Source: Candidatus Saccharimonadota bacterium (lineage in GTDB: Bacteria > Patescibacteriota > Saccharimonadia > Saccharimonadales > UBA4665). From it: DNA of 33,527 nucleotides. Under the pieces are notes generated by a model. The model ran no database searches, was not told the origin of the DNA, and saw only the letters and a program-made list of their open reading frames with translations. Positions within the stretch are counted from its first letter, which is position 1; every line of letters starts with the position of its first letter. A program made the position numbers and the translations under genes. This document shows positions 1 to 33,527 of the stretch, in pieces. The stretch is taken from contig JAEUQV010000118.1 of the NCBI GenBank assembly GCA_016789655.1, positions 1 to 33,527 of the forward strand. Direction: 5' to 3'.

Positions 1-1210
1 TAGCACCCGAGCAGGCGACCGACCGGCCATACGGGAACTGCTTGGCACCTATGCGGAAGGGGTAGGAAAACCATGATAAATGGCACTTATTCTGCTTGGT
101 GTCCGTACCTTCAAAATATGTCCCCGAGGCGCCCTCGCCAGATATATATGAGTCACCCATCCCGAGCAAGCCCACATATTCACGCCCAGAAGCAACACCA
201 GCTTTTGCCCTGAAGCGCGCTACGCTGTATGATGCCGTACTAGTACGGTTAAATATCGTGTCAAAAGTTATCGTGTCGGTGGCAGGAAATCTAATCCGGC
301 GAGGATATTCAGCCGTCGGCAGCATATCGCGTAACCCCTGGGAATTGCCGGTTCGATATTCACCCGTCCAAAGATCTTTGTACTCGCACGCATTACTCGC
401 AACCGCTTTGTAGGCATACTGGTCTTTGCAGCTTTCCGCGTCGTACACCCGCAGCGAGGGTCGCGTGCCGTCTGTAGTCGACACCGACTGTGTCACGGCT
501 ACGAAACGCCCGTCGTTGCTTACCGCCAGATTATTTGTTTTGTTATGAGCGGCCGAAGTGCTGTAGCCTTGCGCGTCCCATGCCAGCACCTTTCCTTGCA
601 AAGTATCGAGATCGTAGCGAATTATACCACCGCCGTTCAATACCGCTACCATCCACTTGCCGTTGGCAGAATAGGCAATGTCGCCAGCCCCAAAATTCAG
701 AACTGTGCCATCGGGTGCAGTCAATACCGTTCCAGTGGGACCACTGTAGACATACGTTTTGATAGTTGGTAGACCATACCTTTCTTTGTATTGCAGGGCA
801 GCCGAGTCGTAAGTGCCAATCTGTATAGACTTGCCATACGTCCAGTTGCGCGGGTTCGTCTCAGTTATAAGCATGCTGGGGCGATTTGGCACGCTTGGCA
901 TTACCGCGCCGCCATTCGTGTATTCGTAGGTCAGGGGGCCCTTCGGTCCATCAACCAATATACCCCTGGCGACCCTACCGAACGGGGAGTCATATACGCA
1001 TGCACTTATGCCATTTACGACCTGCGGATCACAGTCGTAGCTTTTGCTCAGCGGCTCCTCGTCGCTCGGTAGAGTCAAAAGTTCGGCGACGGTCGGATTT
1101 TCCGCACTAAGCCACAACACCCGGTTCGCGCCCGATGCGGCCACGCCACCCACCACCACCAGCAGCAGCAACGTAACTAAGCATAAAATATAGGAGAATT
1201 TTTGACGCAC
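1..1210 (-). CDS. Exported SGNH/GDSL-type hydrolase, N-terminal part (runs off left edge)
   Basis: An open minus-strand frame runs from a GTG at 1210 to the window edge without a stop (about 403 codons). GTG is preceded by a GA-rich Shine-Dalgarno-like stretch (GAGGTAGGGAA). The product starts with a signal peptide or signal anchor (about residues 5-28, hydrophobic LVTLLLLVVVGGVAA). A region with beta-propeller character follows, including 'GDIAYSANGKWMVAVLN' and 'NLAVSNDGRFVAVTQS'. Near the truncated end is GMGDSYISGEGA with a downstream 'NKCHLSWFSYP'. GDS in this setting is the block-I nucleophile motif of SGNH hydrolases; GDS-x-SGEGA is typical of secreted bacterial members. The later catalytic blocks (Gly, Asn, Asp-x-x-His) lie outside the window, so activity cannot be confirmed. 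The substrate is unknown; ester removal from a surface glycan or lipid is an inference. Confidence 0.75.
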   Translation of the reverse strand, partial: MRQKFSYILCLVTLLLLVVVGGVAASGANRVLWLSAENPTVAELLTLPSDEEPLSKSYDCDPQVVNGISACVYDSPFGRVARGILVDGPKGPLTYEYTNGGAVMPSVPNRPSMLITETNPRNWTYGKSIQIGTYDSAALQYKERYGLPTIKTYVYSGPTGTVLTAPDGTVLNFGAGDIAYSANGKWMVAVLNGGGIIRYDLDTLQGKVLAWDAQGYSTSAAHNKTNNLAVSNDGRFVAVTQSVSTTDGTRPSLRVYDAESCKDQYAYKAVASNACEYKDLWTGEYRTGNSQGLRDMLPTAEYPRRIRFPATDTITFDTIFNRTSTASYSVARFRAKAGVASGREYVGLLGMGDSYISGEGASGTYFEGTDTKQNKCHLSWFSYPFRIGAKQFPYGRSVACSGA

Positions 1211-1239
1211 TTCCCTACCTCAACACATTATTAAAACAT

Positions 1240-1268
1240 ATTATACATTACTTTGTTATATTATACAA
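1240..1268 (-). promoter_or_regulatory. Sigma-70-type promoter of the SGNH hydrolase gene
   Basis: On the minus strand, TTGTAT (1263-1268) and a perfect TATAAT (1240-1245) are separated by 17 bp. The predicted start of transcription is near 1233, leaving a leader of about 23 nt before the GTG at 1210. The surrounding DNA is strongly AT-rich. Confidence 0.6.
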
Positions 1269-1361
1269 CTATATTCTTCTGCTATACTTCTTACCCCTCC
1301 CCGAGCATCTCTCGCCTATTCTTATTGGCGCAAATCGAACAAAATGCCGAGAATACGTCTT

Positions 1362-1405
1362 ATTTATAACAAAATGTGTACGGCCGTACACATTTTGTTA
1401 TAAAT
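1362..1405. repeat. Perfect 44-bp palindrome without loop
   Basis: Positions 1362-1383 are the exact reverse complement of 1384-1405, centred on GGCC (core TGTACGGCCGTACA). It lies between the end of the yvcK operon and the promoter of the SGNH gene. The outer arms are AT-rich (ATTTATAACAAAA / TTTTGTTATAAAT), so in RNA it would give a GC-cored hairpin with an A/U-rich base. It could act as a bidirectional terminator, a protein-binding operator or a cruciform. Confidence 0.85.
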
Positions 1406-1436
1406 CGCGCGCGTCAAGGTGGTGATGGTGGTCAGA

Positions 1437-1464
1437 TAAAAGCCTTACGCCCTAGAGTAAGGAC
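1437..1464 (-). terminator. Possible intrinsic terminator overlapping the yvcK stop
   Basis: On the minus strand CCTTAC and GTAAGG form a stem around an 8-nt loop, extended by AG/CT with one bulged T, and are followed by CTTTTAT. The stem overlaps the end of yvcK. The U-run is short, so efficiency is uncertain. Confidence 0.4.
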
Positions 1465-2456
1465 TGTATGGCTGCGGCCGTCTTGATTCCATCGTGCCGG
1501 ATTAGTGTACGACGTATGGCTGTATCAGCTTTATCTTGGCCGTCGGGCGTAACTGCAACCAGATCCGCCCCTACCGATACCGCATTAAGTTCCGAGAAGC
1601 GCTCGGATGCAATCCCTACGGGCATCTCCCCTGCCGTGGCATAACGTAGCCGAAGCTCCTCAGTTATGGGGCGATTGTTATACAGCACAGTGTCTATTGT
1701 GTCCTCGCCAATAAGCTTGCCCATTGCCTTCACATAGTCCACAACGTGCCACCCCTGGTGCTGCTCGGGCCTATTCATAAGGTCAACGACGCAAATAACC
1801 TTACCGGGCGTTTGCTGCAGCGCTTCAGCCATGCCCTCTAGCGACAGCACTGGCAGTAGCGTCCAATAGAGACCTCCTGGTGCTATGACGACTATATCGG
1901 CTTCTGAAATCGCTTGGGCTGCCTCCGGATGAAGCGCGGCGTTCGGTTCCAGATGTAAATCGACCGATTTTTCATGAATGACATGCAATCGCACCGCTTC
2001 TTGCCCGCGAATTGTTTCATTTCCGTCCTGCATAACAAGCTGGTGTTGTGTGATTGTAGCTGGCAAAACACGACCAGCGATATCGAGCATGCGCCCTGCG
2101 ACTTCGACGGCCGCGACTATCCCGTGTTGTTTTTCCAGCGCGGCAAGTGCTATATTCCCCGCGGGATGACCGGCAAGTTCGCCCCCCTCGAAACGGTATG
2201 CAAACAAACCGGCAGCTACGGTGTCATTCGCCAGAGCCACCAGACATTGCCGAAGGTCGCCCGGAGGCATGACGTCATAATCGTGTCGCAACCGACCTGT
2301 TGAGCCGCCATCATCACACATATTGACCAGTGCGGTAATGTCGTTGGTTACATTCTTAAGCCCGGCTAATACCTCGTGACTGCCCGTTCCACCACCAATT
2401 ACCACTACTTTTTGCCGTGTCTTTCGCCTATTGCCACTAAACGACAAAATACTCAT
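1452..2456 (-). CDS. yvcK: YvcK/CofD-like gluconeogenesis factor family protein
   Basis: This 334-residue protein starts, after a short basic leader, with VVVIGGGTGSHEVLAGLK (about residues 17-34), the glycine-rich nucleotide-binding strand of the YvcK/CofD fold. 'MCDDGGSTGRLR' and 'PPGDLRQCLVAL' follow, both diagnostic of the family. A later 'VVIAPGGLYWTLLPVL' matches the family's conserved Gly-rich loop. In Firmicutes YvcK binds UDP-sugars and supports cell shape and cell-wall synthesis during gluconeogenic growth; CofD relatives transfer lactyl-phosphate to coenzyme F420. No F420 genes are in view, so a YvcK-type role is more likely. It is the last gene of the rpmH-rnpA-yidC-jag series and starts 3 nt after jag ends, which implies co-transcription. 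Confidence 0.88.
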   Translation of the reverse strand: MSILSFSGNRRKTRQKVVVIGGGTGSHEVLAGLKNVTNDITALVNMCDDGGSTGRLRHDYDVMPPGDLRQCLVALANDTVAAGLFAYRFEGGELAGHPAGNIALAALEKQHGIVAAVEVAGRMLDIAGRVLPATITQHQLVMQDGNETIRGQEAVRLHVIHEKSVDLHLEPNAALHPEAAQAISEADIVVIAPGGLYWTLLPVLSLEGMAEALQQTPGKVICVVDLMNRPEQHQGWHVVDYVKAMGKLIGEDTIDTVLYNNRPITEELRLRYATAGEMPVGIASERFSELNAVSVGADLVAVTPDGQDKADTAIRRTLIRHDGIKTAAAIQSLL

Positions 2457-2459
2457 TAT

Positions 2460-2930
2460 CTATTCCGCCGCTGGCTTGAGAACGATATGCCTGTCCCGCC
2501 CTTCGCCTACCGATTCACTGAGCAAACCCGCCTCCGAGGCTACCCGGTGCACTGTGCGCCTATCCGCTGCGTTCATAGGCTTTAATTCGTAAGGCTCACT
2601 TGTTTCCTTAACCTTTTTAATCCAGCCCTCTGCAGTTTCGGCCAGACGGTCGGCTCGATGTTTTTTGTAGTCGGCAACGTCTATATTTACCCTACAGACG
2701 GTAAAATCTTGGTTCTTAAGCGCACTTCCCACAAGTAGTTGCATGGCACGCATAGTCTCGCCATGTTGTCCGATCAAAAAGCCGTTCAGATGGGTCGATG
2801 GAATGTTTAGCTCAATTACTTCATCGTCTTCAGTGGTCGCGTACACATCGGTATTCAGTCCAAAAAAGGACAGCAGATCCTCAAGGTACTTCTTTGCATA
2901 TTGGATTGCCGCCTCTATATCATTATTCAT
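2460..2930 (-). CDS. jag: Jag/KhpB-type RNA-binding protein (KH-R3H)
   Basis: The protein is 156 residues from ATG 2930. A longer reading from GTG 2939 is less likely, because the strong Shine-Dalgarno GGAGG at 2940-2944 touches that GTG but sits 9 nt from ATG 2930. It contains a KH domain with the GxxG loop 'LIGQHGETM' (about residues 51-59) and a C-terminal R3H domain ('AADRRTVHRVASEAG'). Jag/KhpB binds RNA, partners with KhpA in Firmicutes, and is classically encoded directly after yidC. The usual N-terminal Jag_N domain of longer (about 200 residue) homologues is missing here. The gene is coupled to yidC, whose TGA lies between the Shine-Dalgarno and the start. Confidence 0.9.
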   Translation of the reverse strand: MNNDIEAAIQYAKKYLEDLLSFFGLNTDVYATTEDDEVIELNIPSTHLNGFLIGQHGETMRAMQLLVGSALKNQDFTVCRVNIDVADYKKHRADRLAETAEGWIKKVKETSEPYELKPMNAADRRTVHRVASEAGLLSESVGEGRDRHIVLKPAAE

Positions 2931-2935
2931 TGCTA

Positions 2936-3904
2936 TCACCTCCGTTTCTTTTTACGACTTGCTGGTGATTGTGCGGATTTTGGTTTTGATGGAGAGCTTA
3001 CTATTTCGGCTTCGGGAGTGTTCGAAAGGGTAATCTTGCTGCCCCTTTCTGTTCGTGCGACCTGTTTAGCTGGCGCGGGTTTGTCTGCGGCAACCATCAG
3101 GTCTTCGCCCTCTTCCGCCAGGGCGCGACGTTGTTGTATATAGGCAACTACACCACCTACGAACCAGTATAGGCTGAGTGCAGCGGCAAGGTTAACCGTA
3201 AACAAAAGAACCATGATCGGTATAAAATACTGCATGCTTCGGCCAACAGCGGCGTTTACCTCCGTTTGGTCAGCCTGCTGCCCATCGGCGGCGGCTTTTA
3301 AGATGTGCTTTAGTTTGCGTGCTTCTTTATCTACAGGCATGAGCTGGCGGCTGGTCAAGAACTGAATGCCCGCACTCAAGAATACAAGCAGGAGCGCCGG
3401 CCAGTATACCCCGCCCTGGCTTAGTGCGGGCCGGGCTAGGTCAATAATTCCAAACAGAGAGTTATCAAAGCTCTGTATATTTGCCGCCAAATGCTCCATC
3501 CATGGAAGGCGCTGGAGAGGCTCATATGCAAATTTTACTATTTCGTCACTATGCTTTATGACCTTTATTAAGCCCATATATAACCCAAACAAAACGACCG
3601 CCTGTACGATGAGGGTTGGTAACATGCCAAATGGGTTTACACCCCGCTCTTTGTAAAGCTCCAACATCATCTGCGACTCGCGTTGGCGATCACCCTTGGC
3701 CTCTTTTTTGATACGCTTGAGCTCTGGTTGTAACTGGCGGGTAATTTTCGCTTGTCGGATCTGCTTTTTTACAAGCGGCCACATAAGCAGACGTATGACA
3801 ATGGTAAATAATATAATCGCCAAACCGAAGTTATGGCCCGGGATAAGGGCATAAATGAGCACCAGGAGATTAAAAATGGGTTGGACAACAAATGTTGTAA
3901 ACAT
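2936..3904 (-). CDS. yidC: YidC/Oxa1-family membrane protein insertase
   Basis: The protein is 322 residues from ATG 3904, which is preceded at about 8 nt by GGAAGGAAG. An upstream in-frame start at 3931 would overlap rnpA by 23 nt and lacks such a site. The fold is of the short Gram-positive/CPR type, with no large periplasmic domain. It has a TM hairpin at the N terminus containing an arginine ('ILFTIVIRLLMWPLVKKQI'), a cytoplasmic basic helical loop, then 'NPFGMLPTLIVQAVVLFGLYMGL' and two C-terminal TM segments including 'SMQYFIPIMVLLFTVNLAAALSLYW'. YidC inserts and folds inner-membrane proteins alone or with SecYEG. The basic Lys/Arg-rich tail (SRKKKRR) fits ribosome docking. It stands in the conserved order rpmH-rnpA-yidC-jag. 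Confidence 0.95.
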   Translation of the reverse strand: MFTTFVVQPIFNLLVLIYALIPGHNFGLAIILFTIVIRLLMWPLVKKQIRQAKITRQLQPELKRIKKEAKGDRQRESQMMLELYKERGVNPFGMLPTLIVQAVVLFGLYMGLIKVIKHSDEIVKFAYEPLQRLPWMEHLAANIQSFDNSLFGIIDLARPALSQGGVYWPALLLVFLSAGIQFLTSRQLMPVDKEARKLKHILKAAADGQQADQTEVNAAVGRSMQYFIPIMVLLFTVNLAAALSLYWFVGGVVAYIQQRRALAEEGEDLMVAADKPAPAKQVARTERGSKITLSNTPEAEIVSSPSKPKSAQSPASRKKKRR

Positions 3905-3908
3905 CCCG

Positions 3909-4322
3909 CTACTTCCTTCCATTAGACGCACCAGGGGTGCGTAACCTGTTTACATCCACTATAGCACGCTTCTGGTTCTCGCCAGATAGCAACCGCGCTT
4001 TTGACAACAATGTAGCAACCTCTTTTTGTAGCTCATCTGTCGTCACTAGCGCAACTTGGGCATCAAAAACGGTGATTAGTATCTCCACGCCGCGTAGATT
4101 ACTTCCGTGTTTTGCTCGCAAAATTTCATACAACCGCCTTCTAATGCGGTTGCGCACTACTGCAGACTTGTGCACCTTTCGACTTACTACTACCGCTGCC
4201 CGAAAATCCCCTGTAGTGGTGCTATATTTCAAGCCCAGAAATTTAGTTCGAGCCGCTTTTCCGGCCTTATACAGCCGCTGAATTGCGCGGCTACCGTGAA
4301 AGCGATTATTGCGTGCCAGCAC
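3909..4322 (-). CDS. rnpA: Ribonuclease P protein component
   Basis: This 137-residue basic protein carries the RNase P protein signature 'AVVRNRIRRRLYEILR' (about residues 54-69) and the N-terminal 'NNRFHGSRAIQRLYKAG', equivalent to the usual Arg/Phe-rich start. RnpA binds the RNase P RNA and helps recognise the 5' leader of precursor tRNAs. It starts with GTG, preceded by AGGA at about 8 nt, 14 nt after the rpmH stop. The tail of roughly 25 residues beyond the core fold is longer than in model bacteria. The RNase P RNA itself was not found in this window. Confidence 0.93.
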   Translation of the reverse strand: MLARNNRFHGSRAIQRLYKAGKAARTKFLGLKYSTTTGDFRAAVVVSRKVHKSAVVRNRIRRRLYEILRAKHGSNLRGVEILITVFDAQVALVTTDELQKEVATLLSKARLLSGENQKRAIVDVNRLRTPGASNGRK

Positions 4323-4336
4323 CCCCGTCTTCCTGA

Positions 4337-4474
4337 TTAATGGCTAAGGCGCGCGCGACCTTTATTACGACGACGCTTCAACACTGTCTGTCCCGCCTTG
4401 CTGGCCATTCGCTTTAAGAAGCCGTGTTCTTTGGAGCGTTGGCGCTTCTTTGGTTGGTTTGTTCGCTTTGGCAT
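4337..4474 (-). CDS. rpmH: 50S ribosomal protein L34
   Basis: A 45-codon frame starts with ATG 4474 and reads [20 protein letters not shown], continuing '[25 protein letters not shown]'. The pattern of KR.R...HGF..RM.....G..VL.RRR.KGR..L is the L34 signature. The Shine-Dalgarno is AGAGG, 8 nt upstream. L34 is a small basic protein of the large ribosomal subunit. It is the first gene of the operon, directly ahead of rnpA as in most bacteria and divergent from dnaA across the origin. Confidence 0.95.
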
Positions 4475-4505
4475 AGTAATTACCTCTGTACTTTCCTTTG
4501 TGTGC

Positions 4506-4514
4506 AGTATATCA
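4506..4514 (-). promoter_or_regulatory. Extended -10 promoter of the rpmH operon
   Basis: On the minus strand TGATATACT matches the TGnTATAAT extended -10 class. The predicted start is near 4499, about 25 nt before rpmH. No good -35 is visible, as expected for extended -10 promoters. Confidence 0.55.
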
Positions 4515-4597
4515 CAGCAGCGATTTGCTCACATCGTGGCCATTAAAATTTGCTCTTCGCGCCATAGTATAGCAAAGTTATCCCCCTTTTCCTAGTG

Positions 4598-4730
4598 TTT
4601 TCCACAACCTTACAGGGGTGATTATTTACTGTGGATAACTACACCCCTATTTTAGTGCTTATGGCTTGACAAAATAGTTGTAGAAAATATTGTGGAAAAC
4701 TTTACCCTTTTTGTTTTATAGTTATACACA
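4598..4730. other. oriC: Candidate replication origin (DnaA-box cluster upstream of dnaA)
   Basis: Within the AT-rich rpmH-dnaA spacer there is one perfect DnaA box, TTATCCACA, on the minus strand (4630-4638). TTATACACA lies at 4722-4730 (plus), and two near matches TTTTCCACA lie at 4598-4606 (plus) and 4691-4699 (minus). Clustering of boxes between rpmH and dnaA is the classic bacterial origin arrangement. Boxes near the dnaA promoter also suggest DnaA autoregulation. Confidence 0.75.
4666..4693 (+). promoter_or_regulatory. Probable dnaA promoter
   Basis: A consensus TTGACA (4666-4671) is followed after 16 bp by TATTGT (4688-4693). The -10 overlaps the DnaA-like box at 4691-4699, so DnaA binding could repress it. 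The leader to the GTG of dnaA would be about 50 nt. Confidence 0.5.
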
Positions 4731-4751
4731 GTCTGGAGGGACAAGATAATC

Positions 4752-6146
4752 GTGAGTATCACGCAAGAGGATAGAGTTTGGCAGACAGTGCTCGGAGATC
4801 TAGAAATATCTTTATCACGAGCCAATTATGTAACGTGGTTCAAAAACACCCACCTCATAGAGCATTCCGACGAAAAGATTGTCGTAGGCGTGCCGAATGT
4901 ATTTATAAAAAACCAGCTCGAGAAAAAGTATCTGAAGACAATAGCTGATTCCTTGCAGAAAAACGGCTTTTCGGTTCCAGCTCTAGAATTTAAAATTCAA
5001 GCCTTAGCTCCTGGCCGTGCTGGACGAGGCAGTGATTCGGGAATGCTGGCCGCCCAAAAGAAAGCGGGTAGACCCACTCGTTTATTGGAGGATAGACCTC
5101 ACGTTACAAGCCCGCTTACTCATACGTATCGCCAGGGACTAAATGAAAAATACACTTTCGAAAACTTTGTGGTTGGCGCCGGCAACGAACTCGCCTATGC
5201 AGCTTGCCAGGCGGTGGCGGCCGAGCCTGGCACAAAATATAACCCCCTGTTTTTGTATGGTGGCGTTGGTATAGGCAAAACCCACCTCATACAAGCCGTC
5301 GGCAACGCGGTGATTGCGCAGCGCTCTAACGCCCGCGTTGTATATATATCGAGCGAACAGTTCGTGCAAGAATTTGTCGACGCCCTGCGCTTTAAGAAAA
5401 ACACCGATTTCGCTGGGTTTTACCGCGGCGCCGATGTACTCATCATAGATGATATCCAGTTTTTTGCTGGCAAAGAAAAAATACAGGAGGAGTTCTTTCA
5501 CACCTTCAATGCCCTACACCAAGCAAATAAACAGATGATAATCAGCAGCGATAAACCACCTCGCGACATTCCAACACTAGAAGACCGCCTACGTAGTCGT
5601 TTTGTGTGGGGTATGAGCATAGATATGCAAAACCCCGATTTTGAAACTCGCTGCGCTATCATCCAAACCAAGGCTGAGAATAAAGACATGGAACTTCCGG
5701 CCGACGTGGTAGATTTTTTGGCGACACAGTTTCAAACCAATATTCGCGAGCTTGAGGGCGCTCTGAACCAAGTCATAGCTTTTTGCGAAATGCGGGATCT
5801 TTCTCCGAACCTTGCCATCGTATCTGGGCTGCTCGGCGGTGCCCGCGGCCGGCCAAAACACCTCAGCGCTCGTCAGATTGTTGAGCGGTGCGCAAAGTAT
5901 TATCAGATTCCTCTCGAGGACATATTGGGTCCAAAGCGTGACAAAGATATCGTGGTGCCACGCCAGATTGCTATGTATCTTTTACGCAGCGAACTACATT
6001 TGAGTTTTCCCAAGATTGCTCATGAACTTGGGCGTAAAGACCACACGACCGCTATCCACTCAGTAGAGAAAATCGAAAAAGAAGCAAATCTAGACCCTAC
6101 TGTTCGTACTGCCCTTCAAGACATACGGGACAAGCTATATGTATAG
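4752..6146 (+). CDS. dnaA: Chromosomal replication initiator protein DnaA
   Basis: The protein has 464 residues, the usual length, and starts with GTG preceded by GGAGGG at 11 nt. Domain I (about 1-80) mediates self-association and helicase loading. A variable linker follows (about 85-130), then the AAA+ ATPase with Walker A GGVGIGKT (170-177) and Walker B VLIIDD (229-234). The C-terminal DNA-binding domain IV ends with the DnaA signature 'GRKDHTTAIHSVEKIEKE' from residue 427. The protein binds the 9-mer boxes seen upstream and in the following intergenic region, and melts the origin. It leads the plus-strand dnaA-dnaN-recF series. Confidence 0.98.
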   Translation: MSITQEDRVWQTVLGDLEISLSRANYVTWFKNTHLIEHSDEKIVVGVPNVFIKNQLEKKYLKTIADSLQKNGFSVPALEFKIQALAPGRAGRGSDSGMLAAQKKAGRPTRLLEDRPHVTSPLTHTYRQGLNEKYTFENFVVGAGNELAYAACQAVAAEPGTKYNPLFLYGGVGIGKTHLIQAVGNAVIAQRSNARVVYISSEQFVQEFVDALRFKKNTDFAGFYRGADVLIIDDIQFFAGKEKIQEEFFHTFNALHQANKQMIISSDKPPRDIPTLEDRLRSRFVWGMSIDMQNPDFETRCAIIQTKAENKDMELPADVVDFLATQFQTNIRELEGALNQVIAFCEMRDLSPNLAIVSGLLGGARGRPKHLSARQIVERCAKYYQIPLEDILGPKRDKDIVVPRQIAMYLLRSELHLSFPKIAHELGRKDHTTAIHSVEKIEKEANLDPTVRTALQDIRDKLYV

Positions 6147-6460
6147 TCTTACCCCTTCAGACACCTCCGTTTTTAACCATCATCACACTCTGTGCACGGA
6201 TTGTGTAAAACTTGCGAATAGAGCTGTGGGCTACGGCCTAGATTTACCCCCACCCTATTCGCGTAACACCAACACTGTGGGCAACTGGCCTATATATACC
6301 CCTTTGCGCCCCCAGATTATCCATATAGTAATCCACCGCCCTGTTGTCCGATTTTTATCTGTTAGAAGATTGTTATCCCCACTATCCACAGCGCCTATAA
6401 CTAGATGCTACAAATTACTTAAAAAACTATTAGTCATAAGGAAAGGTCAGGAGATACGCT
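6147..6460. other. dnaA-dnaN intergenic region with DnaA-like boxes
   Basis: This 314-bp gap has no convincing gene. It contains near-consensus DnaA boxes: TTTTACACA on minus (6202-6210), TTATCCATA (6317-6325), TTATCCCCA (6373-6381) and CTATCCACA (6382-6390). An AT-rich stretch (about 6400-6440) precedes dnaN and could be an unwinding element. It may be a second half of a bipartite origin or only hold dnaN control sites. Confidence 0.5.
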
Positions 6461-7552
6461 ATGAAACTTAAGGTTACTCAAGAAAATCTCTCAAAAGCAT
6501 TGAACTACGTCGCTCGTGTTGCTAACACACGGGGTACCCTACCTGTTCTTGCGAATGTGTTACTAAGTGTCGAAGGTAGTCGCCTGAAACTAGCAGCCAC
6601 TAACCTCGATATTGCTATTTCGAGTTTCGTTGGCGCCCAAGTGCAACAAGAAGGGTCTCTGACCGTGCCAGCTCGCCTGCTCCAAGATCTTGTTTCCGGC
6701 CTTCCGGGCGGTGTCATAGAGCTCGAGCAGGATGACACGCGGCTCAAGATAAATAGCGGCCAATATAAGTCGGTCATCAATGGCGTAAGTGCTGAAGAAT
6801 TTCCGGTTATGCCCGCAATCGAAAAAGGCGTTCGTTGGCAAGTTCCTGCGGCAACCCTCAAGGAGGCGTTGCAGCAGGTGGTGTTTGCGGCATCGAACGA
6901 TGAAAGTAGGCCGGTACTTACCGGGGTGCTCTTTCAATCTATCGACAAAGGTCTCTTTGTCGCGAGTACAGACAGCTACCGCCTAGCAGAGAAGTATCTC
7001 ATGGAAAATGAATTAGAAGTTAAGCTGCTTATACCCGCCACCGCACTGCACGATGTGCTGCGGATTATTGGAGACCATAACGGTGATATTGAAGTGGTGT
7101 GTGATGAACAGCAGGTTTTATTCCAGGTTTCGGATGTAGAGCTAGTAGCGCGTCTCATAGAGGGGAGCTACCCGGAATATCGTCGTCTTATCCCTGCTTC
7201 GTTTGCGACTACTGCCACACTGTCGCGTGCAGAACTCATAAACATCACCAAGGTAGCGAGCCTGTTTGCACGCGAAAGCGCTGGCAGTATAGTGCTGAGC
7301 GTTGACGAGGCGAGCGAGAGTATATGGATACGGGCCGTTGCCTCACAACTGGGTGAAAACAATGCGACAACCAGCGTTAAGGCGGTTGGCTCCGGCTCGA
7401 TCACCCTAAATTCACGCTACTTACTCGATGCCCTGCAAGCCATGAACGGCAAAGAGGTGCAAATAGGCTTTAACGGCAAGCTTGAAGCGGTGCTGCTGAC
7501 CGACCCAGACAAAGAGGACTACAAGCACATCATCATGCCCCTAAAAAGCTAA
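6461..7552 (+). CDS. dnaN: DNA polymerase III beta subunit (sliding clamp)
   Basis: The protein has 363 residues, normal for the clamp, and begins MKLKVTQENLSKALNYVARV. The three repeated clamp subdomains are discernible: 1-120 with 'LPVLANVLLSVEGSRLKLAATNLDIAI', 125-245 with 'SRPVLTGVLF' and 'STDSYRLAEK', and the last third ending in the characteristic 'YKHIIMPLKS' (family: Y.IMP.R/K). The clamp tethers polymerase III and other factors to DNA. A clear AGGAG Shine-Dalgarno sits about 8 nt before the ATG. It stands in the conserved order after dnaA. Confidence 0.97.
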   Translation: MKLKVTQENLSKALNYVARVANTRGTLPVLANVLLSVEGSRLKLAATNLDIAISSFVGAQVQQEGSLTVPARLLQDLVSGLPGGVIELEQDDTRLKINSGQYKSVINGVSAEEFPVMPAIEKGVRWQVPAATLKEALQQVVFAASNDESRPVLTGVLFQSIDKGLFVASTDSYRLAEKYLMENELEVKLLIPATALHDVLRIIGDHNGDIEVVCDEQQVLFQVSDVELVARLIEGSYPEYRRLIPASFATTATLSRAELINITKVASLFARESAGSIVLSVDEASESIWIRAVASQLGENNATTSVKAVGSGSITLNSRYLLDALQAMNGKEVQIGFNGKLEAVLLTDPDKEDYKHIIMPLKS

Positions 7553-7680
7553 AAAGACTTGCGTAAAACAGCACACATTCCGGGTGAAAACCGAGCACCG
7601 CAGACTACACTATCTAGTGTAAGTCCTAAGGGACTAGGGGTTGGCAATTTGAAATTGGCGGTTGAAGGTAACAAAGAGGC

Positions 7681-7686
7681 TATACT
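7681..7686 (+). promoter_or_regulatory. -10 box positioned for a leaderless transcript
   Basis: TATACT ends 6 nt before the ATG at 7693, which would place the transcription start at or next to the start codon. No Shine-Dalgarno is present. A TTGGCG at 7656-7661 could be a weak -35 (19-bp spacing). Confidence 0.45.
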
Positions 7687-7692
7687 GTATAT

Positions 7693-8094
7693 ATGAAAGA
7701 TGATACAGGCATTCAGATACCTCAACAGCTTATTGCATGGCAGACAGCTCATACATTTGTATTGGCAGTTTTTGAGGCTTGCGAAGCGCTGTACGAATAT
7801 AATACACTGCGTCAGCAAATGGAGAAAGCAGCTATATCGGTTATGTCAAACATCGCCGAGGGGTTTGGTAGGCAAACTATCCCCGACAAGAAACACTTCT
7901 ACGTGATCGCAAGAGGTTCAATATATGAACTGCTAAACCAGATCATCATAGCCCATGACAGGCATATTTTTTCAAAAGAATCCTGTAGTCGACTCACAGA
8001 ACTTTCGACGACAGCCCTAAAAACCACCACACAGTCTAATCCGCGCCTTAACAAAATAAAGCCTCAAGTTAATACAATGCTGCCAAATTACTAA
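7693..8094 (+). CDS. Four-helix bundle protein (23S rRNA-intervening-sequence / Avd-like family)
   Basis: This 133-residue all-helical protein has the family hallmark 'ISVMSNIAEGFGRQT' (about residues 48-62), preceded by 'LRQQMEKAA' and followed by 'HFYVIARGSIYELLNQIIIAHD'. This corresponds to the RAA.SI..NIAEG..R......F...A.GS..E. pattern of the S23/four-helix-bundle family. Relatives are encoded in 23S rRNA intervening sequences, as stand-alone genes in many CPR genomes, or as Avd accessory proteins of diversity-generating retroelements. No reverse transcriptase is nearby, so Avd function is not supported. The gene interrupts the dnaN-recF pair and its 3' end lies within a flanking repeat. 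The function is unknown. Confidence 0.8.
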   Translation: MKDDTGIQIPQQLIAWQTAHTFVLAVFEACEALYEYNTLRQQMEKAAISVMSNIAEGFGRQTIPDKKHFYVIARGSIYELLNQIIIAHDRHIFSKESCSRLTELSTTALKTTTQSNPRLNKIKPQVNTMLPNY

Positions 8095-8115
8095 CCCCTA
8101 ATTACCAACTCCCCT
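8084..8115. repeat. Right-hand repeat of the four-helix-bundle cassette (two tandem units)
   Basis: Read on the minus strand, two related 15-16 nt units of the form AGGGG(a)TT(A/G)GTAATT lie head to tail. The outer one abuts recF; the inner one matches the left repeat at 7636-7652 in inverted orientation. Confidence 0.55.
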
Positions 8116-9177
8116 ATGCTATCCTCAATTTCTCTCCAACACTTCCGCTCCTACGACGACGCCTCGTTTGAGTTTGGCGAGGGGGTGAATATTATCGTTG
8201 GCCCGAACGGTAGTGGCAAGACGAATCTGCTTGAGGCGCTTTTAGTTATAGCACAAGGTATGTCGTATAGAGTGAGCGATGCCGACCTGCTCTATTTTGG
8301 TGCCGAATGGGCGCGACTCGATGCGTACATAGGTGATGCTGTGCGGACAGTTAAACTTCGTGCAGGCATGCCCGCCAAAAAGAGTTTTGAAATAGACGGC
8401 AAACAGCACGCGCGACTACCTTTGATAAAACAACTACCAACCGTATTGTTTGAGCCCAACCACCTTTTAATACTACAGGGCAACCCAGAGGGTCGCAGAA
8501 CGTATTTAGATGATATTCTTGAGCAGACCAAGCCGGGCTATGCGAGTTTTCGTAGGAATTTCAAGCGTGTACTTGCACAGCGCAATGCCCTTCTTAAGCA
8601 TCAGCGCGCTGGCTCACAAGACTTTTTTCCTTGGGATTTGCGGCTGAGCGAATTGGGTGCGGTTATACATCGTTCACGGGCTGAACTAGTAGAGCGGCTA
8701 AACAAAGATATAGGCTCGCTATATCACGGATTGTCACACAACAAAACAGACATTTCCGTGCGTTATGAAAGCCGTTTCTCCACCGAAGACTATGAGTCTC
8801 AACTCCTCAGACTACTAGAAGCAAACCTCTCAAAAGACCTTGTGCGAGGCTTTACTTCATATGGTCCACACCGTGAAGATATGCAAATATATTTTGGTGA
8901 TACACCAATCCACCTTTTGGCGTCTAGGGGTGAAGTGCGCACCGCCACACTAGTGCTCAAGGTTTTAGAGCTACTAGAGATCGAGACTGCCACAAACACC
9001 AAACCCATACTACTACTAGACGATGTGTTTAGTGAGCTGGATGGCACTCGTCGTCGAGCGCTGACTACTTATCTGAGCGCATATCAAACTTTTTTAACCA
9101 CCACCGACGCAGATATAGTGGTAAAGCACTTCACAAACAGCTCTATCATTCCCCTGTCGACAGGCAGTACTCAGTAA
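8116..9177 (+). CDS. recF: DNA replication and repair protein RecF
   Basis: The protein has 353 residues and is an SMC/ABC-type ATPase. It begins 'MLSSISLQHFRSYDDASFEF' with Walker A GPNGSGKT (29-36). A family motif 'EPNHLLILQGNPEGRRTYLDDIL' follows, then the ABC signature-like 'LASRGEVRTATLVLKVLEL' and Walker B 'ILLLDDVFSELD'. RecF with RecO/RecR loads RecA at gaps in single-stranded DNA. The ATG follows immediately after the repeat that ends the upstream cassette, and no Shine-Dalgarno is visible, so its original translation signal may have been replaced. It converges with the next gene, with only 6 bp between stops and no terminator in between. Confidence 0.95.
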   Translation: MLSSISLQHFRSYDDASFEFGEGVNIIVGPNGSGKTNLLEALLVIAQGMSYRVSDADLLYFGAEWARLDAYIGDAVRTVKLRAGMPAKKSFEIDGKQHARLPLIKQLPTVLFEPNHLLILQGNPEGRRTYLDDILEQTKPGYASFRRNFKRVLAQRNALLKHQRAGSQDFFPWDLRLSELGAVIHRSRAELVERLNKDIGSLYHGLSHNKTDISVRYESRFSTEDYESQLLRLLEANLSKDLVRGFTSYGPHREDMQIYFGDTPIHLLASRGEVRTATLVLKVLELLEIETATNTKPILLLDDVFSELDGTRRRALTTYLSAYQTFLTTTDADIVVKHFTNSSIIPLSTGSTQ

Positions 9178-9183
9178 TACTAC

Positions 9184-10593
9184 CTACAAAACAGTCTGTA
9201 TTGGAATGGTTGTCGGAAGCCCATATTTTTGTAGTGTAGTTTGTGTTGTTGACTGGCAGAGACTGGCAGACTCCTGGTCAGTCAGTAAGAGTAGAGAAAG
9301 CCCGTTTGTGTTTATATAATTCACATCACACTCATCACTTAATAACATAGGCATGTAAGGAGCTAAACGAAATGAAGTTTGATCCAGGGTCTGTCCTTTT
9401 AATGGTGCGCGATAGGTTGTGGTTTTATCACCCATAGAGACTACGGCGTATAAATAATCGCGACTCATATCAACTACCAACTCCTGGATAGATTTGTCTA
9501 GCGCCATGAGGGCAAACTGACTATCAAGTTCATCCGTTGTGTTGTATTTGCGTATACTACTTTCATTGCTATACACCAGCTCGTGGTCAGAGAGCCACAC
9601 CGGCTTAGTACTAGGACGCGTGCTTACGGCGGTAAGCTTTTTTAGGTTACTATCATAAAGGCTAACTCCGGCAACATCCGTAATGGCTACTTGCTTTTCA
9701 TCGGGAGACCAGGCTACACCGACTTCTTGATTTTGTGAGTCCGAAACCGTTGGCTCGACCGAGCCAATTCTCTTACCATCGACAGATATAAATTCTAAAG
9801 TTTGAGCTATGACTGGAGCATCTTCGAATGTTGTGATTGTAGTTCCAACAAGGGCCAAGCTACTATTTCCGGCTACTAGTCCGGGTGTAGTCTGGAAATC
9901 TGAGGTGTAAATCTTTTTTAAAGTATCGTTTGAATTAAGCACATAAACACCCTTGCCGTTTGCTACGTACGTCGTCCCGTTGGGCGAGACATCTATTGCG
10001 ATACCTAGCGAACTATCTAGAGATCGCACCACGTTTTCTTTGGAGGTAGCAATGTTGAAATGGTACAAAAGACCATCTGTTCCCAGCCCATAACCCGTGC
10101 TGGTGGAGGTGAAAACCACGGAGGTGTAAGATCGATTTATCGGCTGAGAGTAAGTTTTGTTGTTGGATATATGAATCACCCTGCCAGATGTTGTGCTTCG
10201 GTATAGCAACTCACCGCCGTTTACAAACAAATTACTCACAGGTAAACTTAAAGAAGGTTCAAGCTGCGATTCTTTAGGGAATAGCATGCGAACTTCAGTG
10301 GTTTTATTGCCTTTTACGACTGCTTGCCGCTGTATGGATGATGTTCGGTTGGTCGCCGTGATAGTATACAATCCAGTGGGTAGAGAAACTGTGACGTTTT
10401 TATCTCCAGCATACACTTCTTCATTGGCCTTGTTTGTTACCACGAAACTGACACTTTCGTCGCTTGAAAGTACAAGCTTTCCGGTATGTATATACTTCCA
10501 TAAAAGCTGCAGGGCAATTATAAGAAAAATAGACACAATCAAACCAAAGATAATTTTTTTTCTACGTCGTGCTAATTCGTCGTCTGGTTGCAT
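9184..10593 (-). CDS. Membrane-anchored protein with PEGA-like and beta-propeller regions
   Basis: The protein has 469 residues. A short basic cytoplasmic N terminus (RRRKK) and one TM segment (about 13-31, IIFGLIVSIFLIIALQLLW) anchor an outside domain. Residues about 36-105 resemble a PEGA domain: beta-rich, with 'VYAGDKNVTVSLPTGLYTITATN'. The remainder has repeated beta-sheet blades such as 'VGVAWSPDEKQVAITDVAGVSLYDSNLKKLTAV' and 'IDVSPNGTTYVANGKGVYVLN', typical of WD40/PD40-like propellers. No catalytic motif was seen. It is the last gene of the T4SS operon, 8 nt after the lysozyme/peptidase gene. A role as a surface or wall-facing accessory of the apparatus is inferred from position only. 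Confidence 0.7.
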   Translation of the reverse strand: MQPDDELARRRKKIIFGLIVSIFLIIALQLLWKYIHTGKLVLSSDESVSFVVTNKANEEVYAGDKNVTVSLPTGLYTITATNRTSSIQRQAVVKGNKTTEVRMLFPKESQLEPSLSLPVSNLFVNGGELLYRSTTSGRVIHISNNKTYSQPINRSYTSVVFTSTSTGYGLGTDGLLYHFNIATSKENVVRSLDSSLGIAIDVSPNGTTYVANGKGVYVLNSNDTLKKIYTSDFQTTPGLVAGNSSLALVGTTITTFEDAPVIAQTLEFISVDGKRIGSVEPTVSDSQNQEVGVAWSPDEKQVAITDVAGVSLYDSNLKKLTAVSTRPSTKPVWLSDHELVYSNESSIRKYNTTDELDSQFALMALDKSIQELVVDMSRDYLYAVVSMGDKTTTYRAPLKGQTLDQTSFRLAPYMPMLLSDECDVNYINTNGLSLLLLTDQESASLCQSTTQTTLQKYGLPTTIPIQTVL

Positions 10594-10601
10594 GGTAGTC
10601 C

Positions 10602-11846
10602 CTATGGCTTAATTCCGTTAAATTCAAAGTGCATATAGTCTTTTATGCTATTCCAATCGCCACCCCACGAGAAACCATGATGATTAAAGGCATCTATAAA
10701 TGCTCGGGGCAAGTCATATGGTGCAGAAGAGGCTGTTGTATAAGGGTTTGTATCCCAGTTTATATCGCAGGCGACACCATAGGTATGGTAGCTGCGTAAA
10801 CCTATTTGGCCAGTTCCGTTCCCGTCAAATCTATAGCAACCCATCATACGAACTTTATAAGTGCTGCCATTGGTTTTTATTTCATTTGCGACAGCGCTTA
10901 AGCAACCAGATGCAAGTTGGTGTATTTTAACCGTTTTTCCAAGGAAATCCACATCTACCAGTTTTGCGGCTATCTCGGGGTGAGAGCTTGCGGTACCTGG
11001 AGCGCCATAGATTTGTTCTAGCTCTGTTTGGGAAAGCTGATGTCCGTTTCCGCCAGCTCCCGTGACGGGTGCGGTTACGTTGCAGGAGCCAGATGCAACC
11101 GCAGCAGACGCGCAATTTAGGTCGGCGGACGCTACGTTCTGCGCACCAGAGTCGACGGTAGCCGCAACAACACCATTGCCGAACGTAGTAAAGATATATT
11201 TTGCATTAGCTTGGCGCTCAGGTATACGCATGTGCCCAGAGACTTCAAAGGTTGCCTCAAAATCATACACTGCTTGATTAATGCTAGCTTCATCACTAGT
11301 AGTGAGCGTTTTTAACTTTGTAAGGCTAGAGCTATGTGTTGAGTTTAGCTCTTTTGCTATAAATGCTAGCTGTATCCCTAAATCGCTGCGGGTGGTTTTA
11401 TTTTCGGTTGCGTACTTAGTTAGTTCCGATAAGCGGGCTCCAAGCCACTGTGCGATACCGTATGCGCCGCTTGATGGATTTACGGCGGTCGTTGAGAGGT
11501 TTTGCCCACCCTCCTCCATAATCACCCCCACTATTACCGAAGCCTGTACCGGTGTAAGGTCTAGATTTTGAACGAAATAGTTATACGCTTTTTCTTGATT
11601 GTTCTTGCCTGTTAGCGATGTGGTAATGATACTTGCGGCCGAAGCACTGCTCCCGCAACCATCGTCCGGTACCCAGTTCTCCCACCCACCAAATATTGCA
11701 TCACAATCAAGTTGAGCCATTCCCTTTGGACAATCCATAGCCCAGGTTTTGGAAACGGGTAATACCATAACCATATTGACACTCAAAACAATAACTATCA
11801 CGATAGATACAAAAGAACAAAATTTCGATGATTTTTTTCTACCCAT
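10602..11846 (-). CDS. Two-domain peptidoglycan hydrolase: phage-type lysozyme plus M15-like peptidase
   Basis: The protein has 414 residues. An N-terminal signal peptide or anchor (about 10-36, cleavage possibly after TWA) is followed by a lysozyme-like domain (about 82-220) of the tail-lysozyme type: 'TPVQASVIVGVIMEEGGQNL' with candidate catalytic Glu111/112, then 'NPSSGAYGIAQWLGARLSEL'. A Ser/Ala/Gly-rich linker leads to a C-terminal domain (about 270-414) with SYHTYGVACDINWD (His354, Asp361) and 'GFSWGGDW..IKDYMHFEF' (His406), the zinc ligands expected of M15/VanY-like peptidases. The two domains would cut glycan and peptide of peptidoglycan. Its ATG overlaps the upstream stop as TAATG, which implies translational coupling. 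T4SSs commonly carry such enzymes to pass through the wall. Confidence 0.85.
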   Translation of the reverse strand: MGRKKSSKFCSFVSIVIVIVLSVNMVMVLPVSKTWAMDCPKGMAQLDCDAIFGGWENWVPDDGCGSSASAASIITTSLTGKNNQEKAYNYFVQNLDLTPVQASVIVGVIMEEGGQNLSTTAVNPSSGAYGIAQWLGARLSELTKYATENKTTRSDLGIQLAFIAKELNSTHSSSLTKLKTLTTSDEASINQAVYDFEATFEVSGHMRIPERQANAKYIFTTFGNGVVAATVDSGAQNVASADLNCASAAVASGSCNVTAPVTGAGGNGHQLSQTELEQIYGAPGTASSHPEIAAKLVDVDFLGKTVKIHQLASGCLSAVANEIKTNGSTYKVRMMGCYRFDGNGTGQIGLRSYHTYGVACDINWDTNPYTTASSAPYDLPRAFIDAFNHHGFSWGGDWNSIKDYMHFEFNGIKP

Positions 11847-14800
11847 TAGCGGACCCCCACATCCATATGTATGTGATTACAAGTATCTACGAATAGCGAC
11901 ACATTGGCTGGCATCTTTGGTGGTGCGCCCGCTATGCACTGTTGTTGTCCAAGTCCTCCGCCCCCGCCCTGTGATAAAAGTGACGAAGCATCGATAAAGA
12001 ATTGGCGTAATATGGTTTGCTCGCTTGCCACCCATTCGATTCTGTTCCCTGTTCCACCCTCGCCACTCAGAGGATTCACTCCATTTATGTCAACGGCCAT
12101 GCCGCGTGGATGATAGCCATTGTTGCAGCTATGCCCGTCTATAAACACCCCAAGGACTAGCTTGTATTTTTGTGATAATGCAAGAATGGTGCCCAGGAGG
12201 CGTGGGTCGATGGTGTTTCCGCCGCAACTATCCTGCCTGCCGGTTCTTACAATGTCCTGGAAATACGCTTCGCCTTGGCTGGTCTGGAATGAGATGTTAG
12301 GGCTATCGTTTATCTGCTTGGCAAGCTCTATTGTGCTGCCAGTGGCTATACCCGAGATGCTACCTCCCGCAACCTCGTTATCGCTATCTGCGGGTATGAA
12401 CTGCGCATCGTATTTTGCTCCCGCCGCAACCAGAGCTTTCTCTATAAGCATGCACGGTTCGCTTCGTGTGGCAACTGCCTCGCCCGTAGGTTTATCTTCT
12501 TTCATGCTGCTATAAAACTCCGATTTAAAATCCCGACCTTCACAATGATCGTCCCAGTACTTCTCTGACTCAAGTGGTATGTCACGATCTTCGTAGACGA
12601 AATATTTTATACCAAACTCATCGCTAGTTGCGCTGGGCGATGTGGTTGTGGGCTGTGCAAAGGCACTTTGAGTAGGCATTACGCCAGAAAAGGCAACGGC
12701 TAGCTTACCGAATGGGTTACTTAATAACGTTGCCACAGTGCCATCCGCTACATAGGAGGGCCCACGCGTATTAAGTGCAACCTGTGAGACCAATGAATAT
12801 GGCGTGTCGGTATCTATTACTCGACCAATGAACGACTTACTTTCAAAATCGTATTTTTCATATGCGATTCTTTCATTCTGAATTTCTACATAACGCGCCG
12901 CTGTTGATGGGCCGGCGCCCAAATCAAGCATAGAAGACTTTTGATACCCAACTCTAGCGCCCGCTGTACTCATGGCCATTATTCTTCCCCCCGAGAGCTT
13001 CTCGAAGGGATTTGGCTTTATGAAGCTAACAAACCACTGAAGTAACTCTGCTCCTTTTGCCGCTAACGTTTGTAGTGCCGAGTCGCACGGTCCGATACAT
13101 AGCGCCATCAATCCTTTGACGACAATCTCGCTGGGTATGCCCAAAAGCCAATTGTAGGCGTCATTTAGCACGTTAAGTATAGGGTCAAACAGGGTTGGCG
13201 TAAACATTGCCTTGTATATGGGGCTATCTAGGCCATACTGAATTTTGGTAGCAACATCGGACATAGCGGTCAGGGGTTCTTCGGTGCAAAGCTCTTTGTC
13301 TGCTGCAACCGGCTTACCGTTATCGCATTTAAATATTCCACTAGTTGGTGTAGCCGCATACGCCGGGCTAGATAGAAGGTTTGCGATAGTATCCGTAAAG
13401 CCACCGCTCCCCGCGACCGTCGTACCGGTCAGCCTGCCATAGACTGGATGGCTGGTCATATCTTGGTCTTCGCTAAGAGTATCCGCAAGAGCCCCGGATT
13501 CAATCAGGTCTGTATGTGAACTTATGATTTCGCTATCGTGGGATTGATAGGTTGCGAAAAGCGCAACGGCAGCTTGCGAATTCATGCCATAAACCACACC
13601 CTCCATAACACCGGGAAATACTTGCAAAAAATGTTTGACGGTGATAGCAAGCGACACCCAACCTATAACCGGTACAGCTTTGCCGATTATTTTTGTCGTA
13701 ACCTTTCCCGTAAGTTCTTCTATTCCTTCGCCACCAAGCTTCAATGCTATCCTCGAAGCGATTTGTTTTGTCATGTAGCCACTTATCCCTAGTTCTTTTA
13801 TGCCTTTCGATCGTTCGATTATAGTCGAAAGCTTGGCGACACCGTGAGCGGCAATGTAAGCATTCAGTTTATCGTCAAGGTTGCGCTGAAATGCTGATTT
13901 CGGTTCGCTTGTCTCATTGGTCCCTACCTCTATCTTGCTGCTACATAGATCAATATCGAGCATACAATCTATAAGAAGCCCATATGATTCACTCACCACA
14001 CCAGCGACTTTTTGAGCTAGAAATGCTTTCCCAGCAAGTAATTTAGCATCTTTGGAATCATTAAACTTGTCGCGGACATCACAAGCGATAACACAACGCT
14101 TGATGTGAAAGCGTTTTTCTAGCAGCTTGCCATATGTATAGCGATGGTACACGCGTTTCCAAAGCGTCTCATTCTCGAAAGCGTTCATGATAGTATAACG
14201 AACTTTTGCTCTCGACATACCCTTCATATCCATGTCGTATAGGCTTCTAGTGCCATTACGGAACTCTTCAAATTGCGCAGGGTCGCTAAGGTGGCCGCCA
14301 ATGCTCATATAGTAGCGCTTGGCGCTACTGTCGTATCCCATGACAATCCCGTACTTCGTAGCAAGTTTTTGTTGCATTTTGTCTTGCGACCAGGCTGCGT
14401 ACAGCTTACTTACCGGATTAGTGCCGCGTGACACCACAACGCAACCGGGGTCGATTGTGGATTGGCAGCCAGGTTTGTTCAGGGCGGCAATTACAGAATG
14501 TCTCATGTAATCACTTAGCATATTGCCTGTCTGCTTTTGCATAGCATTTACAGCCGCGGCAGATGCTTCTCCTTGAATCAGGGCTACAAAAGAATGAATT
14601 TTAAGAGGCATAAGCAGCATGAAAGCTATAATGCCGGCGGCTATGCCACCACCGCCCACTGCCGATGCTATGGCCAGGCGCTGTTTTAGGCGCGACTTGC
14701 TTCTATAGCCCTTGTTGCGCTTACGCATGTCATCTGGTAGTTCGTCTGGGTCGCCAGTATATCCGAGGCCAAGGCGCTCGCGCGCTTCGTCGTGGCGTCT

Positions 14801-15313
14801 TTGGAGGTCATCCTTAGCGCTGGGTCCGTATTCACTTTCGGGGTTGTCTTCTCTTTTTTTCAAGTCCCCGGAATCTAATGCCTGCGAGCCATTTTCTTGT
14901 TTTTCGTCGCTATTTCTCGTGTCGGAGTCGGGTGCAGAAAGCGGGTCTGAATGAAGGTCACTGTCAAAGCCAGGTTGGTCGTATACATCCCGTCCACTAT
15001 CTTGGTCTGGGGTTGTTTGGGGCGTCACCTGGGGCTGTTCTGGCTCACTAGTGCCTGCAGGAGGTTGGCTAAGCAGGCGACTTCTTCTGACAGGGGTAGG
15101 ACGACTGGCTCCTCGGCTTCGTCGCAAGGGGTGTTTATTGCTGAGCGCTTGACCTGATGCCGAGGGCGAACTATTGAACTGGCTTTCGAGCTGCTGTATC
15201 TCTTTGTTGCGTGCGGCGATGTCTGAGCCTGATGTTTTTGCTGAGGGCGCCGCAAAGAGCCTCTCTAGTGAGTCGCTGTCTTGATCTGGTCTTGATAGTA
15301 GGTCGTTCGCCAT
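11846..15313 (-). CDS. Large T4SS-locus membrane protein with C-terminal M15-like domain
   Basis: The protein has 1155 residues. The first 200 or so are polar, rich in Ser/Pro/Asp/Gln and probably disordered and cytoplasmic. A basic stretch and a TM segment follow (about 212-242, 'LAIASAVGGGGIAAGIIAFMLLMPLKI'). A second hydrophobic region lies near 'VIGWVSLAITVKHFLQVFPGVMEGVVYGM'. The rest is an outside, cysteine-containing region. The last 130 residues contain HPRGMAVDING (His1068, Asp1075) and 'DTCNHIHMDV' (His1147/1149), spaced like the zinc ligands of M15/VanY peptidases. I do not recognise the central part. It lies between virB4 and the lysozyme gene. It could be a wall-spanning scaffold with a peptidase tip; whether that domain is catalytic is not certain. 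Confidence 0.7.
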   Translation of the reverse strand: MANDLLSRPDQDSDSLERLFAAPSAKTSGSDIAARNKEIQQLESQFNSSPSASGQALSNKHPLRRSRGASRPTPVRRSRLLSQPPAGTSEPEQPQVTPQTTPDQDSGRDVYDQPGFDSDLHSDPLSAPDSDTRNSDEKQENGSQALDSGDLKKREDNPESEYGPSAKDDLQRRHDEARERLGLGYTGDPDELPDDMRKRNKGYRSKSRLKQRLAIASAVGGGGIAAGIIAFMLLMPLKIHSFVALIQGEASAAAVNAMQKQTGNMLSDYMRHSVIAALNKPGCQSTIDPGCVVVSRGTNPVSKLYAAWSQDKMQQKLATKYGIVMGYDSSAKRYYMSIGGHLSDPAQFEEFRNGTRSLYDMDMKGMSRAKVRYTIMNAFENETLWKRVYHRYTYGKLLEKRFHIKRCVIACDVRDKFNDSKDAKLLAGKAFLAQKVAGVVSESYGLLIDCMLDIDLCSSKIEVGTNETSEPKSAFQRNLDDKLNAYIAAHGVAKLSTIIERSKGIKELGISGYMTKQIASRIALKLGGEGIEELTGKVTTKIIGKAVPVIGWVSLAITVKHFLQVFPGVMEGVVYGMNSQAAVALFATYQSHDSEIISSHTDLIESGALADTLSEDQDMTSHPVYGRLTGTTVAGSGGFTDTIANLLSSPAYAATPTSGIFKCDNGKPVAADKELCTEEPLTAMSDVATKIQYGLDSPIYKAMFTPTLFDPILNVLNDAYNWLLGIPSEIVVKGLMALCIGPCDSALQTLAAKGAELLQWFVSFIKPNPFEKLSGGRIMAMSTAGARVGYQKSSMLDLGAGPSTAARYVEIQNERIAYEKYDFESKSFIGRVIDTDTPYSLVSQVALNTRGPSYVADGTVATLLSNPFGKLAVAFSGVMPTQSAFAQPTTTSPSATSDEFGIKYFVYEDRDIPLESEKYWDDHCEGRDFKSEFYSSMKEDKPTGEAVATRSEPCMLIEKALVAAGAKYDAQFIPADSDNEVAGGSISGIATGSTIELAKQINDSPNISFQTSQGEAYFQDIVRTGRQDSCGGNTIDPRLLGTILALSQKYKLVLGVFIDGHSCNNGYHPRGMAVDINGVNPLSGEGGTGNRIEWVASEQTILRQFFIDASSLLSQGGGGGLGQQQCIAGAPPKMPANVSLFVDTCNHIHMDVGVR

Positions 15314-15316
15314 ATG

Positions 15317-17233
15317 TTAGCTTAAGTTATTAGTGCTCCCCGGGAACAGTTGATTTTGGAGGTCTATGGTACCTTGAGATTGATCCAGCTCTCCTTGTTT
15401 CATGGCTTGAACTTGCTGAGGGTTGGTGGTTATGAGGCTGGTTTCGGTGGGGCTGGCAACGACCTGTATATGTACGTGGTTTTGCCCGGCAAAGAATAGC
15501 CCCTGCCCTACCGGGAATTGGCCGAGGCGCTTCTTTTCTTCGGCAGTAAGCTTAAACACATCACTCAAGACATCTACGGCACTACTCGACTGTTTGAGTA
15601 GTATCTGCATGCTGGCGTTTGCTACAATGGCGCGGCCCATGCGTGAGCCCATAAAGTCTTCGACGTCCTGCGTTATGGTGGTTATGCCTAGGTTATATTT
15701 GCGGGCGCGCTTAGCGAGGCTAAAAAGGAAGTTAGCACTATCTTCATATTTCATGAGCTGCCAAGCCTCGTCAACGATGAGCATGCGGCGTTTCATATCG
15801 CTCTTGGTTTTATTCCAAATAAAGCTTAGTACGATGTACATTGCTACGGGCCGCAACTCATCTTCTAGGTCGCGAATATTGAACACTACCAAGGGGTTAT
15901 TGACGTTTATATTGCTCTGCTGGCTGAATATACCTGCGAAGGTACCGCTAGTATATTTGCGTAGTCTTTGAGCCAGCTGTGGTCCGTTGCCGCCCATGTG
16001 CAGTAAGGTGTCATACAAATCTGAAATCGTCGGGGGCGTGGCATTGTGCGTCAGCGGGTCTTGCGTAATGCCGGCCCGGGCGTATGTATCGATGAGCGCT
16101 GCATCAAGATCGGCTTCCTCGGTAGGTGTAAGTGCAGGGACGAGGGCGCCGTTACCGCCAAGCATTTGCGCTTGAGCGCCACCCATCATTAAGCGAAGCA
16201 ATCCGTGCAGTGTGATAAGGTTGCTACGCAACGCGTTGTCGGCTTCTTCGTTGTCTACGACCTGGGGAAGATCAAACGGGTTTATGCGTGTGTTTGAGTT
16301 CAGGCTTAGACGCACATAGGCTCCGGCAACGGCATCACACATACGTTCATACTCGTTTTCGGGGTCAATTATGAATATTTCGGTGCCAAACATGAGGCTT
16401 CGCAGTGCTTCGAGCTTTACAGTAAAGCTTTTACCGGCGCCCGACTTTGCAAATACCACCGAGTTGCCATTTTCTAGACTAAACCTATCGAAGATTACCA
16501 ACCCCGAGTTGTGCATATTAATCCCGTACAAAATACCATTATCCTGGCTGAGGTCGGCGCTAGTGAACGGAAAGCTAGTGCTAATGGCGCCAGTGCTCAT
16601 GTTTCGGCGTATCTGTAGTAGGTCAGACATTTGTGGTATTACGCTATTAAGCCCCTGTTCTTGCTGCGATGTTGCGGGCTTACTGTAGACAAGCTGTTGC
16701 CCCAGCATGCTTTCGACCTTGTGGCTTATGAACTCTAGCTCATCCATGCTGCCGCCGTAGATGGTGAAATACAATCCAAAGCGGAAGAAGCGTTCTTCAC
16801 CCACCTGGAGTTTGTCGCGCATTTCTTCGGCATCAAGAATCTGGGCTTGTTTTGCGGGGTCGCGCACCCTACCCTTTTCGGAGTCGATTTGTAATCCTGC
16901 CTCAAGTTGAGTGACTTTCTTGCGCAAATTCTCGAGCACCACCTGACTTTCCACGGGGTAAACATATATGGACATATCCATAACTTCATCTAGATTGACT
17001 AGGCCACTCAACCAGCCTGTATAAATTTGCCGAGGATAGCCGTAGACGTAATAGGTACGAGCATAGCGGGTTCCTAGCTGAAAATGTGTGCCGAAAAACT
17101 CTAGACTACTTGGTGCGATAAAGTCACGTAAGGCTGTTATGCCCTTTCGAAAAGCTTCGTTTACTTCGGCTTGCTCTCTGGCTCTTTGGGCCTGCGCAAG
17201 CGCCACCGGGTCTAGTGCTGGCTTCTTTGCCAT
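15317..17233 (-). CDS. virB4: VirB4/TraC-family T4SS ATPase
   Basis: The protein has 638 residues. An N-terminal region (about 30-200) typical of VirB4 precedes a RecA-like ATPase with Walker A AKSGAGKS (262-269) and Walker B MLIVDEA (484-490), followed by 'WQLMKYEDSANFLFSLAKRARKYNLGITTITQDVEDFM', a strongly conserved VirB4 block. 'FIIDPENEYERM' is also a family mark. VirB4 hexamers energise pilus assembly and substrate translocation at the inner membrane. A good Shine-Dalgarno (GGAGG) lies in the loop of a small hairpin before the ATG. The protein is shorter than classic VirB4 (about 800 residues), and the previous gene may supply the missing N-domain. Confidence 0.95.
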   Translation of the reverse strand: MAKKPALDPVALAQAQRAREQAEVNEAFRKGITALRDFIAPSSLEFFGTHFQLGTRYARTYYVYGYPRQIYTGWLSGLVNLDEVMDMSIYVYPVESQVVLENLRKKVTQLEAGLQIDSEKGRVRDPAKQAQILDAEEMRDKLQVGEERFFRFGLYFTIYGGSMDELEFISHKVESMLGQQLVYSKPATSQQEQGLNSVIPQMSDLLQIRRNMSTGAISTSFPFTSADLSQDNGILYGINMHNSGLVIFDRFSLENGNSVVFAKSGAGKSFTVKLEALRSLMFGTEIFIIDPENEYERMCDAVAGAYVRLSLNSNTRINPFDLPQVVDNEEADNALRSNLITLHGLLRLMMGGAQAQMLGGNGALVPALTPTEEADLDAALIDTYARAGITQDPLTHNATPPTISDLYDTLLHMGGNGPQLAQRLRKYTSGTFAGIFSQQSNINVNNPLVVFNIRDLEDELRPVAMYIVLSFIWNKTKSDMKRRMLIVDEAWQLMKYEDSANFLFSLAKRARKYNLGITTITQDVEDFMGSRMGRAIVANASMQILLKQSSSAVDVLSDVFKLTAEEKKRLGQFPVGQGLFFAGQNHVHIQVVASPTETSLITTNPQQVQAMKQGELDQSQGTIDLQNQLFPGSTNNLS

Positions 17234-17235
17234 CA

Positions 17236-17256
17236 GTTAAATCCTCCAGATTTAAC
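17236..17256 (-). promoter_or_regulatory. Hairpin presenting or masking the virB4 ribosome-binding site
   Basis: On the minus strand GTTAAATC and GATTTAAC pair perfectly (8 bp) around the loop TGGAG. The Shine-Dalgarno GGAGG spans loop and stem, and the ATG is 2 nt downstream. An AU-rich stem of this size is only marginally stable, so the element could tune translation, possibly with temperature. Confidence 0.5.
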
Positions 17257-17291
17257 TAGAGACATGAATAGACATTGCCGCACGGCAGTTT

Positions 17292-17321
17292 TATATATAA
17301 GCATGCCACAAAAAGATACAA
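17292..17321 (-). promoter_or_regulatory. Possible internal promoter ahead of virB4
   Basis: In the 130-bp gap before virB4, TTGTAT (17316-17321) and TATATA (17292-17297) are spaced 18 bp apart on the minus strand. A short GC-rich dyad (TGCCG/CGGCA, about 17276-17288) follows. The gap is unusually long for this operon, which supports separate control. Confidence 0.4.
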
Positions 17322-17363
17322 TACATCTCTTGACTCTTGATTCTTGACTCACGTCTCTGTTGC

Positions 17364-18344
17364 TCATTGCATCTCCCGCTGTAGGTGCATTTGGGGTGCA
17401 CTACCCTGCCCCTTTTGTACAACATCGGCAGTAAGGTCGTTGAAATTCTTCAGCTGCTGACGTGTGGCGGTATCGGGGTTGTAGGTATCGTAGTATAGCT
17501 CTATTAGTTCTTGTGTATCGAGGGGTAGGCCCTGAATGCCGCACTGTTGTAGGCCGCCCAAGACTGCCTGTACGCGGTTGCGTAGCTCGTCTTTTGCTTT
17601 AGCGAGATCGGGCTCATTGATCACCACGTGTGTTTCGGTCTTATTAAACAAGTCTATAAAGCCACTAAAGAAGTTTTTGCTCTGTGCCAACGCTGCTTTG
17701 TCGGCACCCATTACTGGGAAAAACGGGATCACCACGTAAAACTTTTTATCCATAATGTTGGTCTGAAGGGCAAGCTGATCGATGTAGCCTATATAATCAT
17801 CCATGAGCAAGGCCAGAAGCATGTTGTCATGCTCGGTACGGATTTTATCAAGCTTTTCGATGTATGGCTGCAGGTCAACTTTCTGAGATCGTATGAATAT
17901 TTGCACGGGAAAATACAACGAGTTTAGGAATCCTTGGTACGCATATTCGGTGGATTCTTGTTCCTGGGGGCTCATAAGATCAAAGTTGATGCTCTTTACC
18001 ATGACCACCGCGCGGTAGCTGCCGTCTTGCATGATGACAATTCCGTCACGGATTTCGGCTATCTGTAGCGTATTCTGGGTGCTGTTTGGGTTAGATGATG
18101 ACTTAACCTGTCGTGTTGCTGGGCTGCCGATTGCAGGATTTTGCGGGTATGGCATTTGTTGGGGTTGGCCTGGTCCGGGTGGCGTTGCGCCCATCATTTG
18201 AGGCATTTGAGGTGGCGCATACTGTTGCTGAAGTTGCATTTGTGGCTGGGGCATAGCTTGCTGCAATGTTGGCGGTGCAGCAGAATAGCCCGGGCCACCC
18301 TGCCCCGCCTGTGCTCCGTAATATGGTTGCTGATTCGGGTTCAT
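17364..18344 (-). CDS. TraC-like / VirB4 N-domain-like T4SS protein
   Basis: The protein has 326 residues. About 90 N-terminal residues are Pro/Gln/Met-rich and probably disordered. The remaining globular part begins 'LQIAEIRDGIVIMQDGSYRAVVMVKSINFDLMSPQEQE' and includes 'FPVQIFIRSQKVDL' and 'KKFYVVIPFFPVM'. These beta-strand motifs resemble the N-terminal region of TraC/VirB4 proteins, without any Walker motif. In CPR and Gram-positive T4SS loci such proteins sit between PrgI and the VirB4 ATPase, as here. The likely role is as a non-catalytic partner of VirB4 at the inner membrane; this is inferred from resemblance and order. The gene starts 42 nt after prgI ends. Confidence 0.65.
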   Translation of the reverse strand: MNPNQQPYYGAQAGQGGPGYSAAPPTLQQAMPQPQMQLQQQYAPPQMPQMMGATPPGPGQPQQMPYPQNPAIGSPATRQVKSSSNPNSTQNTLQIAEIRDGIVIMQDGSYRAVVMVKSINFDLMSPQEQESTEYAYQGFLNSLYFPVQIFIRSQKVDLQPYIEKLDKIRTEHDNMLLALLMDDYIGYIDQLALQTNIMDKKFYVVIPFFPVMGADKAALAQSKNFFSGFIDLFNKTETHVVINEPDLAKAKDELRNRVQAVLGGLQQCGIQGLPLDTQELIELYYDTYNPDTATRQQLKNFNDLTADVVQKGQGSAPQMHLQREMQ

Positions 18345-18386
18345 ACGTCTGCTCTCTTTAGCTATAGAGGACGATTACACGCCCAC

Positions 18387-19589
18387 TTACCTCAGCGTTA
18401 CAACGACTTCGCCGTCATCGCTTGCCACGTCTTTCTTGGCTTGGCGAGCTAACGTTGCGACGTCAAGATCGTCATTGCTTGCTAGGCTCATTATAGCAGC
18501 CTGTTTTGTGGAAGTCACTTGTGCTTTTGTCTGCATTTCCCGTGCAGCTTCCTCGGCTTCGCGCAATGCGGTTTCAGCCTCTTGGGCGGCTACTTCAGCT
18601 TTTGCAGCTTCCTCGGCAGCTTTTATTTCGGCGGGGGTCATCACATGCTTCAAGTGGCCTTCTGCTACTGCTTGACTGACATTTTCGGCTTTAAACTTTT
18701 CGACCAACGCTTCTTCGTCCGCTGTTGGAACAGCAGCCTGAGGCACGATGGGAAGTGCATATGCTGGCGTGACACCAGGTGCGACCACCGGAGATATTGC
18801 AGATATATTTGTACCACGTGGCTGAGCGGGCGGTGGCAAAAACCAATAGTTGTTTGTTTGCTGGGGTTGGGTTTGTGGTTGCGGTTGAGCGGGTTGTGGT
18901 GTGGGTGTAATAGGTATGCTTGGCTGTGGCACCGGGCTGACGGGAGCTTGCATCTGCTGGATTAAGTGCTGACGCTGTGCTGCTGCCGCGTTAACTATCA
19001 TGCTATCGAAGTTTTGGGCAACTTTGTTGGCACGGGCATCGAGTATGTCGTCGGAGGCGCGTATATCTACATTGCTCACGTCTTGCGGCAGGCTTGACGC
19101 GTCAACAAGCCTGTCGGAGACGACAAACGTTGCTTGCGAGGCGTTCATCATATTGACATTAGTATTTTTGACGACCCAACCACGACTATCAATAGTGTCT
19201 GCAAGAGCTCGCAGGCGGCTGTGTACTTCGTTTTGGCTTAGGCCGTCAGTAAAGCTCTTTTCTATACGCTTTGGTACAGTGATAGTCACAAGCTCTTTCG
19301 CGCCTGCCTGATCCCAAATGCGCTTACGGGGCTTGAGCATGAAGCGAAGTTTAGCTATGGCCCATACCTCAGTCGGTTGGTCGCCATGCCACGGAATGGC
19401 CAAAAATGCAGTGAAAAGGGCGGGCGGCACAAAGAATAACAGCAGAAATGGTACATTTTTCGTGAACGCAAAAAAAGACAAATAGCCAAAGAACACCGTT
19501 ATCCCCGCGTAAATAAACTGCCGCAGCGTTAACGGTCCGACAAGCTTGTCTTCCGCCTCAACATCCTGAAGTACCTTATATGTCGCCAT
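18387..19589 (-). CDS. PrgI-family (VirB3-like) T4SS inner-membrane protein
   Basis: The protein has 400 residues. The first 75 match the PrgI pattern: 'YKVLQDVEAEDKLVGPLTLRQFIYAGITVFFGYL', then a second TM 'VPFLLLFFVPPALFTAFLAI', then 'WAIAKLRFMLKPRKRIWD'. PrgI/VirB3 is a small inner-membrane partner of VirB4. This one carries a long extra tail: a conserved soluble part to about 205, a Pro/Gln-rich linker (about 210-270), and an Ala/Glu-rich helical segment (about 300-370) likely to form a coiled coil. It heads the PrgI-TraC-VirB4 block directly after the RAYT cassette. AAGGTG lies just before the ATG. Confidence 0.88.
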   Translation of the reverse strand: MATYKVLQDVEAEDKLVGPLTLRQFIYAGITVFFGYLSFFAFTKNVPFLLLFFVPPALFTAFLAIPWHGDQPTEVWAIAKLRFMLKPRKRIWDQAGAKELVTITVPKRIEKSFTDGLSQNEVHSRLRALADTIDSRGWVVKNTNVNMMNASQATFVVSDRLVDASSLPQDVSNVDIRASDDILDARANKVAQNFDSMIVNAAAAQRQHLIQQMQAPVSPVPQPSIPITPTPQPAQPQPQTQPQQTNNYWFLPPPAQPRGTNISAISPVVAPGVTPAYALPIVPQAAVPTADEEALVEKFKAENVSQAVAEGHLKHVMTPAEIKAAEEAAKAEVAAQEAETALREAEEAAREMQTKAQVTSTKQAAIMSLASNDDLDVATLARQAKKDVASDDGEVVVTLR

Positions 19590-19598
19590 ACACCTTAC

Positions 19599-19604
19599 AG
19601 TATA
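19599..19604 (-). promoter_or_regulatory. -10 box close to the prgI start
   Basis: TATACT on the minus strand ends 9 nt before the ATG at 19589, which would give a leader of only a few bases. It could restart transcription of the T4SS operon downstream of the inserted RAYT cassette. Confidence 0.4.
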
Positions 19605-19658
19605 CCCTTATTCTTATTTTTGCAGGGACACTCCCCTAACAGAGAGAAAAATTGTGAA

Positions 19659-20273
19659 TTAGCGATCCGCCAGATCATACTTTATTTCTTCCAGCATCTG
19701 CTTAACATCTTCGTAGTCATCCATAAACTCTGTGTATGTCGTGGGCGACTCAAATAAATCGAGTATTTTGCGTGGCCTTACCCAGGGTTCTGTACGTTTA
19801 CCGATGTAAGTCAGATAGCTTGAGTGAGGATATCGCCTCCAGTAGCGGGGGTTTAGGTGAATGTAGCGTGAAATATGCTGGAGGTAGCTATCGGTGTCGA
19901 TACGGCTAGCTTTATAGCGAGATTCAAAGAGCGAGCCCGACCGCCCATACTTTCGGTTGAAGTAGCTACTATAGCTGGTAAGCAATGAGCGCATGAACTG
20001 CGGCATAATTCCCCTGTCGCTCTGATAGATAAGCATATGAAAGTGATTGCCCATCAGGCAGTAAGCCAGGAGTTCTAGACTGTCTGTAAAATTTGGGTAA
20101 GGCACTCCCGCAGTATTCAGCCGGTTGTCTGGAGTGAGGTATCGTTCGAGTAGCGAAATAAAGAAAGCATAATCTTCCGTGTCCACAAAAATAGGCTGCC
20201 GACTAGCTCCCCGCGCGTAGACGTGGTAATAAGAAAGTGGCAAGTCGATTTTAGCGGTATTTTTTGACGGCAC
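19659..20273 (-). CDS. REP-associated tyrosine transposase (Y1/IS200-like, HUH)
   Basis: The protein has 204 residues. The HUH motif is NHFHML ('LLAYCLMGNHFHMLIYQ', about residues 73-79), and the N-terminal 'YYHVYARGASRQPIF' is typical of the RAYT/Y1_Tnp superfamily. The catalytic tyrosine is probably in 'SYLQHISRYIHLNP' (about 127-142). These enzymes cut and join single-stranded DNA next to hairpins such as REP elements. Both flanks carry matching hairpin-forming repeats, supporting a cis-acting enzyme. It starts with GTG. A promoter-like pair lies just upstream and would make a leaderless mRNA. The gene appears intact. Confidence 0.9.
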   Translation of the reverse strand: MPSKNTAKIDLPLSYYHVYARGASRQPIFVDTEDYAFFISLLERYLTPDNRLNTAGVPYPNFTDSLELLAYCLMGNHFHMLIYQSDRGIMPQFMRSLLTSYSSYFNRKYGRSGSLFESRYKASRIDTDSYLQHISRYIHLNPRYWRRYPHSSYLTYIGKRTEPWVRPRKILDLFESPTTYTEFMDDYEDVKQMLEEIKYDLADR

Positions 20274-20279
20274 AATCTA

Positions 20280-20307
20280 AGAATACGCCAAATTCACATT
20301 TTTGCAA
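20280..20307 (-). promoter_or_regulatory. RAYT promoter, leaderless arrangement
   Basis: On the minus strand TTGCAA (20302-20307), 16-bp spacer and TATTCT (20280-20285) are followed after 6 nt by the GTG start. No Shine-Dalgarno is seen. The -35 overlaps the first copy of the 30-bp repeat. Confidence 0.45.
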
Positions 20308-20364
20308 TCTGTTAAGGGAGTGTCCCTATATCCCCAATCTGTTAAGGGAGTGTCCCTATATCCC
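20305..20364. repeat. Two tandem 30-bp repeats carrying the REP-like hairpin
   Basis: Positions 20305-20334 and 20335-20364 are the same 30-bp unit, starting CAATCTGTTAAGGGAGTGTC. The duplicated unit includes the element's terminal hairpin. Confidence 0.85.
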
Positions 20365-20383
20365 CTATATCCCCTATATCCCC
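20357..20383. repeat. Three copies of the 9-mer TATATCCCC
   Basis: TATATCCCC occurs three times in direct succession next to the 30-bp repeats. This is a short tandem array of the kind made by slippage or repeated end-processing. Confidence 0.85.
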
Positions 20384-20424
20384 CAATAGCCCTCCTATAG
20401 CCCTCAGTGTGCCCCAGATGCTCT

Positions 20425-23277
20425 TTACGGCGTATTGCCTGCATTTGGATCGGGCGGTGGTGTACCCTTTCCTTGGATCTGTGCTTGTGTCCATTCTTTC
20501 TTTCGAGCCGTGAACTTCTTTATGCTTTCTGGGCTGGCCTGGTCAGCTGTGTGTAGATTGCCAGAAGAATCTGAGAACTGAACAATATTGCCTTGCAGGT
20601 GATTCTTAACATCTTGGTGTGTTACTTCTCGTCCAGCATCTTCGGCAGCACGGAGAAGTTTTTCGGCCTCTTTCTTTACCTCCGGGTGCATAGCTGCAAG
20701 ATCATTACGATCAAACGCTTTCTCCTTCATCACATCGGCATAGTATTCGCTATTGCCCTGCCCAGAATACATTTGCGCCTCATGTATGTCTGCGGCTGCG
20801 GCATATTCCGCTATCCACGTATCGGCCCCATTTTCGCCGAGTAAATTATCTACGACTGATCCATCTTCCTTCGTATAAGTACCGCCTGCTTTGGTATTTC
20901 CCGTTTTACTTACCTTAAGTCGCTCGCTCATTATTTTTGCCGTCTTCTTTACCGCACGAGAGTTTGCTGAGGTTTGTCCACTGGCCGCCGTCTCTTTGTA
21001 CATGTTCGCATTACCACCTTTGCGATGTTCTGCTAACTGAGCGGCTGTTAATCGCCCGCCAGCAACTTGGTTGTAATAATCAACATGCGATCCGAAGGAG
21101 CCGAGCTGGTTGTCGGCCCTTGCTTTGTTTGAGCGCTCTAAGATGGCAAAATCATCTGTTCTGGCAATGCCGTCTTGAAAGACCTTCCTAAGAACATTGT
21201 CTTTTGCGGCTTGTATTTCATCTTCGTCTGCACCGACTTTATTGGCGACTCCATCCCATGCGCCATTGTCGGCCGTAACCATGTTATGCAATGAAGATCT
21301 TCGCAGCGAAGTGCTGCCTATAGTCGATTGGTAGCCTGCCTCTAATTTTGCAATCTTTTCGTCTGCTTCATGTATAATTTCATCATCAGTCTTCGTGGTC
21401 CCGTTTGCATGCTTATCGGTACCGTTGCCACGCATTCGATTTAGGTAGAGTTGCCTAAACTCTTGCCGGCTTGTCGCCTGGAGGCCTATGATATTTGCAT
21501 CGGTGTCGCCACCGACATGGTGCATTCCTTCCTCTGCCTTTTTCTTGGAGGCATCTACCATGAGTTTTTCTCGAGCTTCCTCGTAGCGAGCCCTGTCTGC
21601 CTTGCTAAAACCGAGTCCACCCTGTCTTGCCAAGGCAGTCCTGCCTGCGTACGATTGCACAAAGCGTCCAATCTTAGAATTGTTGCCTTTTGCCTGTGCG
21701 GCGTACTCGCCCTTGCGGTAGGCTTTGGTGTCTTGGCGGAACTTGCGGCTGCGGTCGAATAGACCGCGGCTCTTGTCGTTGGCTATAGAGAATATGGTTG
21801 TCATAAGCCCGCCGGCTAACTTAAATGCGAATGGTAGCATAAAATACGGCGCAAAATACACGATAACGGCGGTAAATTTCATGCTGGCGTTCCCCGTAGC
21901 AGCCGCAACACGCGCCAAAGCGTCGCCAGATGCTAGGAATGCCATGATAATCGGGAACATTATAAGCGATGTTACGAAAGTATTTTTCCAAAACGACCAC
22001 AGTTTTTGTGTACCAGGCAATACATAGGCGGCTATGGCTAGGGGCGCGAAAATAATGCAAGTCATGATTATTATTTCTCGAACATAAAGCACCAACAAAC
22101 CAATCAAAACCGCTAGAATGATGGACCCTAATAGCGCCAGGACACCACTTATGCCCAGGAGTACCGCACTGATAGCACCAACACCTATCGCTCCGCCAAA
22201 GAAGCCCCACTCGAGCATCCCATTTAACCCTGTCCAGTTATTCGGCAGGCTATTAAAGGGCGACATCATCAGGTCGTGTGTGACCAACCCAAGCGTATTT
22301 GTCATGTCTAGAGCTAGTTTTAATAGGGGCCATGAAAGAGCAATACCTATCAGTGCTACACCAATGCGGGGCAATAGTTTTCGTATGGTGTATGCATCGA
22401 GTATTTCAAGACCCATAGCCTGGCTTATTATCATAAAGAGTCCTGCAATTATAATTAGCGTAAGCCCAAGATTTCGGAAGCTGCTCCATGATTTTTGAAA
22501 CTCTTTGCTAAATATATCTTCGGTTGAGATAAACAAAATATCTGCGACACGGTCACCCAGCCATTTGGCGAACTGCGCCATACCACCACTTATGGGGCAC
22601 ATCAGCCACGACATTGCTATATCGCCAGCGCCATCGGGCTTGAGCCAGCCGCAAGAATTTGACCCAGCAGTTGTTGATGCCGTACTGGCACCTTCAACGG
22701 TACTTGATCCACCCGTTAACGCATCGACGCTGCTGCTTTGAGTTGTTAGGGCTTCAAGGATTTTTGCAGAATTGTCTTTGTCTGTACACTCCGAAATCGT
22801 ACCAAGGTCGAAATTGAAATTTTTATATGCGTCACTCTTCACGAACGAGTCAAAACAGGTATTAAACTTTGTAACGATTGCTTCCGCGCAGCTCGTTGGT
22901 ACACCGACCGATCCACCGCAAAGGGCCGTTGCTTGGGTATATACGGCGCCTGCGTAGGCTGCTTTAGCATATTCCAGCTTTGATGCATTGTTCGCGGGCT
23001 TAGGTGTGCTCGTGCAAGTGACGGTCATCGAGTTGGAGCTACAGTAACCCTGGTCGAGGCACGCCAGCATAAGCGCATGTTGTGTTCGATTCTGCAAGAT
23101 TGACGAAGCAGACTTGCCATTTAGCTGTGCGCACTCAGCCGCAGATGCAGCCAAAGCTGGTGCGGGCTGAAATACTGCTAGAAACGAAGACGCTAGTACA
23201 ATGGCTATAAAAAAGACGGGTGCTATGCGCCCCATGGGTTTATGACCGGTGAAGTTGAAAGTGCCCACGGCTACCAT
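20425..23277 (-). CDS. VirB6/TrbL-like polytopic T4SS protein
   Basis: The protein has 950 residues. A signal peptide is clear from Met15 onward (MGRIAPVFFIAIVLASSFLA, cleavage near ALA), so translation may begin at 23235 rather than 23277; neither start has a Shine-Dalgarno. A Cys-containing exported region (about 45-245) is followed by five or more TM segments (about 260-490), including 'LGLTLIIIAGLFMIISQAMGL' and 'LALLGSIILAVLIGLLVLYVREIIIMTCIIFAPLAIAAYVLP'. Then comes a long polar, Lys/Glu/Asn-rich tail (about 500-950). This layout matches VirB6/TrbL channel proteins with extended C termini. It is divergent from the pilin array and precedes prgI and virB4, from which the RAYT cassette separates it. 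Confidence 0.8.
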   Translation of the reverse strand: MVAVGTFNFTGHKPMGRIAPVFFIAIVLASSFLAVFQPAPALAASAAECAQLNGKSASSILQNRTQHALMLACLDQGYCSSNSMTVTCTSTPKPANNASKLEYAKAAYAGAVYTQATALCGGSVGVPTSCAEAIVTKFNTCFDSFVKSDAYKNFNFDLGTISECTDKDNSAKILEALTTQSSSVDALTGGSSTVEGASTASTTAGSNSCGWLKPDGAGDIAMSWLMCPISGGMAQFAKWLGDRVADILFISTEDIFSKEFQKSWSSFRNLGLTLIIIAGLFMIISQAMGLEILDAYTIRKLLPRIGVALIGIALSWPLLKLALDMTNTLGLVTHDLMMSPFNSLPNNWTGLNGMLEWGFFGGAIGVGAISAVLLGISGVLALLGSIILAVLIGLLVLYVREIIIMTCIIFAPLAIAAYVLPGTQKLWSFWKNTFVTSLIMFPIIMAFLASGDALARVAAATGNASMKFTAVIVYFAPYFMLPFAFKLAGGLMTTIFSIANDKSRGLFDRSRKFRQDTKAYRKGEYAAQAKGNNSKIGRFVQSYAGRTALARQGGLGFSKADRARYEEAREKLMVDASKKKAEEGMHHVGGDTDANIIGLQATSRQEFRQLYLNRMRGNGTDKHANGTTKTDDEIIHEADEKIAKLEAGYQSTIGSTSLRRSSLHNMVTADNGAWDGVANKVGADEDEIQAAKDNVLRKVFQDGIARTDDFAILERSNKARADNQLGSFGSHVDYYNQVAGGRLTAAQLAEHRKGGNANMYKETAASGQTSANSRAVKKTAKIMSERLKVSKTGNTKAGGTYTKEDGSVVDNLLGENGADTWIAEYAAAADIHEAQMYSGQGNSEYYADVMKEKAFDRNDLAAMHPEVKKEAEKLLRAAEDAGREVTHQDVKNHLQGNIVQFSDSSGNLHTADQASPESIKKFTARKKEWTQAQIQGKGTPPPDPNAGNTP

Positions 23278-23379
23278 TATTAAAGCGCAAAACAGCGCGC
23301 ATTACCAGCTAAATTCCCGAGATAATGCTCTGATACCTTGACGAACCCCTCTGATAGTAGCTGGTTGCGCATGACTACT

Positions 23380-23407
23380 TGTGCCCGCGCTGTCGGGTCG
23401 GTATAGT
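23380..23407 (+). promoter_or_regulatory. Possible promoter of the pilin array
   Basis: TTGTGC (23380-23385) and TATAGT (23402-23407) are spaced 16 bp apart; the ATG follows 11 nt later, leaving a very short leader. The 141-bp divergent gap also has to hold the VirB6-like promoter, which I could not place. Confidence 0.35.
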
Positions 23408-23418
23408 TATATATTGTA

Positions 23419-24222
23419 ATGAACTTGCTAAAACGAACATTGGTCATAAGTCTTTTGCTTTTCGGTTTTAGCATAATCGGAAGCATTGCCGTTGCCTCAC
23501 AAACCCTTGCCCTTCAGCCAGGTCAAAAAGCCAATTGTGGTACAGGTGAAAACCTTCAGACCGATCAGCGCGTATGTTGCCCCGCTGGTACCGGCGCAAC
23601 GGCAAGCTCGTGTTTTTATGGAAAATATCTGAACCCCGCCATAAAAGTACTAAGCGCATTGGCTGGAGTGGGCGTGGTCATAGGTATCTTGATTGGAGCT
23701 ATACAATACGCTAGTTCCGGGGGTGACCCGCAGAAGACCGCTCAGGGTAAGGGAAAAATTGTTAAATCTATAGTGGCACTTATTTTTTTCATGTTCTTAT
23801 ATAGCGGCATTCAGTTTATGTCTCCTGGCGGAGTAAAGAACAATACCCCGTCTGGCAGTGGCGCGACTATTGCAGCTCGTTGTATACAAGGTACATTTTT
23901 GGGCATTAAGCCCTGGTTCGCGTACTTGCCAGATTCTGCTTTCGCGCCAGGCACGTGCAACATAGATGACTTTGACTTATTTAGCGTATCTGATGGCCTG
24001 GTGCCAGTTGCTCTCGCCGTTGCAGACGATCTTGTGCGTGTAGCTGGGCTAGTTGCTGTGGCATATGTGATTGTCGGTGGTGTGCAGTTTGTGACGAGCC
24101 AAGGAGAGCCGGATCGAACAAAGCGTGCCCGAGAGACTATCATTAATGCCCTCATCGGTGTTGTTATGGCCATAGTAGCGGCAAGCGTAGTATCATTTGT
24201 GGGTCAAAGGTTGTCAGGATAA
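23419..24222 (+). CDS. Double VirB2/TrbC-like pilin protein
   Basis: The protein has 267 residues. A signal peptide (about 1-32, 'LVISLLLFGFSIIGSIAVASQTLA') precedes a Cys-containing segment. The first pilin-like unit has TM 'VLSALAGVGVVIGILIGAIQYASSGGDPQKTAQGKGKIVKSIVALIFFMFLYSGIQFM'. After a roughly 70-residue spacer comes a second unit, 'LVRVAGLVAVAYVIVGGVQFVTSQGEPDRTKRARETIINALIGVVMAIVAASVVSFV'. Each unit is TM - Gly-Asp/Glu-Pro-x-x-(K/R) loop - TM, the hallmark of VirB2/TrbC-like pilins in Gram-positive and CPR T4SSs. It therefore looks like two fused pilin folds. It is the first of five tandem pilin genes, divergent from VirB6. Confidence 0.8.
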   Translation: MNLLKRTLVISLLLFGFSIIGSIAVASQTLALQPGQKANCGTGENLQTDQRVCCPAGTGATASSCFYGKYLNPAIKVLSALAGVGVVIGILIGAIQYASSGGDPQKTAQGKGKIVKSIVALIFFMFLYSGIQFMSPGGVKNNTPSGSGATIAARCIQGTFLGIKPWFAYLPDSAFAPGTCNIDDFDLFSVSDGLVPVALAVADDLVRVAGLVAVAYVIVGGVQFVTSQGEPDRTKRARETIINALIGVVMAIVAASVVSFVGQRLSG

Positions 24223-24226
24223 ACAT

Positions 24227-24532
24227 ATGTATAAACTATATTCTCAACTGGTAGCCGCTGTAGCAGAGATCGACGCCAGCCCCCTTCCCAACAGCACAAA
24301 GACAGGTGATGTGGGCGTGGCAGTACTGCCGGTCGTTTTGAACATCGTTTTTGGCGTAATTGGGTCGGTGGCTTTGCTGATTATCGTTATATCGGGCATG
24401 CGTTATATACTTGCCGCTGGCGATCCGGGCAAGATGGCAACCGCCAAGAAGGGTGTGCTGTTTGCGGTGGTAGGTCTTCTGATCGCACTATCTGGTTTTA
24501 GTATCGTAGCATTTGTCGTAAAGGGGATATAA
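24227..24532 (+). CDS. VirB2/TrbC-like pilin 2
   Basis: The protein has 101 residues from ATG 24227, with AGGAT 6 nt upstream; a longer GTG reading from 24197 overlaps the previous gene and is unlikely. Two TM segments flank the loop 'SGMRYILAAGDPGKMATAKKG'. Unlike the other copies it lacks a clear cleavable signal peptide; its N terminus is only weakly hydrophobic. It begins 4 nt after pilin 1 ends. Pilins of this type polymerise into, or line, the T4SS conduit. Confidence 0.8.
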   Translation: MYKLYSQLVAAVAEIDASPLPNSTKTGDVGVAVLPVVLNIVFGVIGSVALLIIVISGMRYILAAGDPGKMATAKKGVLFAVVGLLIALSGFSIVAFVVKGI

Positions 24533-24534
24533 GA

Positions 24535-24921
24535 GTGTACACTATTACTAGGCTTGTACTGATTTTCATTACAACATTTTTTTGTCTTGTATTTTTACCC
24601 ACATCCGTATCTGCAGAAGATCCTTTAAACCAGGCGTGTAGCGGCAATGCTAGTGATTCCTCTGTATGCCAGGATAGGTCTTCTACGAACCCACTTACCG
24701 GGACTGATGGTGTGCTGTATAGAGTGACCCTTATAATTGCAAGCATATCAGGAATTATTGCTGTTACTTTGATCATGGTATCTGGGTTCCGTTACATCAC
24801 GTCTGGCGGTGACAGCCAAAAGATTGCCAGCGCTAAAAATACGCTCATAGGAGCGATTATTGGACTAGTGGTTATAGCTTTGGCACAAACTATCATTACG
24901 TTCGTCCTAAGTAGGCTATAA
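24535..24921 (+). CDS. VirB2/TrbC-like pilin 3
   Basis: The protein has 128 residues, with a GTG start 2 nt after pilin 2 and AAGGGG upstream. A signal peptide (about 4-24, 'LVLIFITTFFCLVFLPTSVSA') is followed by a short Cys-containing outside segment. The pilin core follows: TM 'VTLIIASISGIIAVTLIMVSGFRYITSGG', loop GGDSQKIASAKN, TM 'LIGAIIGLVVIALAQTIITFVLSRL'. The core is closely related to pilins 4 and 5. Confidence 0.85.
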   Translation: MYTITRLVLIFITTFFCLVFLPTSVSAEDPLNQACSGNASDSSVCQDRSSTNPLTGTDGVLYRVTLIIASISGIIAVTLIMVSGFRYITSGGDSQKIASAKNTLIGAIIGLVVIALAQTIITFVLSRL

Positions 24922-24922
24922 T
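24917..24922 (+). promoter_or_regulatory. Perfect -10 box for pilin 4, leaderless arrangement
   Basis: TATAAT overlaps the pilin 3 stop codon and ends 7 nt before the ATG at 24930; no Shine-Dalgarno is present. No -35 match is evident, so this may be chance, but the spacing recurs elsewhere in the window. Confidence 0.4.
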
Positions 24923-24929
24923 TCGTAGC

Positions 24930-25328
24930 ATGAAAAACATTACACACATACTTACCAACATATCATTCGTTGCGCTCGCCGTCTTGGGTACCATGGTATT
25001 CACCCCGGCACTTGCCTCTGCGGCAGACGCTAATAGGCAGGCCGTATGTGAGGCGATTGGACCAGTTGGCGGTGGGACGAATTGTGATTCGGCCAGTACT
25101 ACAGGTGTAAATTCCGTAATCAGTACCGGCCTTAACATATTCGCGACTATTATTGGACTCGTGGCTGTGGTTATGATTTTTATATCGGGTTACAAATATA
25201 TCACCTCCGGGGGCGATAGTAGCAAAGTTGCAAGCGCTAAGAGTACACTTATTTACGCTATCGTTGGAATTGTCGTTGCTGCTCTTGCGCAGGTAATAGT
25301 GAAGTTCGTACTAAGCAAAGCGAAGTAG
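24930..25328 (+). CDS. VirB2/TrbC-like pilin 4
   Basis: The protein has 132 residues. It has a signal peptide (about 1-30, ending ASA), a small loop with two cysteines ('AVCEAIG..GGGTNCDS'), and the core 'IFATIIGLVAVVMIFISGYKYITSGGDSSKVASAKSTLIYAIVGIVVAALAQVIVKFVLSK'. The paired cysteines in the exported loop are shared with pilins 3 and 5 and could form a disulphide. It is nearly identical in design to pilin 5, so these are recent paralogues. Confidence 0.87.
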   Translation: MKNITHILTNISFVALAVLGTMVFTPALASAADANRQAVCEAIGPVGGGTNCDSASTTGVNSVISTGLNIFATIIGLVAVVMIFISGYKYITSGGDSSKVASAKSTLIYAIVGIVVAALAQVIVKFVLSKAK

Positions 25329-25366
25329 TGGGCCGTAAGGCTCGGCACATTCTTTTTAGGGTCGTA

Positions 25367-25395
25367 TTGAAATTGCATTACGCAAATGGTATAAA
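25367..25395 (+). promoter_or_regulatory. Strong promoter of pilin 5
   Basis: TTGAAA (25367-25372), a 17-bp spacer ending in TGG, and TATAAA (25390-25395) form a near-consensus promoter with an extended -10 TG. The leader is about 35 nt with the Shine-Dalgarno AAAGGAACGG. This is the best promoter in the pilin region and suggests that pilin 5 is made separately, perhaps as the major subunit. Confidence 0.7.
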
Positions 25396-25435
25396 CTAAG
25401 GTAAATATAAAACTCTGAAAGGAACGGAATACGTC

Positions 25436-25864
25436 ATGTTAAAAAGTTTAAGGAATCTCATCGTTAGTCTTGCGGTTGTTGCCTCAATGGCTGCACCCGT
25501 AGCTGTAACAGGCGCAGTATATGCAGCAGAAAGCTCAAATCCAAGCGCAAGCGTTTGCGAAGGGGCGAGTAATCTCCAGATTAACACGAGCGTATCGACA
25601 TCAAACTGTGCGACCGACACTACCGCAACCGACAAAGTAAATTCAACTATCACTACTATCATCAACGTCTTCTCGACTATCGTGGGCGTGATAGCCGTAC
25701 TTATGATAATCTGGGGCGGCCTGCGCTACATTACTTCTGGTGGAGATAGTGGCAAAATTTCCAGTGCAAAGAATACCATTATCTATGCCCTTATTGGCCT
25801 AGTAGTCGTTGCTCTTGCTCAGTTCATTGTAAAATTTGTGCTCAGTAAAGTTACTGCCGATTAG
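25436..25864 (+). CDS. VirB2/TrbC-like pilin 5
   Basis: The protein has 142 residues. It has a signal peptide (about 1-30, ending VYAAE), an exported segment with two cysteines (about 40-60), then the core 'IINVFSTIVGVIAVLMIIWGGLRYITSGGDSGKISSAKNTIIYALIGLVVVALAQFIVKFVLSKV'. It has its own strong promoter and Shine-Dalgarno and is followed by two strong terminators, unlike the tightly packed pilins 1-4. It is a good candidate for the main pilus subunit; that ranking is inference. Confidence 0.88.
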   Translation: MLKSLRNLIVSLAVVASMAAPVAVTGAVYAAESSNPSASVCEGASNLQINTSVSTSNCATDTTATDKVNSTITTIINVFSTIVGVIAVLMIIWGGLRYITSGGDSGKISSAKNTIIYALIGLVVVALAQFIVKFVLSKVTAD

Positions 25865-25879
25865 CAAATTTCGTCTAAA

Positions 25880-25914
25880 AACTTAAAACGGCCCAAACAG
25901 GGCCGTTTTAAGTT
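25880..25914. terminator. Bidirectional terminator 1 (15-bp stem)
   Basis: Arms AACTTAAAACGGCCC and its exact complement surround the loop AAACA. A-rich 5' and T-rich 3' arms allow termination from both sides between convergent pilin 5 and hsp20. Confidence 0.8.
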
Positions 25915-25933
25915 GGACGTTTGATAACCGCAA

Positions 25934-25967
25934 AGTAAAAACCGACTGAGTGCAGTCGGTTTTTACT
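25934..25967. terminator. Bidirectional terminator 2 (14-bp stem)
   Basis: Arms AGTAAAAACCGACT and its exact complement surround a 6-nt loop. It provides a T-run on either strand and lies just downstream of hsp20. Confidence 0.8.
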
Positions 25968-25991
25968 AATAGTCTAGTCAAGAATTTTGGG

Positions 25992-26483
25992 CTAGACGAC
26001 CTGAATTTTCTTGACAGTGTCTTGTTTGACTTTCGTGAAGCTTACGGTGAGTACACCGTCTTTTAGTACTGCCTCAATCTCTTCTTCCTTGACAGGCACC
26101 GGAAGTGCAATGCTGCGGCTAAATTCACCCCAATAGCATTCTTGCACAAAGTAGTTCTCGACCTGGTCTTCGTTGCCGGCGCTGAGCGTCCCCCGAATAC
26201 TGAGGGTATTATCGGCAATGCTAACGTCTAGATCACCTTTATTTACACCTGCCGTACGTGCTTTGACGACCAACTTTTCCTTGGTTTCATACACATCAAC
26301 TGCAAGCTGGCCTGGTAATACGGCATCGTCATCATTCCATTCTTCCTCTACAACCCCGCTCGGCATATCTTCTTCGGGTGCGGCCATCGGCTGCGGCTGC
26401 ATATCGGCTTCATCGCCTAAAAACGCTGCGGTTAACTCATCTTCTTCCAGTAGTAAATCATCATCACGATTACGTCGTGCCAT
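25992..26483 (-). CDS. Hsp20/alpha-crystallin small heat-shock protein
   Basis: The protein has 163 residues from ATG 26483; GGAGG lies 11 nt upstream, and an in-frame GTG at 26501 overlaps that site and is less likely. The N-terminal 55 residues are acidic and Met/Pro-rich. The alpha-crystallin domain runs from about 58 to the end: 'GQLAVDVYETKEKLVVKARTAGVNKGDLDVSIADNTLSIRGTL' then 'GEFSRSIALPVPVKEEEIEAVLKDGVLTVSFTK'. It holds unfolding proteins in the cytoplasm. It lacks a clear C-terminal IxI motif after the domain, ending KKIQVV. A CCGGC/GCCGG dyad lies in the leader (26501-26515). No CIRCE element was seen. Confidence 0.9.
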   Translation of the reverse strand: MARRNRDDDLLLEEDELTAAFLGDEADMQPQPMAAPEEDMPSGVVEEEWNDDDAVLPGQLAVDVYETKEKLVVKARTAGVNKGDLDVSIADNTLSIRGTLSAGNEDQVENYFVQECYWGEFSRSIALPVPVKEEEIEAVLKDGVLTVSFTKVKQDTVKKIQVV

Positions 26484-26535
26484 GTCGGTTGTCCCCTCCA
26501 CCGGCCAACTGCCGGATTAGAAAATAGATAGCGTC

Positions 26536-26564
26536 TTGCTTGTTTGTGTTAAAAACAGTATAAC
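26536..26564 (+). promoter_or_regulatory. Promoter of comF
   Basis: TTGCTT (26536-26541), a 17-bp spacer and TATAAC (26559-26564). The predicted leader is about 55 nt. Confidence 0.5.
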
Positions 26565-26623
26565 TGAGATGAATAACAGCGTGCAAGGCCACAAGCACTT
26601 ATTTACAACGGAATAATAACAAC

Positions 26624-27298
26624 ATGCTGCTCATAGAACGTATTATCGGGTTGTACGCACCACACTTTTGTTTAGGCTGTGAAGCTGAGTGTGACGCTTT
26701 ACTTTGCGACAATTGTCGGGCGACGCTCCCCGTCGTACCGTCGCGGTGCTACCGCTGCCATGCGGTCACTAGAGACTATTCAGTTTGTAGGCAGTGCAAG
26801 CCATATACGCCACTTCGCCACGTGTATGTCGGTGTACATTATGATGGCCTCGCTAAAGAGTTGCTGCACCGCACAAAGTACGAACGAGCCCGAGCGGGCA
26901 TAACAACTATGGTTGCACAGATGAGCCACCTGTTCTCTCGGCTTCCAGGTCGCGCTTTGCTTGTTCCGGTGCCAACCGCGACTCGGCGAGTGCGCCAAAG
27001 AGGCTATGACCAGGCAGAGCTTTTGGCAAACGAACTTTCAAGCCACACTTCCCTGCCGGTAACTCGTGCCCTAGCCCGTTTAGGACAGGAGCACCAAGTA
27101 GGTTCTGGGCGGACGGAACGTCTGGCGCATCTGAAGAATGCATTTCGGAGCAAGAGCGCAAAACAAATTTCGGGTGCGCACGCATTGCTCGTAGATGATG
27201 TGCTCACGACCGGCGCAACGCTCGAAACCGCCGCGCGTTGTTTGCGAAAAGCCGGAGCTCGCCATATAGACGCGATTGTTTTTAGCCAAGCAGCCTAA
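26624..27298 (+). CDS. comF: ComF-family phosphoribosyltransferase-like protein
   Basis: The protein has 224 residues. An N-terminal zinc-ribbon region has Cys16, 19, 28, 31 and a second set Cys42, 45, 55, 58. The middle motif 'YDGLAKELLHRTKYERA' and 'LLVPVPTATRRVRQRGYDQAELLA' are typical of ComF. The C-terminal PRPP-type loop is 'ALLVDDVLTTGATLE' (about 187-201). ComF helps import single-stranded DNA into the cytoplasm during natural transformation in Firmicutes and Proteobacteria. No other competence gene is in the window. It may serve the pilus-associated locus nearby, but that link is inference. Confidence 0.92.
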   Translation: MLLIERIIGLYAPHFCLGCEAECDALLCDNCRATLPVVPSRCYRCHAVTRDYSVCRQCKPYTPLRHVYVGVHYDGLAKELLHRTKYERARAGITTMVAQMSHLFSRLPGRALLVPVPTATRRVRQRGYDQAELLANELSSHTSLPVTRALARLGQEHQVGSGRTERLAHLKNAFRSKSAKQISGAHALLVDDVLTTGATLETAARCLRKAGARHIDAIVFSQAA

Positions 27299-27335
27299 TG
27301 TTTTCGCGAAGCGGCTAGGCAACCTTCATCTAGGA

Positions 27336-27344
27336 TGTTATAAT
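27336..27344 (+). promoter_or_regulatory. Extended -10 promoter (TGTTATAAT) of the tRNA-Ser(UGA) leader
   Basis: A perfect TATAAT with the TGn extension, 50 nt after comF. The predicted start is about 27351, so the tRNA at 27653 would have a 300-nt leader. Confidence 0.6.
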
Positions 27345-27350
27345 CACCTC

Positions 27351-27652
27351 TGTTGACTTCACCCAGGAACTTCTCTGAGCAATAAATTTAGCTTATGATG
27401 ACACTGGTGGGGCGCTACATTTCCCAATGTGTAAACCTTCTTGCATCCTTAACAACGCATACAGCGCCCAAAGACCCTCGAAGCGCACGAGGCGTTAGCA
27501 GAGCTTTAGGGGCAAAAAGCCAATGTCTTGTCTAGCCATCGGCAGGCCACCTGTATGGGCGGCTTAACTGGCGCGCCGAAATAATAATTCGGTGGAAGAC
27601 AGTTTTCAAGACTTGTGTTGCGAGCAACTTAACAGTACGATTTGTTTACTAA
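27351..27652 (+). ncRNA. Unidentified non-coding leader upstream of tRNA-Ser(UGA)
   Basis: The 354-bp gap between comF and the tRNA has no gene. It contains several dyads, for example CCTCG/CGAGG (27475-27491) and CCGAA/TTCGG (about 27577-27593). A block at 27491-27510 (GGCGTTAG....GCTTTAGG) recurs ahead of the next tRNA-Ser. It carries neither the conserved RNase P RNA boxes nor a tmRNA-type tag frame that I can see. It could be a stable processed leader RNA or an independent small RNA. Confidence 0.35.
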
Positions 27653-27742
27653 GGAGAGATGACCGAGTGGTTGAAGGTAACGGTCTTGAAAACCGTCGTG
27701 CCCGCAAGGGTACCGTGGGTTCGAATCCCACTCTCTCCGCCA
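27653..27742 (+). tRNA. tRNA-Ser (anticodon UGA)
   Basis: A 90-nt class II tRNA with acceptor GGAGAGA/TCTCTCC, discriminator G and encoded CCA. The anticodon loop is CTTGAAA (anticodon TGA), with a long variable arm (GTGCCCGCAAGGGTAC) and a T-arm with GGTTCGAATCC. It decodes UCA and, by wobble, other UCN codons. Confidence 0.97.
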
Positions 27743-27768
27743 AACAAACCTCTTAAGGAGTAAAAACT

Positions 27769-27969
27769 ATGGGGATGCTTTGGGAAATTTTTCAAGAATA
27801 CCAACTTAGCAAGCGAGCCAAGGGTGATGTAGCGGCCAATCTAGAGCAGCGCGTTTCGGATCTGGAGGCTGAAATTGAGTTTTTAGAATCATTGCTTGCC
27901 CAGACCATACCAATAGTTGAGCAGCTTTCTGGCACTGATATTGAGACAGAACACTTCCCCTCCACCTAG
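27769..27969 (+). CDS. Coiled-coil micro-protein between two tRNA-Ser genes
   Basis: The protein has 66 residues, with Shine-Dalgarno AAGGAG about 9 nt before the ATG. After a short N terminus, residues about 20-50 form heptad-like 'LEQRVSDLEAEIEFLESLLAQTI', predicting a helix suitable for dimerisation. The tail is acidic. I do not recognise a family. It follows the tRNA by 26 nt and could be co-transcribed with it. The promoter of the second leader begins just past its stop. Confidence 0.6.
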   Translation: MGMLWEIFQEYQLSKRAKGDVAANLEQRVSDLEAEIEFLESLLAQTIPIVEQLSGTDIETEHFPST

Positions 27970-27974
27970 ATGTT

Positions 27975-27983
27975 TGCTAGAAT
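27975..27983 (+). promoter_or_regulatory. Extended -10 promoter (TGCTAGAAT) of the tRNA-Ser(GCU) leader
   Basis: TAGAAT with a TGn extension immediately after the micro-protein stop; transcription would begin near 27990. Confidence 0.5.
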
Positions 27984-27989
27984 GTGACC

Positions 27990-28138
27990 GTTCAACCATT
28001 GCGCTCGGCTTACCACTAGCCGGGAACAGCAACCTCCAAATAGCATACAAGGCGTTAGGCATGCTTTAGGAGGAGAAGAACTATTTCGAATTTATTTCGA
28101 AATAGTGAGGAGGTGGAATTCCCTCCTCGAATAAACCT
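27990..28138 (+). ncRNA. Unidentified structured leader upstream of tRNA-Ser(GCU)
   Basis: About 150 nt without a gene but with nested dyads. CGGCT/AGCCG lies at about 28006-28023. CCTCC/GGAGG encloses AGCAT/ATGCT (28033-28073) around the block GGCGTTAGGCATGCTTTAGG (28051-28070) that it shares with the first leader. There is also an 11-bp hairpin ACTATTTCGAA/TTCGAAATAGT (28080-28106) and GAGGAGG/CCTCCTC (about 28107-28128). The last two lie just before the tRNA and could direct processing. Confidence 0.4.
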
Positions 28139-28231
28139 GGAGAGGTACCCAAGTGGCTGAAGGGGACGGTTTGCTAAATCGTTAGAGGGGCGCGAGTCCC
28201 TGCGAGGGTTCGAATCCCTCTCTCTCCGCCA
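28139..28231 (+). tRNA. tRNA-Ser (anticodon GCU)
   Basis: A 93-nt class II tRNA: acceptor GGAGAGG/TCTCTCC (one G-U), discriminator G, encoded CCA, anticodon loop with GCT, a long variable arm, and a T-arm GAGGGTTCGAATCCCTC. It decodes AGC/AGU. Confidence 0.97.
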
Positions 28232-28270
28232 AACTAATAGGCTCACCGAAAGGTGAGCCTATTAGTTTGG
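28229..28270 (+). terminator. 19-bp hairpin with GAAA loop starting in the tRNA CCA end
   Basis: Positions 28229-28247 and 28252-28270 are perfect complements around GAAA. The 5' arm begins with the tRNA's CCA. No U-run follows, so it may terminate poorly or instead act in 3'-end processing. Confidence 0.6.
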
Positions 28271-28290
28271 CTCCGAGACGGGATGAGAAC

Positions 28291-28389
28291 GGGAGTGCCA
28301 GCATGCCGAAGCGATATGCCGTGGTGGCACTCCCTTGCCTGGTGGCTATAGGGACCGGGTTTCGGCGCATCCGGAAGGGCGAAATCCCT
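28291..28389 (+). ncRNA. Unidentified structured segment after tRNA-Ser(GCU)
   Basis: Two hairpins stand in a 194-nt gene-free stretch. The first pairs GGGAGTGCCA (28291-28300) with TGGCACTCCC (28325-28334). The second stacks AGGGA/TCCCT, TTTCG/CGAAA and TCC/GGG around a GGAA tetraloop (28350-28389). The GGAA-capped hairpin recalls SRP RNA, but the conserved AGCAG side is absent. The strand is uncertain. Confidence 0.35.
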
Positions 28390-28451
28390 CCACGCCAAAA
28401 TTTTCAACGTCGACCTACCCGTACAAGCTGTACCCTGCACGTGTCGCGTAG

Positions 28452-28457
28452 TACAAT
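28452..28457 (+). promoter_or_regulatory. -10 box TACAAT, leaderless arrangement
   Basis: TACAAT ends 7 nt before the ATG at 28465; there is no Shine-Dalgarno, so transcription would start at the start codon. Confidence 0.45.
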
Positions 28458-28464
28458 AGTACTT

Positions 28465-29151
28465 ATGCAAGAGTTTGAGCCCCAAAGAGGCGTATCTCCC
28501 GGAGTTAATTCAGTGCTTTCACGGTCTGGGGAATCTCAGCAAACTGCTTTGGCACCAGACCAATCTCAAACTGGAGTAAACTCATACCCAAATGCATACC
28601 CGGTTCAGGGCGGCCCCTCTCAATTGCATGCGGCAGCACGGCAAATGGGGCCCGAATATAACGTGCAAGCACCAGTCGTTGATACCCCGGATGAGCCACG
28701 AATTAGGTGGACTTCGCCTGCTCTGTCGCATAAAGATAAAGACTCCGCGTGGTTTGGTGCGTATGTGTTGGGTGCGATTATCATCGGTGCCCTAGTGTTT
28801 TTGTTTACACGCGATATAATTTCAACGATCGTAGTTTTTGTAGCAGCTGGTTTATTGCTCTACTCCGGAGCTCGTCGGCCGGCCGATCTCAACTACTCAC
28901 TTGGCGAGGGGTTCTTGCTAGCGGGACGAAAACTTTACAGGCTGCAAGACTTCAAGGCCTTCTCTACTGATGAACAGCCAACTGGAGTGAGCATTACTTT
29001 CTGGCCACTCAAGCGATTTATGCCGGCTGTAACAGTATTTGTTTCTCATGAGCAAATGCAAATGGTTGTGGATCGCATTGAAGATTATCTCCCCTCTGAG
29101 CCGCATAAAAATGACGCGATTGACCGTATTCTACGGCGCATACAGCTTTAA
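28465..29151 (+). CDS. Two-TM membrane protein with polar N-terminal tail
   Basis: The protein has 228 residues from ATG 28465. A longer frame from 28267 would run through the structured segment after the tRNA and is rejected. Residues 1-90 are Gln/Pro/Ser-rich and probably disordered. Two TM segments follow: about 96-113 (WFGAYVLGAIIIGALVFLF) and 117-134 (ISTIVVFVAAGLLLYSGA). The C-terminal soluble domain of about 90 residues has 'SLGEGFLLAGRKLYRLQDFKAFS' and 'VFVSHEQMQMVVDRIEDYLP'. The design resembles a family of CPR two-TM proteins, but I assign no function. Confidence 0.7.
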   Translation: MQEFEPQRGVSPGVNSVLSRSGESQQTALAPDQSQTGVNSYPNAYPVQGGPSQLHAAARQMGPEYNVQAPVVDTPDEPRIRWTSPALSHKDKDSAWFGAYVLGAIIIGALVFLFTRDIISTIVVFVAAGLLLYSGARRPADLNYSLGEGFLLAGRKLYRLQDFKAFSTDEQPTGVSITFWPLKRFMPAVTVFVSHEQMQMVVDRIEDYLPSEPHKNDAIDRILRRIQL

Positions 29152-29186
29152 GATAGCCTCTAAGCGTAAGCTATTTATTCCAACAT

Positions 29187-29216
29187 GTTGCAAATTTGCA
29201 ACTATTCTGCTATCGT
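29187..29216 (+). promoter_or_regulatory. Promoter overlapped by a 16-bp perfect palindrome
   Basis: GTTGCAAATTTGCAAC (29187-29202) is self-complementary. It contains TTGCAA (29188-29193), which with TATCGT (29211-29216) gives a 17-bp-spaced promoter for the next gene. A dimeric repressor bound to the palindrome would block the -35. Confidence 0.45.
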
Positions 29217-29246
29217 ACCAAGAGACTAAGCATAGAGAGGTGCAGA

Positions 29247-29744
29247 ATGTACGAGGAGAATCGAGTATCAGTTGTAGGTAGGCTTATTTGGGCAATCGTA
29301 TCGCTGCTAGTATTAGCTGCGCTGGTATGGCTTGTTCTCTGGCTACTCTTTTGGCGCAGCCCAGATGTGGACGAAGTCGCCGATACCACCAAAAAGACCG
29401 GTACTAGTGCTATAGAGTCGGGCAATACTGCAGTTAGTACCCCAACCGACAGTAGCGTAAGCAGCTCTACGACCGCTCCATCTGCTAGCTCAAACTCGTC
29501 CACCGACACCACCAAGAAAACGACTACACCAAGCACATCGAGTACTTCATCTACCGGTACGACCACGACTGCGCCTAGTAGCACTGCACCCACTGCTGGC
29601 CAAACCAGCTCAACTTCCACGAAAGTACCGAATGGTCAATTGGCAAATACCGGCCCTAGCGATGCAGTACTACCTGTGATTTTGACTGCTGTCGGCGCCA
29701 CAATGTTCTATCAGATCCGTCTGCGTCGTGCAAAAAATCAGTAA
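29247..29744 (+). CDS. Ser/Thr-rich surface protein with LAxTG-type sorting signal
   Basis: The protein has 165 residues from ATG 29247, preceded by AGAGAGG; an upstream frame start at 29196 lacks such a site. The N terminus has a TM helix (about 12-36, 'LIWAIVSLLVLAALVWLVLWLLFW'). Residues 45-135 are almost entirely Thr/Ser/Ala/Pro/Lys, a flexible stalk likely to span the wall and be glycosylated. The C terminus is LANTG followed by hydrophobic 'AVLPVILTAVGATMFYQI' and a basic end (RLRRAKNQ), which is the three-part sortase signal; LAxTG is the sortase E type. No sortase gene is in the window. Confidence 0.7.
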   Translation: MYEENRVSVVGRLIWAIVSLLVLAALVWLVLWLLFWRSPDVDEVADTTKKTGTSAIESGNTAVSTPTDSSVSSSTTAPSASSNSSTDTTKKTTTPSTSSTSSTGTTTTAPSSTAPTAGQTSSTSTKVPNGQLANTGPSDAVLPVILTAVGATMFYQIRLRRAKNQ

Positions 29745-29768
29745 GTCGAGTATAGCCCCCTATTCAAT

Positions 29769-29816
29769 CCTCAGCTTTTGGCCACGCCTTAACGACAAAA
29801 AGCTGAGGTTTGTTTT
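29769..29816 (+). terminator. Intrinsic terminator after the LAxTG protein gene
   Basis: Arms CCTCAGCTTTTTG-like (29769-29780) and AAAAGCTGAGG (29798-29808) pair across a 16-nt loop and are followed by TTTGTTTT. Confidence 0.75.
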
Positions 29817-30025
29817 AATGGAAGACCATATCACCGATACATTTTCTCATTCAGAATCACCGAATACCCAAGCTAGTGCCCGAAGTGATGCAAATCCGGG
29901 TGTTGTAGTCTCCCCCCAAAAAAAACATCGCCTGCATACTAGACCGACTTGGCCATCATCCATATAAAGTAGGTTTTGTTTTAGGAGGGCTATATGTATA
30001 GTAGTATCGTAACAACGGAGGACTC
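29817..30025. other. Gene-poor stretch between the terminator and gtrA
   Basis: About 200 bp. A 49-codon frame (29818-29967) has no Shine-Dalgarno, directly follows a terminator and looks low-complexity, so I do not call it. GGAGG at about 30016 serves the next gene. Confidence 0.4.
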
Positions 30026-30460
30026 ATGGCTGCCATAGCGCGTATACAAGAACTTTTAAAAAAGCCGGGTATGAGGTATTTGATAGTTGGGGGCTCTGTA
30101 TACGTGTTAGAGCTTATCATTATCGTCGTGGCTCAGCGCTTGGGCGCTACTCCCGTACAAGCGGTGGCACTTTCATTCCTGGTCGGATTGTTTGTATCTT
30201 TCTTAATGCAGAAGCTATTCACGTTCGGCGATAAGCGTATGCACCACAAGGTCGTCATACCTCAAGTTGTTGCCGTGACCCTACTCGTGATATTCAATCT
30301 TGGCTTTACCGTAGGTGTTACGAAGCTGCTTCAAGACGTACTGCCCGCAGTTATCACCAGAACACTTGCATTGGGCACGACAACTATATGGAACTTCTAC
30401 CTTTATAAAACGCGCATTTTCAACCAAGATAAAACCCAAGAAACCATACTCGTCGATTAA
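30026..30460 (+). CDS. GtrA-family membrane protein
   Basis: The protein has 144 residues with GGAGG 6 nt before the ATG. Four TM segments of the GtrA pattern are visible: 'MRYLIVGGSVYVLELIIIVVA', 'AVALSFLVGLFVSFLMQKLFTF', 'VIPQVVAVTLLVIFNLGFTVGV' and 'ITRTLALGTTTIWNFYLYKTRIF'. The last, with W-N-F-x-x-Y-K-x-x-F, is the strongest family mark. GtrA proteins are thought to move polyprenyl-phosphate-linked sugars across the membrane for glycan decoration. It is 4 nt ahead of the large membrane/deacetylase gene, so the two probably act together on an envelope glycan. Confidence 0.85.
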   Translation: MAAIARIQELLKKPGMRYLIVGGSVYVLELIIIVVAQRLGATPVQAVALSFLVGLFVSFLMQKLFTFGDKRMHHKVVIPQVVAVTLLVIFNLGFTVGVTKLLQDVLPAVITRTLALGTTTIWNFYLYKTRIFNQDKTQETILVD

Positions 30461-30464
30461 CATC

Positions 30465-33329
30465 ATGACAAAGCATTCGGTAAAAAAAACTAAAACGAAA
30501 AAACATAAACTCAACTTACGCAAAACTCCCACCATCCCAGATTCACCACCAGCGTCCATAAGACCCTGTACTCTCGTCGATGAACCTGCAGGTTCATCTC
30601 CTCCAGATAAAGTGTCTTCTGGATTACCGGTGGGTGAGCCTTGGTATGGTGCGATTTTGCGTAAGTCGAGTAAAAAACCGGAAATCATCAAGCCATCGTC
30701 GCTTGTCGAGCGAAAAAAATCGCAAGCGACAAAAACCCGTAGGGCTAAAGCTAAACCAGCAGTTGAACCTAGGGCGGGAATACCTCAAAAAGAAATCTGG
30801 CGTTATTTTCAGGGCGAGAGACTGTTCGCAATCTTCGCGTTAGTCGCTCTCGTCGTAACGACATTGTTTTGGGCGACCTTGGGCGCGCGCGCCAATATGA
30901 ACAATAGCGACCAATTGGCTGACTCGTATATGTTCGAGAGCTGGCATACGTTTCAGAAGTCACACTTTCCAGCCACGCATACCTTTTTGTTAAAATGGCC
31001 GATATTTATTGCCACAAGTGCGTTTGGCAATACAGACACTTCTATACAGATTGCGACGATTGCGGTAGTGACGCTTACCGTATTGGCTATGGCTTATCTT
31101 GCGTGGCGCATCATACGTCGACCAGTCGCATGGGCGATGCTGGTATTGACGCTCGCGCTCGCTACCTTACTTATACCTATTCAAGCGTCTCCCACTACCC
31201 TGCTCCCTGTAAATATGGCTATGTTGACGACGCGGAATCTTGAATATATCGTTTATATCCTGTGTTTGGCCATGATTGTCAAAACGGTTCGTCTGCGTTC
31301 GTGGTGTTTTGTGCTTGCCACTATGCTCTTCGGATTGCTTTTTGCTTCAGATAGGCTGTTTTTGCCTTTGAGCATATGTGCTAGCTTGGCATTCGTATCG
31401 TTCGGATTCATATGGAGGCGTGTCGAATTACGCCGCACAGGATTTCTTTGCGCAGCTTCATGCGTGCTAGCACTAGCACTCGCTCTGGCTATCGCTCATG
31501 GGCTCGGGCAGTTCACGGGCATATCATACATCGAGACAGCTAGCCCATATGCCATTGCTAGTTTGCGCGATATCGTACTTGGAATCGTGTACAGTTTATT
31601 GGGTATATTGACAAACCTTGGGGTCAATCCTGCTCCTAGTGTGCTCACATTGCGAGATTGGCCTTCTGAGGCGATTGCTAGCTTTCGTGGTGTCGCAGGC
31701 ATAGCCCATTTAGCTATGGTATGTGCTGGGCTGTATATTATCATTACGGCGTGTCGACGGCTGTGGCGCCGTCGCCGCTCAATCGAAAAAAGACCATTCA
31801 ACAGTGCCGAGCAACTCTCGCTTCTACTGCTTGCATCTAGCGTGGCTGCGGTTGCAAGCTTCGTATTCACCAATCATTACTATGCTGGCGATGCAAGATA
31901 TCTCACTATTACTTTTTTTACTATATTTATCATAACCGCTACGTTGCTTCGGGGAGTCAAGCTTAGAGCTCGCTGGGTGCGCGATTGGACGGCACTTGTC
32001 GCGGCTGCATTGGTGGCCGGAGTTTACGTTGCCTATGCGGGTTATAGTGATGTGGTTGCAGCCCAAAATCAGTACGCAATGCGAAATAAAGCCATTCTCC
32101 AGATACTGACTCAACACCCAGCAGGATATGTAGTAGGTGACTATTGGCGAGTTTTGCCCCTACGAAACTTGTCGAGCGGTTCTCAGCGGGTCACACCGCT
32201 TCAAGGCTGTACAGAGCCTAGGAGCGTGCTTTCAAGCGATGCCTGGGTTCCGACTGAGGGCGAAAGTTTTGCGTACCTGCTAACCCTCGATAAAGGTCAG
32301 ACCGATTTCCCACCCTGTACATTAGAACAGGTGGTCTCGCGTTTTGGCAGGCCCAACGGCTCAGTAGTTGTTGCGGGCACTTCGCAGCAACCACTTGAGA
32401 TGCTGTTATTTTATGATCAATCTAGCCTAAATGGTGGAAAAGATTCCAAAGTTAATGTCTCAAGCTTTAGGTCTGCTAACCTGACCGATCTGCCCAAAGG
32501 TTCTTGCTCTGCTGGTACTGTCTTGCAGGTTGTCGCACATCCGGATGACGACTTGCTGTTCATGAATCCCGATTTGTCAAGCGCTATCGAAGCAGGGTTG
32601 TGTGTGCGTACCTTGTATCTGACCGCGGGCGATAACGGTGGCGGAGCCTACTACTGGCTTGGGCGGCAGCTAGGTGTTGAGACGGCGTATACCACTATTA
32701 TGGGGGTACGCAACGGCTGGCAATCGCAATCGGTACGTCTTGAGTCTGGCCAGCTCATAACAGCGTCGAGTCCACGTGCTGACGATCGAATAACCTTATT
32801 ATTCTTGAACCTCCCCGATGGTGGTCCGAGCGGGCATGGTTTTCCTGCCACGCATTACGCTAGTCTTCAGCGCTTACTCGCAGGCGATGTCAAAGTAGCG
32901 CGTAGCGTTGACGAGCAATCTGCGTTTACTCGCGAAGACTTGATAGCGACACTGCGCCAACTTACAGATCATTTCAAGCCGAACGAAATCCGCACTTTTG
33001 CGCCCAGTCCATTCATTGATTTCGCCGACCATAGCGACCACACTGCGACGGGATTCCTAACTACAGAGTTCATTCAATTTTATCAGCCGAAGTGGACAGA
33101 AAAGCTATCCTTAAACACATACCTGGGATACCCCATCAACGCGTTGCCACCTTCGCTCAGCGAAGAAGATACCCATAAAAAAGAATCGGCCTTCCTGCAA
33201 TATGCAACTCACGACAATGGCGTTTGTCAAAGCCTGGAAGACTGCTATAACAGCACCGCGTATGGTGGCTACCTCCAGCGCCAGTACACCCTACAACAGT
33301 ATGAGTCTTCCCTTGCCCCATCCGAATAA
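30465..33329 (+). CDS. Polytopic membrane protein fused to a PIG-L/LmbE deacetylase
   Basis: The protein has 954 residues from ATG 30465; a GTG-started extension from 30315 overlaps gtrA almost fully and is unlikely, although ATG 30465 lacks a Shine-Dalgarno. Residues 1-115 are Lys/Pro-rich and cytoplasmic. Then come about ten TM segments (about 120-530) in the manner of GT-C/ArnT-like glycosyltransferases, with outside 'NSDQLADSYMFESWH' after TM1. An outside region (about 550-680) has cysteines. The C-terminal domain (about 685-900) has AHPDDD (691-696) and DHSDH (855-859), the zinc-binding motifs of PIG-L/LmbE N-acetylglucosaminyl deacetylases, plus 'TAGDNGGGAYYWLGRQLGVETAY'. It probably de-N-acetylates a sugar outside the cell. 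GT activity is not proven. Confidence 0.8.
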   Translation: MTKHSVKKTKTKKHKLNLRKTPTIPDSPPASIRPCTLVDEPAGSSPPDKVSSGLPVGEPWYGAILRKSSKKPEIIKPSSLVERKKSQATKTRRAKAKPAVEPRAGIPQKEIWRYFQGERLFAIFALVALVVTTLFWATLGARANMNNSDQLADSYMFESWHTFQKSHFPATHTFLLKWPIFIATSAFGNTDTSIQIATIAVVTLTVLAMAYLAWRIIRRPVAWAMLVLTLALATLLIPIQASPTTLLPVNMAMLTTRNLEYIVYILCLAMIVKTVRLRSWCFVLATMLFGLLFASDRLFLPLSICASLAFVSFGFIWRRVELRRTGFLCAASCVLALALALAIAHGLGQFTGISYIETASPYAIASLRDIVLGIVYSLLGILTNLGVNPAPSVLTLRDWPSEAIASFRGVAGIAHLAMVCAGLYIIITACRRLWRRRRSIEKRPFNSAEQLSLLLLASSVAAVASFVFTNHYYAGDARYLTITFFTIFIITATLLRGVKLRARWVRDWTALVAAALVAGVYVAYAGYSDVVAAQNQYAMRNKAILQILTQHPAGYVVGDYWRVLPLRNLSSGSQRVTPLQGCTEPRSVLSSDAWVPTEGESFAYLLTLDKGQTDFPPCTLEQVVSRFGRPNGSVVVAGTSQQPLEMLLFYDQSSLNGGKDSKVNVSSFRSANLTDLPKGSCSAGTVLQVVAHPDDDLLFMNPDLSSAIEAGLCVRTLYLTAGDNGGGAYYWLGRQLGVETAYTTIMGVRNGWQSQSVRLESGQLITASSPRADDRITLLFLNLPDGGPSGHGFPATHYASLQRLLAGDVKVARSVDEQSAFTREDLIATLRQLTDHFKPNEIRTFAPSPFIDFADHSDHTATGFLTTEFIQFYQPKWTEKLSLNTYLGYPINALPPSLSEEDTHKKESAFLQYATHDNGVCQSLEDCYNSTAYGGYLQRQYTLQQYESSLAPSE

Positions 33330-33434
33330 AAGACCCGCTCCCTAATAGGCTTTCCGGCTTTAGAATTACCTGACTCGATCCACAATACCGGCTTAAGTGC
33401 CATTTCTGGTTGCTGCTAAAGCTTAGCTAAACAC

Positions 33435-33523
33435 AAAAACGGACAGCGTTAGATTCATATATCCTTTTAGGTGCAAACCAATAAAACGAGAAATATATGG
33501 GAGCTATCCGCTGTCCGTTTTTT
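33435..33523 (+). terminator. Large hairpin with T-run (terminator or small RNA)
   Basis: AAAAACGGACAGCG (33435-33448) pairs perfectly with 33509-33522, and an inner CATATAT/ATATATG pair (33456-33462 / 33493-33499) extends the fold. The 3' arm ends in T6. The stem-loop is far larger than a plain terminator, so it may be a small RNA or a miniature element. Confidence 0.5.
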
Positions 33524-33527
33524 CATT

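Follow-up and report, generated by a model that had tools for sequence, protein, structure and literature searches.

Why a single type IV secretion system (T4SS) locus should carry a row of different pilins is the question raised by positions 23419-25864 on the plus strand of the window, the 33,527-nucleotide stretch of Candidatus Saccharimonadota DNA analysed here. A PF18895 profile search of this segment finds five adjacent genes that comprise six T4SS_pilin units, two of them in the first gene. Tandem T4SS pilin arrays in Saccharibacteria are already published. Several pilins in the T4SS cluster of Southlakia epibionticum are reported to be essential (Wang et al. 2023, PMC10633639), and a 2025 FEMS review (PMC12857230) counts six pilins in S. 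epibionticum ML1 and describes pilin genes as reported essential. A survey of 383 assemblies describes 441 arrays of 2-11 genes and suggests adaptation to different hosts (Quinonero-Coronel et al. 2025, PMC12102498). The available portions of the published accounts of arrays make no mention of positional orthology, of fusions or of a separate promoter for the sixth pilin.

The genes of the array are designated P1 to P5 and the units pilins 1 to 6, with pilins 1 and 2 in P1 and pilins 3, 4, 5 and 6 in P2, P3, P4 and P5, respectively (Table 1). All five genes pass the curated cut-off of PF18895, the Pfam family T4SS_pilin ("Type IV secretion system pilin"), and P1 does so with two separate stretches, in agreement with the original prediction of five adjacent pilin genes and two units in the first. 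The further description of the genes as VirB2/TrbC-like holds in part: the cores align to the T4SS pilin profile, but the cut-off of the TrbC/VirB2 family PF04956 is passed by P5 only (32.5 bits vs 27.9), with P3 and P4 matching weakly below it and P1 and P2 giving no match. A "nearly identical core" had also been ascribed to the last three genes, which is too strong, as the 124-nt DNA cores of P3 and P5 are 63% and 70% identical to that of P4. Mean core identity between array positions is 33%, compared with a published average of 25%, and within-array identity is therefore low, as it is in Patescibacterial arrays. The start of P2 is most likely the ATG at 24227. Elsewhere in the source genome, a profile search gives one further weak pilin match.

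Table 1. Features of the window by position; p3 to p6 denote position profiles, with the score of the matching profile followed by that of its closest competitor.
Feature	Coordinates	Strand	Evidence or remark
dnaA	4752..6146		T4SS locus of the array nearby, as in some Patescibacterial members
Wall hydrolase: phage-tail lysozyme domain fused to M15 D-Ala-D-Ala peptidase	10602..11846	-	PF18013 9e-25; PF13539 1.5e-18
VirB4-like T4SS ATPase	15317..17233	-	TraG P-loop PF19044 1e-27
PrgI (VirB3-like) domain protein	18387..19589	-	PF12666 3e-11
Y1/IS200-type transposase, within the T4SS cluster between the VirB6-like and PrgI genes	19659..20273	-	PF01797
VirB6-like candidate, 950-residue polytopic membrane protein, divergent from array	20425..23277	-	Position and architecture only
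P1, double pilin: pilin 1 (aa ~62-138) fused to pilin 2 (aa ~150-267)	23419..24222	+	PF18895 5e-16, two stretches; leave-one-genus-out profiles
P2, pilin 3: short, without signal peptide, without cysteine	24227..24532	+	PF18895 1.9e-7; p3 87 vs 60; topology
P3, pilin 4: GTG start, signal peptide, two exported cysteines (35, 45)	24535..24921	+	PF18895 7e-13; p4 105 vs 89
P4, pilin 5: signal peptide, two exported cysteines (40, 52)	24930..25328	+	PF18895 1.5e-13; p5 104.5 vs p6 101
Predicted pilin 6 promoter: TTGAAA-17 nt-TATAAA, TGG extended -10	25367..25395	+	Sequence; conserved before position 6 across genera
P5, pilin 6: Shine-Dalgarno AAAGGAA, two exported cysteines (41, 58)	25436..25864	+	PF18895 8e-16; TrbC 1e-7; p6 124 vs 113
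Intrinsic terminator-like hairpin 3' of array, perfect 15-nt arms	25880..25914	+	Inverted-repeat search

The surroundings of the array are those of a T4SS locus. As in S. epibionticum ML1 and other Patescibacteria (from the available portions of the published accounts), tandem VirB2-like PF18895 genes of low mutual identity stand beside virB4, PrgI and wall hydrolase genes. ML1 has six pilins, as do most arrays compared, whereas the window has six units in five genes with pilins 1 and 2 fused. The VirB4-like gene lies 6 kb from the array in the window. Among array-bearing relatives this VirB4 is 73-91% identical; it was found in 16/16 array-bearing genomes tested and, where these were compared by array coordinates, sits on the same contig at a distance of roughly 5-15 kb. 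Six of the 16 pilin-poor genomes tested are without this VirB4, and several others have it near a contig end; pilins are absent from 6/6 genomes found without VirB4. The VirB6-like candidate has no Pfam or NCBIfam match, and the wall hydrolase is a possible VirB1 substitute within the cluster. A divergent VirB4, with 36-39% identity, is found in some genomes of genus g23 (G045, G048, G059, G061), either by itself or in addition to another VirB4. Several of the g23 genomes with the divergent VirB4 have two pilin matches only, possibly belonging to a different mobile T4SS; stretches around the pilin matches of five such genomes were retrieved (L157-L161).

PF18895 matches are widespread among relatives, being present in 85/93 genomes of the family and in 177/198 genomes drawn from the order. 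For comparison, stretches of up to 20 kb around the arrays (less at contig ends) were taken from 80 relatives, 40 of the same family and 40 of other families; the relatives' data are MAGs, and start codons in the compared loci were set by rule. Exactly six units in one orientation are present in 38/41 family loci, the window included, a proportion that is not a census since these loci were selected for having pilin matches; two others have seven units and one is cut by a contig end. This recurrence places the pattern far beyond chance. The order of the six positions is kept across 14 other families, with a derived set or a seventh unit in some (f31, f37, f35). The original prediction had named decay of the units in related genomes as evidence against itself; it was looked for, and no decayed unit was seen in the arrays of the relatives examined. 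Judged by sequence, the six-part pilin set is standard in the order of the source organism.

If the six units were recent duplicates, a given position would not be expected to be recognizable from one genus to the next. Profiles built leaving out one genus at a time assign units to the correct position in 38/38 cases for positions 1, 2, 3 and 6, in 29/38 for position 4 and in 27/38 for position 5, the errors being position 4 units assigned to 5 and position 5 units assigned to 6. Profiles built from the source family alone place 96/108 units correctly in 18 six-unit arrays from 14 other families, compared with a mean of 18 and a maximum of 36 in 10,000 shuffles. In a tree of 216 units, position 1 forms a single clade (support 100), as does position 2 (88), and position 3 requires two changes; positions 4, 5 and 6 require 6, 16 and 14; with shuffled labels the number is about 34. 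Profile recovery and tree together imply that, at a minimum, positions 1-4 and a 5/6 pair existed before the order arose. The tree does not fully separate pilin 5 from pilin 6, and the two may in part be able to replace each other or may have exchanged sequence. Outside Saccharimonadia, the position profiles do not separate the units of the arrays (margins of a few bits), and a six-position set is therefore not claimed phylum-wide; a genome of another order in the same class (L152) retains a clear position 1. Taken together, the six units look like old, position-specific orthologues and thus distinct machine parts instead of redundant copies, with the distinction less clean for pilins 5 and 6. 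The composite filament of the original prediction gains support from this.

The same profiles explain the double pilin. With the source genus left out, the first unit of P1 scores 92 bits with the position 1 profile (next best, 39) and the second 108 bits with the position 2 profile (next best, 62). In an alignment, the free pilin-1 proteins match the first half of P1, and their C-termini coincide with the PGG ahead of the linker. The exported linker carries Cys155/Cys180 together with the motif FLGIKPWFAYLP, the counterpart of the exported motif of free pilin-2 proteins (type FFGLxPWYxYL). From the scores, the alignment and the kept motif it follows that the double pilin is a gene fusion. The fused reading frame is present in 6/6 genus members examined (the window and L037-L041), and in the rest of the family each of the two pilins has a gene of its own, the two genes overlapping or lying almost end to end (median gap -1 nt). 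As origins of the double pilin, chance, assembly error and frameshift were rejected: six genomes of the genus, each assembled separately, have the frame uninterrupted, and the linker motif is conserved.

Other neighbours have been joined elsewhere: pilins 2 and 3 in L062, and pilins 3 and 4 in L096 and L105. Family f35 (L097, L102, L104) has a further fusion, in which a pilin-2-like motif occurs in the first unit. Given the even number of helices, the second hairpin in all these fusions would be able to enter the membrane in the usual orientation. Since only the loss of a stop codon is needed to join neighbours, the fusion alone is no proof that pilins 1 and 2 are in contact. Multi-unit pilins recur in other classes of the phylum, with three units in 358 aa in L142 (G288) and two units in 198 aa in L138 (G303). 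Also outside Saccharimonadia, a T4SS_pilin unit occurs in long open frames of up to 3312, 1588, 1243 and 710 aa (G305:C1:86515, G244:C86:11220, G258:C1:505966 and G275:C33); L148 and L156 are stretches retrieved for such long-frame proteins.

The layout of the array sets pilin 6 apart. Median gaps among pilins 1-5 range from -1 to 8.5 nt and the median gap between pilins 5 and 6 is 77 nt; in the order-wide set, five units stand ahead of the largest gap in 62/75 arrays. By these features, pilins 1-5 are predicted to be one tight, co-oriented operon. A separate promoter for the last gene had been proposed and is borne out: the window has TTGAAA-17-TATAAA with a TGn extension, and a promoter at this place is conserved in relatives, 71% of 38 arrays having a match of at least 9/12 ahead of pilin 6, compared with 21% in shuffles. 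Upstream of pilins 2-5 there is no comparable excess of promoter-like matches. The promoter scan of the window requires T at the last -10 position and for that reason missed TATAAA. Shine-Dalgarno matches of at least 4 nt are found at 92% of pilin-6 genes and at 11% of pilin-1 genes. The pilin-6 core is the most conserved of the set (62% between genera, compared with 40-50% at the other positions), and in 38/38 the number of cysteines in the N-terminal part of pilin 6 is exactly two. Pilin 6 is the probable major pilin: of the six it has the best ribosome-binding sites and the core with the highest conservation, and it has a conserved promoter to itself, all as would be expected of a major subunit. 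At the other end of the array, TATAGT occurs at 23402-23407, 11 nt before the ATG of P1, which has no Shine-Dalgarno sequence; as such sequences are also rare at the pilin-1 genes of relatives, the P1 message may be almost leaderless.

Hydropathy and structure models describe each unit as a helical hairpin of two helices joined by a short charged loop. Pilins 1, 4, 5 and 6 have signal peptides, and there are mostly none on 2 and 3. Both ends of each unit would be exported with the charged loop inside. In F TraA the loop points toward the lumen and the ends outward (PMC5018250), and by this analogy the cysteine-bearing N-terminal part of each unit would face the outside. VirB2/TrbC pilins share the signal peptide (in most units), the two hydrophobic helices and the short charged loop, and P5 passes the cut-off of PF04956. 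They differ in that the other units fall below it and in that the array provides several different pilins to one system in a monoderm host. Confidence in the structure models is moderate (pLDDT 75-77, pTM about 0.5). Fold comparison of the P5 and P1 models with the PDB produced nothing with an E below 0.8, and a sequence search of the PDB gave nothing useful. Among the fold matches listed is the conjugation pilus of Aeropyrum pernix (8dfu), an archaeal system that shares the two-helix hairpin subunit; the match is not significant (TM-score 0.61 on target, E 5.1) and serves as a lead only.

The array probably encodes a composite T4SS filament or conduit built from one major pilin and five fixed minor pilins. 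The pilin set of the Saccharibacterial T4SS would consist of six VirB2-like subunits that differ from one another, cannot stand in for each other and were already established when the order diversified, each two-helix hairpin being inserted via the Sec/YidC route. Pilin 6, made in excess, would polymerise on a VirB4/VirB6-like base into the main filament or conduit wall, and pilins 1-5, made in small and roughly equal amounts, would occupy fixed places, for example at the base, at the tip or in the first layer. The fusion could work in such an assembly because the second half of P1 would enter the membrane like a free pilin 2, with its exported PWF motif and cysteine pair kept; as free pilin 2 is usually without a signal peptide, no export requirement would be lost. 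A role in host contact or transport is suggested by the published essentiality of the locus in epibiotic growth. A conjugative pilus consists of pentamers stacked in a five-start arrangement, with a VirB6 pentamer beneath them and a VirB5 pentamer as the tip (PMC9259494). Because five pilins precede the pilin-6 promoter, it may be speculated that the five minor pilins form one hetero-pentameric layer that starts or caps a five-start filament and takes the place of the missing VirB5 tip, the 1-2 fusion marking two neighbours in the layer; this elaboration is decidedly doubtful.

The six paralogues might instead form a heteromeric T4SS membrane ring or pore, a six-part channel with fixed places and no pilus, much as paralogous hairpins make up the rings of rotary ATPases. 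Fixed neighbours of this kind would agree with orthologues that are fixed by position and with fusions that are in register, the available portions of the literature on the system describe no Saccharibacterial T4SS filament, and Gram-positive conjugation systems are described as generally without a pilus (PMC10633639). ATP synthase subunit c is also among the fold matches, although not significantly (E 3.4). A ring of equal parts is harder to reconcile with the separate promoter, strong Shine-Dalgarno sequence and higher conservation of pilin 6, which suggest unequal amounts, and with the seventh copies in several families, which are extra pilin-6-like units; overall, a ring appears rather unlikely. 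The double pilin had been proposed as a specialised cap or base of a two-layer conduit, for which its place at the head of the operon and its exported region, the longest of the set, could be cited. However, it consists of ordinary pilins 1 and 2, which are separate in other genera and in almost all relatives, and different neighbour pairs are fused in other lineages. A special part is contradicted by these observations and is scarcely credible.

A further reading, of a kind suggested for Patescibacteria by Quinonero-Coronel et al. 2025, takes the array as a store of alternative pilins that would serve host-range or antigenic variation. Its precedent is the Trw system of Bartonella, where tandem TrwL pilin paralogues in a T4SS are probably all co-expressed (PMC2610397), and the exported N-terminal regions of the present units do differ in length and sequence. 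The TrwL copies, however, are described as duplications under diversifying selection, whereas the Saccharibacterial positions are ancient and fixed, less clearly so for pilins 5 and 6. This fixed orthology across genera and families argues against variation at those levels. The genes are all co-oriented and tightly packed, and an inverted-repeat search found two terminator-like hairpins behind the array as the only notable repeats, with no sign of a phase switch and no recombination repeats. The "phase-specialised" filament once suggested for the locus likewise finds no support, given a co-oriented operon of pilins 1-5 that overlap or nearly touch and inverted repeats that are terminator-like only. 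A variant reservoir is very unlikely overall and is strongly disfavoured for positions 1-4.

Saccharibacterial T4SS pilins are reported, for S. epibionticum, to be essential for life on a host bacterium, and the published suggestion for their plurality is adaptation to different host strains. The fixed orthology of six positions across the order points to a machine of six different parts. The fusion is in effect a natural experiment that sets a 1:1 ratio of pilin 1 to pilin 2 and forces a topology on both. The analysis also provides a common numbering of pilins 1-6 that can be applied to S. epibionticum, and in any search for filaments pilin 6 is the subunit to look for.
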